Source of the DNA: Clostridia bacterium
GTDB taxonomy: Bacteria > Bacillota > Clostridia > Oscillospirales > Feifaniaceae
Length of the DNA: 64,000 bases
Direction: 5' to 3'
Assembly: GCA_017517965.1 (NCBI GenBank)
Contig: JAFWXR010000005.1
Coordinates: 1-64,000 of the forward strand
In this document: piece after piece, positions 1-64,000 of the stretch
Numbering within the stretch: position 1 is the first letter of the stretch
How the letters are laid out: each line of letters starts with the position of its first letter
The notes under the pieces: model-generated
Databases searched by the model: none
Told to the model about the DNA's origin: nothing
The model's input: the letters and a program-made list of their open reading frames with translations, nothing else
Position numbers and translations under genes: made by a program

Positions 1-246
1 TACGAAGTAGACGGTGACAACGTAACCGTAAATGCAAATGCAGGCGTATCAAACGTACAGATCAACTTTGGTAAGTACTATTCAGAAACACTTAGTGCAA
101 ACGTAAATAACGAATTCGTTAAGAAGACGGGCGCAAGAAGCTGGATTGTATACAAATCAGAGACACCTGTAGAATTTGACGTAACGTTCGACGCATCGGC
201 ATACAATAGTGACGTAATAGTAAGACACATTACAGTTAACTTCTAA
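1..246 (+). CDS. C-terminal fragment of an unidentified protein, cut by the window edge
   Basis: The frame is open from the first base and stops with TAA at 244-246, giving the last 81 residues of a longer protein. The fragment is rich in Val, Asn, Ser and Thr, has no cysteine, and alternates polar and hydrophobic residues as beta-sandwich modules of secreted or surface proteins do. I recognise no family and assign no function. A strong terminator follows four bases after the stop, so this is the last gene of its transcription unit. Confidence 0.75.
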   Translation, partial: YEVDGDNVTVNANAGVSNVQINFGKYYSETLSANVNNEFVKKTGARSWIVYKSETPVEFDVTFDASAYNSDVIVRHITVNF

Positions 247-250
247 ACTT

Positions 251-282
251 AAAAAGAGAGGTCTTCGGACCTCTCTTTTTTT
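251..282 (+). terminator. Rho-independent terminator
   Basis: A perfect 13-bp stem (AAAAAGAGAGGTC with its complement) closes a TTCG tetraloop and runs into a T-tract. It ends the transcript of the truncated first gene. Confidence 0.92.
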
Positions 283-358
283 AATTCGGAATGCGTAATT
301 CGTAATTTGGAATTTCATTTAAATCACAATTCCTCCACCACAAAGGAGGATTGTAGGG
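283..358. repeat. Intergenic repeat of the AATTCGGAATT family
   Basis: The stretch opens with AATTCGGAATGCGTAATTCG and continues into an imperfect inverted repeat, CAATTCCTCC...GGAGGATTG. The same opening motif recurs in intergenic positions near 13255, 17762, 17894, 28240, 43924, 47345 and 60648. It has no coding potential. Confidence 0.6.
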
Positions 359-366
359 AAAATATC

Positions 367-402
367 AAAAAAGCAGTGCGTTTTTAGGTTGCACTGCTTT
401 TT
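367..402 (-). terminator. Terminator of the araC-type gene
   Basis: AAAAAGCAGTGC pairs with GCACTGCTTTTT around an 11-base loop. It lies 20 bases past the stop codon of the minus-strand regulator, and its symmetric A/T flanks would let it work in both directions. Confidence 0.85.
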
Positions 403-422
403 GGTGTTATAAAATATGCTTT

Positions 423-1292
423 TTACGGTTGTTTCTGAAGTTTTCTCAGTTCACTCGGGGCAATGCCCTTCTGCTTTTTAAATGCTTTGTTGAAATTTAC
501 GGTGTTGTTGAAACCGCACATCGTTGCAACCTGAAGCATCGTATACTTTTCCTGCGACGACGTTATGATTTTTTCAGCTTTTTCCACACGTTTTGCATTG
601 ATATAGTCCCACAGTGAAATACCGTTCATATGCTTGAAAAAATGTGAAAAATAATTGGGACTCAGCATAGCAATCTTCGATATCGCTTCAAGCGTAAGTT
701 CTTCACTGAGATGTGCATCAATATAGTCGTAAACCTTGAGGAGACTGCGTACATTCTCCGACTTGTTCACGTCGGGACATCTGTAATTGTGGTTGCGAAG
801 CAGGTCAATCAGAATCATATTGAGGTGCGAACGTATTGCAATATGATTGTAAGCATCCTCGTTTTCAAATTCTTGCTTTATGGCAATGAGTTTATCACTA
901 ATCAAGCCTGAATCCGACCCGGGAATACGGTTTTTAAAGTCGGGCGAATGAAAGAAACAAAAGGTAAGAAAACTTTCCTTTAAGGAAGAATAGTCGATGT
1001 TTTCGAGAAACCTTGGCTCAAATTGCAGGATTAAAAGTGACAAATTATCATCGTTAATTTCGGTTATATAGTGAACTTCGTTTGATGCGAATACAAAAAC
1101 ATCGCCCGGGTTCATCGGATAAACTTCTTTTTCCGTCGTATATTCACCCGAACCGCTGAGGACTAACGTGATTTCAAAATATGAATGATAGTGTCTGACA
1201 AACGGACGTGACTTATTTTCCACAGTACTATTCCACATCTTGATAAGAGGTTTGCCGTTCTGATAAAACAATTTACCTACCGTAGTTATCAT
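423..1292 (-). CDS. AraC-family transcriptional regulator
   Basis: This 289-residue protein has the standard two-part AraC layout. An N-terminal cupin-like sensor (about residues 20-95, with HYHSYFEI and a PGDVFVF turn) would bind an effector, probably a sugar. A C-terminal pair of helix-turn-helix motifs (about 190-285) ends with the typical ATMCGFNN...FNKAFKK signature. The ATG at 1292 follows a GAGG ribosome-binding site. It is transcribed away from the sugar-acid operon starting at 1422, whose promoter has a good -10 but a poor -35 box, so I infer that it activates that operon. The effector cannot be read from the sequence. Confidence 0.93.
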   Translation of the reverse strand: MITTVGKLFYQNGKPLIKMWNSTVENKSRPFVRHYHSYFEITLVLSGSGEYTTEKEVYPMNPGDVFVFASNEVHYITEINDDNLSLLILQFEPRFLENIDYSSLKESFLTFCFFHSPDFKNRIPGSDSGLISDKLIAIKQEFENEDAYNHIAIRSHLNMILIDLLRNHNYRCPDVNKSENVRSLLKVYDYIDAHLSEELTLEAISKIAMLSPNYFSHFFKHMNGISLWDYINAKRVEKAEKIITSSQEKYTMLQVATMCGFNNTVNFNKAFKKQKGIAPSELRKLQKQP

Positions 1293-1352
1293 ATTAACCT
1301 CACAATTCTTAATATAGTTTCTAAAATGCTGATTATAGTTAATGATATTCGA

Positions 1353-1384
1353 TTCAAATAATGTTAATATGATTATAGTATAAT
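1353..1384 (+). promoter_or_regulatory. Probable activator-dependent promoter of the sugar-acid operon
   Basis: A consensus TATAAT lies at 1379-1384, but the best -35 candidate (TTCAAA, 1353-1358) is 20 bases away and weak. This contrasts with the near-perfect promoters elsewhere in the window and fits control by the divergent AraC-type protein. A GGAGG ribosome-binding site precedes the ATG at 1422. Confidence 0.5.
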
Positions 1385-1421
1385 AAAAAAATTATGTCAA
1401 TAAATTCGACGGAGGCACAAA

Positions 1422-2759
1422 ATGAATTATTGCTCAAATCCAACAGAACTAAGAATAACGGATATGCGTTTTGTTGATATTACAGACGCACCTAAACGTT
1501 GTACTATTATACGTATTGATACCAATCAGGGTATTTCGGGTTACGGTGAAGTGCGTGATGCATCATCAAAGACCTATGCTCTTATGCTTAAAAGCAGAAT
1601 TTTAGGGGAAAACCCCTGCAACGTGGACAAGATTTTCCATAAAATCAAGCAGTTTGGCGGCCATTCACGTCAGGGCGGCGGCGTTTCCGGTATAGAAATT
1701 GCTTTGTGGGACCTTGCAGGTAAGGCGTACGGTGTACCGCTTTATCAGCTGCTCGGCGGTAAATTCCGTGATGAAATCCGTGTTTACTGTGACACTGACG
1801 TTGACGGTAAGCATACCGGTCACGATATGGGCCTTGCTCTTAAAAAGAGAATGGAAATGGGATTTACTTTTCTTAAGATGGACCTTGGTATAGGACTTCT
1901 TCTTGATGAACCCGACACAATCAATGCTCCCCTTGGGTTTATTGATGATATGAAGAAGTATGCAAGCCATATCTTAAACGTTCAGGGCGGTAGTGTGACT
2001 GCGGATATGGTCAAGCATCAGAAGAGTTACCAGATTGTTACTACGGCACATCCTTTCACGGGTATTCATCTTACGGAAAAAGGTCTTGATTACCTTGAAA
2101 ATTACGTAAAGGAAGTACGTGAAGTTATCGGTTACGAAGTTCCGCTTGCAATTGACCATTTCGGTCACGTTTGTGTTGAGGATTGTATCCGCTTTGCAAA
2201 GAGAATGGAACCGTACAATCTTGCTTGGCTTGAAGATATGGTTCCGTGGATTTATACAGACCAGTACGTAAGACTTAAGAACAGCACGACAATTCCGATT
2301 TGTACGGGTGAAGATATCTACCTTAAAGAAGGTTTTGAAACACTCATCAAGGCAGGCGGCGTATCGGTTATCCATCCTGACATTCTTACCTGCGGCGGTG
2401 CACTTGAGCTTAAGAAGATAGGTGATATTGCCGATGAACACGGCGTTGCAACGGCAATACATATGGCTGAAAGCCCTGTTGCATGCCTTGCGGCAGTTCA
2501 TACGGCTGCGGCAATGCACAACGTGCTTGCGCTTGAATTCCACTCGGTTGACGTGCCGTGGTGGGCTGATATGGTTACAGGTATACCCAATCCTCTCTTT
2601 GAAAACGGCTTTATTAAGGTTCCCGAAAAGCCGGGTCTTGGCTTTGATGACCTTAATGAAGAGGTTTTAAAACAGCATATCAATCCTGACATCCCCGGTT
2701 ACTTTGAGCCTACGGATGAATGGAATAAAGAATACTCGAATGACAGAATATGGAGCTAA
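1422..2759 (+). CDS. Enolase-superfamily (mandelate racemase/muconate lactonizing type) sugar-acid dehydratase
   Basis: The 445-residue protein has the N-terminal capping domain and C-terminal barrel of acid-sugar dehydratases. Visible active-site residues are Lys152 in FLKMDLG, probable metal ligands Asp245 (AIDHFGH), Glu271 (WLEDM) and Glu297 (TGEDIY), and a barrel His347 (AIHMAESP). The expected reaction is loss of water from an aldonic acid to give a 2-keto-3-deoxy acid, which suits the KDG kinase and KDPG aldolase encoded downstream. It heads the operon. The exact substrate (gluconate, galactonate, xylonate or another acid) cannot be set from sequence alone. Confidence 0.9.
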   Translation: MNYCSNPTELRITDMRFVDITDAPKRCTIIRIDTNQGISGYGEVRDASSKTYALMLKSRILGENPCNVDKIFHKIKQFGGHSRQGGGVSGIEIALWDLAGKAYGVPLYQLLGGKFRDEIRVYCDTDVDGKHTGHDMGLALKKRMEMGFTFLKMDLGIGLLLDEPDTINAPLGFIDDMKKYASHILNVQGGSVTADMVKHQKSYQIVTTAHPFTGIHLTEKGLDYLENYVKEVREVIGYEVPLAIDHFGHVCVEDCIRFAKRMEPYNLAWLEDMVPWIYTDQYVRLKNSTTIPICTGEDIYLKEGFETLIKAGGVSVIHPDILTCGGALELKKIGDIADEHGVATAIHMAESPVACLAAVHTAAAMHNVLALEFHSVDVPWWADMVTGIPNPLFENGFIKVPEKPGLGFDDLNEEVLKQHINPDIPGYFEPTDEWNKEYSNDRIWS

Positions 2760-2764
2760 CGACT

Positions 2765-3679
2765 ATGCATTTTAATGACAGAGAAGCTGTAATAGCACTT
2801 ACACCCTTGTGGAAGGGCGAAAGACTTCCTGACGGAAGACCGAAGGTAGAAGATAAATACCTTGATGCACTCTATGGAATGACACTTGAAGAAGTGTGGA
2901 AACCTATTTTCGTGCTCGGTTACGAGCATCAGTTTGTGGGTGGCGGTCTTGCACCCCTCACACCCTTGCATGACGACGGCAGAAAACTCGTCGGCCGTGC
3001 GGTAACCTGCACGTACTGTCCCACTCGTCCCGACCTTCACGACCTTCAGTTTGCACGCGGTGCGGAGGACGGAAGAAAAGGTAACTACAATCAGTGGGTA
3101 ATAGACAATCTTTATGAACGTGACGTTGTAGTTTGCGATATGTATGATAAAATATATAAAGGTACGTTTCTCGGCGGAAACCTTACTACCGCAGTAAAAA
3201 AGCACACCAAAAACGGCGGTGCAGTTATCTGGGGCGGTGTAAGAGACGTTGAACAGATGAAGCAGGTGCCCGACGTACAGGTCTACTATCGCGGAATTGA
3301 CCCCACGCCGATTCGTGAATTCGTTATGAAGGACTGGAATGATATAACCAGCTTCGGCGGTGCAGTATGTCTGCCCGGTGACGTTGTATTCGGTGCAGGC
3401 GGCGGCGTACTCTTTATTCCCAGCCATCTTGTTGCTGACGTTGTTGAGGGTGCGGCAAAGACGCATGTTAAGGACGATTTCGGTTTCGAAATGATATGTC
3501 AGGGCAAGTTCACAACTGCTCAGATTGACAGAAATACGTGGACGGAAGAAATGCTTGATATGCTTGTTGAATGGATCAATACCGATCCCAGAGGCGAAGA
3601 ATACCGCTATCTTGACTGGTCTAAGGAATACGACCTCGCAAGAAACGGTGACCCCAACGATACACAGACGGCACTTTAA
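2765..3679 (+). CDS. RraA-like protein (HMG/CHA aldolase-like family)
   Basis: The 304-residue product carries the RraA core: a GGNLTTAV loop (about 137-144) and GGVRD (157-161), whose Arg-Asp pair binds substrate and metal in class II HMG/CHA aldolases and oxaloacetate decarboxylases. It is longer than classical RraA (about 160 residues) and resembles the RraA-like proteins often found with sugar-acid dehydratases. I chose the ATG at 2765 because GGAG at 2752-2755 sits 9 bases upstream; an in-frame ATG at 2750 overlaps the previous gene but has no ribosome site. Annotations such as dimethylmenaquinone methyltransferase for this family are misleading. The likely role is a retro-aldol or decarboxylation step on a keto acid. 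Confidence 0.87.
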   Translation: MHFNDREAVIALTPLWKGERLPDGRPKVEDKYLDALYGMTLEEVWKPIFVLGYEHQFVGGGLAPLTPLHDDGRKLVGRAVTCTYCPTRPDLHDLQFARGAEDGRKGNYNQWVIDNLYERDVVVCDMYDKIYKGTFLGGNLTTAVKKHTKNGGAVIWGGVRDVEQMKQVPDVQVYYRGIDPTPIREFVMKDWNDITSFGGAVCLPGDVVFGAGGGVLFIPSHLVADVVEGAAKTHVKDDFGFEMICQGKFTTAQIDRNTWTEEMLDMLVEWINTDPRGEEYRYLDWSKEYDLARNGDPNDTQTAL

Positions 3680-3694
3680 TTCATTTTTAATATT

Positions 3695-3720
3695 AACAGT
3701 GGCGTGAAAGCGCCACTGTT
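3695..3720 (+). other. Intra-operon hairpin
   Basis: AACAGTGGCG pairs perfectly with CGCCACTGTT around TGAAAG, between the RraA-like gene and the aldolase gene. No T-tract follows, so it is more likely an mRNA-stabilising or processing hairpin than a terminator. Confidence 0.6.
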
Positions 3721-3737
3721 ATTGAAAGGTGATAGTT

Positions 3738-4376
3738 GTGGAAAATTTAATTAAAAAAATAACTGATACGGGGGTTATTCCCGTTATCAAGATAGATAAC
3801 GTAAAAGATGCACTGCCTTTGGCAGAGGCACTTAAAAACGGCGGTCTTTGCTGTGCGGAAATTACCTTCCGTACCGATGCTGCGGAGGAGTCGATAAGGC
3901 TTATTCACGAAAAGTATCCTGAATTCTTTATCGCTGCAGGAACGGTTCTTACAACAGAGCAGGCTGACAAGGCTATGGCTGCAGGTGCTTCCTTTATCGT
4001 AAGCCCGGGTCTTAATCCCGAGGTTGTAAAGCATTGTAACGACAAGGGCTATCCGATTATTCCCGGCGTATGCACACCTACGGAAATTGAGGCGGCAATG
4101 TCACTCGGACTTACGTACCTCAAATTCTTCCCCGCAGAAGCGGCAGGCGGTGTAAAAATGATAAAGGCGGTTTCTGCACCCTACACGAAGGTGCGCTTTA
4201 TGCCCACGGGCGGTATAAGCACCAAGAATCTTGCCGATTATCTGGGTTGCAAGGCGGTTTTTGCCTGTGGCGGAAGTTGGATGGTGCCATCTGACCTTAT
4301 AAACGAAGGCGGATTTGATGAAATTGAAAAACTTACTGCAGAAGCAGTTGCACTTTTAAAGGAGATAAGAGCATGA
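3738..4376 (+). CDS. eda: 2-dehydro-3-deoxyphosphogluconate (KDPG) aldolase
   Basis: The 212-residue class I aldolase cleaves KDPG, or the galacto epimer, to pyruvate and glyceraldehyde 3-phosphate. Glu41 in AEITFRT and the Schiff-base Lys129 in YLKFFPAE are present, as is the phosphate-binding FMPTGGI loop. Length matches the family. I prefer the GTG at 3738, preceded by AAAGGTG with a 6-base gap, over the in-frame GTG at 3729, which overlaps that ribosome site. The stop overlaps the start of the kinase gene by four bases (ATGA), which implies coupled translation. Confidence 0.93.
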   Translation: MENLIKKITDTGVIPVIKIDNVKDALPLAEALKNGGLCCAEITFRTDAAEESIRLIHEKYPEFFIAAGTVLTTEQADKAMAAGASFIVSPGLNPEVVKHCNDKGYPIIPGVCTPTEIEAAMSLGLTYLKFFPAEAAGGVKMIKAVSAPYTKVRFMPTGGISTKNLADYLGCKAVFACGGSWMVPSDLINEGGFDEIEKLTAEAVALLKEIRA

Positions 4377-5395
4377 AAAGAGTAGTTACTTTCGGAGAAC
4401 TTATGCTCCGACTTGCACCTAACGGATATTACCGTTTCTTCCAGAATGATCAGATGCAGGCTACCTTTGGCGGTGGTGAGGCAAACGTTGCCGTATCACT
4501 TGCAAACTACGGCCTCGACAGCGTATACGTTACAAAATTGCCTAAGCATGCAATAGGTCAGGCGGCGGTTGACTCACTTCGTTACTTCGGTATTGATACG
4601 TCAAAAATCACACGTGGCGGTGAGAGAGTCGGCATATACTTCCTTGAAAAAGGTGCTTCGCAGAGAGGCTCTGTATGTATATACGACAGAAAATACTCTG
4701 CAATTTCGCAGGCAACTACGGACGATTTTGACTGGGATGATATTTTTGAAGGCGCAGACTGGTTCCACTTCACAGGAATTACGCCCGCACTCGGTGAAAA
4801 TGTGGTTGAAATCTGTAAAGAGGCTTGTAAGGTTGCAAAGAGCAAGGGCATCAAGATATCCTGCGACCTCAATTACAGAGGCAAGCTCTGGACGAGAGAA
4901 CAGGCTCGTGAGGCAATGACTGACCTTTGTCAGTACGTTGACGTCTGCATCTCAAACGAAGAGGATGCCAAGGACGTATTCGGTATTGAAGCAGAAAATA
5001 CCGATATTTACGGAGGTAAACTCAATCACGAGGGATACAAGAGCGTTGCAAAACAGCTTGCAGACAAGTTTGGCTTTGAAAAGGTTGCAATCACACTTCG
5101 TACCTCAATATCTGCAAGTGATAACGACTGGGCAGGTATGCTTTACGACGGCGAAGATTATTATTTCTCAAAGAATTATCATCTGCACATAGTTGACCGC
5201 GTAGGTGGCGGTGACTCGTTTGGCGGAGGACTTATATATTCACTCCTTTCGGGCAAGTCGTCGAAGGATGCAATCGAATTTGCTGTTGCGGCATCCGCAC
5301 TCAAGCACTCGGTTGAGGGTGACTATAACAGAGTCAGCGTAGCTGAGGTTGAAAAGCTTGCAGGCGGTGACGGATCGGGAAGAGTTCAGAGATAA
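4373..5395 (+). CDS. kdgK: 2-keto-3-deoxygluconate kinase, PfkB family
   Basis: The 340-residue ribokinase-fold protein has the N-terminal substrate loop (FGGGEANVAVSLA, about 32-44) and the C-terminal PfkB signature DRVGGGDSFGGG, with catalytic Asp281. It would phosphorylate the 2-keto-3-deoxy acid made by the dehydratase, giving the substrate of the aldolase just upstream. Translation is coupled to the aldolase by a 4-base overlap. PfkB kinases vary in specificity, so the KDG assignment rests largely on the neighbours. Confidence 0.9.
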   Translation: MKRVVTFGELMLRLAPNGYYRFFQNDQMQATFGGGEANVAVSLANYGLDSVYVTKLPKHAIGQAAVDSLRYFGIDTSKITRGGERVGIYFLEKGASQRGSVCIYDRKYSAISQATTDDFDWDDIFEGADWFHFTGITPALGENVVEICKEACKVAKSKGIKISCDLNYRGKLWTREQAREAMTDLCQYVDVCISNEEDAKDVFGIEAENTDIYGGKLNHEGYKSVAKQLADKFGFEKVAITLRTSISASDNDWAGMLYDGEDYYFSKNYHLHIVDRVGGGDSFGGGLIYSLLSGKSSKDAIEFAVAASALKHSVEGDYNRVSVAEVEKLAGGDGSGRVQR

Positions 5396-5407
5396 CGGAG
5401 GCTAAAT

Positions 5408-6136
5408 ATGAAAACAGCACTTGTTACAGGCTCTTCAAGAGGTATAGGAAGAGCACTTGCAATCCGTCTTGCCAAGGACGGTTATAAAGTTATCGTCCAT
5501 GGGGCAGGAAACATTGCAAAGGCTGAAGAAACTAAAAAAATTATCGAGGAAAACGGTGGTGTTGCTGAAATTGTAATGGCAAACCTCTGCGACCTTGAGC
5601 AGACTAAGGCGATTTTTGAAAAAACAGGTCCGATTGACGTGCTTGTACTTAATGCATCACTTCAGTATCGTACTCCATGGCAGGAAATTTCACTTGAAGC
5701 AGCTTATGAACAGCTCAACTGTAACTTTGTATCATCAATGCTTCTCATTCAGGCGGTTGCGCCTCATATGAAGGAGCAGGGCTGGGGCAGAATAGTTACA
5801 ATCGGCTCGGTGCAGGAAGCTAAACCGCATCCCGATATGCTCGTTTATTCGGCATCAAAGGCGGCACAGACCAATATGATGGTTTCACTCTCGCTTCAGC
5901 TTGCCGAGTACGGCATAACGGTAAACAACGTTGCTCCCGGTGTTTTTTACACAGACAGAAATAGGGATGCTTTATCTGACCCCGACTACGCAAAGAAGGT
6001 CACTGACAGTATACCCGTAAAATTCTACGGTCAACCGGAGGACTGTGCAGGAATAGTATCACTTCTCTGTTCAGATGAAGGAAGATATATAACAGGTCAG
6101 AACATTTTTGTTGACGGAGGCAAGAGCGTACAATGA
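5408..6136 (+). CDS. Short-chain dehydrogenase/reductase
   Basis: This 242-residue Rossmann-fold oxidoreductase has the NAD(P) motif TGSSRGIG (7-14), NAS (about 82-84) and the Ser134-Tyr147-Lys151 triad in YSASK, ending with the GQNIFVDGG element. In this operon it could oxidise a free sugar to its lactone, feeding the lactonase gene that it overlaps by four bases, or it could interconvert uronate or keto intermediates. Substrate and cofactor preference are not decidable here. Confidence 0.9.
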   Translation: MKTALVTGSSRGIGRALAIRLAKDGYKVIVHGAGNIAKAEETKKIIEENGGVAEIVMANLCDLEQTKAIFEKTGPIDVLVLNASLQYRTPWQEISLEAAYEQLNCNFVSSMLLIQAVAPHMKEQGWGRIVTIGSVQEAKPHPDMLVYSASKAAQTNMMVSLSLQLAEYGITVNNVAPGVFYTDRNRDALSDPDYAKKVTDSIPVKFYGQPEDCAGIVSLLCSDEGRYITGQNIFVDGGKSVQ

Positions 6137-6801
6137 AAATAAGGTTTCTCGGGCAGAGTGGTTACGTATTGAAAAGTGCAAATACGCAGATAATTATCGA
6201 TCCGTATCTGTCGGACAGTGTAAACCGTGTTGCTAACAGACCGCGTACTTTACCCATACCGATGGCTCCGAAGGATATTTCGTGCGACGCTGTTATCTGC
6301 ACACACAATCATCTTGACCATCTTGATCCCGATACGGTGAGTGAGATAAATAACGAGCAGTTTTTCATTACCACGAACGAGGGTAAGGAAAAAATGCTCG
6401 AAATGGGCAAAAAGAACGTAAAGACGCTGAGTGTCGGCGAAAGTATTACAGTGGGTGATTTTAAAATTACGGCGGTATTTGCTGACCATACCGTTGAGGC
6501 GTTTGGTCTTATCGTTGAAGCGGAGGGTAAGAAGCTCTACTTCAGCGGTGATACGCTTTTTAACGAAAAGTTGTTTGAAATTGCAGAATATGCCCCCGAT
6601 ATGACCTTTATCTGCATAAACGGCAGACTCGGCAATATGAACGTCGATGAGGCACTTGTCGTTGCCAAAAAGATCGGGGCTGCGGTAAATATACCAAATC
6701 ATTACGATATGTTTGAGTCGAATTCCGAAAATCCGTATCTTTTCACGGAAAAGATAAACGGCGGTCGTGTATTGGAATTTGACAGGGAATACGACTTGTA
6801 A
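6133..6801 (+). CDS. Metallo-beta-lactamase-fold hydrolase, UlaG-like lactonase
   Basis: The 222-residue protein starts with the strand-rich metal-dependent hydrolase core and has the motif THNHLDHLD (His58, His60, Asp62, His63), Asp23 in IIDPY, and later FADH and SGDT elements. This is the compact UlaG/UPF0173 type, whose best-known member opens L-ascorbate-6-phosphate lactone. Its overlap with the dehydrogenase gene makes opening of a sugar lactone the most economical role, but that is inference. Other metal-dependent hydrolases of this fold cut phosphodiesters. Confidence 0.85.
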   Translation: MKIRFLGQSGYVLKSANTQIIIDPYLSDSVNRVANRPRTLPIPMAPKDISCDAVICTHNHLDHLDPDTVSEINNEQFFITTNEGKEKMLEMGKKNVKTLSVGESITVGDFKITAVFADHTVEAFGLIVEAEGKKLYFSGDTLFNEKLFEIAEYAPDMTFICINGRLGNMNVDEALVVAKKIGAAVNIPNHYDMFESNSENPYLFTEKINGGRVLEFDREYDL

Positions 6802-6817
6802 CTAATGAGGTGAAAAA

Positions 6818-8173
6818 ATGGAAAATTACAACAGAAGACAGGTTCTTGAACAGTTTGAATTACAAAAGGACTTTATGGAGGATAAGATCAATTACGGTAT
6901 TGAAATGTACCGTAAAGGCTATCTGAATATTACTGTTAAGGACAGTGAGGGGAACGTAATTCCCGGTGCAAAGGTGAAAATAAACCAGAAAACGCACGAA
7001 TTCAAGTTCGGTGCAAATATCTTTATGCTTGACGAGCTTGAAACAGACGAAAAGAATGAAAAGTACAAAAAGCATTTTGCTGAGCTTTTCAATATGGCGA
7101 CGCTGCCTTTCTACTGGGATGCACTTGAGCCCGAGGAAGGTCATCCGAGATATGCTAAGGACAGTGAGAAGATTTATCGCCGTCCTGCACCAGACCTCTG
7201 TGTCGAGTACTGTGAAGAACACGGTATCGAGCCCCGTTTGCATTGTCTTTCTTACGATGCATTTTTCCCGAAATGGCTTTATGATGCCGACGTGCACACG
7301 ATAAAAAAGGCTCTTGAAAAAAGATATAAAGAAATATCCGAAAGATATGCAGATAAAATCCCCACCATTGAAGTTATAAACGAAATGGAGTGGAGAACGT
7401 GGAAAACGGCATTCTACACCGAGCCTGATTTCGTTGAATGGAGTTTTAAACAAGCAGAAAAGTATTTCCCTGCAAATGAACTGACCATTAACGAGCATGC
7501 ACCGCTTCCGTGGGAGGACAGATGTCTGCCGAGCGACAAGTATTACGCTTACATAGAAGCGAATATGCTCAAGGGTGCGAGAATTGATGCTATCGGTATG
7601 CAGTACCACAACTTCTTTAAGAGGGAATTGGAGTACGAAAAGACCAGAATCCGCTATAACCCCGAGCTTTTATACAAGCATATGGATTTGTATGCGCGTT
7701 TCGGCAAGCCCTTACAGGTTACGGAGATTACCGTTCCTGCTTATTCGTGGGAGGCTGAGGATGAAGAAATTCAGGCTGAAATTCTTGAAAAGTTATACAA
7801 AATCTGGTTCTCACATCCGAATATGGAGCAGATTATTTACTGGAATCTCGTTGACGGATACGCTCATCTCTGGGACCCCTCTCCTGAAAAAATCAAGGCT
7901 TCGCAGGGCGATATGACTCTCGGTGAAAATAAGTGGTACGGCGGTCTTTTCCGCTTTGATATGACACCCAAGCCGGCATACTTTATGCTCAAAAATCTGA
8001 TCAAGAACGAATGGCATACCGAAGCTGAAACCGTTTCGGGTGCTGACGGTGTGGCACGCATCAAGGGCTTCTACGGTACGTATGACGTGGAAATTACGGT
8101 TGACGGTAAAACGGTTACAAAGCAGATTGACCTTTCTGCAAAGAAGAATAATAACAAAACGGTAATAATTTAA
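6818..8173 (+). CDS. Glycoside hydrolase family 10-like enzyme, probably cytoplasmic
   Basis: The 451-residue protein has the GH10 barrel signatures: FKFGANIF (about 62-69), FYWDALEPEEG (98-108), acid/base Glu189 in EVINEMEW and nucleophile Glu303 in QVTEITVP, with a barrel Trp at 342 (YWNLVDG). A short C-terminal beta domain (about 405-451) follows. There is no signal peptide, which is unusual for xylanases but matches divergent GH10 proteins found in sugar-acid operons. It would hydrolyse an imported oligosaccharide or glycoside and release the sugar or uronic acid used by the upstream genes. It is the last gene of the operon. Confidence 0.85.
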   Translation: MENYNRRQVLEQFELQKDFMEDKINYGIEMYRKGYLNITVKDSEGNVIPGAKVKINQKTHEFKFGANIFMLDELETDEKNEKYKKHFAELFNMATLPFYWDALEPEEGHPRYAKDSEKIYRRPAPDLCVEYCEEHGIEPRLHCLSYDAFFPKWLYDADVHTIKKALEKRYKEISERYADKIPTIEVINEMEWRTWKTAFYTEPDFVEWSFKQAEKYFPANELTINEHAPLPWEDRCLPSDKYYAYIEANMLKGARIDAIGMQYHNFFKRELEYEKTRIRYNPELLYKHMDLYARFGKPLQVTEITVPAYSWEAEDEEIQAEILEKLYKIWFSHPNMEQIIYWNLVDGYAHLWDPSPEKIKASQGDMTLGENKWYGGLFRFDMTPKPAYFMLKNLIKNEWHTEAETVSGADGVARIKGFYGTYDVEITVDGKTVTKQIDLSAKKNNNKTVII

Positions 8174-8176
8174 CGC

Positions 8177-8205
8177 AAAAAGAGACGGAAATCCGTCTCT
8201 TTTTC
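8177..8205 (+). terminator. Terminator of the sugar-acid operon
   Basis: AAAAAGAGACGG pairs with CCGTCTCTTTTT around AAAT, three bases after the glycosidase stop codon. Confidence 0.93.
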
Positions 8206-8234
8206 TTGTTTTGAATGCATATATATGGTATTAT
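8206..8234 (+). promoter_or_regulatory. Candidate promoter for the membrane-protein gene
   Basis: TTGTTT (8206-8211), 17 bases, then TATTAT (8229-8234). It starts at the end of the preceding terminator's T-tract. Confidence 0.5.
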
Positions 8235-8280
8235 AAAGGTGTATCTACGATACAAAATACATATAAAGGGGTAAAAATTT

Positions 8281-8781
8281 ATGACATTAGGTACAGCAGT
8301 TGCCATTGGTGCAATAATCGGTCTTATTTTGACTGTCGTTCTTTGCATTATGGTCGTTCCCGAGAAAAAGAGAAGCACGCTTAACAACAAGTTCCTCGTT
8401 GTTTTGCACGACATCTTCAATTTCAAGGATCTTCTTCTTGAAAAGATTATAAAGGTGCTCTACGTTCTTACTACCGTTGCAAGCGTATGCATTGGCTTCT
8501 TTATGCTTTTCTCATCAAACAGATACTATGACTACTATTACGGTGGCTACATCGGCGGACAGAGTTATTTCCTGCCGGGACTTCTTCTTATGATACTCGG
8601 TCCCATTGTTCTGAGAATTACGTATGAGTTTATGATGCTCACGATTCTTCTCGTTAAGAACGTTATCGACATCAACAAGAAGCTTCCTGCTCCCGAAGCA
8701 CCCGTTGCACCCAAGGCACCCGTTGCTCCGGCTGCACCTGTTGCAGAGCCCGTTGTTCACGAAGAACCTACAGTTGAATAA
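8281..8781 (+). CDS. Three-helix membrane protein with an Ala-Pro-rich tail
   Basis: The 166-residue protein has predicted membrane segments at about 4-27, 60-80 and 98-122, a short Tyr/Gly-rich loop (about 82-92), and a charged tail made of repeated AP(V/E)AP units ending in acidic residues. The middle part resembles DUF4282-type small membrane proteins, but that match is uncertain. AAAGGGG precedes the ATG. It is a single-gene unit between two terminators, and I assign no function. Confidence 0.8.
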   Translation: MTLGTAVAIGAIIGLILTVVLCIMVVPEKKRSTLNNKFLVVLHDIFNFKDLLLEKIIKVLYVLTTVASVCIGFFMLFSSNRYYDYYYGGYIGGQSYFLPGLLLMILGPIVLRITYEFMMLTILLVKNVIDINKKLPAPEAPVAPKAPVAPAAPVAEPVVHEEPTVE

Positions 8782-8783
8782 TA

Positions 8784-8817
8784 AAAAAGACGGTGTGGAA
8801 AACACCGTCTTTTTTTC
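8784..8817. terminator. Shared bidirectional terminator
   Basis: AAAAAAGACGGTGT pairs with ACACCGTCTTTTTTT around GGAAA. It separates two convergent membrane-protein genes and has T-tracts on both strands. Confidence 0.9.
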
Positions 8818-9451
8818 ATTGAATTGATGTTGCTTTGGGCAGACTCCAGTGCAGTTTTGCCGCAAGAAAACGTATCATAACAACCGTTATCGCACCGATT
8901 GCCATTGCTACTGAAACTCCCGTTAAATCAATAAGCAAAATGCAGATTACCGCACCTGCAAGTGAAGCGCAGGCATAAATCTTTTTGCAGAGTATGGAGG
9001 GCATCTCGCAGGCGAGAATGTCACGCATAACACCGCCGCCGACACCCGTTATCATACCCACGAAAATGAGCAGAAGCGTCGGATAGTCGGGGTTTACGGC
9101 AACTGCCGTCTGTATACCCACAACCGTGAAAATGCCAAGCCCAACCGAGTCGAGTATGAGCATTGAAACGTCGTAGAAATGCGGTTTCTTAAAAAGCAAT
9201 CTGCGTGTAAAAGACAAAAACATAATTATCGAAGATATAATCGCCGTTATCGCATATACGGGATGAAAAAATACGTTTGGCGGTGTCTGCCCGAGAACGA
9301 GGTCACGGATTACGCCGCCACCCACCGCGGTTATAACGCCGAGTGTGATAACGCCGAAAATATCCATTTTCTTTTTAACGCCAACCATTGCACCCGATAC
9401 GGCAAAGGCAACCGTACCTATTATTTCAAGGATAAGTATAAAGGTTTTCAT
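8816..9451 (-). CDS. UPF0126/TRIC-like membrane protein (YadS/YicG family)
   Basis: The 211-residue protein has about seven membrane segments and the duplicated family signature: GAMVGVKKKMDIFGVITLG with GGGVIRD in the first half, and GIQTAVA...GVGGGVMRDIL in the second. This internal repeat is typical of UPF0126 proteins, which are related to trimeric intracellular cation channels; some members have been described as glycine transporters. AAGGAG precedes the ATG at 9451. It is a single-gene unit. Confidence 0.9.
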   Translation of the reverse strand: MKTFILILEIIGTVAFAVSGAMVGVKKKMDIFGVITLGVITAVGGGVIRDLVLGQTPPNVFFHPVYAITAIISSIIMFLSFTRRLLFKKPHFYDVSMLILDSVGLGIFTVVGIQTAVAVNPDYPTLLLIFVGMITGVGGGVMRDILACEMPSILCKKIYACASLAGAVICILLIDLTGVSVAMAIGAITVVMIRFLAAKLHWSLPKATSIQ

Positions 9452-9473
9452 ATCGTACTCCTTATTATTTATG

Positions 9474-9503
9474 AAAAAAGCACTTCTTTTGAAGTGCTTT
9501 TTC
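9474..9503 (-). terminator. Terminator of tRNA-Leu
   Basis: On the minus strand AAAAAGCACTTC pairs with GAAGTGCTTTTT around AAAA, immediately after the tRNA 3' end. Confidence 0.9.
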
Positions 9504-9592
9504 TGGTGCCGGTGACCGGGATCGAACCGGTACGGGTATCGCTACCCACGGGATTTTAAGTCCCGGGCGTCTGCCAGTTCCGCCACACCGGC
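9504..9592 (-). tRNA. tRNA-Leu (anticodon TAA)
   Basis: Read on the minus strand, the 89-nt sequence begins GCCGGTG and ends CACCGGC-A-CCA, so the CCA is encoded. It has a D-arm with GGCAGACGC, an anticodon loop CTTAAAA (anticodon TAA), a long class-II variable arm (TGGGTAGCGATACCC) and the T-arm GGTTCGATCC. The long variable arm with this anticodon identifies leucine. Confidence 0.97.
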
Positions 9593-9607
9593 GAAGATAA
9601 CATATGA

Positions 9608-9636
9608 ATTATATCAAAGAAAACAGTCTTTGTCAA
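9608..9636 (-). promoter_or_regulatory. Promoter of tRNA-Leu
   Basis: On the minus strand TTGACA (9636-9631), exactly 17 bases, then TATAAT (9613-9608), 15 bases ahead of the tRNA. It is fully consensus, as expected for a stable RNA. Confidence 0.9.
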
Positions 9637-9660
9637 TTTGCTTATTTACAATATTTCAGC

Positions 9661-9690
9661 TAAAAAAGGCGTGCTCAATTGAACACGCCT
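9661..9690 (-). terminator. Terminator of the pfkB-type gene, resembling a collapsed repeat end
   Basis: On the minus strand AGGCGTGTTCAATTGAGCA continues into CACGCC and a T-tract. The GGCGTG(T/C)TCA arm is almost the same as the terminal inverted repeats of the elements at 17451 and 31104 and as the terminator at 32590. Confidence 0.85.
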
Positions 9691-9694
9691 GTGA

Positions 9695-10618
9695 TTATAC
9701 TGCTTTAACAGTCACTTTTTTATATATTTTTTCTATATCTTCGATGCGGGGAGGCTGTGTACCCTCTGTCATACAGGCTGCCGTACCGTAAGACACGGCA
9801 ACCTTAAGACATTCCTTAGCATTTTCGCCACGGCTTGCCGCTGCAATAAAACCAGCAACCGTGCTGTCGCCTGCACCGATGGTGGAAAGTGCCGAAACTG
9901 TCGGCGGTGTGGCAAGGTACGCTTCTTTGCCGTTTATGAGGAGTGCACCCTTTTCGCCCAATGAAACCATCACGTTTGTAATGCCGTGCTTTGAAAAGAT
10001 TTCTGCCTTATCAAGTGCCTGCTCGGGTGTTGCAATCTCACAGTCAAGATATTCGCAAAGCTCATCTTCGTTAGGCTTAATCAGCCAGGGCGAAATCTCA
10101 CATATATCCTCAAGGGAGAAGGATTTACTGTCAAGCACTATTTTTGCACCCGTTTGCTGAAGTGTCTTTAAAAACACTTTTGCCTTTTCTGTGCTGACGC
10201 CCGAAGGTATACGGCCGCTGAAGGTGACGATAGTATCTTGGTCTGCCTCTATATGAGAAAGCACTTCATCGAGAATACCGTCATCAACCGCAAAGCCCGA
10301 AAAACTGATTCGTGTTTCATTACCGTTTTCGCAGTGAAGTGTCAGGTTTTCACGAATCAAGCCGTCTTTTTCAAGAACTATACAGTCAATACCCGACTGC
10401 GAAAGCGATTCCCTGAAGGCAGTTGCATTGTCCTTTCCAAGCACGATTATCGCCTTGTTTTCCGTGTTGCCGACGCATAGAGCACGGCTGATATTTACAC
10501 CCTTTCCACCTGCATCACGGGAGAGAACCTCTGCCAGATTTTCGTGAAAGGGTTCAAACTTCTGCGTGAATGCATGTATGTCGTAGGCAGGACTCAGCGT
10601 TATTGTGTAAATTTTCAT
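9695..10618 (-). CDS. PfkB-family sugar kinase (1-phosphofructokinase/tagatose-6-phosphate kinase type)
   Basis: The 307-residue protein begins MKIYTITLSPAYDIH, as 1-phosphofructokinases do, has the GGKGVNISRAL substrate loop near residue 38, and ends with the PfkB signature TIGAGDSTVAGF containing the catalytic Asp. The ATG at 10618 has AAAGGAAAG just upstream; the frame extends further 5' but would overlap the preceding gene. It lies 10 bases downstream of a sorbose-phosphate-reductase-like gene in one operon, so the likely role is phosphorylation of a keto-hexose phosphate to a bisphosphate for glycolysis. A DeoR-type gene faces the operon. Confidence 0.9.
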   Translation of the reverse strand: MKIYTITLSPAYDIHAFTQKFEPFHENLAEVLSRDAGGKGVNISRALCVGNTENKAIIVLGKDNATAFRESLSQSGIDCIVLEKDGLIRENLTLHCENGNETRISFSGFAVDDGILDEVLSHIEADQDTIVTFSGRIPSGVSTEKAKVFLKTLQQTGAKIVLDSKSFSLEDICEISPWLIKPNEDELCEYLDCEIATPEQALDKAEIFSKHGITNVMVSLGEKGALLINGKEAYLATPPTVSALSTIGAGDSTVAGFIAAASRGENAKECLKVAVSYGTAACMTEGTQPPRIEDIEKIYKKVTVKAV

Positions 10619-10628
10619 AACTTTCCTT

Positions 10629-11861
10629 TCAGATACGGGGAGCGTGTGCGAGCAGGTATTTTTCAGCCTCTGCACACCACATACCGCCATTCTTTTTTAC
10701 GATTTGTGCAAGAACTGCATACATCTCATCGGTATTGGCATATTTTTCAAGGTCTGCTATGGCGATGAGAGGAATGTCAAGCTCATTATAACACACTTTC
10801 TTTGCACCGTTTGGTTTTTCCATCGCATACAGGGTGTCGGGCACCGCCTTCATACCAAGAATATGCGAAACAAGGGCACCTGCATTGATTTTGTTTTCTT
10901 CAATCAGTTGAAGAACGTCTGTCATATCCTCAGGGATACTGCCTGCCGTGCCGACAACGTGAATACCGTCATAATGGACACGGTACAGATTAAGACTGCC
11001 GGGCATATCGTGTATGGGCGGTCCCGCAAAGAAGTTGATGCAACCGTCTTCACGGCAAATCTTTTCAGCCATTGAAAAAAGCTCGGGGACGGGCACCATG
11101 ACAAACACATCGTCAAAACCGCCGTCGGATATTTCGATAAGATAATCGGCATCCGACGTGTTGAGAAACTGCAAATCTATGTCAGCTTTGTCAGTTTGGC
11201 ACATTTTTTCTGCATAGTCAAGCCTTTCCTGATTTATATCCGTAACAACCACCTGAGAAACGTCAGCATAACCGATTGCAAGCTCCACACAGCCTATACC
11301 CATAGGGCCTGCTCCGCCGAGAATTGCAATACGCCCCTTCTTTTTTGCGCCGTCAGTTCGCTTATAGGTGGTGTAGTCTGTGTGATAGAATCCCTTAAAA
11401 CCACGGATACAGCAACCAAGGGCTTCAGCAAGTGAGCCTGCGAAATAACTGTCACCGTCATAAGGCAGAAGGCAACCGCGCTCAAGCACAACCTTTGGCA
11501 CAACGGCGTAGAGCGTGTTACCGCCGATATAGGGGTAGGAGTAGCCGGGGTCAAAACCGCTTTGCAGTTTCAAGGCAGGCTGGATGACGACCTTCTGACC
11601 GATTTGCCAGTCGTTTTTTAAGTTTTCACCGACTTCTACGATTTCACCACACATTTCGTGACCGATTATGACGGGGTTTTCAGCCACATTGTCAGGCACA
11701 CGCTTGTGTGAAGCACCCTGTCGAATGGCCTTGTAGGTTGAGGCACACACAGAGTCACTTACTACCCGTATAAGCACTTCGTCTGCTGTGATTTGAGGAA
11801 GGTCAAACTCCTCCAGCCGAATGTCGTTTGCACCGTGTAATCGAATCGCTTTTGTTTTCAT
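10629..11861 (-). CDS. Zinc-type alcohol dehydrogenase, L-sorbose-1-phosphate reductase-like
   Basis: The roughly 410-residue medium-chain dehydrogenase has GHEMCGEIVEVG near residue 70 and a nucleotide-binding GGAGPMGIG near 190. Its length and insertions match the sorbose-1-phosphate reductase branch rather than short ADHs. The ATG at 11861 has AAGGAGG 11 bases upstream; the ATG at 11870 is too close to that site. It would reduce a ketose phosphate to an alditol phosphate or run the reverse reaction. It is first in a two-gene operon with a PfkB kinase and is probably controlled by the divergent DeoR-type repressor. The true sugar is unknown. Confidence 0.85.
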   Translation of the reverse strand: MKTKAIRLHGANDIRLEEFDLPQITADEVLIRVVSDSVCASTYKAIRQGASHKRVPDNVAENPVIIGHEMCGEIVEVGENLKNDWQIGQKVVIQPALKLQSGFDPGYSYPYIGGNTLYAVVPKVVLERGCLLPYDGDSYFAGSLAEALGCCIRGFKGFYHTDYTTYKRTDGAKKKGRIAILGGAGPMGIGCVELAIGYADVSQVVVTDINQERLDYAEKMCQTDKADIDLQFLNTSDADYLIEISDGGFDDVFVMVPVPELFSMAEKICREDGCINFFAGPPIHDMPGSLNLYRVHYDGIHVVGTAGSIPEDMTDVLQLIEENKINAGALVSHILGMKAVPDTLYAMEKPNGAKKVCYNELDIPLIAIADLEKYANTDEMYAVLAQIVKKNGGMWCAEAEKYLLAHAPRI

Positions 11862-11898
11862 TTTCAACATTGCCTCCTTGACTAATTTGATTAATTCC

Positions 11899-11926
11899 AT
11901 TATATTAAAGTCAACAGAACAGTCAA
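11899..11926 (-). promoter_or_regulatory. Promoter of the dehydrogenase-kinase operon
   Basis: On the minus strand TTGACT (11926-11921), 16 bases, then TATAAT (11904-11899). AGTCAA occurs twice on the plus strand, at 11909-11914 and 11921-11926. Confidence 0.75.
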
Positions 11927-11946
11927 TTTGTGCCGAATAAATTGCG

Positions 11947-11986
11947 AAATAATCAACGAATGATATAAAATAATCACAAATAATCA
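11947..11986 (+). promoter_or_regulatory. Three phased direct repeats, candidate DeoR-type operator
   Basis: AAATAATCA occurs exactly at 11947-11955, 11968-11976 and 11978-11986. The offsets are 21 and 10 bases, close to two and one helical turns. The array lies directly in front of the regulator gene and about 20 bases behind the opposite promoter's -35 box. Confidence 0.5.
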
Positions 11987-11996
11987 GGTGGAGACT

Positions 11997-12740
11997 ATGC
12001 TAATCAATGAACGTCTTAATCAAATTATCTATGAATTGCAGACAAACCCGAACATCACGGTAAAGGAACTTGCGAAAAAGCTTCACTTTTCCGAGCCTAC
12101 AATTAGGCGTGATTTTACAGAGCTTGAGCATCGTGGAATCATAACCAAGTGCTACGGAGGGGCTATACTCAATCAAGGTGCTGCTGACCGTGAGATACCA
12201 TTTGTCCTGCGTGAAAATGAGAAAGGGCAGGCAAAGGCTGAAATCGGTCTGCTGGCATCAAAGTATATTTGCGACGGTATGGTCATTATGCTTGACGGCT
12301 CGACAAGTGCCTATCATTTAGTGCCATATCTCTCGAAATACAAGGATATCATCGTCATCACCAGCGGTGCCAAAACGGCGCTTGCACTGGCTGAACTGCA
12401 TATTCCCATTTTCTCTACGGGTGGGCGGATGAGGACAAATTCCTTTTCCTACATCGGCCGTGAGGCAGAGGATACGGTACGCCGTTACAATGCCGATATT
12501 ATGTTTTTCTCATGTCACGGACTGTCACTTGACGGTATGATGAGTGACCCGTCGATTGACGAGGCAAATCTCAGGCGGGTTATGATGGAAAAAAGTAAGA
12601 AAAAATATCTGCTTTGCGACAGCAGTAAAATAGGAAAGACCTATTTTTACGATATGGGCAACGTCGACGGGCTTGACGGTGTTATTTGTGATAAGCCTTT
12701 GCCCGAGAGCATTGCAAACCGCATCAATAATGGAGTATAA
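11997..12740 (+). CDS. DeoR-family transcriptional repressor
   Basis: The protein is about 247 residues long. An N-terminal winged helix (about 3-55, with TVKELAKKLHFSEPTIRRDFTEL split over the helix-turn-helix) is followed by the DeoR sugar-phosphate sensor domain, with the MLDGSTSAYHL loop near residue 97 and VITSGAKTA. I chose the ATG at 11997, about 5 bases after AGGTGG, over the GTG at 11988, which would overlap that site. It is divergent from the dehydrogenase-kinase operon, and repression relieved by a sugar phosphate is the usual mode for this family. Confidence 0.92.
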   Translation: MLINERLNQIIYELQTNPNITVKELAKKLHFSEPTIRRDFTELEHRGIITKCYGGAILNQGAADREIPFVLRENEKGQAKAEIGLLASKYICDGMVIMLDGSTSAYHLVPYLSKYKDIIVITSGAKTALALAELHIPIFSTGGRMRTNSFSYIGREAEDTVRRYNADIMFFSCHGLSLDGMMSDPSIDEANLRRVMMEKSKKKYLLCDSSKIGKTYFYDMGNVDGLDGVICDKPLPESIANRINNGV

Positions 12741-12741
12741 A

Positions 12742-13269
12742 ATGATAAGAAAAGCAACAAAAAACGATATTGCAGGTATAGTTAAAATATATGATGAAAT
12801 TCTTACTGAAGAAGAGGCGGGAAGGTCTACTACGGGTTGGATAAGGGGCGTTTATCCGACAGAAAAGGTGGCGCTCACCGCCCTTGAAAAAGGCGACCTG
12901 TTCGTTTACGAGGAGAATGGCGTGATTCTTGCTTCAATGCGTATAAACAGGGAAATTACGCCCGAATATGACCTCGCAGAGTGGGAGTTTGAGGCAAGCG
13001 AGGATGAGTATATGGTGCTTCATCTGCTGACCGTGTCACCCTCTGCCAAAGGGCGTGGAATCGGCAGGAAAATGCTTGAATTTTATGAGGATTTTGCAAG
13101 GCAAAACGGCAGTAAATATCTCAGAATGGACACCAACGAGCGTAATATGAGGGCAAGGGAAATCTATGCAAAATACGGCTTTAAAGAGACGGGCGTTTTC
13201 CCCTGCGAGTTTAACGGCATAGAGGGCGTTAAACTGGTTTGCCTTGAAAAAGCAATTCGGAATTCGTAA
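12742..13269 (+). CDS. GNAT-family N-acetyltransferase
   Basis: The 175-residue protein shows the GNAT core: a central strand LHLLTVSPSAKGRGIGRKML (acetyl-CoA loop R/Q-x-x-G-x-G/A at about 112-118) and a C-terminal YAKYGFKETG segment. The ATG at 12742 has TGGAG six bases upstream and begins two bases after the repressor's stop. The final residues (AIRNS and the TAA) are encoded by an AATTCGGAATTCGTAA repeat that continues into the intergenic region, so the native C-terminus seems to have been replaced by repeat sequence. Substrate unknown. Confidence 0.87.
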   Translation: MIRKATKNDIAGIVKIYDEILTEEEAGRSTTGWIRGVYPTEKVALTALEKGDLFVYEENGVILASMRINREITPEYDLAEWEFEASEDEYMVLHLLTVSPSAKGRGIGRKMLEFYEDFARQNGSKYLRMDTNERNMRAREIYAKYGFKETGVFPCEFNGIEGVKLVCLEKAIRNS

Positions 13270-13357
13270 TGCGGAATTCGGAATTGTGGTGGATTTTTGC
13301 AAAAGCAAAAATCATTGGATTGCGGGACGGATAAATCCCGTCCCCTACGGTGTAGGG
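13252..13357. repeat. Intergenic repeat B, copy 1 (two-hairpin element)
   Basis: After AATTCGGAATTCG units come two perfect hairpins, GATTTTTGC/GCAAAAATC and GGGACGG/CCGTCCC. The reverse complement of 28177-28246 matches this order and spacing closely. The left end overlaps the last codons of the acetyltransferase gene. Confidence 0.75.
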
Positions 13358-13390
13358 AATGCGTTTATGATGCACCGATGACAAATTTTA

Positions 13391-13424
13391 AACACCTTGT
13401 AAGAAATTACAGGGTGCTTTTTAT
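13391..13424 (+). terminator. Terminator after the repressor-acetyltransferase unit
   Basis: CACCTTGTAA pairs with TTACAGGGTG around GAAA and is followed by a T-tract. It lies about 120 bases after the stop because of the intervening repeat. Confidence 0.75.
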
Positions 13425-13461
13425 TTGCACTTACTTTCTATAAAGTTAGTAAGTTTACTCA

Positions 13462-13590
13462 CTTACCGAGGGTGAGCGTGAGAACGAGGTAAGCAGGGGG
13501 TACCGAGGGTGAGAGAGGTAAGCAAGAGTGGTGGAGGTAAGCAAGTGTGTGCGAGGGTGAGAGAGGTGAGTGTGAATGAAACAATCGTGT
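13462..13590 (+). repeat. GA-rich imperfect tandem repeat
   Basis: This tract is built from variants of CGAGGGTGAGAGAGGTAAGC, with three CGAGGGTGAG starts and several GAGGTAAGCA units. Together with the repeat and terminator before it, it fills the 424-base gap between genes at 13270-13693. I see no reading frame or structured RNA family in it. Confidence 0.6.
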
Positions 13591-13693
13591 AGGGGAGTAA
13601 ATGTGAGACGGTAAGTAATATGGCTTTGATATGTTGAATTTTTCGGAGGAATGTAGTATTATATAGTCACAAAATATAAAGGAGAGTAAACTT

Positions 13694-13885
13694 ATGGAAA
13701 AGAAATTACGTAAGTCAAAAACAGATAAAAAACTTTGCGGTGTATGCGGCGGTATTGCGCAGTATCTCGGTCTGGATTCGACCGTGGTAAGACTTATTGC
13801 GGTGCTTCTTGCCATATTCTGCGGTAGCGGTCTGCTCGTGTATATCATCGCGGCACTCGTTATGCCTGAAGGAATTGACGAATAG
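13694..13885 (+). CDS. PspC-domain small membrane protein
   Basis: The 63-residue protein has the PspC pattern: a basic N-terminus, [20 protein letters not shown] (about 14-33), then one membrane helix (about 35-57). In Clostridia such stand-alone PspC proteins are common and linked to envelope stress, though their function is not settled. AAAGGAG precedes the ATG. One base separates it from the lipoprotein gene, so the two are probably co-transcribed. Confidence 0.92.
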
Positions 13886-13886
13886 T

Positions 13887-14795
13887 ATGAAAAACTTTAA
13901 ACGCATTCTGAGCGTGCTTTTAATATCTGTTATGGTGACGGCGTTATTTTCTGCATGTGCGGATAATTCGTCCGATAACGGATATGTGAGAGACCTCAGA
14001 TCCAGCGGAATTACTGATCCATATGTAAATCCCGATGTAAAATTCAGCAACCTAACTTCAAAGGAAGACCAGGATGAACTTGGCAGGGATTTAGAAAAAG
14101 CAGGAATAAAGCAGTCGTATATTAAAGACTTTATTGACTACGTCAATATATACAACGAAACTGCGCCCGGGTCGGTTTTGGACGGTTGGAACACTTTGGA
14201 TAAAGTAAGTTACGACCCGTATGAGATACAGGATGTATGGGTGCAAAAATATCCTGATTTTGTCGGTGTTTGTTGCAGAATGGCAACGTTTGCGTTGCTC
14301 AGGGACGATATTGTGGTAAACAACGCCGATTTTGAAAAAATATCCCCGTGGTCGCTGGCTTTTGACCTTAATTCCTTTGAGATGATGCCCGAAAAATATA
14401 TGACGGATGAAGATTTAAAGGCGTTTGAAGATTTTTATGCACCAATACCTACAAGTTTATCGACAGATAAAGAGGAACAGAAAAAGGTTTTGGCGCAGGC
14501 TCTTGAGGAAAGAGGAATTGAGTTTAAAAACTCAGAATTAAAGTTTATTGGTCTGGTTACGCACAATACCATAGATGAAGCTAATCCGTTTCTGTTTCTT
14601 GATCATGCAGGCGTGATATACGAAAAAAACGGCTCGGTGTATCTTTTGGAAAAATTGGCGTTTCAGGAGCCGTATCAATGGATAGAATTTCCGTCCGAAG
14701 AAGAAATAATTAAGTATTTTGAATCTAAATATAATTTAGATACCACAGGCAAAATGTCGGAGCCTATATACATGATCAATGAAAAACTGTTTTAA
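13887..14795 (+). CDS. Lipoprotein of unknown function (DUF4300-like)
   Basis: The 302-residue product has a lipoprotein signal peptide (basic start, hydrophobic 9-24, lipobox LFSAC), so it should be anchored on the outer face of the membrane. The mature part contains YDPYEIQDVWVQKYPDFVG and CCRMATFAL near residues 110-135 and resembles DUF4300 proteins; I hold that match only moderately. The ATG at 13887 follows the pspC stop by one base, and no strong ribosome site is visible, so translation is probably coupled. Confidence 0.82.
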   Translation: MKNFKRILSVLLISVMVTALFSACADNSSDNGYVRDLRSSGITDPYVNPDVKFSNLTSKEDQDELGRDLEKAGIKQSYIKDFIDYVNIYNETAPGSVLDGWNTLDKVSYDPYEIQDVWVQKYPDFVGVCCRMATFALLRDDIVVNNADFEKISPWSLAFDLNSFEMMPEKYMTDEDLKAFEDFYAPIPTSLSTDKEEQKKVLAQALEERGIEFKNSELKFIGLVTHNTIDEANPFLFLDHAGVIYEKNGSVYLLEKLAFQEPYQWIEFPSEEEIIKYFESKYNLDTTGKMSEPIYMINEKLF

Positions 14796-14806
14796 CAAAA
14801 AAGTTC

Positions 14807-14835
14807 TTTACATTTAAGATAAGATTTGGTATAAT
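14807..14835 (+). promoter_or_regulatory. Promoter of rpsO
   Basis: TTTACA (14807-14812), 17 bases, then TATAAT (14830-14835). Transcription would start near 14842, giving an 80-base leader. Confidence 0.88.
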
Positions 14836-14842
14836 CTATCTT

Positions 14843-14905
14843 GCGCTGTTCTGGGTTTCGGCATTTAGGGACCTCCCACCATTGCCCGGGCTGACGCTAA
14901 TATTT
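14843..14905 (+). promoter_or_regulatory. Structured rpsO leader, candidate S15 autoregulatory site
   Basis: The leader can fold with GCG/CGC closing, CTGGG pairing with CCCGG, and an inner GGGA/TCCC hairpin, a multi-helix junction of the kind S15 binds in other Firmicutes. I infer feedback control by S15. The fold was judged by eye only. Confidence 0.45.
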
Positions 14906-14921
14906 GTAGGAGGTAATGAAA

Positions 14922-15185
14922 ATGGATAAGGCAAAGAAGGCTGGAATTATCGAGGCTAACCGTACTCATGAAACTGATACAGGTTCACCCGAAGTTCAGA
15001 TCGCTATTCTTACTGAGCGTATCAATCATCTTACAGAGCATCTCAGAAACAATCACAACGATGCTCATTCAAGACGTGGTCTTTACATGATGGTTGGTAA
15101 GCGTCGCAGACTTCTCAGCTATCTTCAGAAGGTAGATATCGAAAGATACAGAGCAGTTATTGCAAAGCTTGGCATCAGAAAGTAA
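14922..15185 (+). CDS. rpsO: 30S ribosomal protein S15
   Basis: The 87-residue protein has the S15 core [20 protein letters not shown] followed by HSRRGL and [12 protein letters not shown]. It binds the central domain of 16S rRNA early in small-subunit assembly. The ATG at 14922 has AGGAGG with an 8-base gap; the ATG two codons upstream is too close to that site. It sits ahead of pnp, the common bacterial order, with its own terminator in between. Confidence 0.97.
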
Positions 15186-15193
15186 TTCAAAAC

Positions 15194-15223
15194 AAGGGGG
15201 GAAAGCATATTTTCCCCCTTTTT
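15194..15223 (+). terminator. Terminator between rpsO and pnp
   Basis: AAGGGGGGAAA pairs with TTTCCCCCTT around GCATAT and runs into a T-tract. Confidence 0.9.
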
Positions 15224-15244
15224 GAACATTTGTAAGCAGGGGTA

Positions 15245-15297
15245 TTTAGCAGTTAAATAAACGCCTGACGGGGTCGGACCTTTATTTAAGTGCTAAA
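15245..15297 (+). promoter_or_regulatory. Long leader hairpin in front of pnp
   Basis: TTTAGCAGTTAAATAAA pairs with TTTATTTAAGTGCTAAA, a 17-bp stem with one mismatch and a 19-base loop, ending about 40 bases before the pnp start. In enterobacteria RNase III cuts a pnp leader stem and PNPase then represses itself; a parallel role here is inference. Confidence 0.65.
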
Positions 15298-15336
15298 GCC
15301 TTGACTTACGACAAAAAAGAAAAGGAGATTAGAAAA

Positions 15337-17448
15337 ATGTACGAATATCCTAACGTTAAGGTCTTTTCGACAGAGTTCTGCGGAAGACCGCTTGTTGTAG
15401 AAACAGGCAAATTTGCATTCCAGGCAAACGGCGCATGTCTCGTGCGCTACGGTGAAACCGTGCTTATGTGTACGGCTACCGCTTCAAAGAAGCCCCGTGA
15501 GGGCATCGATTTCTTACCCCTTTCGGTAGACTTTGAAGAAAAGCTCTACGCCGTTGGTAAGATTCCCGGTGGCTTCACAAAGCGTGAGGGCAGACCCAGC
15601 GAAAAGGCAATCCTCGCTTCACGAGTAATTGACCGTCCCGTTCGTCCTCTCTTCCCCAAGGATTTAAGAAATGACGTGGCACTCTGCCTTACGGTTATGT
15701 CGGTTGATCCTGACTGTTCACCCGAAGTTGTCGGCCTTGTAGGTGCATCTATCGCACTTTCAATTTCCGATATTCCGTGGAACGGCCCCGTTTCAAGCGT
15801 TGTTGCAGGTCTTGTTGACGGTCAGATTGTCCTCAACCCCACTGCAGAACAGAAGAAAAAGAGTGAAATGGCTGTAACGGTTGCTTCATCTGCAAAGAAG
15901 GTCGTTATGATTGAAGCAGGCGCAAACGAAGTTGACGATGACACTATGTTTGACGCTATCATGAAGGCTCATGAAGAAAACCAGAAGGTTGTTGAATTTA
16001 TAAACAGCATCGTTGCTGAAATCGGCAAGCCCAAGTTTGACTATCCGAGTGCTGACCTTCCGCACGACCTTTATGAAGAAATTTCAGCTTACTGTATCGA
16101 GGACGTGAGAAAGGCTCTCGACAACGGTGACAAGGCTGAAAGAGATAATGCTATCGCTGAAATCACGGATAAAGTCTGTGAAGAATTTGCAGAAAAGTAT
16201 CCCGAACAGAAGCATCTCTTCGGCGAAGTTCTCTACAAGATTCAGAAAATGGTTGTAAGAGAATGGCTCAAGACGGGTAAGCGTGTTGACGGCAGAGGTC
16301 TGCGTGATATGCGTGACCTTCATGCTGAAGTTGGACTGCTTCCCAGAGTTCACGGTTCAGGTCTCTTCTCAAGAGGTCTTACACAGGTTCTTACAATTGC
16401 AACTCTCGGCGCTATCAAGGAACAGCAGATGCTCGACGGTATCGACGATGAAGAATTCAAGAGATATATGCACCACTACAATATGCCCGGCTATTCAACG
16501 GGCGAGGCTAAGCCTTCAAGAAGCCCCGGACGCAGAGAAATCGGTCACGGCGCACTTGCTGAACGTGCACTTCTCCCCGTAATTCCTTCAGAGGAAGAAT
16601 TCCCCTATTCAATTCGTCTTGTTTCAGAGGTCCTTTCTTCAAACGGTTCAACGTCACAGGGTTCTGTCTGCGGTTCAACACTTGCTCTTATGGATGCAGG
16701 CGTTCCGATTAAGGCACCCGTTGCAGGTATCTCCTGCGGTCTTATCACGGACGGTGACGATTATCACCTCACGTTCACAGATATTCAGGGTATTGAAGAC
16801 TTCTTCGGCGATATGGACTTTAAGGTGGCAGGTACTCACAAGGGTATCACCGCTATCCAGATGGACCTTAAGATTGACGGTCTTACACCCGAAATCATCA
16901 GAGAAGCGTTTGAAAAGACTCATGAAGCACGTCTTTACATTCTTGACGAGGTTATGCTCAAGGCTATCCCCGAACCGAGAAAGGAACTTTCAAAGTACGC
17001 TCCCAAGATGCTCAAGACGGCTATCGACCCCGATAAAATCAGAGACGTTATCGGTAAGGGCGGCTGCGTAATTCAGAAGCTCTGCGCTGATTACGACGTT
17101 AAAATCGACGTTGATGAAGAGGGTAACGTATTCGTAGGTGCTGTTGACGGCGAAAAGGGTGAGCAGGCTATCAGAATGATAGAAATGATTGCTCGTGACC
17201 CCGTCGTAGGCGACACGTTTACGGGTACCGTTATAAAGATAATCTCCGGCACAGGTGCTATCGTTGAATACGCACCCGGTAAGGACGGTCTGGTACACAT
17301 TTCCGAGCTTGCTCCTACAAGAACGGAAAACGTTGAGGACGTTGTATCAGTAGGCGACACGATTCTCGTTAAGGTTATCAAGTACGACAAGGAAAAGAAC
17401 AAGACAAGCCTTTCAAGAAAGGCAGCCCTTGCAGACTTAAGTAAATAG
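15337..17448 (+). CDS. pnp: Polyribonucleotide nucleotidyltransferase (PNPase)
   Basis: The 703-residue enzyme degrades RNA 3' to 5' using phosphate. It has two RNase PH-like domains (about 10-215 and 310-530), an intervening all-helical domain, a KH domain (DPDKIRDVIGKGG, about 565-577) and a C-terminal S1 domain (about 620-690). Length is normal. The ATG at 15337 has AAAGGAG upstream. A MITE-like element begins two bases after the stop codon, and its internal hairpin may terminate the transcript. Confidence 0.97.
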   Translation: MYEYPNVKVFSTEFCGRPLVVETGKFAFQANGACLVRYGETVLMCTATASKKPREGIDFLPLSVDFEEKLYAVGKIPGGFTKREGRPSEKAILASRVIDRPVRPLFPKDLRNDVALCLTVMSVDPDCSPEVVGLVGASIALSISDIPWNGPVSSVVAGLVDGQIVLNPTAEQKKKSEMAVTVASSAKKVVMIEAGANEVDDDTMFDAIMKAHEENQKVVEFINSIVAEIGKPKFDYPSADLPHDLYEEISAYCIEDVRKALDNGDKAERDNAIAEITDKVCEEFAEKYPEQKHLFGEVLYKIQKMVVREWLKTGKRVDGRGLRDMRDLHAEVGLLPRVHGSGLFSRGLTQVLTIATLGAIKEQQMLDGIDDEEFKRYMHHYNMPGYSTGEAKPSRSPGRREIGHGALAERALLPVIPSEEEFPYSIRLVSEVLSSNGSTSQGSVCGSTLALMDAGVPIKAPVAGISCGLITDGDDYHLTFTDIQGIEDFFGDMDFKVAGTHKGITAIQMDLKIDGLTPEIIREAFEKTHEARLYILDEVMLKAIPEPRKELSKYAPKMLKTAIDPDKIRDVIGKGGCVIQKLCADYDVKIDVDEEGNVFVGAVDGEKGEQAIRMIEMIARDPVVGDTFTGTVIKIISGTGAIVEYAPGKDGLVHISELAPTRTENVEDVVSVGDTILVKVIKYDKEKNKTSLSRKAALADLSK

Positions 17449-17450
17449 TT

Positions 17451-17725
17451 GGACGTGTTCACATAGGAATGAATCGGTTTTGGCTTGATATTTTCCGTTA
17501 ATACTTCATAAAAAAATTCCGTAATACACAAAGTATTGCGGAATTTTTATTATTTTGTCTAAACGAAAAATCTCTAACCCAAAACTGCAAAGCACCACAA
17601 AAAGCATAATTCTGGACAAAAAATGGAAAAAGATCTCTATAATTCTGATGGTTATGGAGGTCTTTTAACACAGTTGTGCTTAAAATTATGCTTTTTGGGC
17701 GAATAATCCCTAAGTGAACACATCC
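17451..17725. mobile_element. MITE-like element, copy A, carrying a nested insertion
   Basis: The left end GGACGTGTTCACATAGG and the right end (reverse complement GGATGTGTTCACTTAGG) are inverted repeats that continue inward to about 26 bases. Inside are TTTTGG/CCAAAA arms and a hairpin, AAATTCCG...CGGAATTT. The 153-bp element at 31104 has the same ends and core. This copy is longer because of an extra segment at about 17589-17696. No transposase is encoded. Confidence 0.8.
17589..17696. mobile_element. Small element nested in MITE copy A
   Basis: Compared with the copy at 31104, about 103 bases are added after AAACTGC. The insert is bounded by AAAAAGCATAATT (17599-17611) and its exact inverse AATTATGCTTTTT (17684-17696), and TGC flanks the added segment on both sides. 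It encodes nothing. Confidence 0.65.
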
Positions 17726-17774
17726 TAAGTCGAGTGATGAACTCGGGGATTTTTTTATTTACAATTCGGAATTT

Positions 17775-17889
17775 CGTCCTCACAAACTTCGCTTAATTCC
17801 ATTTTGCTATCGCAAAAATTCCATCTGCTTCGTTGCTCGTCCTCTTCCCAACACAACGCACTTCGTTCTGCCTTGTGTTGGGAGCCCTT
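17775..17889. repeat. Dispersed repeat C, copy 1
   Basis: The sequence from CGTCCTCACAAACTTCGC through GCAAAAATTCCATCTGC to the CAACGCACTTCGTTCTGCC segment recurs, with scattered differences, at 37474-37590 inside the ribU riboswitch. AATTCGGAATT motifs flank this copy on both sides. Confidence 0.75.
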
Positions 17890-17998
17890 TTGACAATTCG
17901 GAATTAAGGAAGAAATTCCCGTGGAATTTCAACCGAACTTATTCACTCTTCACTATTACCTATTACTTCAACATCGTCCCGTTAAAAGACTGTCGGAA

Positions 17999-18205
17999 AA
18001 ACAGAAAATGCAAAGAAAAGAAAAGTAACCAAAAGAAAAGAAATAAAAATAAAAGAAAAGTAAAGAAAAGAAAATTAAATAAAAGAAAAGAAATGAAAAA
18101 TTATTTTTTCTGAAAAAATCGCCATTTTTTCGGAAAATATCCCACAAAGAAAAGAAAATAAAAGAAAAGTAAAGTAAAGTAAATAAAAGTAAATAAAAGT
18201 AAATG
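17999..18205. repeat. Purine-rich AAAAGAAAAGTAA tract with two palindromes
   Basis: Two hundred bases of A-rich units such as AAAAGAAAAG and AAAGTAAAG surround two adjacent palindromes, ATTTTTTCTGAAAAAAT and a TTTTCGGAAAA variant (18103-18140). The antisense reading frame is Phe/Leu/Ser-only and not credible as a gene. With the elements before and after, this accounts for the gene-free stretch 17449-18416. Confidence 0.65.
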
Positions 18206-18254
18206 TTCTCTGCACGTGCGTGCAAAAAAATTTTTAGGAAATCACAAAAAATAC

Positions 18255-18283
18255 TTGACAAATTCCGAAAATCCGAATATAAT
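18255..18283 (+). promoter_or_regulatory. Fully consensus promoter with no protein gene downstream
   Basis: TTGACA (18255-18260), 17 bases, then TATAAT (18278-18283). The next gene lies on the opposite strand, so the transcript would run about 130 bases to the terminator at 18383. Confidence 0.8.
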
Positions 18284-18289
18284 ATAACC

Positions 18290-18417
18290 ATAAGTTAAGG
18301 AATTCCGAAAATAACACGGTTTCGCTGCTTTAAGGGGAAGGCGTAGGGGCAGGGATGCGATAAATAGGGCTACACGTTGACAAAAAAACAGAGCAGACTT
18401 GAGTCTGCTCCTGTTTT
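18290..18417 (+). ncRNA. Candidate small RNA of about 130 nt
   Basis: The unit is defined by a perfect promoter and a strong terminator with no usable reading frame between (the one ATG is followed at once by CGA TAA). It has an AAGGGGAAGG segment and a G-rich stretch with four G-runs around 18333-18355 that could base-pair with mRNAs or form a two-layer quadruplex. It does not look like SRP RNA, tmRNA or RNase P RNA, and is short for 6S RNA. The function is unknown. Confidence 0.5.
18383..18417. terminator. Bidirectional terminator for the small RNA and the GNAT gene
   Basis: AGCAGAC pairs with GTCTGCT around TTGA, extended by ACAG/CTGT past a one-base bulge, with A- and T-tracts on either side. 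Confidence 0.85.
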
Positions 18418-18854
18418 TAAAAGTATTTTCTCATTCGGATGTGGTCGGTGGGGGAGTTCTTCATTAAATAAATCTCACCGTACGCCTCATACCCGTGCTT
18501 TTCGTAGAATTTCTGTGCACTCGTTCTCGCTTCGAGAATGAGAACGGGAGCACCCTTTGATGCAACCCACTTCTCAACGTCCTTGATAAGCATTGAGCCG
18601 ATGCCCGATTTCTGTACCGTATCGTCAACGCACAGAAAATCAAGACAGTATTCACCGTCAAGTTTGCCGACTATACTGCAGCCGAGCATCTTATCCCCGT
18701 CAAACGCCCCGATTATACGTGAATTCACTTCAAACGTGTAATCCTGGTCGTATATGCTAAGCCCTATCGGCACTCGCATAATTCTGTTACGAAGCTCACG
18801 CGTCATCTCGTATTCGGCGGAGCCGTATGTAATTTCTCTTAATTCAATTCCCAT
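18417..18854 (-). CDS. GNAT-family N-acetyltransferase
   Basis: The 145-residue protein has the GNAT core: DFLCVDDTVQKSGIGSMLIKDVE (acetyl-CoA loop near 80-86) and a C-terminal AQKFYEKHGYEAYGE segment. The ATG at 18854 lies two bases past the yebC stop, with GGAAGAG ahead of it; a longer frame would overlap yebC. It is the last gene of the seven-gene minus-strand run that starts with rimO. Substrate unknown. Confidence 0.88.
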   Translation of the reverse strand: MGIELREITYGSAEYEMTRELRNRIMRVPIGLSIYDQDYTFEVNSRIIGAFDGDKMLGCSIVGKLDGEYCLDFLCVDDTVQKSGIGSMLIKDVEKWVASKGAPVLILEARTSAQKFYEKHGYEAYGEIYLMKNSPTDHIRMRKYF

Positions 18855-18855
18855 T

Positions 18856-19578
18856 TTACTCTTCCCAGTTGTGCCATACGTTCTGAACGTCGTCATCCTC
18901 GTCGAGCATATCGATGAGGCGGTTCATAAACTTCAAGTTTTCGTCACCCTCGATTTTTGAATATGTAGAGGGAACCATTTCATTTTCTGCGGAAACGAGC
19001 GTGTAATTCTTCGCCATAAGCGCCTCTGCAACCGCTGAAAGTGCCGAAGGCTCGGTCGATATGGTGAATACGCCCTCTTCCTCCTCAAAGTCGGATGCAC
19101 CTGCATCAAGAGCGTCCATCATAACGGTATCTGCATCAAGACCTTCGCTTTCGATTATAATAGTGCCCTGCTGTGAGAACATCCAGCCGACGCTACCCGT
19201 CTGTCCGAGATTGCCGCCGTTTTTATCGAAATAGTGGCGCATATTTGCCGCCGTTCTGTTTCTGTTATCGGTAAGCGTTTCGACCATAAAGGCAACACCG
19301 CAGGGACCGTAACCCTCGTAGTTGATTGCCTCGTAGTTTTCGTTATCGTCAGCCGAGCTTGCCTTCTTGATAATACGGTCAATATTGTCGTTGGGCACGT
19401 TAAGTGACTTCGCCTTTACGATAAGGTCACGAAGCTTGGAGTTTGATTCGGGGTTGGGGCCGCCTGCCTTGACCGCCATACTCATCTCCTTACCGATTTT
19501 GGTGAAAACCTTAGCCTTTGCGGCATCGGATTTTGCTTTCTTGTTTTTGATGTTGTTCCATTTTGAATGTCCGCTCAT
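18856..19578 (-). CDS. YebC/TACO1-family regulatory or translation factor
   Basis: The 240-residue protein begins with the family hallmark MSGHSKWNNIKNKKAKSDA and contains YEGYGPCGVAFMVE and NGGNLGQTGSVGWMF. YebC proteins were first called transcription regulators; recent work ties the family to translation of proline-rich stretches. The ATG at 19578 has GGGAGAC upstream. It lies 25 bases after a YitT-like gene. Confidence 0.96.
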   Translation of the reverse strand: MSGHSKWNNIKNKKAKSDAAKAKVFTKIGKEMSMAVKAGGPNPESNSKLRDLIVKAKSLNVPNDNIDRIIKKASSADDNENYEAINYEGYGPCGVAFMVETLTDNRNRTAANMRHYFDKNGGNLGQTGSVGWMFSQQGTIIIESEGLDADTVMMDALDAGASDFEEEEGVFTISTEPSALSAVAEALMAKNYTLVSAENEMVPSTYSKIEGDENLKFMNRLIDMLDEDDDVQNVWHNWEE

Positions 19579-19603
19579 AATTGTCTCCCTGTATATTAAA
19601 AAA

Positions 19604-20461
19604 TTATTCCTGAATATGAAATCCGTTTCCGAAAACTGCGGTCGCATCGGAAAAGATTATGAATGCCTTATCATCCGTCTCCTTCACAATCCTGCGGAGT
19701 GAGGCGAGCTGATAACGCCTGATAACGACCATTATAACATCTTTTTCTTTGCCTGTATAGTGCCCTTTTGCGTGGAGAAGGGTAACGCCCCTCGAAAGAC
19801 CGACGGCTATCGCCTCAGCCATTTTTTCGGTATGCTCTGTCATTATGTGGACGAGTTTACCGTCATCCGCACCTGAGACGATTTTATCGGTCACGGTCGA
19901 ACTTACGAAAATGGCAATCACCGAATAGAGCGCACTCGTAACCTCACGGTAGGCGAGTGCCGCAAAGACGACAACGAACAAATCGAGTGTGAATATGAGA
20001 AATGCGACCGACAAAGCAGGATTTCTTTTCCTTAAAACACGCACGATTATGTCGGCACCGCCCGTCGTCGTACCGCACCGCATCACGATGCCAAGCCCGA
20101 TGCCCATAAGCGCACCGCCGAGTAGGGCAGAGAGCAGTCTGTCCTGCGCATAGGCGGGGATAAGTGCCGTAATATCGAGAAAAACCGACACCGTAAAGGT
20201 GGTCAGCACCGTCGAAATTATAAAGCTTTTGCCGATTTCACGGTAGCCCACAACGAAAAGCGGGATATTGAACAAAAAGCTCAGCGTACCCGTCGGCAAA
20301 AAGGCAAAAAGATGATTGAGTGCCGTGGCAATACCCGTTACACCACCCGGTGCAATATTATTGGGTGCCAAAAATATATTTACCGCAAGTGAGTACAAAA
20401 ACGCACCTGCACTTACAAAAAGAATTGTCTTAAAGTGGAATTTTTCCGATAAGTTCTTCAA
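19604..20461 (-). CDS. YitT-family membrane protein (DUF161 + DUF2179)
   Basis: The 285-residue protein has about five to six membrane helices (residues 10-190), the family pattern APNNIAPGGVTGIA near 35 and GTTTGGADI near 125, and a soluble C-terminal DUF2179 domain (about 205-280). I chose a TTG start at 20461 because TAGGAG lies 8 bases upstream; the frame runs upstream inside mrnC, but no start there has a ribosome site. The start lies inside the 3' end of mrnC, a 32-base overlap. A second YitT protein is encoded at 30249. Transport role unproven. Confidence 0.85.
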   Translation of the reverse strand: MKNLSEKFHFKTILFVSAGAFLYSLAVNIFLAPNNIAPGGVTGIATALNHLFAFLPTGTLSFLFNIPLFVVGYREIGKSFIISTVLTTFTVSVFLDITALIPAYAQDRLLSALLGGALMGIGLGIVMRCGTTTGGADIIVRVLRKRNPALSVAFLIFTLDLFVVVFAALAYREVTSALYSVIAIFVSSTVTDKIVSGADDGKLVHIMTEHTEKMAEAIAVGLSRGVTLLHAKGHYTGKEKDVIMVVIRRYQLASLRRIVKETDDKAFIIFSDATAVFGNGFHIQE

Positions 20462-20816
20462 GCCTCTCGCTCCTACCCGACAGATAAAGCCAGCCGATAA
20501 GCGCCTCAAAGGCGGTCGCCTTGTGATGTGTTATCGGTGAATTTTTCTTTGATACGGATAGTTTGGCATTTCTGCCCCTCATATATACGGAGGTTTCTTC
20601 CTCCGTCAGTAAGGGCAACACGATATCTGCCCACTCACTCTGCGCCGTGGCAGAAACGTATTTGAGTGCCGTGGTGTGAAGTGTGCCGTTGTCGTGCTTT
20701 GGCATTTCGAGAAGTTTTTCCCTTATCATAAGCTCAAACACCGCATCACCTATATAAGCAAGGGTGAGCGCAGGCATTGAGCGAAGTTCTTCTACCGTTC
20801 TCATGCACGGTGCCAT
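20430..20816 (-). CDS. mrnC: Mini-ribonuclease III
   Basis: The 128-residue protein is an RNase III catalytic domain without the dsRNA-binding domain: ALTLAYIGDAVFELMIR (about 17-33) with the acidic active site, and HHKATAFEALIGWLYLSG (about 95-112). In Bacillus this enzyme matures 23S rRNA. It overlaps the 3' end of cysS by 16 bases, a widely conserved cysS-mrnC order. AGGGTG precedes the ATG at 20816. Confidence 0.95.
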   Translation of the reverse strand: MAPCMRTVEELRSMPALTLAYIGDAVFELMIREKLLEMPKHDNGTLHTTALKYVSATAQSEWADIVLPLLTEEETSVYMRGRNAKLSVSKKNSPITHHKATAFEALIGWLYLSGRSERLEELIGKIPL

Positions 20817-22192
20817 TTTACACCCTGCGGTGTGTCTTCAAGAACTATGTTCATCGCTTTGAGTTTGTCTCTTATTGCATCGGCTGTGGCAAAATCCTTC
20901 GCCTTTCTCGCCTCCTGACGCTGTGCGATGAGTGCATCTATCTCTGCATCGAGATCTTCCTTCACTTCGCCTGCCCAGAGGTTAAGAATATTTGCAAGGC
21001 GGTTATAAATCTCGCCTGCCGTTTCAAGATACTCCTTCGATGCACCGTTTGATGCTGAATTTATCTCCCTCGCAATGTCAAAGAGGGCGGCAATTGCATC
21101 TGCCGTATTGAAGTCATCGTCAAGCGCTTCAAAATACTTTGCTTCGGATGCCTTTATTTTTTCAAGTGATGCCTTTTCGGCATCGCTGAGTTCACCCTCG
21201 GCGTGTGAAAGCAAGAATTCAATGTTGTCACGGCAATTCTTGAGCCTGTCAAGCGCCGCCTTTGACGAATTTATGATTTCATCCGAGAAGTTAATCGGAC
21301 TTCTGTAATGTGCCGAAAGCAAGAAGAAACGGATAACGCCGTAACCGTATTTTTCCGAAATGTCACGAACGGTTAAGAAGTTGCCAAGACTCTTACTCAT
21401 TTTCTGATTGTTTATGTTGATGTAAGCGTTGTGCAGCCAGTAGTTTGCGAAAGGACAGCCGTTTGCAGCTTCACTCTGCGCAATCTCGTTTTCGTGGTGG
21501 GGGAAGGTGAGATCCATTCCGCCGCCGTGAATATCAATGGTCTTGCCTAAAAAGCGATTGCTCATCGCAGAACATTCGATGTGCCAGCCGGGACGGCCAC
21601 GACCCCAAGGTGATTCCCAATAGGGCTCACCCTCTTTTGCGGCTTTCCAGAGTGCGAAATCAAGCGGGTCTTCCTTAACGTCACCCACTTCGATGCGGGC
21701 ACCGCTTTCAAGCTCGTCAATCGGCATATGCGAAAGTTTGCCGTAGTCTGAAAAACGGCGTGTTCTGTAATACACGTCACCGTTTACGGCATAGGCGTAG
21801 CCTTTTTCTTCAAGTGTCTTTATAAGCTCAATCATAGCGTCGATATTTTCCGTTGCCTTGGGATGTGTCGTCGCTTTTTTGACACCGAGTCCCTGTGCAT
21901 CGGTAAAATATTCGGCAATATATTTTTCACTTACCTCCTCAAAGGAGATACCCTCTTCATGTGAACGCTTGATGATTTTATCGTCAACGTCGGTAAAATT
22001 CTGCACGAAATTTACCTTGTAGCCCTTGTATTCGAGATAACTTCTGAGTGCATCGAACACGACAAACGGACGTGCGTTGCCTATATGGAAAAAGTTGTAC
22101 ACGGTCGGACCGCAGGAGTACATAAGCACTTCACCCGGATTTACGGGTACAAACTCTTCTTTTTTTCTTGTAAGGTCATTATAGAATTTCAT
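20801..22192 (-). CDS. cysS: Cysteinyl-tRNA synthetase
   Basis: The 463-residue class I synthetase has the HIGH-type motif FHIGNARP (about 36-43), zinc-binding Cys/His positions (including CGPTVYN and WHIECSAMS), KMSKSLGNF (about 267-275) and a helical C-terminal anticodon domain. Its start overlaps the pgsA stop by four bases. No T-box leader is visible; it is read as part of the rimO operon. Confidence 0.97.
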   Translation of the reverse strand: MKFYNDLTRKKEEFVPVNPGEVLMYSCGPTVYNFFHIGNARPFVVFDALRSYLEYKGYKVNFVQNFTDVDDKIIKRSHEEGISFEEVSEKYIAEYFTDAQGLGVKKATTHPKATENIDAMIELIKTLEEKGYAYAVNGDVYYRTRRFSDYGKLSHMPIDELESGARIEVGDVKEDPLDFALWKAAKEGEPYWESPWGRGRPGWHIECSAMSNRFLGKTIDIHGGGMDLTFPHHENEIAQSEAANGCPFANYWLHNAYININNQKMSKSLGNFLTVRDISEKYGYGVIRFFLLSAHYRSPINFSDEIINSSKAALDRLKNCRDNIEFLLSHAEGELSDAEKASLEKIKASEAKYFEALDDDFNTADAIAALFDIAREINSASNGASKEYLETAGEIYNRLANILNLWAGEVKEDLDAEIDALIAQRQEARKAKDFATADAIRDKLKAMNIVLEDTPQGVKWHRA

Positions 22193-22713
22193 TTGAGTAC
22201 CTCTTTGTTCTTGTAGATATAGTTTACTGCGGATATTACCGCAAGAATTGCTGAAACGGCAAGCAGATATACGCTGTAACAGGTTTCAAATACGGCGTAT
22301 TCGACCAGCATAACGAATATTGCAACGTCCTGCACGACCGTTTTTACCTTGCCCCACATATCAGCGGCGATGACACAGTTTTTGCCTGCCGCAAGACAGC
22401 GAAAGCCCGTTACGATAAATTCTCTCGTGAGGATGAAAAACGCCGACCATACCGTGATTTTACCGCCCCAGCCCAAGAATATTGCGATAAGCATACCCGA
22501 TAAAACGAGTATCTTGTCTGCAATCGGGTCAAGAAACTTGCCAAGGTCGGTCACAAGATTGTACTTTCTTGCAATGTAACCGTCAAGCCAGTCGGTAGAC
22601 GCGGCAATTAAATAGAGTATTGCTGATGCAAGATAGTTCCCCGAAATGAACAGATAAAAGAATACGGGACACATAAGTATTCTTGCCATACAGATTTTGT
22701 TGGGTAAATTCAT
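22189..22713 (-). CDS. pgsA: CDP-diacylglycerol-glycerol-3-phosphate 3-phosphatidyltransferase
   Basis: The 174-residue membrane enzyme makes phosphatidylglycerophosphate. The CDP-alcohol phosphotransferase motif D-x2-DG-x2-AR-x8-G-x3-D-x3-D is complete in DWLDGYIARKYN...DLGKFLDPIADK (about 41-69), and four to five membrane helices follow. It is packed between rimO (1-base gap) and cysS (4-base overlap). Confidence 0.95.
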   Translation of the reverse strand: MNLPNKICMARILMCPVFFYLFISGNYLASAILYLIAASTDWLDGYIARKYNLVTDLGKFLDPIADKILVLSGMLIAIFLGWGGKITVWSAFFILTREFIVTGFRCLAAGKNCVIAADMWGKVKTVVQDVAIFVMLVEYAVFETCYSVYLLAVSAILAVISAVNYIYKNKEVLK

Positions 22714-22714
22714 T

Positions 22715-24040
22715 TTAAACAGCCTCCCCGTAAAGATCGTATTCTACAACTTCGGTTATTTTCACGGTTATGATTTCACCGATTTGAATGGGTGAAGATG
22801 CGGTAAAGAATATCTCACCGTCAACCTCGGGTGCATAGTAGCGTGACCTGCCGAACCAACATTCTGCAAGCCTGTCATACCCTTCGACCACGACGTCAAG
22901 TTCCTTACCGAGCAGTTTTTTATTCTTTTCGTCTGCAATACGGCAGGCGATTTTCTCAATTTCTTCCTTGCGGGCGTTTTTAACGTCCTCATCAATCTGA
23001 TTATCAAATTCTGCCGCAGGCGTACCCTCCTCGGCTGAGTAGGCGAAAACACCGACTTTGTCAAAACGAACCTTTTCCACAAAGTCACAGAGTGTCTTAA
23101 AATCCTCCTCACTCTCCCCGGGGAAGCCCGTGATAAAGGTGGTACGAAGTGATGCGTTTGGCATCTTCTCACGGATTTTTTCTATGGTTGAAAGAATTTC
23201 AGCCTGAGTTCCACGGCGTTTCATAGCCTTCAGCACGTTGTCCGATGCGTGCTGGAGAGGTAAATCAATGTAATTTACTATCTTGTCGTTTGACGCCATA
23301 ACGTCAATAAGTTCATCGGTAATACCGTCGGGATATGCGTATAAAATGCGAATCCATTTTATACCCTCAATCTCACACAGACGGGACAGAAGTTCGGGCA
23401 ATTTTCTCTCACTGTAGAGGTCAAGCCCGTAACGTGTCGTGTCCTGTGCAATGACGTTAAGTTCAAACACACCGTTTTCGGCAAGCGCCTTCGCTTCAGC
23501 CACGATTTCGTCAATCAAACGGCTGATAAACTTTCCTCTGATATAGGGGATTGCACAGTAACTGCAACGGTTGTCACACCCGTCGGCAATCTTGAGATAC
23601 GCCGTGTAGAAGGGTGTTGACAGAAGCCTGTCACCGCCGGGGGTATATTCACAAAGGGGTGCAAAATCACAGTATTTCTTGTGCTGTGAAACCGCCTTAA
23701 CTGCATCAACTATCTTATCCCTTGAGGCAATGCCCAAAAATGCATCAACCTCGGGAAGTTCATCTGCAATTTCATCCCTGTATCTCTGTGCAAGACAGCC
23801 CGACACGATTATGTGTGACACGGGTGTCGTATCATCAGCCTTGAGGGAAGCAACTTCAAGAATATTTTCTATCGCTTCTGCCTTTGCGGATTCGATGAAA
23901 CCGCAGGTATTTATAATAACAATCTCTGCTTTTGCAGGGTCGCCCACAAGCTCATACCCCGCAGATTTGAGGCTTGCAAGCATAATCTCGGCATCAACCT
24001 GATTTTTACTGCAACCCAGAGAAATCATTGCAACTTTCAT
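22715..24040 (-). CDS. rimO: Ribosomal protein S12 methylthiotransferase
   Basis: The 441-residue radical-SAM enzyme has the N-terminal UPF0004 domain with its iron-sulfur Cys (SLGCSKN, INTCGFIE, VSGCLAQ), the radical-SAM triad CDNRCSYC (about 148-155) and a C-terminal TRAM domain. The GCSKNQVD signature separates RimO from MiaB. The ATG at 24040 has AGGAG 8 bases upstream. It is the first gene of the operon rimO-pgsA-cysS-mrnC-yitT-yebC-GNAT. Confidence 0.96.
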   Translation of the reverse strand: MKVAMISLGCSKNQVDAEIMLASLKSAGYELVGDPAKAEIVIINTCGFIESAKAEAIENILEVASLKADDTTPVSHIIVSGCLAQRYRDEIADELPEVDAFLGIASRDKIVDAVKAVSQHKKYCDFAPLCEYTPGGDRLLSTPFYTAYLKIADGCDNRCSYCAIPYIRGKFISRLIDEIVAEAKALAENGVFELNVIAQDTTRYGLDLYSERKLPELLSRLCEIEGIKWIRILYAYPDGITDELIDVMASNDKIVNYIDLPLQHASDNVLKAMKRRGTQAEILSTIEKIREKMPNASLRTTFITGFPGESEEDFKTLCDFVEKVRFDKVGVFAYSAEEGTPAAEFDNQIDEDVKNARKEEIEKIACRIADEKNKKLLGKELDVVVEGYDRLAECWFGRSRYYAPEVDGEIFFTASSPIQIGEIITVKITEVVEYDLYGEAV

Positions 24041-24072
24041 TGACACTTCTCCTAATAATATATATCCAATAT

Positions 24073-24101
24073 ATTATAACTAATACAGAATCTTTTTTCA
24101 A
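24073..24101 (-). promoter_or_regulatory. Promoter of the rimO operon
   Basis: On the minus strand TTGAAA (24101-24096), 17 bases, then TATAAT (24078-24073). Confidence 0.85.
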
Positions 24102-24117
24102 GAGGGTACCTTTCTGT

Positions 24118-24146
24118 TTGACATAGTATAATTTATGTGATAGAAT
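24118..24146 (+). promoter_or_regulatory. Promoter of the glycosyltransferase operon
   Basis: TTGACA (24118-24123), 17 bases, then TAGAAT (24141-24146). It is back-to-back with the rimO promoter. Confidence 0.8.
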
Positions 24147-24165
24147 TTTTGTAACGGTTATAACA

Positions 24166-24204
24166 ATGGGGCGAGATCTGGTTACTTGCCCTGTTTCTAT
24201 GTAA
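24166..24204 (+). promoter_or_regulatory. Leader hairpin and 12-codon frame ahead of the glycosyltransferase
   Basis: GGGCGAG (24169-24175) pairs with CTTGCCC (24185-24191). A 12-codon frame from the ATG at 24166 stops at 24204, directly against the AAAGGGAGG ribosome site of the next gene. The small frame has no ribosome site of its own; whether it is translated is unknown. Confidence 0.35.
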
Positions 24205-24216
24205 AGGGAGGTAAAA

Positions 24217-25290
24217 ATGAAGATTTTGCTTGTTTCTCCCATTCCGCCACCGTACGGCGGTATAGCAAACTGGACGGTTATGATGCTTGACTACGTCAAA
24301 AGCACGGAGGACGTGATTGATACGGTCAACATCGCACCGAAAAAACGCTCGACGGAGGGGCGTACTCTTTTTGACAGAGTGGTTGTAAGCGGTTTTGATA
24401 TGCTGTCAAAAAGGCGGCTTCTCAAAAAGAAAATACTTGAAAGTAAGCCTGACGTTATTCATATGACGACGAGCGGTCAGCTTGCGATTTTCCGTGATAT
24501 TCTGCTACTTCGGACGGCAAGAAAACTCGGTGTGCCGACGGTCTATCACATAAGATTCGGAAGAACTGCCGAAATGGCTGAAAACGGCTCGAAAATGTGG
24601 CGTTTTTTTAAAAAGGCAATGGTGCTTGCATCTGCCGTTATGGCGATAGATGAAAAAACCTACGGTGCAATAAAAAAATACGTGCCCGAGGCAAACGTCT
24701 TTTGCGTGCCCAATCCGATAGATACGAAAAAATTGCCGCCTCTCTGCGAAAACGTGAAAAAACAGGTTGTTTTCGTGGGCTGGGTCATTGAAACCAAGGG
24801 CGTGAGCGAGCTTGTGCAGGCGTGGAATACGGTGGGTGAAAAATATCCCGATTACAATCTGCTTGTTGTCGGTCAGGCGTCGGCGGACTATCTGGAAAAG
24901 CTTAAAAGCCAAGCAAAAGTGGGAAATATAGAGTTTGCGGGTGAAATGCCTCACGATAAGGCACTCGATGCCGTAAACGAGAGCGAAGTGTTCATTCTGC
25001 CTAGTTATACGGAAGGGTTTCCCAATGCCGTGCTTGAAGCAATGACGCTGAAAAAATGCGTTGTGGCGACCGACGTGGGCGCAATCCCCGAAATGCTTGA
25101 CGGTGAATGCGGTATTCTCATAAAACCGCGCAGTGTGACAGAAATAGTGACGGCACTTGAAAAGGTTCTGAACTACAAAGAATTAAGAGAATGCACCTCT
25201 GAAAATGCACAGAATAAGGTGTGTAGACGGTATGAACTGAAATCAGTTTATGCCCGTTATAAAGAGATTTGGGACAGTGTAAAGGAGTAA
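24217..25290 (+). CDS. GT4-type glycosyltransferase
   Basis: The 357-residue GT-B enzyme has the N-terminal glycine-rich [12 protein letters not shown] acceptor loop (about 8-19) and the C-terminal donor site [18 protein letters not shown] (about 264-281) with the E-x7-E pattern of family 4 transferases. It has no membrane segment and would act at the inner membrane face. It leads a three-gene unit with a nucleotide-sugar dehydrogenase and an epimerase, so its donor may be the UDP-sugar acid they make. Confidence 0.92.
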
Positions 25291-25294
25291 AACA

Positions 25295-26614
25295 ATGAAT
25301 TTATACGAGAAAATCTTAAACAGAGAAGAAAAAATATCTCTGGTCGGACTCGGCTACGTAGGTATGCCTATTGCAGTTGCTTTTGCAAAAAAGGCTGACG
25401 TTATAGGTTTTGACTTAAACAGCAAAAAAATTCAGTTGTATAAAGAGGGTATCGACCCCACCAAAGAAGTCGGCGATGAGGTTATATCAAAAACGACGGT
25501 GGAATTTACGAGTGATGAAGCAAAACTCCGTGAGGCAAAATTTCACATCGTTGCGGTGCCCACACCCGTAAACGACAATCATACTCCCGACCTCACACCC
25601 GTTGAAAGTGCGAGTGCAATAGTCGGCAGAAATCTCACCAAGGGAAGCATCGTCGTGTACGAATCGACGGTATATCCCGGTGTTACCGAGGACGTCTGTG
25701 TACCCATACTTGAAAGGGAATCGGGGCTTAAATGCGGTGTTGATTTCAAGGTGGGCTACAGTCCCGAGCGTATCAATCCCGGTGATAAGGTGCACCGTCT
25801 TGAAACGATAGTAAAAATCGTTTCGGGTATGGACGAGGAAACGCTTGACACTGTTGCAAAGGTCTACGGGCTTGTTGTCGATGCAGGCGTTTACAGGGCG
25901 GAAAGCATAAAGGTTGCCGAGGCTGCAAAGGTTATCGAAAACAGTCAGCGTGACATAAATATTGCATTTATGAACGAGCTTTCCATAATATTCAACAAGA
26001 TGGGCATTGACACGCAGGCAGTGCTCAGGGCTGCAGGCACGAAGTGGAACTTTTTAGGCTTTTATCCGGGTCTTGTCGGCGGTCACTGCATAGGCGTTGA
26101 CCCCTATTATCTCACCTATAAGGCTGAACAGATTGGTTACCACAGCCAGATTATTCTGGCAGGTCGCCGTATAAACGACGATATGGGCAAATACGTTGCC
26201 GAAAACGTAGTAAAAAATCTTATTCAGGCAGATATATCGATAAAAAATGCAAAGGTTGCCATTTTGGGCTTTACCTTTAAGGAAAACTGTCCCGATACGA
26301 GAAATACCAAGATAATGGATATCGTAAGGGAGCTTAACGAATACGGTATAAATCCCGTTATTGCCGACCCGCAGGCAGATTCTGCGGAGGCTAAAAGCCA
26401 CTACGGCATTGAATTTGAAGATATCAGCGATATTACGGGCTGTGACGCAGTCGTTCTTGCAGTCGGTCATGATGAGTTTACAAATCTTACTCAGGCTGAC
26501 TTTGACAGAATGTTTGCGAGTGATGATAACTCAAAGCGTGTCCTGCTCGACATCAAGGGCATACTTGACCGTGAGGCTTACGAAAAAGCAGGATATAATT
26601 ACTGGAGACTGTAA
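25295..26614 (+). CDS. Nucleotide-sugar dehydrogenase (WbpO/TviB/WbpA-like)
   Basis: The 439-residue enzyme has the NAD loop [12 protein letters not shown] (16-27) and the catalytic-Cys motif [12 protein letters not shown] (about 264-275), with the three-part UDP-glucose/GDP-mannose dehydrogenase layout. Relatives oxidise UDP-GlcNAc, UDP-GalNAc or UDP-ManNAc at C6 to the uronic acid. With the epimerase four bases downstream, the pair resembles TviB/TviC of Vi antigen and WbpO/WbpP, implying UDP-GalNAcA or UDP-GlcNAcA synthesis for a surface polymer. Confidence 0.92.
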
Positions 26615-26617
26615 AAA

Positions 26618-27592
26618 ATGGCATATAAGAATCTCAAATTTCCCGAAAATTCACTCTTTCTCGTTACGGGCGGTGCAGGCTTTATCGGCTCGAATCTTTG
26701 TGAGGCGATACTGTCGATGGGTTACCGTGTAAGGTGTCTTGACGATCTTTCGACAGGAAGCAGGAAAAACGTTGACGAGTTTATTTCAAATCCCGCTTAT
26801 GAGTTTATCGAGGGGGATATAAAGGACCTTGACACCTGTATGAAGGCGTGCGAGGGTGTTGACTACGTTCTCAATCAGGCGGCGTGGGGAAGTGTGCCCC
26901 GTTCAATTGAAATGCCTCTGTTTTACTGCAAAAACAATATTGAGGGTACGCTCAATATGATGGAGGCGGCACGTGTTAAGGGTGTCAAAAAGTTTGTCTA
27001 TGCTTCGAGCTCGTCGGTCTACGGTGATGAGCCGAATCTTCCCAAAAAAGAGGGGAGAGAGGGTAATTTGCTCTCACCCTATGCACTGACCAAGCGTTGT
27101 GACGAGGAGTGGGGTAAACTTTACAAAAGCCTCTACGGTCTTGATACGTACGGTCTGCGCTATTTCAACGTTTTCGGCAGAAGGCAGAATCCCGACGGTG
27201 CGTATGCGGCGGTAATACCCAAGTTTTTAAAGCAACTTATACAGGGTGAAACGCCCACCATAAACGGTGACGGTAAGCAGTCGAGAGACTTTACTTATAT
27301 CGACAACGTCATAGAGGCAAATCTCAAAGCCTGTCTTGCATCGGGTGATGCGGCTGGTCAGGCGTATAATATCGCCTACGGCGGAAGAGAGTATCTTATC
27401 GACATCTATTACGGGCTTACACAGGCTCTCGGCATTGAGAGGGAGCCACTTTTCGGGCCCGACCGTAAGGGTGACATAAAGCACAGTAATGCGGATATAA
27501 GCAAGGCGAAGGAACTTCTCGGTTACGACCCCGAGTACAGCTTTGCAGACGGTATTAAACTTGCAATCGAGTGGTATAAGAACAATTTATAA
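26618..27592 (+). CDS. NAD-dependent UDP-sugar 4-epimerase (WbpP/TviC-like)
   Basis: The 324-residue extended short-chain dehydrogenase has TGGAGFIGSNL (about 18-28), SSSSVYGD with the catalytic Ser near 130, and the YxxxK pair in SPYALTKR. It most resembles UDP-GlcNAc/GlcNAcA C4-epimerases. It starts three bases after the dehydrogenase stop and closes the operon. No polymerase, flippase or further transferases are present, so the unit must serve a pathway encoded elsewhere. Confidence 0.92.
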   Translation: MAYKNLKFPENSLFLVTGGAGFIGSNLCEAILSMGYRVRCLDDLSTGSRKNVDEFISNPAYEFIEGDIKDLDTCMKACEGVDYVLNQAAWGSVPRSIEMPLFYCKNNIEGTLNMMEAARVKGVKKFVYASSSSVYGDEPNLPKKEGREGNLLSPYALTKRCDEEWGKLYKSLYGLDTYGLRYFNVFGRRQNPDGAYAAVIPKFLKQLIQGETPTINGDGKQSRDFTYIDNVIEANLKACLASGDAAGQAYNIAYGGREYLIDIYYGLTQALGIEREPLFGPDRKGDIKHSNADISKAKELLGYDPEYSFADGIKLAIEWYKNNL

Positions 27593-27597
27593 AAGAT

Positions 27598-27627
27598 AAA
27601 GACCTGTTTTTTAAACAGGTCTTTTTT
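27598..27627. terminator. Bidirectional terminator
   Basis: AAAGACCTGTTT pairs with AAACAGGTCTTT and runs into a T-tract on the plus strand and A-rich sequence on the other side. It serves the epimerase gene and the convergent exporter gene. Confidence 0.92.
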
Positions 27628-27631
27628 ATAT

Positions 27632-28090
27632 TCAAAACAACAGTGCGCCTGCGCCGTAGGTGACGAAGGCAACGATGATACCTGCCGTCAGCACGCCGAG
27701 TGCAATCGACGGCATTGCTTTTTTAAGTCGCATATCGAGCATGGCGGCAATGAGGGCACCCGTCCACGCACCCGTACCGGGTAAGGGGATGGCAACGAAT
27801 ACAAAAAGCCCCCAGAATTCGTACCTAAGCACCGTTTCCTTTTTATTTTCTGCCCTTTGTTCGAGACGGGTAACCACACCGTCAAGACGGGGCATTTTTC
27901 TTCTCATCCAGGCAAAAACCTTGCGGATGAACAAGATTATAAAGGGAACGGGGATTAAGTTGCCGATTATGGCAACGGGTATTGCAAGCCACGGCGAAAG
28001 ACCGGCGGCAACGCCGATTGGTATTGCACCGCGAAGTTCTATAACGGGTATCATTGATACCGCAAGTGTCATTAAAATTTTACCAAGCAA
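27632..28090 (-). CDS. Putative small multidrug-export protein (COG2426 family)
   Basis: The 152-residue membrane protein has four to five helices and the family signature IPVIELRGAIPIG near residue 15, with PLPGTGAWTGAL near 103. The name of the family is historical and its transport role is not established. The start is a TTG at 28090 with GGAGG nine bases upstream. Confidence 0.85.
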   Translation of the reverse strand: MLGKILMTLAVSMIPVIELRGAIPIGVAAGLSPWLAIPVAIIGNLIPVPFIILFIRKVFAWMRRKMPRLDGVVTRLEQRAENKKETVLRYEFWGLFVFVAIPLPGTGAWTGALIAAMLDMRLKKAMPSIALGVLTAGIIVAFVTYGAGALLF

Positions 28091-28176
28091 GAGGTATGTC
28101 CTCCGTTAAGTTTTATATCTTAATCTTAATATAAAACTTACCTTCTGTCAAATGCCTTCTTGCAAACTACGTTAAC

Positions 28177-28246
28177 GGGACGGATTTATCCGTCCTGCCA
28201 TTCAATGATTTTTGCCAAAGCAAAAATCTTCCTCAATTCCGAATTG
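28177..28246. repeat. Intergenic repeat B, copy 2
   Basis: The reverse complement repeats the order of copy 1 at 13275-13345: AATTCGGAATTG, the GATTTTTGC/GCAAAAATC hairpin, then GGACGGATAAATCC-type sequence. Its AATTCGGAATTGA end forms the last codons and stop of spoIIID. Confidence 0.75.
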
Positions 28247-28490
28247 ATTTACTGTATTTCTTCTTTGTCGCTTCGCCGCCTCTGATGTGGCGTTCGTCTT
28301 TGTTTTTCTGCAGAATGGGGGCAACCTGCGCGGCAAGCGAGGGACTTATCTCCTGCAGTCTGTCGGTGACGTCCTTATGTACGGTTGATTTTGATACCTT
28401 GAAAATTTTTGCACACTCACGGACGGTGCAACCGCTTTCTATTATATATTCTGCAAGAGTAATTGCCCGCTGGGCAATGTAGTCGTTCAC
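28233..28490 (-). CDS. spoIIID: Sporulation transcriptional regulator SpoIIID
   Basis: The 85-residue protein matches SpoIIID: a helix-turn-helix, TVRECAKIFKVSKSTVHKDV (about 22-41), followed by a basic C-terminal region used in DNA binding. SpoIIID switches gene expression in the mother cell during endospore formation, which places this genome in a spore-forming lineage. The start is a GTG at 28490 with GGAGG upstream. The last residues (SIRN) and the stop are encoded in an AATTCGGAATTGA repeat. Confidence 0.95.
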   Translation of the reverse strand: MNDYIAQRAITLAEYIIESGCTVRECAKIFKVSKSTVHKDVTDRLQEISPSLAAQVAPILQKNKDERHIRGGEATKKKYSKSIRN

Positions 28491-28719
28491 TTTTTAACCG
28501 CCTCCATAAATCTGCTTGGTAATTTATATGCGGAAAAAGAAAAAAACAGAACATCAAGTTCTTGATGATACCGACATCGAATATATCATAAACAGGAAAA
28601 AAGAGATTCCCTTCAGCGCGTAAACGGAAATTATGCCCCAAGTAAATTATTGACAGTTGATTTTTAGGAGTAAAATATGCCATACTATATATATTAAGTT
28701 TTGAAAGTGTGGACACCCT

Positions 28720-30180
28720 ATGAGAACAAGCGGAATCCTTATGCCCGTGTTTTCACTGCCGTCACCTTACGGTATCGGCACGTTTGGTAAAGAGGCATAC
28801 AGGTTTGTCGATTTTTTAGATAAAGCAGGGCAGAGTATGTGGCAGATTCTGCCACTCGGGCCGACGTCTTTCGGCGACTCGCCGTATCAGTCCTTTTCGT
28901 CATTTGCGGGAAATCCCTATTTTATCGACCCCGATATGCTTATTGAGGACGGTCTTCTGACGAAAAAACAGGTACAGAAGTTTGACTTTGGTACGGGTTG
29001 TAAAATAGATTACGGTAAATTATATGAAAACCGTCTGCCTATGCTCAAACTTGCATTTGAAAATTTCGTGCCCGATGCAGATTATAAAAAGTTCTGCAGT
29101 GATAATTCGTGGTGGCTTGAGGATTACGTGCTTTTTTCTGCCATAAAAGGCATCCATAACGGAAAGTGCTGGAGTGAGTGGGAGGAAGGTTACCGTCTTC
29201 GTGACGAAAAGACACTCTCCGAAGTCAAAGAAAAATATGCAGACACACTCCGATTTTACCGTTTTATTCAGTATGAATTTAATATTCAGTGGACGGCACT
29301 TAAAAAATATGCAAACAAAAAGGGCATAAAAATTATCGGCGACCTGCCGATATACGTTGCCTACGACAGTGCTGACGTATGGGCGGACACGAAGCAGTTT
29401 CTGCTTAAAGACGGTCTGCCGACGCTTGTGGCAGGCTGTCCCCCCGATGCTTTTTCAAAGGACGGTCAGTTGTGGGGCAATCCCATTTACGACTGGGAAT
29501 ATATGGAAAAAGACGGTTATAAGTGGTGGATACGCCGTATAAATTACGTTCTTGAACTGTATGACGTGGTGAGAATTGACCATTTCCGTGGCTTTGAATC
29601 GTTTTATGCAATTCCGTACGGCGATAAAACTGCAAAAAACGGCAAATGGATGAAGGGCCCCGATATGAAACTTTTTGAAAAACTCGGAAAACTTCCCATA
29701 ATTGCAGAGGACCTCGGTTTTATCACACCTCAGGTCAGAAAACTTTTGAAAAATTCGGGTTTCCCCGGTATGAAGGTGCTTCAGTTTGCCTTTGACACCC
29801 GTGAGGAGAGTGACTATCTGCCCCATAATTACGACAAAAACTGCGTCGTTTATACGGGCACTCACGACAACGACACCATTATCGGCTGGACGAAAACGGC
29901 AGACAAGGCTGACGTTGAAATGGCACGTCGCTATCTGCAGGTCGGTGACGAGGGCTTTAACTGGGCTATGATGAGGGCGGCACTTATGTCGGTTGCCGAC
30001 ACCGCAATTTTAATGATGCCCGACCTTCTCGGTCTCGGCAGCGAGGCGAGGATAAATACCCCCTCGAAACTCGGCGGTAACTGGAACTGGCGTATAGGCG
30101 AGGGTTGCACGAACGACTGGCTTGCCAAAATTCTGTACGACAATACACTTCTCTACGGAAGAATAAAAAAGCAAGGCTGA
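28720..30180 (+). CDS. malQ: 4-alpha-glucanotransferase (amylomaltase, GH77)
   Basis: The 486-residue enzyme transfers maltodextrin segments between glucan chains. The GH77 residues are visible: nucleophile Asp in VRIDHFRGFE (near 289), acid/base Glu in IIAEDLG and the third Asp in TGTHDND, plus GPTSFGDSPYQSFS near the N-terminus. The ribosome site is weak. It is a single-gene unit with its own terminator, and no other maltose genes are nearby. Confidence 0.96.
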   Translation: MRTSGILMPVFSLPSPYGIGTFGKEAYRFVDFLDKAGQSMWQILPLGPTSFGDSPYQSFSSFAGNPYFIDPDMLIEDGLLTKKQVQKFDFGTGCKIDYGKLYENRLPMLKLAFENFVPDADYKKFCSDNSWWLEDYVLFSAIKGIHNGKCWSEWEEGYRLRDEKTLSEVKEKYADTLRFYRFIQYEFNIQWTALKKYANKKGIKIIGDLPIYVAYDSADVWADTKQFLLKDGLPTLVAGCPPDAFSKDGQLWGNPIYDWEYMEKDGYKWWIRRINYVLELYDVVRIDHFRGFESFYAIPYGDKTAKNGKWMKGPDMKLFEKLGKLPIIAEDLGFITPQVRKLLKNSGFPGMKVLQFAFDTREESDYLPHNYDKNCVVYTGTHDNDTIIGWTKTADKADVEMARRYLQVGDEGFNWAMMRAALMSVADTAILMMPDLLGLGSEARINTPSKLGGNWNWRIGEGCTNDWLAKILYDNTLLYGRIKKQG

Positions 30181-30198
30181 TTGCTTTGCTTTTTTGTT
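30165..30198 (+). terminator. Terminator of malQ
   Basis: AAAAAGCAA pairs with TTTGCTTTTTT around the malQ stop codon, so the stem includes the last codons of the gene. Confidence 0.8.
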
Positions 30199-30248
30199 TG
30201 TGTTACAATACACTTCACAGAATATAAATCAAATAGGGGGAACATAAA

Positions 30249-31091
30249 ATGAAGTTAAAAAACTTCGTTGTTATGAATGTCGGCTGTATTCTTCTTTCGG
30301 CAGGAATTTACTTTTTTAAGATACCAAACGGGTTTGTGACGGGCGGTGTAAGCGGTGTGGGTACGCTTCTCGGCAGGATTTCACCGCTGTCTCCTGCAAC
30401 GTGGATATGGATTCTCAATATTACGCTTATGTTTGCAGGCTTTCTGTTTCTCGGCTGGCAGAATATTTTAAAAACGATTTACTGCAGTATGTTTTACTCG
30501 GCACTTACATATGTTTTTGAGATAGTTGCCCCGATTTCGTCGCCGCTTACGTCGCAACCGCTTCTTGAACTTGTCTACGCTATGCTTCTGACGTCTATCG
30601 GCTCGGCTATGATATTCAACAGCGACGCCTCTTCGGGCGGTACGGATATTGCGGCACTCATTTTAAAGAAGTTTACCAACCTTGACGTAGGAAAGGCGTT
30701 GCTTATTGTCGATTTCTTAGTTGCTGCAAGCTCGTTTGTCGTGTTCGGCATACAGGCAGGGCTTTTCTCCATACTCGGTCTGTTTGCAAAGGCTTTCCTT
30801 GTTGACAGCGTTATAGAAAGTCTTAATATCTGCAAATATTTCGTCATAATCACAACCAAGCGTGAAGAAATATCACAGTACATAATAGAAACGCTTCACC
30901 ACGGTGTCACCGTCAACGATGAGGTTGTGGGTGAGTTCACCAAAGAAAAAAAGGCGATGCTTCATACGGTGTGCAAACGCTCTGAGGCGGTAAAACTCAA
31001 AAAGAAGATTAAAGAAATTGACCCCAGTGCATTTATAATTGTCACTTCAAGCAGTGAAATTATCGGCCGTGGCTTCAGAAACGCCACCTGA
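30249..31091 (+). CDS. YitT-family membrane protein (DUF161 + DUF2179)
   Basis: The 280-residue protein has five to six membrane helices (about 5-190), the family motif NGFVTGGVSGVGTLL near 24 and SSGGTDIAAL near 125, then a soluble DUF2179 domain (about 205-275). It is a distant paralog of the protein at 19604. ATAGGGGGA precedes the ATG. A MITE-like element starts 12 bases after the stop and probably acts as terminator. Confidence 0.92.
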   Translation: MKLKNFVVMNVGCILLSAGIYFFKIPNGFVTGGVSGVGTLLGRISPLSPATWIWILNITLMFAGFLFLGWQNILKTIYCSMFYSALTYVFEIVAPISSPLTSQPLLELVYAMLLTSIGSAMIFNSDASSGGTDIAALILKKFTNLDVGKALLIVDFLVAASSFVVFGIQAGLFSILGLFAKAFLVDSVIESLNICKYFVIITTKREEISQYIIETLHHGVTVNDEVVGEFTKEKKAMLHTVCKRSEAVKLKKKIKEIDPSAFIIVTSSSEIIGRGFRNAT

Positions 31092-31103
31092 TACGTAAGG
31101 ATT

Positions 31104-31256
31104 GGGCGTATTCACTCAGGGATGAATCGGTTTTGGCTCGCTTCATAAAAAATTCCGTAATACAAAGTATTGCGGAATTTTTATTATTTTGTCTAAACGA
31201 AAAATTTCTGACCCAAAACTGCCTTTTGAGCGAATAATCCCTGAGCGAGCACGCCC
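31104..31256. mobile_element. MITE-like element, copy B (153 bp)
   Basis: The ends GGGCGTATTCACTCAGGG and (reverse complement) GGGCGTGCTCGCTCAGGG are inverted repeats. The core holds TTTTGG/CCAAAA arms and an AAATTCCG/CGGAATTT hairpin followed by a T-rich run, identical in order to copy A at 17451. It encodes no protein. Confidence 0.8.
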
Positions 31257-31283
31257 TTGCCTTGCTTTTTAATTTGTAGTATA

Positions 31284-31390
31284 ATGAATTCAACTTGGTT
31301 GAATTCAATGAATTGCCTATGGCATAAATTGAAATCTTCGATTTCATGAATTGAGCCTTACGGCTCATGAATTGCACTTCGTGCATTAAA
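31284..31390. repeat. Array of five short hairpins, each led by ATGAATT or a variant
   Basis: The stretch consists of consecutive mini-hairpins: TTCAACTTGGTTGAA, TGCCTATGGCA, GAAATCTTCGATTTC, GAGCCTTACGGCTC and TGCACTTCGTGCA, separated by ATGAATTG-like spacers. With the element before it, this fills the 315-base gap ahead of rmuC. It ends 16 bases before the rmuC start, so it would form the rmuC 5' leader. Confidence 0.8.
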
Positions 31391-31406
31391 CTTTACGGAG
31401 GATAAT

Positions 31407-32588
31407 ATGGATATAATAATCGGTTTGCTTGCGGTCAATGCGGTTTTACTGCTCGTCACCGTGATAAAGGTCTTTTCAATAGGCAAAAACGGTGAGACGG
31501 AGAGTAAAATTGACGGTATAGGCGTCCGTCTTGACAATATGAACGAGCAGGCTCGCTTCGATGCTGAGCGAAGTGAACGCTCCATGACGGCACTTCGTGA
31601 CAGCATGGATAATAAAATAGAGCATCTTCGTGAAACGGTCGATGCTAAGCTGACGAATATTCAGCGTTCAAACGAAACCAAACTCACGGAGATGAGGGAA
31701 ACGGTTGACGAAAAACTTTCAAAGACGCTTGAAACAAGGCTCAATGCCTCGTTTGAGCAGGTCAGCAACCGTCTTGAAGCGGTGTATAAGGGCCTTGGCG
31801 AGATGCAGTCGCTTGCAAGCGGTGTCGGTGACCTAAAAAAGATACTCACCAACGTAAAAACGAGAGGCACGTGGGGCGAAATCCAGCTCGGCAATCTGCT
31901 TGAGCAGATGCTCACCCCCTCGCAGTATCAGGAAAACGTTGCGGTGATACCCAACTCGCTTGACAGGGTTGAATACGCCGTTGTCCTGCCCGGTAAGGAC
32001 GGGGAGAGGCCTGTGTATCTTCCCATAGACAGCAAGTTTCCCGTTGAGGACTATGCAAGGCTCGTTTCAGCGCAGGAGGCGGGTGATGCAGAGGCAGTTG
32101 AAACGGCACAAAAAGAGCTTGTGAGGGCAGTAAAGACGCAGGCAAAGAAGATTGCCGAAAAATACATAATGCCCCCGTACACGACGGATTTTGCGATTAT
32201 GTTCTTGCCAACCGAGGGTCTTTTTGCAGAGGTGCTTCGTGCAGACGGACTTGTTGAGGAGCTTCAGCGAGTAAGCCGTGTTGCAGTTACGGGACCGACG
32301 ACCTTATCATCGGTGCTGACGAGTCTGCAGATGGGCTTTAAGACGCTTGCGATAGAAAAGCGTTCAAGCGAGGTTTGGGAACTTCTCGGTGCAATCAAGA
32401 CGGAATTCGGCAAGTTTGCCGACGTGCTTGAAAAGACGCAGAGCAAGCTTGACCTTGCAAACAAGGAAATAGAAAATGCCAAGGTTCGTACCCGTGCGAT
32501 ACAGAGAAAACTTCGTGGAGTTGAAGAGCTTCCCGAAGAGGAGAGCAGGGCACGCCTCGGCAATATGGATTTTGAAGAATATGAATAA
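31407..32588 (+). CDS. rmuC: RmuC-family DNA recombination protein
   Basis: The 393-residue protein has one N-terminal membrane helix (about 3-22), a long coiled coil (about 35-130) and the nuclease-like RmuC domain (about 145-350, with TRGTWGEIQLGNLLEQML and PIDSKFPVEDY). RmuC limits inversions at short inverted repeats in E. coli. GGAGG precedes the ATG. It is transcribed alone and ends at a strong shared terminator. Confidence 0.94.
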   Translation: MDIIIGLLAVNAVLLLVTVIKVFSIGKNGETESKIDGIGVRLDNMNEQARFDAERSERSMTALRDSMDNKIEHLRETVDAKLTNIQRSNETKLTEMRETVDEKLSKTLETRLNASFEQVSNRLEAVYKGLGEMQSLASGVGDLKKILTNVKTRGTWGEIQLGNLLEQMLTPSQYQENVAVIPNSLDRVEYAVVLPGKDGERPVYLPIDSKFPVEDYARLVSAQEAGDAEAVETAQKELVRAVKTQAKKIAEKYIMPPYTTDFAIMFLPTEGLFAEVLRADGLVEELQRVSRVAVTGPTTLSSVLTSLQMGFKTLAIEKRSSEVWELLGAIKTEFGKFADVLEKTQSKLDLANKEIENAKVRTRAIQRKLRGVEELPEEESRARLGNMDFEEYE

Positions 32589-32624
32589 AAAAGGGCGTGC
32601 TCACTTAAGTGAACACGCCTTTAA
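32587..32624. terminator. Bidirectional terminator resembling fused element ends
   Basis: GGGCGTGCTCACTT joins AAGTGAACACGCC with no internal sequence, forming a near-perfect palindrome flanked by A and T runs. The arms match the terminal repeats of the elements at 17451 and 31104. It serves rmuC and the convergent protease operon. Confidence 0.88.
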
Positions 32625-32630
32625 TATTGT

Positions 32631-34538
32631 TTAATATATTTCTATTCCCATAGTTCCGAGTATGTAACCTTCTTCATCAACGGCGTACTTGACACCTATC
32701 ATGGAGTCACCCTTGACGTAATAGATGGTGGCAATGCTGTCCGTTTCGCTGTGATCGTAGTAATACCAGCCCAGACTGTCGATATACATTCTGTAATAAC
32801 TGTCTTCCATGGTTGAGTAATTGTACATATACGCGTCACAGCCGACAACGTAACCGTCGGTTACCGTGTCAGCCTCATAGTTAAATGACTTGACACACGG
32901 TGAGCCCGTTACGCTGTGATAGGTAGGTGCACCGTTTCTGTAATAGGTGACATTGTTTTTCGGCTTGGCAACGGCACTCGTGACGATTGCATTGAGTGTC
33001 GCAGTTGCATTTAAATTATCATCGTCAAATTCAACGCTCAGCTTGCCTGCACCCGTTGAGTTACCAAAGATTATGAGTTCACATTTTCCTTCGGAAAGCG
33101 TTTCACCCCAGCGCACTTTGATGCACGATTCCTCGTCCGTAAAGGCAACGAGCATATCCTCCGTGCCGGGTGTGCAGTTTACTATAACGGTTTTCCACTC
33201 ACCCTTGTCAAGCGTGAGGCTTGAAAGACTCAGACGAATGGTGTATTTTGCATCGACTATCTCTGAAATATTGAGCAGAGACGTAACCGTATTCCGTGAA
33301 AGGTCGTTTATATAGTGAATCGGAATGGAAAGGTTTAAATTCTGGGCATCACCTGTAAAAATTCTGCTTGTGATACCTATGACTTTTCCGTATTCGTTTA
33401 TAAGCGCACCGCCGCTTGAACCGGGTGATACGGGAACGGATATCTGAATATAGTCAAGTCCGTTCAGGTCGCGGTTGGGGTTTGAAACAAGACCGTCAGA
33501 AATCGTGTTGTCAAGACCTTTGGGGCTTCCTATTGCATACACTATCTGTCCTGCAACGGGTGTTGAAGTGTCAATCTCAAGAAAGTCGAAGCCGTCACCG
33601 TCAATCCGCAGAATTGCCGTATCACGAATCGGATCACAGTCGTAAACGCCGAGCACGTCGTAGACGGCATTGTCCGTCGTCATAATTCTTGCATAAGATG
33701 CGCCTTCTATAACGTGGTAATTGGTTACGAAAGTGCCGTTTGAGTTTATGAAGAATCCGCTTCCGTGTGCAAAATGCTGACCGTTTGCATCGTAAACTTC
33801 AACGTAGGCTACTGATGAAGCACATTTTTCAGCAATCTGTGATGCCGTCAGTGAATCTGTGACGGGTGTCGAAGTGCTTTCATCGAGCGAAAACTCTTTA
33901 CGGAGTGTGGTGTCAACAACTCTTGAAATGATAGCGGCCGCCTCTGCACGTTTGATGTTGTTGCTCGGGAAGAAGGAGCCTTTTGTATCGCTTCCCGTGA
34001 GTATACCTGCATTGTACAGACCGAGTATCTCGTGATAATACGAGTGTGAAAGACCTACGTCAGGCACGGAATTTATCGAGTTTATTGCCGTAAATTCTGC
34101 TTCGGGCAGGGCATTGTAGAAAATATACGCCATTTGTGCACGTGTTGCCGTTTTTGTAACGTCGGCAAAGTCCGTCTGTGCAATTATGCCGTTGTTTACG
34201 GCGTATGAAACGTAGGGAAGATACCAGGGGTTACCACCGGAGAAAATGGCGGTTTCGCCCGTGTTGTAGATGCTGTGTACTCTGTCTGCCATAACAAGTG
34301 CTTCTGCTATGGTGAGTTCACCGTTAGGGTTGAATGTGGTATTTGAGCTTCCGTACATAAGTGCATATTCGTAGCACGCTTTAATTGACGGCATTGCCCA
34401 GTTTGACGAGGCAACGTCCACGAAATTGTTATCGTATGTGTTTACGGGCTTGAAATTTCCCATATCCGCCGCCATCGCAGGCACACAGAGTGTGGAAATA
34501 AGACAAATTGCAAGTAATATTGAAATAATGCGTTTCAT
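32631..34538 (-). CDS. SLH-anchored trypsin-like serine protease (DegP/HtrA type, no PDZ)
   Basis: The 635-residue secreted protein has a signal peptide (1-23, cut after AMA), three SLH repeats (about 38-215) that bind cell-wall polymer, and a chymotrypsin-fold protease domain (about 235-415). The full catalytic triad is present: His275 (NYHVIEG), Asp306 (RDTAIL) and Ser375 (GSSGGA). A beta-rich linker and one copy of a roughly 100-residue module (531-635) with the pattern GAPTYxxxTGxxC end the protein. Typical HtrA PDZ domains are absent. It lies three bases downstream of its inactive paralog in one operon and should act on the cell surface. Confidence 0.92.
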   Translation of the reverse strand: MKRIISILLAICLISTLCVPAMAADMGNFKPVNTYDNNFVDVASSNWAMPSIKACYEYALMYGSSNTTFNPNGELTIAEALVMADRVHSIYNTGETAIFSGGNPWYLPYVSYAVNNGIIAQTDFADVTKTATRAQMAYIFYNALPEAEFTAINSINSVPDVGLSHSYYHEILGLYNAGILTGSDTKGSFFPSNNIKRAEAAAIISRVVDTTLRKEFSLDESTSTPVTDSLTASQIAEKCASSVAYVEVYDANGQHFAHGSGFFINSNGTFVTNYHVIEGASYARIMTTDNAVYDVLGVYDCDPIRDTAILRIDGDGFDFLEIDTSTPVAGQIVYAIGSPKGLDNTISDGLVSNPNRDLNGLDYIQISVPVSPGSSGGALINEYGKVIGITSRIFTGDAQNLNLSIPIHYINDLSRNTVTSLLNISEIVDAKYTIRLSLSSLTLDKGEWKTVIVNCTPGTEDMLVAFTDEESCIKVRWGETLSEGKCELIIFGNSTGAGKLSVEFDDDNLNATATLNAIVTSAVAKPKNNVTYYRNGAPTYHSVTGSPCVKSFNYEADTVTDGYVVGCDAYMYNYSTMEDSYYRMYIDSLGWYYYDHSETDSIATIYYVKGDSMIGVKYAVDEEGYILGTMGIEIY

Positions 34539-34541
34539 AGT

Positions 34542-36698
34542 TTACCCCTTTATAACGTAGATTGAAACGATGAAATAATAGTAATCAATTTCAACACCGA
34601 TTCTGTTGTTTCCTTTATCAAAGACGTAAAGAACCGTTTCGTCGGCTTCGTCTTCATTATAATTGGAGAATACCCATCCCTCGTCCTGAAGGTGACTCAT
34701 ATAGTTGCTGACGGGTGTATCACGGGTATATTCGTAAAAATAAACGTCTGCATTTTCGTGATATCCGGGGAGTTGGTCCTGAGTATCCACAAAGTATGAG
34801 TAAAGACATTCTTCACCCGTATAATCGTGGTAGGTTGGTGCACCGTTTTTATAGGTGTTCTGTGTGGAAACGTAGAAAACTATGTATACGGTATTCGTAG
34901 CATGGTCGACGTTGACACCGATTCTGTAATTGCCCTTTATGAAGAAGTTGGCAACTGTGTCACCTTCGCTTGCGGTTTCCGAATACGCCCAGCCGTTTGC
35001 CTTGAGTGCCTTCATATACGAATCAGGCTCACTCGGGGCGTAATAGTCGTAGCCGTAGATTGCGGCACCGTCCTCGTAGTAGTCGTAGGTCATACCGGTT
35101 TCTACCATATATGAATATTCACACGGAATACCCGTAATACTGCTGTAAGAGGGTGCTCCCACAGCATAATAATCAGGCTCGCCCTCAGGAGAACCTGAGG
35201 TTACGAGTATGTTGCATTTTTTGTTTGAAACGGGCTCAAACGTGTAGGCGACTGATACGGTTGTTCTGCCCTTGTTTTTACCTGAAAGTGTGAGCATAAT
35301 CTCATGGTCGGAAATGTATTTTATTTCCGTGAGCTCGACGATATCCGCCACGTCTGTCGTTATCGTTATATGGTCACGCAATACGGGGGAGAAGTTGACA
35401 AGCAGAGACTGCCCATAAGTGTGCTGTGAGACGGTAACCTTGTTTTTTGTCGTATACAGCACAGACTCGGATTCGAGAAACTCTGCAAACTTTTCTATGG
35501 GCAGGGGATTGCCCTTGACTAAATTTTTGGCATATTCCGCAGGAATTGCAGAAAAAACGGATGATGCATCCTTTACACCTATAACCTTACCGTATTTGTT
35601 TACGGCAACTGCACCTATTGCCGATGAGGGCACGTTTACGTTGCACATTATGCGGTTGGAATCAGCGGGACCTGAAACGTCACCTTCGGCAAACAGAGTG
35701 TTTCCCGCAAAGGAATATATTGCAAAAACCTGCTCGTTTGCCTTCACTGAAGAGGTGTCAATTTCAAGAAACGCCGTATTTTCACAGGTGGTTTTCAAAA
35801 GAACGAGGTTGTTTGGGGCGTCACAGTCGTAGACACTTTCGACAGCATATTCTCTCTTGTCTGCCGTTTTGACTTTGACGCTTACGGCACCTTTTACACA
35901 GTCGATTGCAGTTATAAGCGTGCCTTCACCGTCGGTGAAAAAGCCGCTGCCCGAGGAAACTGTTTTACCGTCAGCGTCGTAGCCCTGTACGAGTGCAACG
36001 GCAGGAGAGCATTTATCCTTTATTTCGTTTGCCGAAAGAGGCTCGGTTATAGTAAAGGTTTTGCGAAGTTTTACGTCAACCACTCTTGAAATGATAGCCG
36101 CCGCTTCTGCACGTGTGATATTTTTGTCGGGATAGAACGTTCCGAAAGCATCGCTTCCCGTAAGTATGCCTGCGTTGTAGAGTGCTTTTATCTCTGTGTG
36201 GAATTTGTGTTCACCGTCAACGTCGGGCACGTTTTTTATTGAATTTATTGCCGTGAATTCTTTTTCGGGGAGTGCATTGTAAAAGACGTAAGCCATCTGC
36301 GCACGAGTTATTTTGAGTGTTACGTCGGAAAAATCAGATGCCGAAACGATGCCTTTGTTTACGGCGTAATCAACGTAGGGCTTGTACCACGGTGTGCCTG
36401 AAAAAACGGCAGTTTCCCCCGTGTTGTAAATGCTGTGTACACGGTCAGCCATAACGAGTGCTTCCGCAACCGTAAGTTCACCCGAGGGGTTGAACTTCGT
36501 GTTTGATGAGCCGTACATAAGCGCATATTCGTAGCACGCTTTGATTGACGGCATTGCCCAATGTTCAGAGGCCACGTCGGTAAAATTATTGTCATACATA
36601 TTATATTGCACGAAATTGCCCATTCCTGCAGCCATAACAGGCATACAGAGTGTAAACACCAGACAAATGGCAAGCAATGTTGAAATAATGCGTTTCAT
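34542..36698 (-). CDS. SLH-anchored pseudoprotease, paralog of the downstream protease
   Basis: The 718-residue protein shares signal peptide, three SLH repeats and protease fold with its neighbour (the first 95 residues are nearly identical), but all three catalytic positions are replaced: His becomes Asp266 (AIDCVKG), Asp becomes Asn297 (APNNLVLL) and Ser becomes Ile361 (SSAIGAV). It carries two copies of the GAPxYxxxTGxxC module (511-610 and 615-717) where the active paralog has one. It comes first in the operon. A surface-binding or regulatory role towards the active enzyme is inference. Confidence 0.9.
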   Translation of the reverse strand: MKRIISTLLAICLVFTLCMPVMAAGMGNFVQYNMYDNNFTDVASEHWAMPSIKACYEYALMYGSSNTKFNPSGELTVAEALVMADRVHSIYNTGETAVFSGTPWYKPYVDYAVNKGIVSASDFSDVTLKITRAQMAYVFYNALPEKEFTAINSIKNVPDVDGEHKFHTEIKALYNAGILTGSDAFGTFYPDKNITRAEAAAIISRVVDVKLRKTFTITEPLSANEIKDKCSPAVALVQGYDADGKTVSSGSGFFTDGEGTLITAIDCVKGAVSVKVKTADKREYAVESVYDCDAPNNLVLLKTTCENTAFLEIDTSSVKANEQVFAIYSFAGNTLFAEGDVSGPADSNRIMCNVNVPSSAIGAVAVNKYGKVIGVKDASSVFSAIPAEYAKNLVKGNPLPIEKFAEFLESESVLYTTKNKVTVSQHTYGQSLLVNFSPVLRDHITITTDVADIVELTEIKYISDHEIMLTLSGKNKGRTTVSVAYTFEPVSNKKCNILVTSGSPEGEPDYYAVGAPSYSSITGIPCEYSYMVETGMTYDYYEDGAAIYGYDYYAPSEPDSYMKALKANGWAYSETASEGDTVANFFIKGNYRIGVNVDHATNTVYIVFYVSTQNTYKNGAPTYHDYTGEECLYSYFVDTQDQLPGYHENADVYFYEYTRDTPVSNYMSHLQDEGWVFSNYNEDEADETVLYVFDKGNNRIGVEIDYYYFIVSIYVIKG

Positions 36699-36719
36699 AA
36701 CAGTCTCCTATATAAAAAT

Positions 36720-36762
36720 AGTGGTATAATCAAATTATACCACTATACATACAAATGTTCAA
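36720..36762 (-). promoter_or_regulatory. Promoter of the protease operon overlapping a perfect palindrome
   Basis: On the minus strand TTGAAC (36762-36757), 17 bases, then TATAAT (36739-36734). The -10 box lies inside AGTGGTATAAT-CAA-ATTATACCACT (36720-36744), a perfect 11-bp inverted repeat. It could be an operator, or the terminator hairpin of ribU, since ATTTTT follows it. Confidence 0.65.
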
Positions 36763-36765
36763 CGG

Positions 36766-37350
36766 CTATTTAGCCTTTTTTATAAGGGGTGAAATGCGCT
36801 TGTACACCAAAAACGTGAGGGCAGAGTTGCCAAGTCCCTTGAATATGAAATTAAAGGGTGTGGACACGTATAAAAGCGCCTCCCACAGAGAGTCGATGCC
36901 TTTCCATATCGCACCGTATGCGCCGATGATGGCATCAATGGGCATAAGTTTTGAATAGAAGGGGTAGGTGATATACAAATTGACGGGAAAGCTTACTATT
37001 GCCATTGCCGCCGCACCTGCAAGTGATGCAATAAGGGCTGATTTTATGCCCTTTTTTCTTTTGTATATAATGCCTGCCGTAAAGGCAAACGAGGCACCGA
37101 GTAAGAAATTACTCAGCTCACCAACACCGCCCGTGGAGGTCACCGTAAGGTGAACAAGGTTTTTGATAAGACAGACGATGACGCCTGACACGGGCCCCAT
37201 TGCAAAGGATGCGATGAGTGCAGGCACTTCCGAAAAGTCCATTTTTATAAAGGAAGGGATAAAGAAAGCCACCGAAAAGTCAAGCAGCATAAGCACGTAT
37301 GCAAATGCCGATAACATTCCTATCCACACTATTTTTCTTGTTTTTGACAT
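36766..37350 (-). CDS. ribU: Riboflavin ECF transporter substrate-binding protein RibU
   Basis: The 194-residue protein has six predicted membrane helices and RibU features: KMDFSEVPALIASFAMGPVSG split over the second segment, LVHLT(V)TSTGGVGELSNF near 70, and a later FPVNLYITYPFY. It captures riboflavin for an ECF module encoded elsewhere. The ATG at 37350 has GGAGG eight bases upstream; upstream codons in frame belong to the leader terminator. The FMN riboswitch directly upstream confirms the assignment. Confidence 0.93.
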   Translation of the reverse strand: MSKTRKIVWIGMLSAFAYVLMLLDFSVAFFIPSFIKMDFSEVPALIASFAMGPVSGVIVCLIKNLVHLTVTSTGGVGELSNFLLGASFAFTAGIIYKRKKGIKSALIASLAGAAAMAIVSFPVNLYITYPFYSKLMPIDAIIGAYGAIWKGIDSLWEALLYVSTPFNFIFKGLGNSALTFLVYKRISPLIKKAK

Positions 37351-37363
37351 TGAATTTACCTCC

Positions 37364-37393
37364 AAAAAAGCCCTACAGAAACACCTGTAGGGC
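37364..37393 (-). terminator. Attenuator terminator of the ribU riboswitch
   Basis: On the minus strand GCCCTACAG pairs with CTGTAGGGC around GTGTTT and is followed by six T. It lies between the aptamer and the ribU ribosome site, so FMN binding probably stops transcription here. Confidence 0.88.
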
Positions 37394-37473
37394 AAAAATA
37401 TAATTTTATCTCATCCGGACTTTACCGTCGGTTCGGGAATTTCACCCGATCAGCCAAAAGGCTCGCAGACTGT

Positions 37474-37590
37474 CGTCCTCACAAACTTCGCTTAATTTCA
37501 TTTTTGCTATCCGCAAAAATTTCATCTGCTCCGTTACTCGTCCTCTATCCCATTGCAACGCACTTCGTTCTGCCTTGCAACGGGAACCCT
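37474..37590. repeat. Dispersed repeat C, copy 2, inside the riboswitch
   Basis: The sequence aligns over its whole length with 17775-17889, including CGTCCTCACAAACTTCGC and CAACGCACTTCGTTCTGCC. It occupies the side of the riboswitch insertion nearer ribU. Confidence 0.75.
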
Positions 37591-37612
37591 GATTCTGATT
37601 CTGAGGAACAAG

Positions 37613-37775
37613 TATATAAGGGCAGGTGACAATATATGCTATCCGTTTAGAAAAATTTCTGTCATTTCGATACGAAAGGATGCAGCAAGGCTTTGTGCCT
37701 TGCAATATCCTGACAAGTCGCAAATGGCGGGAATTTTACAAACGAAGAGTATGTGTTGTTACCTGTTCTTATATA
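37613..37775. mobile_element. Inverted-repeat element D (163 bp), inside the riboswitch
   Basis: TATATAAGGGCAGGTGACA at the left and TGTTACCTGTTCTTATATA at the right are 19-base imperfect inverted repeats. The inside holds a second stem, GCAAGGC...GCCTTGC. It has no coding capacity and looks like a MITE. Confidence 0.7.
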
Positions 37776-37820
37776 CAATTAACTGCCGGTCAGGGAATTT
37801 CACCCTGCCCCTAAAAATAT

Positions 37821-39035
37821 TCATTTTTTGATTTTATCCCAGTACGCCTTTGTTGCCTGTTCAATTTTATTCTCACCGTAGGTGTAATAGACGTCGTCTT
37901 TGATTTTGTCGGGCAGATACTGCTGTTTTACCCAACTGTTTTCAAAGGAATGGGGATATTTGTAACCGCCTCTGTCCATTTTCTCGGCACCGCTGTAATG
38001 GGTGTCACGAAGGTGCATGGGTATCTCACCGCAGTCACCGTTAAGGCGTTCGAGTGCCGCATCAATACCGCATATTGCCGAGTTTGATTTGGGTGCCGTT
38101 GCAAGAAGGATAACAGCCTCTGCAAGCGGTATTCTCGCCTCGGGGAAACCAAGCCGCAAAGCAGTTTCGACACAGGCATTCGTCACGGTTATTGCAGACG
38201 GGTAGGCAAGCCCGATATCCTCTGCAGCGATGACCGACAGCCTTCTGCATATTGCAGGTAAGTCACCCGCTGCAACGAGCCTTGCAAGATAGTGGAGTGC
38301 CGCATTTTCATCACTTCCGCGAATGGATTTCTGAAAAGCGGATAAAAGGTCGTAATGCGAATCGCCCTCTTTGTCATACTTGACGGCACTTTTCTGCGTA
38401 ACCTCTTTTGCCGTGTCAAGCGTGATGTCGCCGCACAGGCAGAGCAGTTCAACCGTGCTCACCGCCTTACGTGCATCACCGCCCGATGAAAAGGCAACGT
38501 GAGTTATAACCTCGTCGGGCGCCTCACACTCCATACTTTCGAAAGCACGCTTTATAAGCGGAACAAGCTCTTCATCCGTTATGGATTTGAACTCAAACAC
38601 CGTCGAACGTGATAAAAGAGCAGGGTATACGTAAAAGTAAGGATTCTCGGTCGTGCTGGCAATAAGCGTCAGCTTACCGTTCTCCATATACTGTAACAGA
38701 AGCTGTTGTTGCTTTTTGTTGAAATACTGTATCTCATCGAGATAAAGCAGTACCCCGTCGGGTGCCATAAAGGTGTCAAGCTCGGCAATTATATCCTTGA
38801 TGTCACCGCTTCCAGCCGAAGTGCCGTTGAGTTTAAATAACTTTTTATCGGTCATCTTCGCAAGAATGGAGGCGACGGTGGTCTTGCCGACACCGGGAGG
38901 GCCGTAAAAGACCATATTGGGTATATTACCGCTACTTGCGATTTTTCTTATTATGCCGTTTTTGCCCACAAGATGCGTCTGCCCAACGACTTCGTCGAGC
39001 GACTGAGGGCGTAATCTGTCAGCAAGCGGTTTCAT
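37821..39035 (-). CDS. rarA: Replication-associated recombination ATPase RarA (MgsA)
   Basis: The 404-residue AAA+ protein has Walker A FYGPPGVGKTT (about 43-53), Walker B LLYLDEIQ (about 95-102), sensor 1 STTENP and the C-terminal helical tetramerisation region with LRDTHYSGAEKMDRGGYKYPH. It acts at stalled replication forks. Its start lies two bases after the glyA stop. The FMN riboswitch begins at its stop codon, so ribU RNA may arise partly by read-through from this operon. Confidence 0.95.
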   Translation of the reverse strand: MKPLADRLRPQSLDEVVGQTHLVGKNGIIRKIASSGNIPNMVFYGPPGVGKTTVASILAKMTDKKLFKLNGTSAGSGDIKDIIAELDTFMAPDGVLLYLDEIQYFNKKQQQLLLQYMENGKLTLIASTTENPYFYVYPALLSRSTVFEFKSITDEELVPLIKRAFESMECEAPDEVITHVAFSSGGDARKAVSTVELLCLCGDITLDTAKEVTQKSAVKYDKEGDSHYDLLSAFQKSIRGSDENAALHYLARLVAAGDLPAICRRLSVIAAEDIGLAYPSAITVTNACVETALRLGFPEARIPLAEAVILLATAPKSNSAICGIDAALERLNGDCGEIPMHLRDTHYSGAEKMDRGGYKYPHSFENSWVKQQYLPDKIKDDVYYTYGENKIEQATKAYWDKIKK

Positions 39036-39037
39036 AC

Positions 39038-40276
39038 TTAATAAAGGGGATATTTTGCGGTGAGTGCCGCAACTCTTGAAAGAATTTCTTCCTTACTGTC
39101 TTCAAAAGTGTCAAGTGCAGTCATCTTCATAAGTTCTGCAATTTCAACCATATCCTCTTCGACAAAGCCTCTCGTCGTAACCGCAGGCGTACCGACACGG
39201 ATACCGCTTGTAACGAACGGCTTTTCGGGGTCGTTGGGAATAGCGTTCTTGTTGACGGTTATTCTCACCTCGTCAAGTCTGTTAGCCATTTCCTTACCTG
39301 TGATGTGGAAGGGACGAAGGTCAACGAGCATAAGATGATTGTCCGTACCTCCTGATACAAGGTTGAAGCCGTTGTCTAAAAGTGCCTTTGCAAGAGCCTT
39401 TGCGTTTTTGACAATCTGCTCCTGATAAGCCTTGAATTCGGGCTTGAGTGCCTCACCGAAAGCGACTGCCTTACCTGCAATAACGTGCATAAGCGGACCG
39501 CCCTGCGTACCGGGGAATATAGCCTTGTTTATCTTCTTTGCAAGCTCCTCGTCATTCGTTAAAATGACACCGCCTCTCGGGCCACGGAGTGTCTTGTGTG
39601 TCGTAGAAGTAACGATGTCGGCATAGGGAACGGGTGACGGGTGCAGACCTGCCGCAACGAGACCTGCAATGTGCGCCATATCCACCATAAAATATGCGCC
39701 GACTTCTTTTGCGATTTTTGAAATACGCTCAAAATCAATAACCCTCGGATATGCTGAAGCACCTGCAACGATGAGCTTGGGCTTGCATTCCTTAGCCTGC
39801 TTTTCCATAGCGTCGTAGTCGATGTAACCGTCGTCGTTTACACCGTAGGGAACAAAGTTAAAATAGAGTCCCGAAAAGTTTACGGGTGAGCCGTGTGTCA
39901 GGTGACCGCCTGCATCAAGGCTCATACCCATTACGGTGTCACCGGGCTGTAAAAGTGCAACGTAAACGGCAGAGTTTGCCTGCGCACCGCTGTGGGGCTG
40001 AACGTTCGCGTAATTTGCACCGAAAAGCTTGCAAAGTCTTTCAATAGCAAGGTTTTCAACAACGTCAACGTATTCACAGCCGTTGTAGTAACGCTTACCG
40101 CTGTAACCCTCGGCATACTTGTTTGTGTTGGGTGAGCCGACAGCCGCCATAACAGCCTCGCTTACGAAGTTTTCACTTGCGATAAGCTCAATATTGCTCT
40201 GCTGACGCTTGAGTTCGTTTGCAAGCGCCTCACCGACTTCTTTGTCGTATTCCAATACTTTATCTATGCAATCCAT
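39038..40276 (-). CDS. glyA: Serine hydroxymethyltransferase
   Basis: The 412-residue PLP enzyme converts serine and tetrahydrofolate to glycine and methylene-tetrahydrofolate. The PLP lysine sits in [15 protein letters not shown] (about 220-234), and [11 protein letters not shown] and [11 protein letters not shown] are present near the N-terminus. It lies 13 bases after proS and two bases before rarA in one operon. Confidence 0.97.
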
Positions 40277-40289
40277 TTTAAAAATCTCC

Positions 40290-41729
40290 TTAATATTGTT
40301 TGCCCCAGACTACCATCGATTTTGCCTTCTTACCGCAGCATACACATACGTCTGAGATATTTTCCTGCTCAAAGGGCATACAACGTGACTTTACGCCACC
40401 CGTAACGTCCTTGATTTTGTCTTCACATTCACTGTCACCGCACCATATTGCCTTGATGAAGCCGCCCTTGTTTTTGGAAATGTCAACGAATTCGTCAAGC
40501 GTCGTTGCGGTATGCGTTTTTGATACCATATTTTCAAGAGCCTTGTTGTAAAGCTGGTCGTGAACTGTTTTAAGAAGCTCGGGAATCTTGGTTTCGAGCT
40601 CATCAAGCGATACGAAATACTTTTCTCTCGTAACTCGTGAAACGAGAACGCACTGATTATTTTCAATGTCCTTGGGACCGATTTCAAGACGGAGGGGAAC
40701 ACCCTTCATCTCATACTGTGCAAACTTCCAGCCGGGTGAGTTGTCGGATGCATCCATCTTGACTCTTGCAACCTTTGAAAGCCTTGAAACAAGTTCACTC
40801 GCCTTGTCGAGCACACCCTCTTTATGCTGTGCAATCGGCACTACGATTACCTGAATAGGTGCGATTGCAGGGGGGAGAACAAGACCGTTGTCATCACCGT
40901 GAGTCATTATGATAGCGCCTATCATTCTCGTTGAAACGCCCCACGACGTCTGGTGCGGATACTGCAGAGTGTTGTCCCTGCCCGTGAACTGTATGCCAAA
41001 TGCACGTGCAAAACCGTCACCGAAATAGTGGCTCGTACCGCCCTGAAGAGCGACACCGTTGTGCATCATAGGCTCGATAGTATACGTCGTTTCAGCACCT
41101 GCAAACTTTTCCTTCTCGGTCTTCTGACCCACTACTGCGGGGATTGCAAGGCTTTCTCTGTAAAAGTCCTCGTATACACGGAGCATACGAAGCGTTTCTT
41201 CCTTAGCTTCCTCTGCCGTTTCGTGCATCGTATGACCTTCCTGCCAGAGAAATTCGCTTGTACGAAGGAAGGGACGTGTCGTCTTCTCCCATCTTACAAC
41301 CGAGCACCACTGATTGTAGAGCTTGGGCAGGTCACGGTATGAATTTATTATCTTTGCATAATGTTCGCAGAAAAGCGTCTCCGAAGTCGGCCTTACAACG
41401 AGTCTTTCCGAAAGTTTTTCCTGTCCGCCCTGGGTAACCCACGCAACTTCGGGGGCAAAGCCTTCAACGTGGTCTTTCTCTTTCTGGAGAAGGCTTTCGG
41501 GGATAAACATGGGCATATACACGTTTTCGTGACCCGTTTCTTTGAAACGGCGGTCAAGGTCAGTCTGGATATTTTCCCAAATTGCATAGCCGTAAGGACG
41601 TATTACCATACAGCCCTTGACGCCCGAATAGTCACACAGTTCAGCCTTTTTGACTACGTCTGTGTACCACTTGGCAAAATCTTCGTCCATCGAAGTTATC
41701 GCTTCGACCATCTTTTTATTATCTGCCAT
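40290..41729 (-). CDS. proS: Prolyl-tRNA synthetase, archaeal/eukaryotic-like type
   Basis: The 479-residue class II synthetase has motif 2 in [20 protein letters not shown] (about 145-164) and motif 3 in [17 protein letters not shown], and lacks the bacterial editing insertion. A C-terminal Cys-rich zinc-like region (CGDSECEDK...[10 protein letters not shown]) is typical of the short ProS type found in many Clostridia. The ATG at 41729 has GAGGTG seven bases upstream. It is first in proS-glyA-rarA. Confidence 0.96.
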
Positions 41730-41765
41730 TATAAACACCTCATATAAAAGTAAATCATTTATATA

Positions 41766-41794
41766 ATTATATAATTATGCGTTCGCTATGTCAA
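41766..41794 (-). promoter_or_regulatory. Promoter of proS-glyA-rarA
   Basis: On the minus strand TTGACA (41794-41789), 17 bases, then TATAAT (41771-41766). It is fully consensus. Confidence 0.88.
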
Positions 41795-41817
41795 TCTGGA
41801 AAAATCACAAACTATAC

Positions 41818-41846
41818 TTGTTATGTGGTGTAATTTAGTGTATAAT
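41818..41846 (+). promoter_or_regulatory. Promoter of the yloU-yloV unit
   Basis: TTGTTA (41818-41823), 17 bases, then TATAAT (41841-41846). Confidence 0.78.
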
Positions 41847-41892
41847 AGTACTATCTACGGACTGTGTTTACAGTCAGAAAGAGGTGCTTTTT

Positions 41893-42240
41893 ATGGTGAG
41901 ACAGGAATCTGCGCTCGGCAACATAGAAATATCAACAGCTGCAATGGCTTCAATCGTGGGCATCATTGCGACAAGCTGCTACGGTGTTGTAGGTATGGCT
42001 GCACGCAATGCTAAGGACGGTATTGTTCAGCTTCTGTTTAAGGATAACTACGAGAAGGGCATTAAAGTAACGGATACTCCCGAAGGTCTTGTTATTGACG
42101 TTCATATCATAGTTTTATACGAAGTGAACATCCCTGCGATAACAGACAGTATCGTAAATAAAATCCGTCATCACGTTGAAGATATTACGGGCTTTATGGT
42201 AAAAACGGTCAACGTTTTCGTTGACGATATGAGAATATAA
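41893..42240 (+). CDS. Asp23/Gls24-family protein (YloU-like)
   Basis: The 115-residue protein has the Asp23 fold pattern: LGNIEISTAAMASIVGIIATSC split over the first helices and a C-terminal strand VNVFVDDMRI. Members of this family are associated with envelope stress and fatty-acid metabolism in Firmicutes. The ATG at 41893 has AGAGGTG upstream. It directly precedes the DhaL-domain kinase gene, the same order as yloU-yloV in Bacillus. Confidence 0.93.
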   Translation: MVRQESALGNIEISTAAMASIVGIIATSCYGVVGMAARNAKDGIVQLLFKDNYEKGIKVTDTPEGLVIDVHIIVLYEVNIPAITDSIVNKIRHHVEDITGFMVKTVNVFVDDMRI

Positions 42241-42255
42241 AGAGAGGTAACCGCA

Positions 42256-43890
42256 TTGAATACTATTAACGGAATTATTTTCAGAGATATGATTATCTCG
42301 GGTGCGGGCAGCCTCAAGACGCATATTCAGGAGGTAAACGACCTTAACGTATTCCCCGTGCCCGACGGTGATACAGGTACGAATATGAGTATGACTATCA
42401 GCGCCGCTGCAAGTGAACTTGCAGGCTCTGATGAAGTCAATGCAGGCAAGGTGGCAAAGTCTGCCGCATCTGCGCTTCTGCGTGGTGCAAGGGGTAACAG
42501 CGGTGTTATCACTTCACTTCTTTTCAGGGGCATTTCAAAGGGCTTTGACAATGCCGAAGAAATTGATGCAAAGGCGTTTGCCGCAGCATATACGAAGGGT
42601 GTTGAAAGTGCCTACAAGGCGGTTATGAAGCCGACTGAAGGTACAATTCTCACAGTTGCAAGGCTTTCTGCCGCTGCAGGTGTACAGCAGGCTGAAAAGA
42701 GTGACGATATTGTTGAACTCTTCTCGGTTATTTTAGATGCCGCAAGGGAAACGCTTGAGCAGACGAGGGAGATGCTTCCCGTCTTAAAGCAGGCAGGTGT
42801 TGTTGACAGTGGCGGTAAAGGTCTGGTGCGTATACTCGAAGGTATGTACAGCGTTGTCAAAGACGGTGTTATTATCGAGTGCGGTGACGTTGGTGAGGTC
42901 AGGGAAAAGGCTGATTTTGCATCGTTTGAGCTTTCCGACATCAAGTTTGCATACTGTACGGAATTTCTTGTAAATAAGAATGAACTTTCACTCGGTAAGG
43001 ATTTTGAAAAGCTTCATCAGTTTGCAATGAAGAACGGTGACTCTGTCGTTTTCGTTGACGATGAGGAAATTGTTAAAATCCACGTTCATACCAATCATCC
43101 CGGTAAGGTGCTTGAAGAGGCGCTTAAATACGGCTATCTTTCCAAGATGAAGATAGAAAATATGAAGGAACAGCTTGAACGTGAACAGGCTGAAAGTGCA
43201 GCAGAACCCGTGCAGGAGGTTGCACAGGATAAGGAATACGGCTTTGTCGCAGTTGCGGCAGGCGAGGGTATGAGTGATATGTTCACCGAAATGGGTATCG
43301 ACAACGTCGTGTTCGGCGGACAGACGATGAATCCCAGTGCGGATGATATTCTCAAAGCCATTGAGGCTGTACCTGCAAAAAAGGTATTCGTATTCCCCAA
43401 TAACAAGAACATAATTATGGCGGCACAGCTTGCGGTACCCATGTCAACGAGGGAGGTTATCGTCGTTCCGACGAGAAGCGTTCCCGAATGTGTATCGGCA
43501 ATGTTCGTGTTTGACGAAAGTATGGGCACAGCCGAAAATCTTGAGGCTATGCAGGAGGCGGCTTCAGCCGTTACCACAGGTCAGGTGACCTATGCGGTTA
43601 GAGACAGTTCTATCGGTGACACAGAGATTCGTGAGGGGCAGATAATGGGCCTCTCGGGCGGTTTAGTCAAGGCACTCGGTGATGACGTTGATGAAACGGC
43701 ATACTCACTTGCAAAGACACTTGCAGACGAAAAGGGTGGCAGCGTAATGACGGTTTACTCAGGCGAGGAAGTTACGTCAGAGCGTGCACAGGCACTTGTT
43801 GAAAAGCTTACGGCGGCTTATCCGTCAATGGACATTGCACTCGTTGAAGGCAAACAGCCCGTATACTTCTATATAGTTTCAGTTGAATAA
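42256..43890 (+). CDS. DhaL-domain kinase, FakA/YloV-like
   Basis: The 544-residue protein has an N-terminal DhaL ATP-binding domain (about 5-200: VFPVPDGDTGTNMSMT and RGARGNSGVITS), a middle domain and a C-terminal DegV-like/DAK1-like part. Its relatives phosphorylate fatty acids held by FakB (DegV) proteins. The start is a TTG at 42256 with GAGG nine bases upstream. In Bacillus this gene is followed by sdaAB-sdaAA-recG; here a repeat and a DUF4375-like gene come before recG. Confidence 0.93.
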   Translation: MNTINGIIFRDMIISGAGSLKTHIQEVNDLNVFPVPDGDTGTNMSMTISAAASELAGSDEVNAGKVAKSAASALLRGARGNSGVITSLLFRGISKGFDNAEEIDAKAFAAAYTKGVESAYKAVMKPTEGTILTVARLSAAAGVQQAEKSDDIVELFSVILDAARETLEQTREMLPVLKQAGVVDSGGKGLVRILEGMYSVVKDGVIIECGDVGEVREKADFASFELSDIKFAYCTEFLVNKNELSLGKDFEKLHQFAMKNGDSVVFVDDEEIVKIHVHTNHPGKVLEEALKYGYLSKMKIENMKEQLEREQAESAAEPVQEVAQDKEYGFVAVAAGEGMSDMFTEMGIDNVVFGGQTMNPSADDILKAIEAVPAKKVFVFPNNKNIIMAAQLAVPMSTREVIVVPTRSVPECVSAMFVFDESMGTAENLEAMQEAASAVTTGQVTYAVRDSSIGDTEIREGQIMGLSGGLVKALGDDVDETAYSLAKTLADEKGGSVMTVYSGEEVTSERAQALVEKLTAAYPSMDIALVEGKQPVYFYIVSVE

Positions 43891-43891
43891 T

Positions 43892-43923
43892 AAAATAACC
43901 TCGCATCTGCGAGGTTATTTTTA
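43892..43923 (+). terminator. Terminator of the yloU-yloV unit
   Basis: AAATAACCTCGC pairs with GCGAGGTTATTT around ATCT and runs into a T-tract. Confidence 0.92.
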
Positions 43924-44028
43924 ATTCGGAATATAAATAAAAGCCTTCCCCTTGAGGGGAAGGTGGGTTGCGAAGCAACTCGGATGAGGTGGAAAAGAGT
44001 AACGATTGCTTTCGCTACCTCAAGGAGA
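43924..44028. repeat. Composite intergenic repeat with a CCTTCCCC/GGGGAAGG palindrome
   Basis: It begins with AATTCGGAAT, then the near-perfect palindrome CCTTCCCCTTGAGGGGAAGG (43944-43963), a GTTGCGAAGCAAC hairpin and CGGATGAGGTGG, whose GAGGT end can pair with CTACCTC further on. Similar sequences are frequent between genes in gut Clostridia. It sits between two genes that are usually closely linked. Confidence 0.65.
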
Positions 44029-44054
44029 AACCTTTGATATATAAGGAGAATAAT

Positions 44055-44651
44055 ATGTCAGTAAAAATAAGAATAATAATTTTAATAGTAATTGTGACGT
44101 TAATTGCAGGATTTTTTATAAATAAATCCAAACAAAAGGCAGAGAACCATATCGATGCTGAAGTTGGCAAAGTAAAAAGCATTGATGATATATGGACAAT
44201 GGGAAATAAAAATGAATTTATAAATAATATGAGTCTGTACATAGCAGAAAAGTGTAGTTATGGCGATGAGATGGACAACTTAAATGATGCACAGAGAGTT
44301 TTCTATATCACACAGACTTTGGAAATGGAAGTTAATAACGGCGGTTTTTGGCAGTTTTTCTTTAACACTGACGGTATGTTTGTTAATGAACTTGCTTCTT
44401 CATTTGAAAAAATCGGTGCGATGAAAACTGCAGAAATATGTAAAAAAGCGGTTGGCATATTCGGGAATGCGTTTCCGATTGATATGGATAAAATACAAGA
44501 AGTTTTGAATACTGATGATGATGAAGAAACGGAAGAGAAAAACACACAACTACTCGATGAATGTGATATGGCGTTTTACGGGTACGAAGAAGATTTGGAA
44601 GAACTTAATTATCAGTTTATAATGAAGAATAAAGAAGCATTTTCAAACTGA
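44055..44651 (+). CDS. Membrane-anchored DUF4375 (DMP19-like) protein
   Basis: The 198-residue protein has one N-terminal membrane helix (about 5-24) and a soluble domain with the DUF4375 signature LEMEVNNGGFWQFFFN (about 93-108). The family has no settled enzymatic role; many members accompany toxin-immunity loci, but no toxin gene is visible here. The ATG at 44055 has AAGGAG upstream. Its base composition is clearly more A+T-rich than yloV and recG on either side, and a repeat precedes it, which suggests later insertion. Confidence 0.82.
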   Translation: MSVKIRIIILIVIVTLIAGFFINKSKQKAENHIDAEVGKVKSIDDIWTMGNKNEFINNMSLYIAEKCSYGDEMDNLNDAQRVFYITQTLEMEVNNGGFWQFFFNTDGMFVNELASSFEKIGAMKTAEICKKAVGIFGNAFPIDMDKIQEVLNTDDDEETEEKNTQLLDECDMAFYGYEEDLEELNYQFIMKNKEAFSN

Positions 44652-44671
44652 TAAAATAATACAGGTGAAAT

Positions 44672-46714
44672 ATGAAAACTCCTTTGACAAAATTAAAGGG
44701 AATAGGGGCCACCAGGGCGGCGGCTTTTGAAAGGCTGGGCATTACGGATGCCGAGTCGCTTTTGTCATACTATCCGAGAAGTTATGAGGACCATTCGGTC
44801 ATAAAAAACTTAAGTGAGATTGCACCGTATGACAGTTGCTCGGTCATTGCAAGCGTTGTAACGACGCCCACCCTCAGCCGTATCCGAAAAGGGCTTGACA
44901 TACTGCGTTTTACTATAAGTGACGGTACGGCAACCTGCAAGGTTACGTATTTTAATCAGCCGTATCTCAAAAACTCGTTTGTAAAGGGCGAAACCTATCT
45001 TTTCTACGGCAGATTTGAAGGCAATTTTATAAATCACACGCTCACCAATCCCTATTTTGAAAAGACGGATATTGAGGAGGAGGGCTCATCACAGCCCATA
45101 AAACCGATATATACGGTGGGCAAAGGGCTTACGCAGAAGGCGGTCGTGTCGGCAGTACACTCTGCACTCGATATGTGCGAGGTGGAGGAGTATATGCCGT
45201 CCTACATACTTGATAAATATAAACTCCCTTCGCTTAAAGAGGCGCTTGATGCCGTGCACCGTCCCGAAAATATGGCTCAGGTGAAATACGGCAGAAGCCG
45301 TCTTATATTTGACGAATTTTTAATGCTCTCACTCGGTCTTTTTATGAAAAAAAGTCAGTCGGGAAGGAGTAGCGGTGCACCCTGCAAAATGGTTGAAATG
45401 GCACCGTTTTACGACTCACTCGGCTATGATTTGACCGAGGCACAGCAACGAAGCATAAACGAAGGCATAAGCGATATGTGTGGTGTGTCACCTATGAACA
45501 GGCTTGTTCAGGGTGACGTCGGCAGCGGAAAGACGGCGGTTTCGGCGGCACTTTGCTATTTTGCCATAAAAAACGGCTGGCAGAGTGCGATTATCGCACC
45601 CACCGAAATTCTTGCAAAACAGCATTATGAAAAACTGTCAGCACTGTTCGGCAAATTCGGTATGAAAGTCTCACTTTTGACGGGTTCAACCAAGAAAAAA
45701 GAAAGAGACGAGATTTTAAATGCACTCAAAGACGGTAAAACAGACCTTATGATTGCCACTCATGCACTTATGGTGGAGGACGTCGTTTTTGACAGACTCG
45801 GACTTTTGGTGTGTGATGAACAGCATCGTTTCGGTGTCCGTCAGCGTGCGGCGGCGGTGCAGAAGGGCAATAGTCCGCACCTGCTTGTAATGAGTGCAAC
45901 CCCCATTCCCAGAACGCTTGCACTTATGATTTACGGCGACCTTGAGATTTCGGTAATAGACACAATGCCACCAGGCAGACGTGTGACAAAGACACATTAT
46001 GTTTCATCAAAACAGAGGGGTCAGGTCAACTCGTTTATAAGGAAAAAACTTAACGACGGTGAACAGGGATATATCGTGTGTCCTCTCGTTGAGGGAAGCG
46101 ACGGTCTGCCCGAAGTCAAGGATGCCGTGTCCCACAGGGATGAGCTGAAAAAACTTTTCCCCGACATAGAAATCGGTCTCATTCACGGCAGAATGAAGCC
46201 TGCCGAAAAGGATGAGGAAATGAAAAAGTTTGTCAGCGGTGAAAGCAGGATACTCATTGCGACGACGGTTATCGAGGTCGGTGTCGACGTTAAAAATGCG
46301 ACCTTTATGATAATCGAGAATGCAGAGCGTTTCGGTCTGTCACAGCTTCATCAGCTCAGGGGGCGTGTCGGCAGAGGGAATAAGCAGAGTTACTGTATTA
46401 TCGTCAGCGACCACGAGGCACCCGACACCGTCGAAAGATTAAAGGTGCTTGAGAGTACGGCAGACGGTTTTGAAATAGCAAAGAAAGACCTTGAACTGCG
46501 TGGTCCGGGTGACTTTTTCGGCTCACGTCAGCACGGTCTGCCCACGCTTCGTATTGCCGATATGGCGGGGGATACGGTTACACTTCACGCCGCACAGGAA
46601 ACGGCTAGAGAAATATACCGAAGCGACCCCGATTTAGAGAAAAAAGAGCATAAAATATTAAAAACGAAGATACAGGAACTTTTTTCTGTGGACAAAGCAA
46701 GCATTTTGAATTAA
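44672..46714 (+). CDS. recG: ATP-dependent DNA helicase RecG
   Basis: The 680-residue helicase remodels stalled forks and Holliday junctions. It has the N-terminal OB-fold wedge domain (about 55-150), Walker A GDVGSGKTAV (about 282-291), the DEQH box CDEQHRFGVRQR (about 385-396), and helicase motif VI QLRGRVGRG near 570. Length is normal. It starts 20 bases after the DUF4375-like gene. Confidence 0.97.
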   Translation: MKTPLTKLKGIGATRAAAFERLGITDAESLLSYYPRSYEDHSVIKNLSEIAPYDSCSVIASVVTTPTLSRIRKGLDILRFTISDGTATCKVTYFNQPYLKNSFVKGETYLFYGRFEGNFINHTLTNPYFEKTDIEEEGSSQPIKPIYTVGKGLTQKAVVSAVHSALDMCEVEEYMPSYILDKYKLPSLKEALDAVHRPENMAQVKYGRSRLIFDEFLMLSLGLFMKKSQSGRSSGAPCKMVEMAPFYDSLGYDLTEAQQRSINEGISDMCGVSPMNRLVQGDVGSGKTAVSAALCYFAIKNGWQSAIIAPTEILAKQHYEKLSALFGKFGMKVSLLTGSTKKKERDEILNALKDGKTDLMIATHALMVEDVVFDRLGLLVCDEQHRFGVRQRAAAVQKGNSPHLLVMSATPIPRTLALMIYGDLEISVIDTMPPGRRVTKTHYVSSKQRGQVNSFIRKKLNDGEQGYIVCPLVEGSDGLPEVKDAVSHRDELKKLFPDIEIGLIHGRMKPAEKDEEMKKFVSGESRILIATTVIEVGVDVKNATFMIIENAERFGLSQLHQLRGRVGRGNKQSYCIIVSDHEAPDTVERLKVLESTADGFEIAKKDLELRGPGDFFGSRQHGLPTLRIADMAGDTVTLHAAQETAREIYRSDPDLEKKEHKILKTKIQELFSVDKASILN

Positions 46715-46745
46715 AATAAGATTATTCCATCTGAAAGGTGATAAT

Positions 46746-47312
46746 ATGAAGAAAATTATATCTGTGGCACTTGCCGTAATACTTATGATGTCGTTTGCGG
46801 GATGTGACAAAAATCTTAAAATTGAGAAGGATGAAAACAATCAGAACGAAACCTCGTTTGACGTCGGCGGTTTTGCACTCGGCATTGACGAGGAGGAAAA
46901 CGTTGTTGAAATAGGTATGTATACGGGTGATGATGAAAAGGTGCGTGTACCCGATACGGTTGACGGTCTGCCCGTCGTAGGTATTCTTGCAAACTGCTTT
47001 GCAGGATGTAACGTGGAAGAAGTAAAAATGGGTAAATACGTGTATTATATTGAGTCCTACGCTTTCCAGTGGGCGGCGATTGAGGAGTTTGAGGTGCCCG
47101 AAGGTGCAACCTATCTCGGTGACCACGTTTTCCTTGAATGTGAAAATTTAAAGAAGGTAACGCTTCCCGACAGTCTTGAAACGATTGGTGACAACATATT
47201 TGAGGGTTGTGTAAACGAGGTTGAGGTTGTCGTGGAAAAGGACAGTTTTGCCCACGAATACTGCGAGAAAATACTTGCCGACGGTGCAAACATAAAAATC
47301 AAAGCAAAATAA
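46746..47312 (+). CDS. Lipoprotein with BspA-type leucine-rich repeats
   Basis: The 188-residue protein has a lipoprotein signal (hydrophobic 4-17, lipobox SFAGC) and three to four LRR_5 repeats of the form VEVPEGATYLGDHVFxxCxNLKKVTLP (in pieces, about 65-160). Such proteins are surface-exposed, and in gut Firmicutes they often mediate adhesion, though this one is short. It follows recG by 31 bases and ends at a strong terminator. Confidence 0.88.
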   Translation: MKKIISVALAVILMMSFAGCDKNLKIEKDENNQNETSFDVGGFALGIDEEENVVEIGMYTGDDEKVRVPDTVDGLPVVGILANCFAGCNVEEVKMGKYVYYIESYAFQWAAIEEFEVPEGATYLGDHVFLECENLKKVTLPDSLETIGDNIFEGCVNEVEVVVEKDSFAHEYCEKILADGANIKIKAK

Positions 47313-47314
47313 GC

Positions 47315-47343
47315 AAAAGGGTAGACTCTGTCTACCCTTTTTA
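47315..47343 (+). terminator. Terminator of the LRR lipoprotein gene
   Basis: AAAAGGGTAGAC pairs with GTCTACCCTTTT around TCT. Confidence 0.92.
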
Positions 47344-47375
47344 ATTCGTAATTCCGAATTCCGCATTCCGAATTA
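47343..47375. repeat. AATTCGGAATT-family repeat between convergent terminators
   Basis: AATTCGTAATTCCGAATT is followed by CCGCATTCCGAATT. The unit lies exactly between two opposed terminators. Confidence 0.6.
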
Positions 47376-47409
47376 AAAAAGAACTTCCCTTTTGGGAAGT
47401 TCTTTTTTA
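47376..47409 (-). terminator. Terminator of the purine-salvage operon
   Basis: On the minus strand AAAAAAGAACTTCCC pairs with GGGAAGTTCTTTTTT around AAAA, at the stop codon of the last permease gene. Confidence 0.92.
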
Positions 47410-48438
47410 TTATCTGTCTTCTCTGAAATAGGGGAGGCCGAGTGCTGCGGGAGCCTGTGATTTTTTATTCTTCCTGCAGCTTGTGATGACGAGCACCACG
47501 ATAGTCACTATATACGGAATCATATTATAAAGATTCTGCATATGTGCCGTCTTTGCAAGGCCGAACCAGTTGGCAAGCTTCGTCGAAATACTGCTCGGCA
47601 GGTAGAGATACAGCCAGTAGCAGAAACCGAACAGATACGAGCCCCATATAGCATTTTTGGGCTTCCAGTTGGTAAAAATTACGAGAGCAACGGCGAGCCA
47701 GCCGAGAGCCTCGATACTGCCGTCGTTTGCCCAGGTGCCCTTGATATAGTCCATTACGTAGAACAGACCGCCCATACCCGAAATACCTGCACCGATACAG
47801 GTGGATAAGTATTTATAACGGGTTACGTTTATACCTGCCGCATCTGCCGTTGCAGGATTCTCGCCGACTGCACGCAGATTGAGACCGGTTTTTGTTTTGG
47901 AAAGAAAATACTGTGATACTATCGCAATCACGATGGCAAGATACGCCATAAAGCCGTATGAAAAGAATATTTTACCGACTGCACCCATAGAGGAGAGACC
48001 GGGGATATTTGTACGGAACACCGAACTTGTCACGGGCACTGAAATCTGACCTACACCGCCTGCAAGCTTGTTGAGTGAGCCGCCGAAGAAGTTGGCAACA
48101 CCCGAGCCGAATATCGTAAGGGTAAGACCCGTAACGTTCTGATTTGCACGAAGTGTAATGGTGAGAAAACTGTAAATAAGACCGCCGAGTGCCGAAGCAA
48201 CGAAAGCCGACACCATTGCAAGTATAAGGCAGATGACGGGATTCGGATTCGGGACATTAAGCTCGTACATAAAGGTAGATGCAAGCGATGCAATACCGCC
48301 GAGATACATTATGCCGGGCACACCGAGATTCAAGTTACCCGATTTTTCGGTGAGCGTTTCACCGATTGAGCCGTACATAATAACCGTACCGAATATTATG
48401 GCACCCTGTATCCAGGAAATAAGTGAGGATAAGGTCAT
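47410..48438 (-). CDS. BMP-type ABC transporter permease 2
   Basis: The 342-residue protein has eight to nine membrane helices and the branched-chain-type permease motif GENPATADAAGINVTRYKY (about 187-205), typical of NupQ/YufQ-like subunits. It overlaps the preceding permease gene by four bases. Together with permease 1, the ATPase and the BMP lipoprotein it forms a nucleoside or purine importer. Confidence 0.93.
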   Translation of the reverse strand: MTLSSLISWIQGAIIFGTVIMYGSIGETLTEKSGNLNLGVPGIMYLGGIASLASTFMYELNVPNPNPVICLILAMVSAFVASALGGLIYSFLTITLRANQNVTGLTLTIFGSGVANFFGGSLNKLAGGVGQISVPVTSSVFRTNIPGLSSMGAVGKIFFSYGFMAYLAIVIAIVSQYFLSKTKTGLNLRAVGENPATADAAGINVTRYKYLSTCIGAGISGMGGLFYVMDYIKGTWANDGSIEALGWLAVALVIFTNWKPKNAIWGSYLFGFCYWLYLYLPSSISTKLANWFGLAKTAHMQNLYNMIPYIVTIVVLVITSCRKNKKSQAPAALGLPYFREDR

Positions 48439-49532
48439 TTTGCAGCCACCTCCTTATGTTTGCCCCTGAGGATGAGGCGGTAATTGATAAAGAACTCACT
48501 TCCGAGGATGAAGAAGAGTATAATACCCGTCACCATTTCGGAGGCATACTCGTTTAAGTTGAAATCGGAAGCAATCTGTGCCGCACCCTTATCGAGAAAT
48601 ACGAGCAGGAATGAAATGAGCGTCATCGTAAGCGAGTTAAACTTTGCAAGCCACGCCACGATAATTGCCGTAAAGCCCCTTCCGCCTGCGGTAGACGTCG
48701 AAATCGTATGCGATACGCCTGCAACCTCAACGAAGCCTGCAATACCGCATATTGCACCCGAAATGAGCATAGTTCTGATAATGACTTTTTTCACGTTGAT
48801 GCCTGCATAGCGTGCAGTATTTTCACTTTCACCGACAACGGCAATTTCGTAACCGTGTTTGCTGATTTTGAGGTAAAAATACATTCCTGCCGCAAGCAGA
48901 ACGACGATAATTACGTTTAGTATATACTGTTCACCGAAAAGGCGGGGAAACCAGCCCTTGCCCGTATCAAGATTGATGATACCGACCGAGTGTGACTGCT
49001 TTTTATCCCAGAAATCCACGAAAAACGAGGTGAGATAAATTGCAACGTAGTTCATCATAAGTGTGAAAAGCGTTTCATTCGTGTTCCATTTTGCCTTGAA
49101 TATGGCAGGCAAAAGGCCCCACAGTGCACCTGCAATACAGCTCGTGACAAACATCACGATGAGAAGGAGCACCGTCGGCATGGACTTGAAATACATCATG
49201 CAGGCAGCCGTTACAAGACCGCCGATAAGTATCTGTCCCTCAGCACCGATATTCCAGAAGCGCATTTTAAATGCGGGGGCAAGACCGACCGAGATACACA
49301 GAAGAATCATTGCATCACGAATCGTATTCCAGGTCTTACCCGTCGTGCCGAAAGCACCTCTGTACATCGAGCCGTACACGGCAAACGGGTTGAGTTTTGT
49401 TATCGAAAAGATAACAACGGCGGAAACTATGAGAGCTAAAATAACCGAAACGATGCGGATAAGATACGCTTTCCACCATACCATAGCGTCACGTTTTGCT
49501 ATTCTTATAAGCGGTTCATGGTTTTTGTTCAT
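48435..49532 (-). CDS. BMP-type ABC transporter permease 1
   Basis: The 365-residue permease has about eight to nine membrane helices, FWNIGAEGQILIGG near residue 90 and the coupling-helix motif GESENTARYAGINVKK near 235, as in NupP/YufP. It overlaps the ATPase gene by four bases and the second permease gene by four bases, so the three are translationally coupled. Confidence 0.93.
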   Translation of the reverse strand: MNKNHEPLIRIAKRDAMVWWKAYLIRIVSVILALIVSAVVIFSITKLNPFAVYGSMYRGAFGTTGKTWNTIRDAMILLCISVGLAPAFKMRFWNIGAEGQILIGGLVTAACMMYFKSMPTVLLLIVMFVTSCIAGALWGLLPAIFKAKWNTNETLFTLMMNYVAIYLTSFFVDFWDKKQSHSVGIINLDTGKGWFPRLFGEQYILNVIIVVLLAAGMYFYLKISKHGYEIAVVGESENTARYAGINVKKVIIRTMLISGAICGIAGFVEVAGVSHTISTSTAGGRGFTAIIVAWLAKFNSLTMTLISFLLVFLDKGAAQIASDFNLNEYASEMVTGIILFFILGSEFFINYRLILRGKHKEVAAK

Positions 49533-51073
49533 TTGCCCTCACCCCCGTCCTGTAATTTTGTCATAAGCAGACCGACCTCTTCTTTGGTGGTGTTACGTGC
49601 ATCTACGATGCCGTTTAACTTACCGTCACACAGAACGAGAATTCTGTCTGCATGTGCGAGCAGCACGTCAAGGTCTTCACCGACGTATATTACCGCAACG
49701 CCTTTTTTCTTCTGCTCGTTGAGCAGGTGATAGATAGTGTAAGAAGTGTTGATATCAAGCCCTCTCACCGCATACGCCGTCATAAGAACGGCAGGTGCAG
49801 ATGCGATTTCACGCCCTACGAGGACCTTTTGTACGTTACCGCCCGAGAGTTTTCTTACGGGTGTATTTATACCCGGGGTTACGACACCAAGCTCCTTTTT
49901 TATCTTTTCGGCAAGTTTTTTGGGACTCTTGCGTTCAAGGAAGAAGGAGTGACCGTCCATATAACTCTTGAGCATCATATTGTCCGACATACCCATACTG
50001 CCGACAAGACCCATACCGAGTCTGTCTTCGGGCACGAAGGAGAGTGCGATACCTAAATTGTGTATCTGTTTGGGGGTTTTGCCGATAAGTTCAATCGCAC
50101 TTTCACCGTCGGGACTGTCGTAGAGTATGCTCGAACCGTCACAGGTGTTCTGCAGACCTGCAACAGCCTCAAGAAGTTCCTTCTGTCCGCAACCCGAGAT
50201 GCCGGCAATACCGAGAATTTCACCGCCGAAAACATCAAAATTTATATTTTCAAGAACGTTTACACCGTCGGAATTTTTAATCGAAAGATTTTTAATCTGA
50301 AGTCGCTTTACGGGATTTTCAGGCTCGGGTCTGTCTATGTTTAAAATGACCTTTTTGCCCACCATCATTTCGGTAAGCGAAAGCTCGGTTGCATCAGCCG
50401 TGTCAACCGTGCCGACGTATTCACCCTTGCGGAGAATTGACACCCTGTCCGAAATTGAGAGCACTTCGTGCAGTTTATGCGTGATAATAATTATGGATTT
50501 ACCGTCGGCACGCATATTGCGAAGCACGTCAAAGAGCTTTTCGGTTTCCTGCGGTGTTAAAACTGCAGTCGGCTCGTCAAGAATGAGAATGTTTGCACCC
50601 CTGTACAGCACCTTGACTATTTCAAGCGTCTGCTTCTGTGAAACACTCATATCATAGACCTTTTGGTCGGGGTCAACGTCAAAACCGTACTTTTCGCAGA
50701 TTTCGTTAATTCTTGCAGAAACCTCTTTTAAATTAAGTTTTTCGTCTATACCCAGAGCAACGTTTTCAGCCGCCGTAAATACGTCAATAAGCTTGAAATG
50801 CTGATGTATCATACCGATTCCAAGGTCAAACGCATCCTTCGGAGAGCGGATGGCAACCTTTTTACCGTCGACGTATATATCACCTTCATCGGGATAGTAA
50901 ATGCCCGAAAGCATATTCATAAGGGTGGTTTTTCCGCTTCCGTTTTCACCTAAAAGCGAGAGTATTTCACCACTGTAAATGTCAAGCGTGACTTTGTTGT
51001 TTGCAACGGTTGAACCGAATACCTTGGTGACGTTTTCCATATGGATTGCTGTCTTACGTTCCGTTGTAATCAC
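49529..51073 (-). CDS. BMP-type ABC transporter ATP-binding protein with two nucleotide-binding domains
   Basis: The 514-residue protein is a tandem ATPase (NupO/YufO type). Domain 1 has Walker A GENGSGKTT (about 42-50) and Walker B ILILDEPTAVL. Domain 2 has a degenerate P-loop GISGCGQKE, the signature LSGGNVQK and an altered Walker B, VLMTAYAVRGLD, where relatives usually have (Q/N)PT before RGLD. The second site is therefore probably structural. The GTG at 51073 is the most upstream start and lacks a clear ribosome site. Confidence 0.92.
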   Translation of the reverse strand: MITTERKTAIHMENVTKVFGSTVANNKVTLDIYSGEILSLLGENGSGKTTLMNMLSGIYYPDEGDIYVDGKKVAIRSPKDAFDLGIGMIHQHFKLIDVFTAAENVALGIDEKLNLKEVSARINEICEKYGFDVDPDQKVYDMSVSQKQTLEIVKVLYRGANILILDEPTAVLTPQETEKLFDVLRNMRADGKSIIIITHKLHEVLSISDRVSILRKGEYVGTVDTADATELSLTEMMVGKKVILNIDRPEPENPVKRLQIKNLSIKNSDGVNVLENINFDVFGGEILGIAGISGCGQKELLEAVAGLQNTCDGSSILYDSPDGESAIELIGKTPKQIHNLGIALSFVPEDRLGMGLVGSMGMSDNMMLKSYMDGHSFFLERKSPKKLAEKIKKELGVVTPGINTPVRKLSGGNVQKVLVGREIASAPAVLMTAYAVRGLDINTSYTIYHLLNEQKKKGVAVIYVGEDLDVLLAHADRILVLCDGKLNGIVDARNTTKEEVGLLMTKLQDGGEGK

Positions 51074-51087
51074 CTCACTGTTAAAAT

Positions 51088-51117
51088 AAAGAGGGAAGCC
51101 GTTTGTGACTTCCCTCT
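51088..51117 (-). terminator. Partial terminator between binding-protein and ATPase genes
   Basis: On the minus strand AGAGGGAAG pairs with CTTCCCTCT and is followed by TTATTTT. Placed after the binding-protein gene, it would leave that protein in excess over the membrane subunits. Confidence 0.75.
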
Positions 51118-51133
51118 GTTTCGTTAATACAGA

Positions 51134-52357
51134 TTATTCTTCAACGATGCCGTCAATTCTGAGCTGGAATGAAGGCGCACTCTGGAAGTATGATTCGTGG
51201 TAGTAACCGTCAAATACAGCTTCATCTGCATCGGGAACAAAGTTGCCGTCAGTATCCGTTGCGAATGCTGAGGTAACTACGTTGCCTTCAACCGTGAATG
51301 TTGCAGTGTCAAATACGTTGAGAGAACCGTCCTTGAGGGCTGCTTCAACTTCAGCAACCTTTTCAGCAGTACCTTCTGCACAAGCGGGACCGAGGTCAGT
51401 TATAGCAACAGCATCTTCGCTGTAACCCTTTGCCCAGTTTGTGGGAACGCCGTTACCGTCCATAAATGACTTGATTGCTTCTGTGTAGTAAACACTCCAG
51501 TTGTTTGTTGCTGACGTAAGAGCAACTGTGGGAGCAACTGAAAGCATATCGATGTTGTAGCCTACTGAGTAAGCAACAGTACCGTTCTTTGCAGCAGCTT
51601 CAACTGCAGCGGGAGCACCCGTTGAGTCAGCGTGCTGACCGATGATAACGCAACCGTCAGCAAGGAAAGCGTTTGCAGCTTCGCCTTCTTTAACGATGTC
51701 AAACCATGAACCCGTGTAAGATACCTTCATCATAACGTCGGGGTATACTGACTTGATACCGAGATAGAATGCCGTGTAGCCTGAAACAACTTCAGCGTAA
51801 GGATGAGCACCAACGTAACCAACCTTAACCTTACCGTCTTCATAGTTAGCATCTGTGAGCTTGCCGTCAGCCACGAGCTCGGCAATCTTCATACCTGCAA
51901 CTACACCTGAAACGTATCTTGATTCATATACGTTTGTGAAAGCGTTGCAGAAGTTGGGGAGACCGCTTGCCTTAGCCGTGTCACCCGTCATAGCAACGAA
52001 AGTCACTTCGGGATGTTCCATAGCGGCAGCCTTCATAAAGTCCTGATGACCGTAGCTGTTTGAGAATATGAGTTCACAACCGTTTTCAACAAGGTCAACT
52101 GCAGCGTCGTGACAAGTCTGATCTTCGGGAACCGTGTATTTCCAGAGAATGTTGGAATCAGCGATACCGAGAGACTTTGCAGCATCCTTGATGCCTTTGA
52201 TGTGAGCGTACGTGTAGCCTTCGTTTTCGTCACCGACGAGAATTACACCTATTTTGAGTGTGTTTTCAGCATCGGTATTTGTCTTGTTGCCGCAAGCGGC
52301 GAGTGATGTGAGTACGAGCATTACTGCAAGTACGACTGCGAGAATTTTCTTTGCCAT
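51134..52357 (-). CDS. BMP-family lipoprotein, substrate-binding protein of the ABC transporter
   Basis: The 407-residue lipoprotein (lipobox LAACG near residue 22) has the Bmp/Med fold: GVILVGDENEGYTYAH near the N-terminus, IIGQHADSTGAP near 245 and later VAITDLG. BMP proteins bind purine nucleosides and deliver them to the permease encoded downstream. The ATG at 52357 has GGGAGG upstream. It lies 58 bases after xpt. Confidence 0.94.
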   Translation of the reverse strand: MAKKILAVVLAVMLVLTSLAACGNKTNTDAENTLKIGVILVGDENEGYTYAHIKGIKDAAKSLGIADSNILWKYTVPEDQTCHDAAVDLVENGCELIFSNSYGHQDFMKAAAMEHPEVTFVAMTGDTAKASGLPNFCNAFTNVYESRYVSGVVAGMKIAELVADGKLTDANYEDGKVKVGYVGAHPYAEVVSGYTAFYLGIKSVYPDVMMKVSYTGSWFDIVKEGEAANAFLADGCVIIGQHADSTGAPAAVEAAAKNGTVAYSVGYNIDMLSVAPTVALTSATNNWSVYYTEAIKSFMDGNGVPTNWAKGYSEDAVAITDLGPACAEGTAEKVAEVEAALKDGSLNVFDTATFTVEGNVVTSAFATDTDGNFVPDADEAVFDGYYHESYFQSAPSFQLRIDGIVEE

Positions 52358-52415
52358 AAAGTTTTTTCCTCCCAATATTTTTCTTATTTATTATTGCGCA
52401 TAACACGCCATAATA

Positions 52416-52985
52416 CTAAATAAAATGTACGCCGTTTTCATCCATCGATTCTATCCTTGCAAGAGATTCGACACGGATGCCCATATCACGTATTATTTTA
52501 CCGCCGTCCTGGTACGCCTTTTCAATGACGATGCCTGCACCCACGATTTCTGCCCCTGCATCACGGATAAGCGACGCAAGTGCCGCAAGCGCACTGCCCC
52601 TTGCCAGAAAGTCGTCTATAATAAGCACTTTGTCGTCGGGCGAGAGATAATCTTTTACAACTACTATGTCGTAGGTGGTTTTGTGGGTATACGATTCAAC
52701 CTTTGCCGTATACATATCGCCCGATATGTTTGTCGTCTTCGATTTTTTTGCAAAAACAACGGGAACGTCAAAAAATTGCGCTGTCAGACATGCAATACCT
52801 ATCCCCGATGCTTCGATGGTAAGTATTTTGGTGACACCGCAATCCTTATAAAGCCTGTGAAATTCACGACCGAGCTCACAAATAAAAGCCACGTCGATAC
52901 AGTGGTTGAGAAAGTTATCAACTTTAAGGACGTTGCCCTCGAGCACTCTGCCGTCTTTAAGAATTCTGTCTTCAAGCAGTTTCAT
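52416..52985 (-). CDS. xpt: Xanthine phosphoribosyltransferase
   Basis: The 189-residue enzyme converts xanthine and PRPP to XMP. The PRPP motif VLIIDDFLARGSAL (about 120-133) and the N-terminal MKLLEDRILKDGRVL are typical of Xpt. It leads the operon with the BMP transporter, and an NCS2 permease is divergent, which fits purine-base salvage. No purine riboswitch is present in its short leader. GAGGAG precedes the ATG at 52985. Confidence 0.96.
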   Translation of the reverse strand: MKLLEDRILKDGRVLEGNVLKVDNFLNHCIDVAFICELGREFHRLYKDCGVTKILTIEASGIGIACLTAQFFDVPVVFAKKSKTTNISGDMYTAKVESYTHKTTYDIVVVKDYLSPDDKVLIIDDFLARGSALAALASLIRDAGAEIVGAGIVIEKAYQDGGKIIRDMGIRVESLARIESMDENGVHFI

Positions 52986-53016
52986 TATGATAACTCCTCA
53001 CGAAATTGATAAACAC

Positions 53017-53045
53017 ATTATATACTATATGAATACAAATTTCAA
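53017..53045 (-). promoter_or_regulatory. Promoter of the xpt-transporter operon
   Basis: On the minus strand TTGAAA (53045-53040), 17 bases, then TATAAT (53022-53017). Confidence 0.85.
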
Positions 53046-53104
53046 TCTTCAAGTTCGACAAAATGATACTTTTTATACATAAATTTTTATTATGCAAAAA
53101 ATCC

Positions 53105-53133
53105 TTTACAAATTGTCGTAATAAAGGTATAAT
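53105..53133 (+). promoter_or_regulatory. Promoter of the NCS2 permease gene
   Basis: TTTACA (53105-53110), 17 bases, then TATAAT (53128-53133). Confidence 0.88.
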
Positions 53134-53139
53134 CAAAAA

Positions 53140-53231
53140 GGTAAATCTACAGCTCCGTTACCGTGATGACTTTAGATTGTATAATAGTTAAGTTCAAGCA
53201 ATCTTGCCGTCACGTGCAGGATTGTTTTTTT
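53140..53231 (+). promoter_or_regulatory. Attenuator or riboswitch-like leader of the NCS2 permease gene
   Basis: Three exclusive stems can form. AATCTA (53144-53149) pairs with TAGATT (53173-53178). AGATTG (53174-53179) pairs with CAATCT (53199-53204). CAATCTTGC (53199-53207) pairs with GCAGGATTG (53216-53224) and runs into seven T, a terminator. The first stem encloses a 23-base loop with a possible GTTA/TGAC hairpin. It does not match the purine riboswitch or a PyrR site. Confidence 0.65.
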
Positions 53232-53271
53232 ATCGCAAAACTACATATAAAAAGGAAAGAGGTAAACAAAC

Positions 53272-54636
53272 ATGAAACTTATCTACAATGTAAAAGACAA
53301 GCCTACTTTCGGTCAGACAATCGTATTTGCCATTCAGCAGCTTCTTGCTATTATGGCTGCAACGATTGCCGTTCCCGCCATCGTAGGCAACGGTCTGACC
53401 GCTTCTGCAGCACTTTTCGGTGCTGGTGCAGGCACACTTATCTATCAGCTTTTCACAAAGCGTAAGAGTCCCGTATTCCTCGGCTCATCATTCGCGTTCA
53501 TCGGCTCTATGAGTGCCGCATTCGCAGGTGCCGCAACGGCAGCACTCGGCTTCCTCGGTATTATCATCGGTGCAATTCTTGCAGGTCTTGTATACGTGGT
53601 AATCGCTCTCGTTATCAAACTTGCAGGCGTTAAATGGATAAACAAGCTTATGCCTCCCGTTGTTATCGGACCCACGGTTGCTCTTATCGGTCTTTCACTT
53701 GCAGGTGCAGCTATAAACGACGTGTTCTCATACGGTCCCAAGGATGCTAACGGTGCGTTTGTTATGACGTCGAACATCTGGGTATCACTCGTATGTGCAC
53801 TCGTTACTTTTGCAGTAGTTACTCTCTGCTCGGTTTACGGCAAGAAGATGACTCGCCTCATTCCTTTTATTATCGGTATTCTTGCAGGCTACGCTACAGG
53901 TCTCATCTTTACGGTAATCGGTAACGCCACCGGAATTGACGCTCTCAAGGTTATCGACTTTGCACCCTTTACGGCACTCGTTGCTGACGGTGTAACGTTC
54001 AAGACCTTCCTTGCAGTTCCCGAATTTACCTTCCTTACAGCACTCAAGGGTGTTGACGGTTTTGAATGGTCATATCTTGCAACGGTTGCAGTTGCATACG
54101 TTCCCGTTGCATTCGTTGTATTTGCTGAGCATATTGCAGACCATAAGAACCTTTCTTCAATCATTGAATCAGACCTTCTTGAAGAACCCGGTCTTCACAG
54201 AACGCTTCTCGGTGACGGTGTAGGTTCAATGGTAGGCGCTATCTTCGGCGGATGCCCCAACACGACTTACGGTGAATCTGTTGGTTGCGTTGCTATCACG
54301 AAGAACGCTTCCGTTATCACGATAACGGTTACTGCTATCATGGCAATACTTATCTCTTTCGTATCACCCTTCGTTGCATTCCTTGATTCAATTCCCGGAT
54401 GCGTAATGGGCGGTGTATGTATCACACTCTACGGCTTTATTGCAGTATCAGGTCTTAAGATGATACAGAAGGTTGACCTTGAAGACAATGCAAATCTCTT
54501 CACGGTTGCAGCAATTCTTATCCCCGGTATCGGCGGTATGGCAATGGCAATCGGCAAGGTAACAATCACGGCAATCGCTGCTTCACTTATCCTTGGTATT
54601 CTCGTAAACATAATGCTTTCAAAGAAAAAAGCTTAA
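53272..54636 (+). CDS. Uracil-xanthine (NCS2-family) permease
   Basis: The 454-residue protein has about 12-14 membrane helices and NCS2 features: QQLLAIMAATIAVPAIVGN (split, about 14-36), the substrate motif GGCPNTTYGESVG (about 323-335) and FVVFAEHIADH near 282. The NTTYGES variant occurs in uracil and xanthine permeases. It is divergent from xpt, which favours a purine base, but uracil is not excluded. Expression is probably controlled by the terminator in its leader. Confidence 0.94.
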   Translation: MKLIYNVKDKPTFGQTIVFAIQQLLAIMAATIAVPAIVGNGLTASAALFGAGAGTLIYQLFTKRKSPVFLGSSFAFIGSMSAAFAGAATAALGFLGIIIGAILAGLVYVVIALVIKLAGVKWINKLMPPVVIGPTVALIGLSLAGAAINDVFSYGPKDANGAFVMTSNIWVSLVCALVTFAVVTLCSVYGKKMTRLIPFIIGILAGYATGLIFTVIGNATGIDALKVIDFAPFTALVADGVTFKTFLAVPEFTFLTALKGVDGFEWSYLATVAVAYVPVAFVVFAEHIADHKNLSSIIESDLLEEPGLHRTLLGDGVGSMVGAIFGGCPNTTYGESVGCVAITKNASVITITVTAIMAILISFVSPFVAFLDSIPGCVMGGVCITLYGFIAVSGLKMIQKVDLEDNANLFTVAAILIPGIGGMAMAIGKVTITAIAASLILGILVNIMLSKKKA

Positions 54637-54655
54637 GTAAGTGAATAAAAAATAT

Positions 54656-54687
54656 CACCCGAAGGAAAATCCTTCGGGTGTTTTTTT
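54656..54687. terminator. Bidirectional terminator
   Basis: CACCCGAAGGA pairs with TCCTTCGGGTG around AAA, with a T-tract. It is shared by the permease gene and the convergent sulfhydrylase gene. Confidence 0.92.
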
Positions 54688-55948
54688 ATATCTGTGCGAG
54701 TGCCTGTTTGATATCGTCTAAAATATCTTCTATGTTCTCCAAACCAACCGAGAATCTTACAAGACCGGGGTTTATGCCTGCCGCTTTAAGCTGTTCTTCG
54801 GTAAGCTGACGGTGCGTTTCACCTGCAGGATGCAGTACACACGTGCGGATATCGGCAACGTGAACCTCGTTTGAAGCAAGTTTAAGGCTGTCCATAAACT
54901 TGATTGCCTTTTCCTTACCGCCCTTGATTACGATTGCGATGACACCGCTTGCACCTTTAAGGTACTTCTTGCCGAGCTCGTAATACTTGTCACCCTCAAG
55001 ACCGGGGTATGTGACGGATTCTATCTTGTCACTTTCCTTAAAGAATTTTGCAACGGTGAGTGCATTTTCACAGTACTGCTTCATTCTTACGGCAAGCGTT
55101 TCAAGACCCATATTGAGTAAGAATGCCGAGTGTGCCGCAGGGTAGCAACCGAAGTCTCTCATAAGCTGCATACGTGCTTTGATTATGTATGCTGCCTTGC
55201 CGTAGGTTTCAACGTATCTGATGCCGTGATAGGATTCGTCAGGCTCTGTAAATTCGGGGAAGTTGCCGTTCGTCCAGTCGAAATTACCGCTGTCAACGAT
55301 AACACCGCCGACCTGTACGGCATGACCGTCCATATACTTTGAAGTTGAATGAATAACTATGTCCGCACCAAATTCAAAGGGCTTGCAGAGTACGGGTGTT
55401 GCAAAAGTGTTGTCCACGATAAGCGGAATGTTGTGCTTGTGTGCAACTCTTGCAAATTTCTCAATATCAAGCACCGAAAGAGCGGGGTTTGCAATCGTCT
55501 CACCGATAACCGCCTTCGTGTTGGGCTTGATAGCCTTTGAAAGTTCTTCTTCACTTGCATCGGGGTCAACGAAAATACATTCGATGTTAAGTTTTTTAAA
55601 GGTGTATGCAAGCAGATTTACCGAACCGCCGTATATCTGTGATGAAGCAACGATGCTTTCACCCGATTTACAGATGTTGAGTATCGACATAAGCGTTGCC
55701 GCCTGACCGGACGAGGTGCACATTGCACCGACACCGCCCTCAAGTGCGGCAATCTTGTCTTCAATCGCCATAACCGTGGGGTTTTCAAATCTTGAATAGA
55801 TAAGGCTCTTGGTCGGGTCGTCAAAGACAGCCGCAACGTCGGCAGTAGAATCGTAAACGTAGGTCGTGCTCTGAACTATGGGCACAACTCTCGGCTCTGT
55901 ATTTTTAGGTGTATAGCCTGCATGCAGGCATTTTGTTTCGTCTTTCAT
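54686..55948 (-). CDS. O-acetylhomoserine sulfhydrylase-type Cys/Met metabolism PLP enzyme
   Basis: The 420-residue enzyme has the family motifs SRFENPTV (about 50-57), SSQIYGGSVNLL and the PLP lysine in HSTSKYMDGHAV. Length and the VVPIVQSTTYVYD start fit O-acetylhomoserine sulfhydrylase (MetY) better than cystathionine lyases. It would make homocysteine from O-acetylhomoserine and sulfide. The ATG at 55948 has GGAGG eight bases upstream; the ATG at 55963 overlaps that site. It follows the FliB-like gene on the same strand. Confidence 0.92.
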   Translation of the reverse strand: MKDETKCLHAGYTPKNTEPRVVPIVQSTTYVYDSTADVAAVFDDPTKSLIYSRFENPTVMAIEDKIAALEGGVGAMCTSSGQAATLMSILNICKSGESIVASSQIYGGSVNLLAYTFKKLNIECIFVDPDASEEELSKAIKPNTKAVIGETIANPALSVLDIEKFARVAHKHNIPLIVDNTFATPVLCKPFEFGADIVIHSTSKYMDGHAVQVGGVIVDSGNFDWTNGNFPEFTEPDESYHGIRYVETYGKAAYIIKARMQLMRDFGCYPAAHSAFLLNMGLETLAVRMKQYCENALTVAKFFKESDKIESVTYPGLEGDKYYELGKKYLKGASGVIAIVIKGGKEKAIKFMDSLKLASNEVHVADIRTCVLHPAGETHRQLTEEQLKAAGINPGLVRFSVGLENIEDILDDIKQALAQI

Positions 55949-55993
55949 AATATAATCCTCCATTTTTTATAGGATAGCATAAGTTAAATACAA

Positions 55994-56851
55994 TTAACAA
56001 TATTTTTTTATTAAAATATCTGCGTTTTCGTCCGAATATTCTATTTCCGATGAATACATACGTGCCGTTTCGACAAGTTTTTCAAAGTCGCCCCCTGCGA
56101 TTGACCTTATTATTCGGTAGCTTAAGACGGCAAAAACGGCAGTTTTTGAAAGGTCACAGTCGGGCGTTAAATGACGGTAGATGAAATAAACGAGAAGTTG
56201 CTCGTAAGGGACATCATTTCCGTCAGAAAATGAAAAATCACTTATTTTATTTAAGCAATTTTCCCACTCATCGTCAAGGCGTTCAAGTGAAAGGTAAATA
56301 TCTCTCCACTCGTCCGCAGTTTTGTGCGGAAACTCCCCTCCGCAGAGGGAAAGCATCTTGTCCGCACGCTTATCAAGGGGTACAGACCTGTCCTGAAGAA
56401 TTGAAAAAATCCTGTCACGAAAAGCGGTAAATGTATCACTTTCGATACTACCAACGAGATACGTTTTTTCCTTCTTTCCCAAAATAAGTTCTGCCGCCGC
56501 CTCACAACACAGCCCCAGCCCGATTTCAGTACGGTCGGGGTAGTAGTTTTTAAACCTCGGGTGGTCGTCACATATCTGACAAAGGGCATCCTTGCCAAGC
56601 GTTTTTATAATATCGCAGAGACCGCACTCATCAAGAAAGGGACAACGCTCATCCTCTCTCAGCCTGAAGTGAGGCGTGTCCTCAAATGATATATTTTCCT
56701 TGAGGCGTTTTCCAAAATCGCCTTTTATACTCTCGTAGTGCGAAAGGGTGACATCATCTATATCAATCTCCCAACCGATACAGCAACTGTGTCTGCATCT
56801 GTCGGCAATACATTCAAAATCTTTGTAATAATCGGGTACAATAACGTTCAT
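55994..56851 (-). CDS. FliB-like (flagellin lysine-N-methylase family) protein
   Basis: The 285-residue protein has the Cys-rich FliB signature YKDFECIADRCRHSCCIGW (about 9-27) and further cysteines in CPFLDECGLCDI and CQICDDHPRF, which together probably bind a metal or iron-sulfur cluster. Named members methylate flagellin lysines, but many relatives occur in genomes or regions without flagella, and no flagellar gene is in this window. The true substrate is open. GAGGAG precedes the ATG. Confidence 0.87.
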   Translation of the reverse strand: MNVIVPDYYKDFECIADRCRHSCCIGWEIDIDDVTLSHYESIKGDFGKRLKENISFEDTPHFRLREDERCPFLDECGLCDIIKTLGKDALCQICDDHPRFKNYYPDRTEIGLGLCCEAAAELILGKKEKTYLVGSIESDTFTAFRDRIFSILQDRSVPLDKRADKMLSLCGGEFPHKTADEWRDIYLSLERLDDEWENCLNKISDFSFSDGNDVPYEQLLVYFIYRHLTPDCDLSKTAVFAVLSYRIIRSIAGGDFEKLVETARMYSSEIEYSDENADILIKKYC

Positions 56852-56872
56852 ATGACAATCTCCTCAAAAAGC

Positions 56873-56901
56873 ATTATAACAGAAAGTAAAAGTTAAAGCA
56901 A
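56873..56901 (-). promoter_or_regulatory. Promoter of the fliB-like gene
   Basis: On the minus strand TTGCTT (56901-56896), 17 bases, then TATAAT (56878-56873). Confidence 0.75.
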
Positions 56902-56908
56902 AAGTTGA

Positions 56909-56937
56909 TTGACTTATATTTATATTCGTGATACAAT
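56909..56937 (+). promoter_or_regulatory. Promoter of the SCIFF peptide gene
   Basis: TTGACT (56909-56914), 17 bases, then TACAAT (56932-56937). Confidence 0.8.
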
Positions 56938-56968
56938 TAACAAAAAGATTACTTTGGAGGCAAAAACT

Positions 56969-57118
56969 ATGAAGCATATTATGACTTTGGATACTAAGAA
57001 TCTCTGTGAAAGCGCTAAGAACGGCGGTTGTGGCGAATGTCAGACTTCTTGTCAGTCTGCTTGCAAAACAAGTTGCGGCGTTGTAAATCAGCAGTGCGAA
57101 AACACAGAAAGCAAGTAA
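56969..57118 (+). CDS. SCIFF ranthipeptide precursor (six-cysteine peptide)
   Basis: The 49-residue peptide has the SCIFF pattern: a leader MKHIMTLDTKNLCESAK and the core CGECQTSCQSACKTSC (about 21-36), with six Cys in the conserved core and late positions. In studied members a radical-SAM enzyme links Cys sulfur to a nearby residue (thioether), giving a ranthipeptide that has been tied to cell-to-cell signalling and metabolism in Clostridia. The ATG at 56969 has TTTGGAGG upstream. The maturase gene follows across a terminator. Confidence 0.96.
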   Translation: MKHIMTLDTKNLCESAKNGGCGECQTSCQSACKTSCGVVNQQCENTESK

Positions 57119-57129
57119 TTTAAGTGCAA

Positions 57130-57157
57130 GAATGCCGCTCGGTGAGCGGCATTTTTT
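57130..57157 (+). terminator. Terminator between SCIFF precursor and maturase genes
   Basis: AATGCCGCTC pairs with GAGCGGCATT around GGT and is followed by T. Partial read-through would yield much more precursor than enzyme RNA. Confidence 0.88.
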
Positions 57158-57174
57158 GTGGAATGGGGAGTAAA

Positions 57175-58545
57175 ATGGTACATTGTTACAAACTCGGCGG
57201 TATGAATATCGTGCTCGATATTTATTCGGGCTCGGTGCATATCGTCGATGAAATTGCATACGACATAATCGAAAAGTATGAGGATTGTGACAGGCAGGCG
57301 ATAACTGCCGAAATCTTAAGTAAATATGACGTTGCAGAATCTGAAATAGACGAGTGTTTTGAACAGATTGAGGAACTCAAAAATGCAGGCAAACTCTTTG
57401 CCAAAGACACTTTTTCGGGTATGGCGGGCGAGCTTAAGGAGAGGAGTGCGGGCATAATCAAGGCACTCTGTCTGCACGTTGCACATACGTGTAATCTCAA
57501 CTGTTCTTACTGTTTTGCAAGTCAGGGCAAGTATCACGGCGACCGTGCGGTGATGTCCTTTGAAGTGGGCAAACGTGCGCTTGATTTTCTCGTTGAAAAT
57601 TCGGGCAGCCGCAGGAATCTTGAGGTTGACTTTTTCGGTGGCGAGCCTCTTATGAATTTTGACGTTGTAAAGCAACTCGTTGCATACGCCCGTTCAATTG
57701 AAAAGGATGCAAAAAAGAACTTCCGTTTTACGCTTACGACCAACGGCGTGCTTGTTGACGATGACGTTATAGAGTTTTCAAATAAGGAAATGAGTAACGT
57801 CGTACTCAGTCTTGACGGCAGAAAAGAAGTTCATGACCGTTTCCGTGTCGACTATGCGGGTAACGGCAGCTGGGAGAAGATTGTGCCTAAATTCCAAAAA
57901 TTTGTCAAGGCACGCGGAAATAAAAACTACTATATGAGGGGTACGTTTACCCATGCAAATCCCGATTTTTTGAAGGATATTGAGGAGATGCTTCGCCTCG
58001 GCTTTACCGAGCTTAGTATGGAGCCTGCGGTATGCCCTCCGGGTGACCCGTCGGCACTCACTAAAGAGGATTTGGCGGTAGTTTTTGAGCAGTATGAAAA
58101 ACTTGCAGAGCTTATGCTTAAAAAACACCGTGAGGGGAAGCCTTTCACCTTCTATCACTATATGGTGGACCTTAAGGGCGGTCCGTGTATATACAAACGT
58201 ATTTCGGGTTGCGGCTCGGGTACGGAATATATGGCTGTCACCCCGTGGGGTGATTTGTACCCCTGTCATCAGTTCGTCGGTGAAGAAAAGTTCAAGCTTG
58301 GCGACGTGTGGAATGGCGTTACGAACACAAAAATTCAGGATGAATTTGCCTCCTGCAACGTATATTCACGCCCCGAATGTAAGGATTGCTGGGCAAGGCT
58401 CTACTGTTCGGGCGGATGTGCGGCAAACGCATATCATTCGACGGGCTCTGTCAAGGGCGTTTATAAAGACGGTTGTGAACTTTTCCGCAAGCGTATGGAA
58501 TGTGCCATTATGCTTGAGGCGGCAAAGACGCTCGGTGGAGAATAA
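57175..58545 (+). CDS. SCIFF peptide radical-SAM maturase
   Basis: The 456-residue enzyme has an N-terminal peptide-recognition domain (about 1-90), the radical-SAM cluster motif CNLNCSYC (about 106-113) and a C-terminal SPASM domain with its auxiliary-cluster cysteines in GCGSGTEYMAV, PECKDCWARLYCSGGC and later DGCELF. Length and context match the SCIFF maturases. The ATG at 57175 has GGGGAG upstream. Its stop overlaps the next start by one base (TAATG). Confidence 0.95.
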   Translation: MVHCYKLGGMNIVLDIYSGSVHIVDEIAYDIIEKYEDCDRQAITAEILSKYDVAESEIDECFEQIEELKNAGKLFAKDTFSGMAGELKERSAGIIKALCLHVAHTCNLNCSYCFASQGKYHGDRAVMSFEVGKRALDFLVENSGSRRNLEVDFFGGEPLMNFDVVKQLVAYARSIEKDAKKNFRFTLTTNGVLVDDDVIEFSNKEMSNVVLSLDGRKEVHDRFRVDYAGNGSWEKIVPKFQKFVKARGNKNYYMRGTFTHANPDFLKDIEEMLRLGFTELSMEPAVCPPGDPSALTKEDLAVVFEQYEKLAELMLKKHREGKPFTFYHYMVDLKGGPCIYKRISGCGSGTEYMAVTPWGDLYPCHQFVGEEKFKLGDVWNGVTNTKIQDEFASCNVYSRPECKDCWARLYCSGGCAANAYHSTGSVKGVYKDGCELFRKRMECAIMLEAAKTLGGE

Positions 58546-59843
58546 TGAATACGCCTATCTGTGATTTTGTAAAAGAATACGAGAAAAAAGGCACTCTGCG
58601 ACTTCATATGCCCGGTCATAAGGGGCTCGGTGATATTGAAAAGTACGATATAACCGAAATAGAGGGGGCAGACGTGCTTTACAATGCAAAAGGCATAATA
58701 AAAGAGAGTGAGGATAACGCCTCATCCCTTTTCGGCACGGCAAAAACGCTCTATTCAACCGAAGGCTCGTCGCTTTGCATTCGTGCCATGCTGTTTCTTG
58801 CAAAACTTTACGGCAAAAAGCCCCTGATTGCGGCAGGCAGAAATGCTCATAAGGCGTTTATGTCTGCGGCGGCACTCTGCGATTTTGAGGTTGACTGGTT
58901 ATGCCCCGAAAATGCAGGTGTAATTTCCTGTGAAATTACGCCCGATTTTGTGGAAAACTATCTTGCAAATAATAAGCCGTCTGCGGTATATATAACAAGT
59001 CCCGACTATCTCGGTAACGTGCTGCCCGTCGGTGAAATAGCAAAGGTGTGCCACAAACACGGCGTTTTGCTTCTTGTGGACAATGCACACGGTGCATATA
59101 TGCGTTTTCTCGAAAAGGATGTTCATCCCATAACGCTCGGTGCGGATATGTGTTGCGATTCGGCACACAAAACCCTGCCCGTGCTGACGGGCGGTGCATA
59201 TCTGCATATATCGGAAAATGCGGATAAAATGCTGTGTGAGCAGGCGGAAAATGCACTTTCGCTTTTTGCTTCAACAAGTCCGTCCTATCTCATTTTGCAG
59301 TCACTCGATAAGGCAAATGAATATCTTGAAACTTACGGGGAAAAACTTAAAACTTTTGAAAAAAGCGTTTTGAAGTTAAAAGAAAGTCTTGCGGGGTATA
59401 ACTTAGTCGGTGATGAGCCGCTTAAGATAACGATTCAAACCAAGCCTTACGGTTATACGGGTGATGAATTTGCAAAACTTCTTGAAAAGCAGGGCATTGT
59501 ATGCGAGTTTTCCGACCCCGATTACACGGTGATGATGTTAACGCCCGAAACCGACCTTTCAAGGCTTTCAAAAGCACTTAACGCCATCCCGAAAAGAGAG
59601 GCGATAACAGAAAAAGCACCGCCTTTAACGGTATGTGAAAAGGTGCTTTCGATAAGAGAAGCGGTCTTTTCACCGTCGGAAGAATTGCCCGTTTCTCTGT
59701 GTGACGGCAGGGTGCTTGCAGATACGGCTGTATCCTGTCCTCCTGCAATTCCGATAGTCGTATGCGGTGAGCGGATAGATGAAAAAGCGGTAAAACTTTT
59801 TAAATATTACGGCATAAATTCTTGCCGTGTTGTAAAAAAATAA
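58545..59843 (+). CDS. Orn/Lys/Arg decarboxylase-like PLP enzyme
   Basis: The 432-residue fold-type I protein has RLHMPGHKG near the N-terminus (about 19-27), VDNAHGAYM near 180 and the PLP lysine in CDSAHKTLPVLTGGAYLH (about 204-221), followed by a shortened C-terminal domain. It matches the compact arginine/lysine decarboxylase-like proteins of Firmicutes (SpeA/YaaO type). Translation is coupled to the SCIFF maturase by TAATG, but a functional link is not established. The product would be a polyamine precursor. Confidence 0.9.
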   Translation: MNTPICDFVKEYEKKGTLRLHMPGHKGLGDIEKYDITEIEGADVLYNAKGIIKESEDNASSLFGTAKTLYSTEGSSLCIRAMLFLAKLYGKKPLIAAGRNAHKAFMSAAALCDFEVDWLCPENAGVISCEITPDFVENYLANNKPSAVYITSPDYLGNVLPVGEIAKVCHKHGVLLLVDNAHGAYMRFLEKDVHPITLGADMCCDSAHKTLPVLTGGAYLHISENADKMLCEQAENALSLFASTSPSYLILQSLDKANEYLETYGEKLKTFEKSVLKLKESLAGYNLVGDEPLKITIQTKPYGYTGDEFAKLLEKQGIVCEFSDPDYTVMMLTPETDLSRLSKALNAIPKREAITEKAPPLTVCEKVLSIREAVFSPSEELPVSLCDGRVLADTAVSCPPAIPIVVCGERIDEKAVKLFKYYGINSCRVVKK

Positions 59844-59854
59844 GAAGAAAAATA

Positions 59855-59883
59855 TATACAAATAAAAAAATGTGTGTTATAAT
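59855..59883 (+). promoter_or_regulatory. Candidate promoter of purC
   Basis: A weak -35 (TATACA, 59855-59860), 17 bases, then TATAAT (59878-59883). Confidence 0.55.
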
Positions 59884-59931
59884 ACATCTTGTTTTTTAAA
59901 ATTCCATACATAGAAAAAGGAAGTGCTTCTG

Positions 59932-60615
59932 ATGAAAAAACTTTATGAAGGTAAAACCAAAGACGTATACGGTCTTGACAATGGCAACGTAATGCTTAAG
60001 TTTAAGGACGATTGCACAGGTAAAGACGGTGTGTTTGATCCGGGCGAAAACAGTGTCGGTCTTACGATTGAAGGTATAGGCAAGGCAAATCTCGAAACGT
60101 CCGTTCACTATTTTGAACTTCTCAAAAAAGCAGGCATAAAGACTCATTACGTATCTGCAAACGTTGAAGATGCGACTATGGAAGTTCTTCCTGCAACAGT
60201 TTTCGGTCACGGTCTTGAAGTTATCTGCCGTCTTGTTGCTACGGGTAGCTTTATCCGCAGATACGGTGAATATATTGAAGACGGTACTGTTCTTGAAGGC
60301 GGTTACGTTGAATGTACGTTCAAGAACGATGCCAAGGGTGATCCGCTTGTAACGGGCGAAGGTCTTGCAGCACTCGGCGTAATGACACCTGCGATGTTCG
60401 AAAGCATGAAGGAGCAGACGCTTAAAATCACAAAAATCGTTGCTGACGATCTTAAGTCTATCGGTCTTGACCTTTGGGACATTAAGTTTGAATTCGGCTA
60501 CAACAACGACGAAGTTATTCTTATAGACGAAATTGCATCAGGCAATATGCGTGTTTATAAGGACGGTAAGATTGTTGAACCCGTAGAACTCACAAAGCTC
60601 ATACTCAACAGATAA
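59932..60615 (+). CDS. purC: Phosphoribosylaminoimidazole-succinocarboxamide synthase (SAICAR synthetase)
   Basis: The 227-residue enzyme joins aspartate to CAIR in purine synthesis. The ATP-binding [12 protein letters not shown] start, [17 protein letters not shown] (about 77-93) and [13 protein letters not shown] near the C-terminus are typical. The ATG at 59932 has AGGAAG upstream. It stands alone rather than in a pur operon. Confidence 0.96.
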
Positions 60616-60617
60616 AT

Positions 60618-60646
60618 AAAAAAGAGACCGCAAGGTCTCTTTTTTA
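60618..60646 (+). terminator. Terminator of purC
   Basis: AAAAAAGAGACC pairs with GGTCTCTTTTTT around GCAA. An AATTCGGAATT-type motif follows at once. Confidence 0.93.
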
Positions 60647-60681
60647 TTCGGAATTAAATTTTGTTATAGATAATGGTCTTT

Positions 60682-61116
60682 TTACAGATATTTTCGTATA
60701 TCAATTGCAAGTTTTTCTTCGAGGTTTATCAGGCGTTTTGCGATGTCCTTTGATACCTCGTCTGCCGCCTCGTATTGATTCAAATAGCGGTTGAGCGACT
60801 TTACACCCATATTGCAACCGTCGGTCATAAGGTCTGCCACCGTCTTGTCCGAATCGTCCATCGAAATTTTCATATTCGTCTTCATCCACGACATACTTTT
60901 TGCAATGGGGTTTGGCTCTTTGCCGTCATCGTCGTATTTGTCGAGAAGTTCTTTTATCTCGTTTTCGAGTTTGTTGTGTTCGCTTTTGCACTTTGTGAGG
61001 TATTCTTTGAAATCTTCGTTGTGAACATACTTTAACACGTCGTCTATCGACTTCGTGCCCATTTTTACACCTGCATCACATTCGCGAAGTAACTTTATCG
61101 TATCCTGTTCTACCAT
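60682..61116 (-). CDS. Helical-bundle protein, ferritin-like (DUF2383-like)
   Basis: The 144-residue protein is almost entirely charged amphipathic helix, arranged as four probable helices: CDAGVKMGTKSIDDVLKYV, EHNKLENEIKELLDKY, a Met-rich third segment (AKSMSWMKTNMKISMDD) and NRYLNQYEAADEVSKDIAKR. The duplicated G-x-KS(I/L) plus later acidic positions resemble DUF2383/ferritin-like four-helix bundles, without clear iron ligands. AAGGAGA precedes the ATG. I assign no function. Confidence 0.8.
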   Translation of the reverse strand: MVEQDTIKLLRECDAGVKMGTKSIDDVLKYVHNEDFKEYLTKCKSEHNKLENEIKELLDKYDDDGKEPNPIAKSMSWMKTNMKISMDDSDKTVADLMTDGCNMGVKSLNRYLNQYEAADEVSKDIAKRLINLEEKLAIDIRKYL

Positions 61117-61156
61117 ACTTATCTCCTTACGTTTTTTTATAGTATAAGCATTACTC

Positions 61157-61185
61157 TTGATAAAAATACGTTTTGGTGTTAAAAT
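61157..61185 (+). promoter_or_regulatory. Promoter of the ECF S-component gene
   Basis: TTGATA (61157-61162), 17 bases, then TAAAAT (61180-61185). Confidence 0.65.
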
Positions 61186-61211
61186 TATAAAAAACGAACA
61201 AGGGTGATTTT

Positions 61212-61799
61212 ATGAATAGAAAGAAAATGTCTACACAGACTCTGGTGCTCGGTGCCGTAATGACGGCGCTCGTTGTATTGTTGCAGTATATGGGTGCATT
61301 TATAAAACTCGGGCCTTTTTCCATTACACTTGTGCTTATTCCGATAGTTATCGGTGCGGCAACCTGCGGTGCATGGATAGGCTCATGGCTCGGTTTCATT
61401 TTTGCAATTATGGTTTTTGTCACCGGTGATGCTGCGGCGTTTCTTGCAGTCAACGTGCCGGGTACGATAATAACGGTGCTTGCTAAAGGTATTCTCTGCG
61501 GTCTTGTGGCAGGCTTAGTCTACAAAGTTCTGTCTGCTAAGAATCAGTGGGTGGCTGTAATTGCCTCGGCAATAGTTTGTCCTCTGGTCAATACGGGCGT
61601 TTTCCTGCTCGGCTGTCTTGCTTTCTTTATGGACACGATTTCATCGTGGGCAGCGGCGGCAGGTCTCGGCGGCAACGTTGCTTATTATATGATTTTCGTA
61701 CTTGTAGGTGCAAATTTCCTCGTTGAACTCGGTGTCAACATCGTATTAAGCCCAATTGTCGTAAGGCTTCTTAACATAAGAAAAAGCGGTTCAAGATGA
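61212..61799 (+). CDS. ECF transporter S component, substrate unknown
   Basis: The 195-residue protein has five to six membrane helices and the S-component pattern: an N-terminal Met-Thr-Ala-rich helix (LVLGAVMTALVVLLQY), the GPFSITLVLIPIVIGA loop and a later GTIITVLAKGILCGLVAG segment. It resembles the FolT/PanT-type vitamin S components but no diagnostic residue fixes the ligand, and no riboswitch is visible. The energising module must be encoded elsewhere. Its last codons lie in the terminator stem. Confidence 0.85.
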   Translation: MNRKKMSTQTLVLGAVMTALVVLLQYMGAFIKLGPFSITLVLIPIVIGAATCGAWIGSWLGFIFAIMVFVTGDAAAFLAVNVPGTIITVLAKGILCGLVAGLVYKVLSAKNQWVAVIASAIVCPLVNTGVFLLGCLAFFMDTISSWAAAAGLGGNVAYYMIFVLVGANFLVELGVNIVLSPIVVRLLNIRKSGSR

Positions 61800-61812
61800 A
61801 CCGCTTTTTTTA
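61781..61812. terminator. Bidirectional terminator
   Basis: AAAGCGGTTC pairs with GAACCGCTTT around AAGAT with a T-tract, between convergent transporter genes and overlapping both stop regions. Confidence 0.88.
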
Positions 61813-62607
61813 TTTTGATAAAATCTCTTTATCGCTTGCAAATTCGCTGCCGCTTCCCACTTCAAAGAGTTTGAGAAGTTCAGCCTTTGTAAGTTTTTTC
61901 TTTTCCTCACCGGATATATCCACCACTATATTGCCCTCGTTCATCATAATGAGACGGTTGCCGTAGTTTATGGCATCGTTCATATTGTGAGTGACCATAA
62001 GTGTCGTAAGCTTGTTTTCGGTGACGAGTTTATTCGTTATTTCAAGCACCTTGGATGCAGTTTTCGGGTCGAGTGCCGCAGTATGCTCGTCAAGCAAAAG
62101 AAGCTTCGGCTTTTTGAGCGTCGCCATAAGAAGCGTGACCGCCTGCCTCTGACCGCCTGAAAGAAGACCGACTTTTGTAGAAAGTCTGTTTTCAAGACCT
62201 AAGTCGAGTTGTGCGAGAAGTTCTTTATAACTCTCACGTTCTTTTTTGGGCAGACCCCAGACGAGTTTACGTTTTTTGCCTCTGCGTGCCGCAATCGAAA
62301 GGTTTTCTGCAATTTCCATATCGGGTGCAGTGCCTTTCATCGGGTCCTGAAACACCCTGCAAAGCAGAGATGCCCTTTTATAAGCAGGCATATTCGTAAC
62401 GTTTACACCGTCAATCTCAATCGTACCGTAGTCGGGCTTCCACACGCCCGATATGGCGTTGAGCATCGTGCTCTTACCTGCACCGTTACCGCCGATGACG
62501 GTTACAAAATCGCCTTCGTTTAAAGTGAGATTAAGCCCCGATAAAGCACGTTTTTCGTTGACGGTATTGGCATTAAAAGTCTTGTAAAGGTTGGTTATTT
62601 TAAGCAT
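61810..62607 (-). CDS. ABC transporter ATP-binding protein (TrpZ-type, COG1101)
   Basis: The 265-residue ATPase has Walker A GGNGAGKST (about 39-47), Q-loop RVFQDP, signature LLSGGQRQAV and Walker B LLLLDEHTAALDP. The EHTAALDP variant is typical of the ATPases paired with COG4120 permeases and COG2984 binding proteins. The ATG at 62607 has GGAGGTGA about five bases upstream and overlaps the permease gene by eight bases. It is third in the operon. Confidence 0.93.
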   Translation of the reverse strand: MLKITNLYKTFNANTVNEKRALSGLNLTLNEGDFVTVIGGNGAGKSTMLNAISGVWKPDYGTIEIDGVNVTNMPAYKRASLLCRVFQDPMKGTAPDMEIAENLSIAARRGKKRKLVWGLPKKERESYKELLAQLDLGLENRLSTKVGLLSGGQRQAVTLLMATLKKPKLLLLDEHTAALDPKTASKVLEITNKLVTENKLTTLMVTHNMNDAINYGNRLIMMNEGNIVVDISGEEKKKLTKAELLKLFEVGSGSEFASDKEILSK

Positions 62608-63511
62608 TACCGTCACCTCCGTCTATATCTGCAGGTATTTTCGGCTTGGTAAAATACTCTTTTTTGAGGTAGGGAAGTGCGAGGAATACCGCAACAACTA
62701 CCGCTGAAAGCATTTTGAGCAGGTCTGTATCAAGACCGAGCCAGATTACAAACGTATAAACGAGGTAGTAAGCAACGCTTCCGCCAACAACGCCTATAAG
62801 GCTGACTACGAAATTGGACTTGATTTTAAGTGAAACCGACAGACCGATGATAATAGCGGCAAGACCGATTACGATTGCACCGCGTCCCATATTTATGTCG
62901 GCAAAGCCCTGATACTGTGCAAGAATTGCACCTGACAGAGCAACGAGACCGTTTGAAATTGCAAGACCGAGCACCTTGTTGAATTTGACGTTGACACCCT
63001 GCGCCTCACTCATATCCGCATTATCGCCCGTCGATTTTACAGAGAGACCGAGCTCCGTATAGAAGAAAAGGAAAAGTCCCACAATGATAAATACGATGAA
63101 GGCGGCGGCAACTATAATTGCCTTCGTGTTGTTGAGTGATGACAAAAGCACGGGGAAGGTGCGTGAATTTATGGTAAGATTCGCTTTGCCGAGAATCTTT
63201 AAATTGAGCGACCACAGTATAAGCTGAGTCAAAATACCTGCAAGAATTGCGGGAATACCCATAACCGTGTGAAAAACACCCGTAATTATGCCTGCAAGCA
63301 GACCTGCAATAAAGGCAACCAGTATGCAGAGGTATACGTTTACACCGTTTGCAAGCAGAATTGCACAGACGCAGGCACCCGTACAGATAGAGCCGTCAAC
63401 CGTAAGGTCGGCAATATCAAGAATTTTATAGGATATGTAAAGCCCGATTGCCATTATACCCCATATAAGACCCTGTGCAACGGCACCGGGCAATGCATTT
63501 ATAAATCCCAT
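62600..63511 (-). CDS. ABC transporter permease (TrpY-type, COG4120)
   Basis: The 303-residue permease has eight to nine membrane helices, the family segment YISYKILDIADLTVDGS (about 26-42) and SLNNTKAIIVAA. It belongs to the branched-chain-type permeases whose relatives transport tryptophan or other amino acids in Firmicutes. AAAGGAG precedes the ATG at 63511. It lies 15 bases after the binding-protein gene. Confidence 0.93.
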   Translation of the reverse strand: MGFINALPGAVAQGLIWGIMAIGLYISYKILDIADLTVDGSICTGACVCAILLANGVNVYLCILVAFIAGLLAGIITGVFHTVMGIPAILAGILTQLILWSLNLKILGKANLTINSRTFPVLLSSLNNTKAIIVAAAFIVFIIVGLFLFFYTELGLSVKSTGDNADMSEAQGVNVKFNKVLGLAISNGLVALSGAILAQYQGFADINMGRGAIVIGLAAIIIGLSVSLKIKSNFVVSLIGVVGGSVAYYLVYTFVIWLGLDTDLLKMLSAVVVAVFLALPYLKKEYFTKPKIPADIDGGDGNA

Positions 63512-63526
63512 TATATCTCCTTTGGA

Positions 63527-64000
63527 TTAGCGAGCAACGTAGCCGTCAGCATCAAGTTTTGCAGTGTCAATACCAAGCTCGTCACAAATAGTCTTGTTGT
63601 ACTTCTTAACGGGCTGTGCGTCGTAGCCGATTTCCATAGTTGTTACGTCCTTTTTGCCGAGAAGAATGTCAGCAGCCATCTTGCCCGTTTCAACGCCGAT
63701 GTTGTAGTAGCTGATAGCAAGTGTTGCAAAGCATACGTCACTTTCGTAGCCTGTGAAAACGGGTGTCTTGTCGGGACCGCATACGTTTCTTACGGTTTCG
63801 TCATTTGAAGCAACCGTGTTGTCCGTGGGAACGTAGATAGCATCACATTCTGCAGATGCTTTCGTAACGATGCCCTGAAGCTCGGTTGATTCGGAGAACT
63901 TGTATTCGTTTACAGTTATGTTCTTACCTTCAAGATAAGCCTTTACAACGTCGTACTGGTATGCTGAGTTGGGCTCTGCCGAGCAGTAGAGGATACCAAC
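63527..64000 (-). CDS. ABC transporter substrate-binding protein (TrpX-type, COG2984), 5' end beyond the window
   Basis: The last 158 codons are present; the frame is open to the window edge and stops with TAA at 63529-63527. Visible features of the family are VGILYCSAEPNSAYQ, a DAIYVPTDNTVAS sugar-binding-fold strand-turn and the C-terminal NIGVETGKMAADILLGK. It is the first gene seen of the three-gene importer. Tryptophan is the ligand of some relatives, but the T-box that often controls them would lie outside this window. Confidence 0.9.
   Translation of the reverse strand, partial: VGILYCSAEPNSAYQYDVVKAYLEGKNITVNEYKFSESTELQGIVTKASAECDAIYVPTDNTVASNDETVRNVCGPDKTPVFTGYESDVCFATLAISYYNIGVETGKMAADILLGKKDVTTMEIGYDAQPVKKYNKTICDELGIDTAKLDADGYVAR

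Follow-up and report, generated by a model that had tools for sequence, protein, structure and literature searches.

Between pnp and yebC, a perfect promoter points at an intrinsic terminator across a stretch that holds no gene. The initial annotation read this layout as the gene of an independently transcribed small RNA (sRNA) of about 130 nt. We asked whether that reading stands, and what else could place such a promoter here. There are precedents for predicting bacterial sRNA genes in a genome sequence and testing the predictions afterwards, as the titles of published papers such as PMC2573895 and PMC2245857 indicate. Throughout, the window is the whole 64-kb stretch of DNA that was analysed.

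A perfect promoter facing no gene

The features of the locus, in window coordinates, are as follows:

18255-18283, + strand: perfect sigma-70/sigma-A-type promoter, TTGACA-17-TATAAT (pattern match; predicted start site near 18290)
18261-18272, + strand: AATTCCGAAAAT, copy 1, in the promoter spacer, a possible operator (repeat search)
18290-18417, + strand: predicted untranslated RNA of about 128 nt, extrapolated from promoter and terminator, with no ORF of at least 20 aa wholly within 18284-18382 and no Rfam match
18301-18312, + strand: AATTCCGAAAAT, copy 2, at about +12 to +23 from the predicted start (repeat search)
18334-18369, + strand: G-rich stretch (GGGG, GG, GGGG, GGG, GGG) containing a Met-Arg-stop mini frame at 18355-18363 (sequence, G4Hunter, fold)
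18383-18418, both strands: bidirectional intrinsic terminator, common to the + strand candidate RNA and the - strand GNAT gene (terminator scan, fold)
18417-18896, - strand: GNAT acetyltransferase gene, convergent, directly after yebC (ORF/protein annotation)

The promoter lies exactly where it had been annotated, with 12 of 12 consensus bases and a 17-base spacer; the start site near 18290 is set by the usual promoter spacing. Perfect promoters were counted as TTGACA/TATAAT pairs with a spacer of 16-18 bases, with the same pattern reversed as the control. The window contains four (0.06 expected), and the 1.43-Mb assembly contains 28 compared with one for the reversed pattern. Three of the 28 lie inside same-strand open frames of at least 120 aa (L141, L149, L152), five precede tRNAs (L143, L144, L145, L155, L167), and two have a T-box or TPP leader downstream (L146, L165). 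An SD-like motif with an ORF of at least 40 aa follows within 320 bases at another 17, which is an upper count because the script rule for SD-led ORFs is loose. Among the 28, the promoter at 18255-18283 alone lies outside a long same-strand frame and has no tRNA, Rfam leader or SD-led ORF of at least 40 aa within 320 bases downstream, by the same loose rule. With the other 27 sites assigned to frames, tRNAs, leaders or SD-led ORFs, a perfect site that lies outside a gene almost always has something to drive. The count of 28 against one, together with the surroundings of all 28 sites, makes it very likely that this promoter is real and a signal beyond chance, and inspection of its surroundings revealed no other target. 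Elsewhere in this genome, tRNA units and T-box or TPP leader units resemble the locus in carrying the same perfect promoter type before a structured RNA, but they have a recognised product and the candidate RNA has none. Two other perfect promoters stand well ahead of their SD-led ORFs, by 236 bases at L162 (G000:C43:179248) and by 142 bases at L148 (G000:C18:46785), where a terminator-like hairpin was seen by eye.

The sequence AATTCCGAAAAT occurs three times in the assembly, twice at this promoter. An exact repeat of at least 12 bases arose in one of 2000 shuffles of 18240-18382; of 913 actual stretches of 143 bases from the 64 kb, 8 contain a 12-base repeat, one of them being the region itself and at least three falling within the AAAGA stretch. 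The two copies bracket the predicted start site and may form the binding site of a regulator that would control the promoter.

These observations bear on a quite different history, in which the promoter once served a lost gene or leader and now yields a functionless short RNA stopped by the terminator of the GNAT gene. Twelve intact consensus bases at optimal spacing speak against such a relic, as drift would soon spoil them, and so does the repeat on either side of the start, which hints at regulation. We regard this history as a serious possibility that nonetheless falls clearly short of even, and return to it where later results favor it.

The terminator and the convergent genes

A strong terminator had been annotated at 18383-18417, and the hairpin was confirmed, with arms at 18383-18399 and 18402-18418. 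The terminator scan picks it up on either strand, with a T tract of 5 T on the + strand versus 7 T on the - strand; its folding energies are -18.8 kcal/mol on the + strand and -18.3 kcal/mol on the - strand. The next gene is, as annotated, on the opposite strand; what the annotation missed is that this GNAT gene shares the terminator and has it in a suitable position. With its - strand end at 18417, GNAT needs a terminator just there, so the hairpin provides no independent evidence for an sRNA, and its position at the GNAT end counts in favor of a relic promoter. It should, though, also end the + transcript.

All of the genes from 18417 to 22192 (GNAT, yebC, YitT-family, MrnC-like and cysS-like) are on the - strand; the names MrnC-like and cysS-like are what our own reading suggests, and, also in our reading, the GNAT gene may start at an internal ATG adjoining the yebC stop. 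A cis-regulatory leader such as a riboswitch or T-box does not fit this arrangement, in which the downstream genes include none on the + strand. Alternatively, the promoter could act on its neighbors, either because transcription toward yebC-GNAT interferes with them or because a leaky terminator lets through antisense RNA to GNAT and yebC. The convergent layout, with two 3' ends overlapping over the terminator, would suit such an effect, but the intervening terminator folds well on both strands, and we consider this explanation unlikely.

Among 95 related pnp or yebC loci, a yebC match was found in 87 and a GNAT match in none (E 1e-8), a result in keeping with a relic promoter, and no GNAT match was found in viral_contigs. 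Since both the promoter signal and the terminator are real, a short RNA is probably made between them. Its transcription would start near 18290 and end at the hairpin that it has in common with the convergent yebC-GNAT genes.

The predicted RNA and its relatives

No ORF of at least 20 aa lies wholly within 18284-18382, and the sole ATG there opens the two-codon frame Met-Arg-stop at 18355-18363, bearing out the claim that no coding frame separates the two signals. The motif AAGGGGAAGG and the G-runs described for the RNA were located at 18332-18341 and across 18334-18369, respectively. Folded with its terminator, the RNA is more stable than shuffled sequences (z -2.44); folded without it, the RNA is like them (z 0.13, equalled by 108 of 200 shuffles). 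Outside the terminator, then, no stable structure was found, a property that is helpful but not essential for sRNAs, and a body that folds no better than its shuffles is also what a relic would give.

Of the two modes of action initially proposed, a quadruplex is weakly supported. It has in its favor a G4Hunter peak of 1.8 at 18333, the only 25-mer reaching 1.8 in the window, and the 18334-18369 region is the only stretch with four runs of three or more G on the + strand of the window. It was rejected as the preferred fold, as the minimum-energy fold with quadruplexes allowed still selects an ordinary hairpin. Targeting of ribosome-binding sites was not supported: 51% of 2000 random window stretches pair with the SD consensus as well as the RNA does, whereas its pairing with the anti-SD is among the best 4.9% of 2000 such stretches. 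The purine-rich motif AAGGGGAAGG thus resembles a ribosome-binding site, not the complement of one.

That resemblance raises the alternative of an SD-led two-codon minigene, in which AGGGG followed by ATG-CGA-TAA would capture ribosomes and release Met-Arg-tRNA, or in which the SD-like runs would titrate 30S subunits. The mini frame at 18355 does stand downstream of AGGGG, and the anti-SD pairing exceeds that of most random stretches, but chance easily yields such a frame in a G-rich stretch, and the explanation appears very improbable. Similarly improbable is a combined version, in which a repressor with sites at both AATTCCGAAAAT copies, in the spacer and after the start, would control a lineage-specific RNA, and this RNA would act on ribosomes through its SD-like G-runs or the minigene and not by pairing with mRNA.

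Membership of a known RNA class in divergent form, for example 6S RNA, would agree with the size of the RNA and its isolated promoter and terminator. Searching Rfam gave no family at the gathering score and only chance-level matches at E up to 10, and the genome has its 6S candidate elsewhere (C56:69194-69399); we give this explanation almost no weight. Identity with 6S RNA (RF00013) in particular was rejected, because the candidate RNA does not match that family and the 6S candidate is separate; the likeness is limited to that of a stable small RNA of similar size class. The probable 6S RNA at G000:C56:69194-69399 scores 45.8 bits, just below the Rfam cut-off of 46.4.

Searches for relatives of the RNA returned short matches. 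Its own genome contains no further copy, the matches besides itself being short and the two inspected (L002, L003) coding-like. A DNA search of 98 relatives at E up to 1 gave a match in 71, own genome included, the best outside it at 9.3e-4; these matches are short and near chance level, and the two inspected (L010, L011) are coding-like. At E up to 0.01, matches were obtained in 7 of the 394 genomes searched from the order, its own among them, again short and near chance level, and the three inspected of the six non-self matches (L036, L037, L041) are all coding-like. A covariance model built from the single sequence of the region entered twice found 4 of the 98 genomes, own included, the three others being weak and all overlapping long open frames. 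At the 95 related pnp or yebC loci there was no credible match to the RNA body; one promoter-like match (L133) lies shortly 5' of drum RNAs (RF02958), and its likeness is to the promoter only. Phages and plasmids gave no match to the candidate RNA. Among exact patterns, 23 bases had no match in genome_contigs, 21 bases had none in viral_contigs, and 17 bases had one match that did not extend.

The suggested check, whether related genomes carry the same unit beside pnp or yebC or at some other site, came out negative, in collections that contain no genus-mate. The family is represented in the genomes searched by eight members, its own included, with the other seven all from different genera. 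Because the nearest YebC is 72% identical and an sRNA need not be recognizable at such a distance, absence from these relatives says little. In these same collections the RNA is a candidate for being lineage-specific, seen in one genome so far; the lack of visible conservation among them is likewise compatible with a relic.

Compared with intergenic, independently transcribed bacterial sRNA genes, the unit is alike in having a promoter, a terminator, no ORF, a length of about 130 nt and a large intergenic gap. It differs in showing neither conservation in the genomes searched nor structure beyond the terminator and in sharing that terminator with a convergent gene, and it is known here from its sequence alone. 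Its own promoter is present as a sequence signal and a coding frame is absent; a terminator is present on the + strand, but it is bidirectional and adjoins the - strand GNAT stop. The proposal of an independently transcribed sRNA of about 130 nt holds in part: an RNA of about 128 nt is the obvious interpretation of a perfect promoter that faces a terminator, and no alternative target turned up for the promoter, but the terminator is shared with GNAT and the body folds like its shuffles. One genome does not allow a unit of this sort to be declared functional, since its terminator also belongs to GNAT and its body folds no better than chance. It is a credible candidate sRNA of an ordinary kind. 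The explanation we favor, to which we give about even credence, is that a strong housekeeping-type promoter gives rise to an untranslated RNA, about 128 nt long, which ends at the shared terminator and serves as a lineage-specific base-pairing regulator. Its mostly unpaired first bases or its G-rich middle would then contact the targets.

Repeats upstream of the promoter and meaning of the locus

The gap between pnp and the promoter at 18255 is built mostly of dispersed repeats, which is again in line with a relic. The first after pnp is a MITE-like element, copies of which are placed as follows:

Window 17451-17725: MITE-like element, first repeat after pnp, whose terminal inverted repeats are about 20 bases long
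Window 31104-31256: MITE-like copy
G000 C56:69478-69758, C29:26371-26652, C6:47552-47769 and C18:45354-45541: further MITE-like copies

Next come a second dispersed repeat of about 117 bases at 17774-17893, present in at least 10 other places of G000 in copies 81-95% identical, and, upstream of the promoter, low-complexity AAAGA/AAAGT units at 18008-18203. A 21-mer from the start of the latter stretch, GAAAAGTAACCAAAAGAAAAG, is also found in four viral contigs.

The MITE-like family measures 153-279 bases and has the terminal inverted repeats GGGCGTGTTCACTTAGGGAT and its complement; relatives at about 74% occur in G009 and G051. An earlier, cruder measure counted the pairs across the junction and failed to set most copies apart from random sequence, and a stricter measure of perfect stems was then used. 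By this measure, joining the flanks yields a stem of 11-13 pairs without a mismatch in three of the six complete copies (C56, C29, C18), each matched by 0.07-0.18% of 20,000 random 60-mers. The perfect stem is absent from the other three (17k, 31k, C6) and from the single G009 copy for which both ends were found. As modelled from these joined flanks, the family splits predicted intrinsic-terminator hairpins in three of its six complete copies; in C56 the hairpin that is split adjoins the 6S candidate. Terminators serve as targets for group IIC introns. No MITE aimed at terminator hairpins is described in the titles or abstract openings of the literature searched.

A MITE-like family that splits predicted terminator hairpins in half of its complete copies may matter more than the candidate sRNA itself. 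If expressed, the latter would add one more sRNA gene to a very common kind, so far known from a single genome in a clostridium-like lineage with poor sampling. Its value would be that of a clean test case, with one perfect promoter, one terminator and no gene.

Follow-up and report, generated by a model that had tools for sequence, protein, structure and literature searches.

In the pneumococcal trp operon a BOX element separates two T-box leaders, an arrangement reported to be still regulatory (PMC3049150). The Rickettsia palindromic elements and the CGTC-tagged REPs are short structured repeats, each a single stem-loop of 20-40 bp with an 8-9-bp stem, which are found both in intergenic regions and in frame within genes; no transposase is known for the CGTC REPs (PMC3733652). 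As for the FMN aptamer, earlier crystals were assembled from two separate strands without L4 (PMC7573352). In the literature, chiefly that outside subscription journals, we met no description of an FMN aptamer that harbours an interspersed repeat. The ribU leader described here shares with the trp leader the presence of an interspersed repeat in a riboswitch-controlled leader, but BOX stands between two aptamers whereas the repeats of the ribU leader stand inside a loop of one. We regard this locus as probably an ordinary ribU-type RFN attenuator whose P3 loop has gained a pair of independent structured elements, one next to the other.

The window, i.e. the whole stretch of DNA analysed, comprises 64,000 nt (positions 1-64,000, forward strand) of contig JAFWXR010000005.1 from a Clostridia bacterium (GCA_017517965.1; GTDB lineage Bacillota; Clostridia; Oscillospirales; Feifaniaceae). 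The source genome (G000) is a 1.43-Mb draft, 76% complete, and repeat copy numbers given for it are counts from sequence searches. The comparison set consisted of 394 genomes of the same order, covering 168 genera, and of seven other family members. Features are listed in Table 1.

Table 1. Features of the ribU leader and its surroundings, and repeat C loci discussed in the text
Feature	Position	Strand	Details
FMN aptamer 5′ half	37783..37820	-	P1 5′ strand 37820-37812, J1/2, P2, J2/3, P3 5′ strand GCAG 37786-37783
FMN aptamer 3′ half	37400..37468	-	P3 3′ strand CUGC 37468-37465, P4, P5, P6, P1 3′ strand 37408-37400
P3-loop insertion, 306 nt	37474..37779	-	empty loop taken as UUACAGU, as in L036
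Long hairpin, 165 nt, imperfect full-length inverted repeat	37612..37776	+	apical GCAAGGCTTTGTGCCTTGC
Repeat C (R1 element), 118 nt	37473..37590	-	structured strand is the riboswitch strand
Intrinsic terminator, 10 bp + T-tract, expression platform	37370..37393	-	GGAGG directly after
ECF transporter substrate-binding component, ribU-like	36766..37350	-	PF12822, 6e-33
rarA/mgsA, upstream gene	37821..39035	-	stop codon 37823-37821 abuts P1
Repeat C, second copy in the window	17774..17888	-	intergenic
Repeat C relatives in phage portal gene	L093 1501-1607; L097 1501-1606		same place twice
Repeat C relative in primase gene	L094 1501-1613		
Repeat C relatives in other genes	L088 1501-1613; L096 1501-1604		genes listed: cytosine methyltransferase (inside), serine recombinase (end)

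The initial annotation had placed two conserved halves of an FMN aptamer, about 300 bases apart, at 37400-37820, and this holds at base level on the - strand. The 5′ half reads AUAUUUUUA-GGGGCA-GGGUGAAAUUCCC-UGACCGGCAGU and the 3′ half AGUCUGCGAGCC-UUUU-GGCUGAUCGGGUGAAAUUCCCGAACCGACGGUAAAGUCCGGAUGAGA-UAAAAUUAU. As in other members of RF00050, the conserved core strands and helices P1-P6 are present, followed by a terminator, and the leader precedes a gene of riboflavin-transporter type; it is on account of the RFN upstream that this ECF component is called RibU. The locus departs from the family in the 306 extra nucleotides of its P3 loop, in one extra base in J2/3 (CCC-UG-ACC) and in its score. 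Alignment to RF00050, suggested with the initial annotation, recognised both halves, yet separately (57.3 bits for the 3′ half, 22.3 for the 5′ half), each below the Rfam gathering cut-off of 66.2 bits, and did not join them, because the insert is longer than what the search joins. An Rfam scan at the gathering threshold consequently does not report this riboswitch. The claim that core strands and terminator are intact stands insofar as both are kept; the J2/3 base, absent from 19 of 19 relatives compared, is the exception. P3 is formed by GCAG/CUGC around a loop of 314 nt, with an A-U pair replacing a G-C of the consensus GCGG/CCGC, a variant also found in L034, L109 and L110. P1 is AU-only. 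Its strand begins at the first base after the rarA stop codon (junction at 37811-37823), so that the leader must either have its own promoter within rarA or be readthrough from rarA. On the other side, beside ribU, tandem paralogues at 33897-36698 (about 75% identical DNA) encode a secreted protein with SLH and trypsin-like peptidase parts.

Relatives provide the measure of what was added. An RFN scoring above cut-off was found in 338 of the 394 genomes of the order, and family members G001-G006 carry ordinary RFNs without the insert; no second RFN was found in the source genome. In relatives from the family and the order the P3 loop has 6-25 nt (UUACAGU in L036, for example) vs 314 nt in the ribU leader, and the same long insertion was seen in none of the leaders compared. 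The gap contains, as had been noticed, repeat C, also present near 17775, and an inverted-repeat element, whose limits (given as 37613-37775) were right within a base or two. Both do lie in the P3 loop, but they are adjacent and neither is nested in the other. P3 had further been taken as the one loop that tolerates insertions, and inspection of five low-scoring genomes (G119, G116, G367, G313 and G012) did not support this. L111 (G119) has about 125 nt inserted in the P4 loop and reaches 90 bits once both halves are joined; in L109 (G116) the P6 loop is extended by about 104 nt, and in L110 (G367) P4 and P6 both have long loops; in relatives with such P4 or P6 insertions of 100-125 nt the core is also retained. 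In L112 (G313) the 3′ half alone is recognisable, and the matches in G012 look spurious. Long insertions in RFN loops thus occur in about 1% of the order genomes examined and are not limited to P3; the aptamer crystals lacking L4 (PMC7573352) fit tolerance at L4. None of the long inserts of relatives is repeat C.

Neither the long hairpin nor repeat C is attributable to chance. The hairpin is the strongest fold in the 64-kb window and pairs along its whole length, with -88.7 kcal/mol (z -15) on the + strand and -54.8 kcal/mol (z -7) on the - strand. A second, divergent copy was found elsewhere in the source genome (G000:C43:17037-17198). It has an identical apical GCAAGGCTTTGTGCCTTGC, and its stem, largely different in sequence, is still paired throughout; by this comparison of two copies, the fold appears more conserved than the sequence. 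When arms were paired in a strand-neutral way, G-U outnumbered A-C on the + strand by 11 to 3 in the leader copy and by 5 to 2 in the C43 copy, which would weakly favour the + strand, antisense to ribU, as the structured one. Like a MITE, the 165-nt element is non-coding, forms a near-full-length inverted repeat and has terminal inverted repeats. It differs from one in that its flanks revealed no clear target-site duplication and in that only two divergent copies were found in the draft genome. No match to it was found in the viral contigs searched. It looks like a candidate MITE-like element. The initial annotation had called both repeats mobile: for the hairpin, mobility is suggested by the second divergent copy, and for repeat C by empty homologous sites, described below.

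Repeat C is present in the source draft genome in 12-13 substantial copies and several fragments, mostly intergenic, several of which lie in sense and stop immediately upstream of a start codon. DNA searches of the seven other family members and of the 394 order genomes returned almost nothing. Relatives in the order were reached by a covariance model (R1) only, which detected them in 87 of the 394 genomes (22%) and in 57 of the 168 genera, with no match among the seven other family members. An exact-pattern scan of the GTDB species collection gave one planctomycete match, judged to be chance, and no family of Rfam 15 matches repeat C. Members of the family are about 105-127 nt long with three helices. 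Among 49 aligned copies, 92.9% of cells are paired, and of the 25 base pairs 21 vary at both positions. The covariation score was 0.519, vs 0.199 +/- 0.010 for shuffled and at most 0.140 for slid alignments; since only hairpins 1 and 3 guided the alignment, the fit did not favour the closing helix or its inner pairs (the helices numbered 3 and 4 in that count). The excess of G-U over A-C cells (122 vs 8) indicates that one strand of repeat C is structured.

Three other observations were made around repeat C copies or elsewhere in the window. A purine-rich low-complexity stretch (AAAGAAAAGAAAA...) occupies 17987-18212, directly beside the second window copy. Another repeat, of 61 nt, occurs at 17528-17588 and 31162-31222 (97% identical). 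Downstream of the copy in L050, positions 1779-1854 give a sub-threshold match to Gut-1 RNA (34.1 bits, cut-off 50).

Several relatives of repeat C lie inside genes. The copies in L093 and L094 preserve the reading frame of their host genes, which encode a phage portal protein and a CHC2-type primase respectively, and the homologues of both genes are empty at that place; the methyltransferase and recombinase host genes (Table 1) were named from sequence alone. These empty homologous sites support the view that repeat C is mobile. In L069 (1450-1670), a C-terminal coding sequence, VEGKISYETV*, closely flanks a repeat C relative on either side, a pattern that resembles duplication of the gene end about the inserted repeat. 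No consistent target-site duplication accompanies repeat C: a 13-base match around the 17774 copy was not seen at other copies. Possible agents and habits were also considered. No consistent link to a Y1/RAYT transposase as mobiliser emerged: PF01797 is missing from the source genome (76% complete) and from several genomes rich in the element, and present in others as well as in element-free ones. One named carrier of repeat C is a Subdoligranulum variabile plasmid. Phage origin was not supported as a general rule, with only four viral contigs carrying the exact pattern and two phage records, both from the gut, containing repeat C; some copies nevertheless lie within phage genes. Nor is repeat C a habitual invader of RNA genes, as no other known RNA was interrupted at the 40 loci checked.

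Repeat C shares with the Rickettsia palindromic elements and CGTC REPs its presence both between genes and in frame within them, and with the CGTC REPs an end that carries a tag resembling CGTC or CCTC. It differs from both in length (105-127 nt) and in having three helices rather than a single stem-loop, and its order of Clostridia is not among the phyla listed in PMC3733652. Repeat C matches both groups in behaviour, not in size or fold.

How such an insert affects the aptamer was approached by folding prediction. Forming the core costs 6.7 kcal/mol in the complete RNA and 6.3 once the insert is removed, vs 10.7 +/- 2.9 kcal/mol with shuffled inserts (n=100). The native insert leaves the cost nearly unchanged because the hairpin and repeat C each fold on themselves. 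In 12 of the 100 shuffles, however, the core cost was no higher than with the native insert, so this cost does not show selection on the insert. P2, P4 and P5 are predicted to fold as usual. P3 has a probability of about 0.13 in the ligand-free, unconstrained ensemble, vs about 1.0 without the insert; this low predicted value, obtained for a ligand-free equilibrium, would be as expected for the closure of a large loop. The extra J2/3 base is a real caution for riboswitch function. Taken with this caution, the folding costs and the kept core lead us to infer that the riboswitch is likely still functional, with FMN switching retained.

We consider it unlikely that the insertions broke or weakened the riboswitch, either because P3 closes too late over a loop of 314 nt while transcription proceeds or because the J2/3 base spoils the pocket, leaving ribU constitutively expressed or terminated. 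The J2/3 base, the low ligand-free P3 probability and the AU-only P1 would all fit such a loss, whereas the rest of the core and the terminator show no damage, P2, P4 and P5 fold as usual and the core cost is scarcely altered. If the insertion is recent, however, decay would not be visible so soon. That the insert was recruited as a second regulatory input (pausing, an internal promoter, processing, or an antisense RNA from the + strand hairpin) is very improbable. Repeat C does present its conserved structured strand in the sense orientation, the better fold of the hairpin is on the antisense strand, and two weak promoter-like sites lie within the insert; but shuffled inserts have the same number of such sites, repeat C is found in many unrelated settings, and no relative compared has this arrangement. 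An assembly artefact at a multi-copy repeat is hardly credible: repeat C does break this draft assembly, as several copies at contig ends attest (C6, C21, C43), but a random misjoin would not yield complementary RFN halves in the right order, orientation and register beside the expected gene in a genome with no other RFN.

Our preferred reading, an attenuator with two added elements, would then work as follows. An RFN riboswitch acting by transcription attenuation would have gained the 165-nt hairpin and the 118-nt RPE/REP-like repeat in its P3 loop. Each would fold on itself and project from L3 as an extra domain, so that the core helices could still assemble around the FMN site, and FMN binding would be expected to promote termination downstream, as it does in RFNs of the ordinary kind. 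Transposition is the presumed route of insertion, and the order of the two insertions would likewise be presumed.

This natural aptamer, one loop of which is 306 bases longer than usual, offers a direct test of FMN riboswitch modularity, and the interrupted leader illustrates how homology scans overlook such riboswitches. The repeat C family is a bigger result than the riboswitch variant, since its copy in the ribU leader leads to a widespread structured family missing from Rfam. Tentatively, repeat C may represent a family of structured mobile elements, so far undescribed and spread across the order, in which selection keeps the fold of one strand. This would let the repeat settle in genes and in structured RNAs, such as the FMN aptamer here, where it would fold as a domain of its own and leave the host working; the element may be mobilised through that RNA or act as that RNA.
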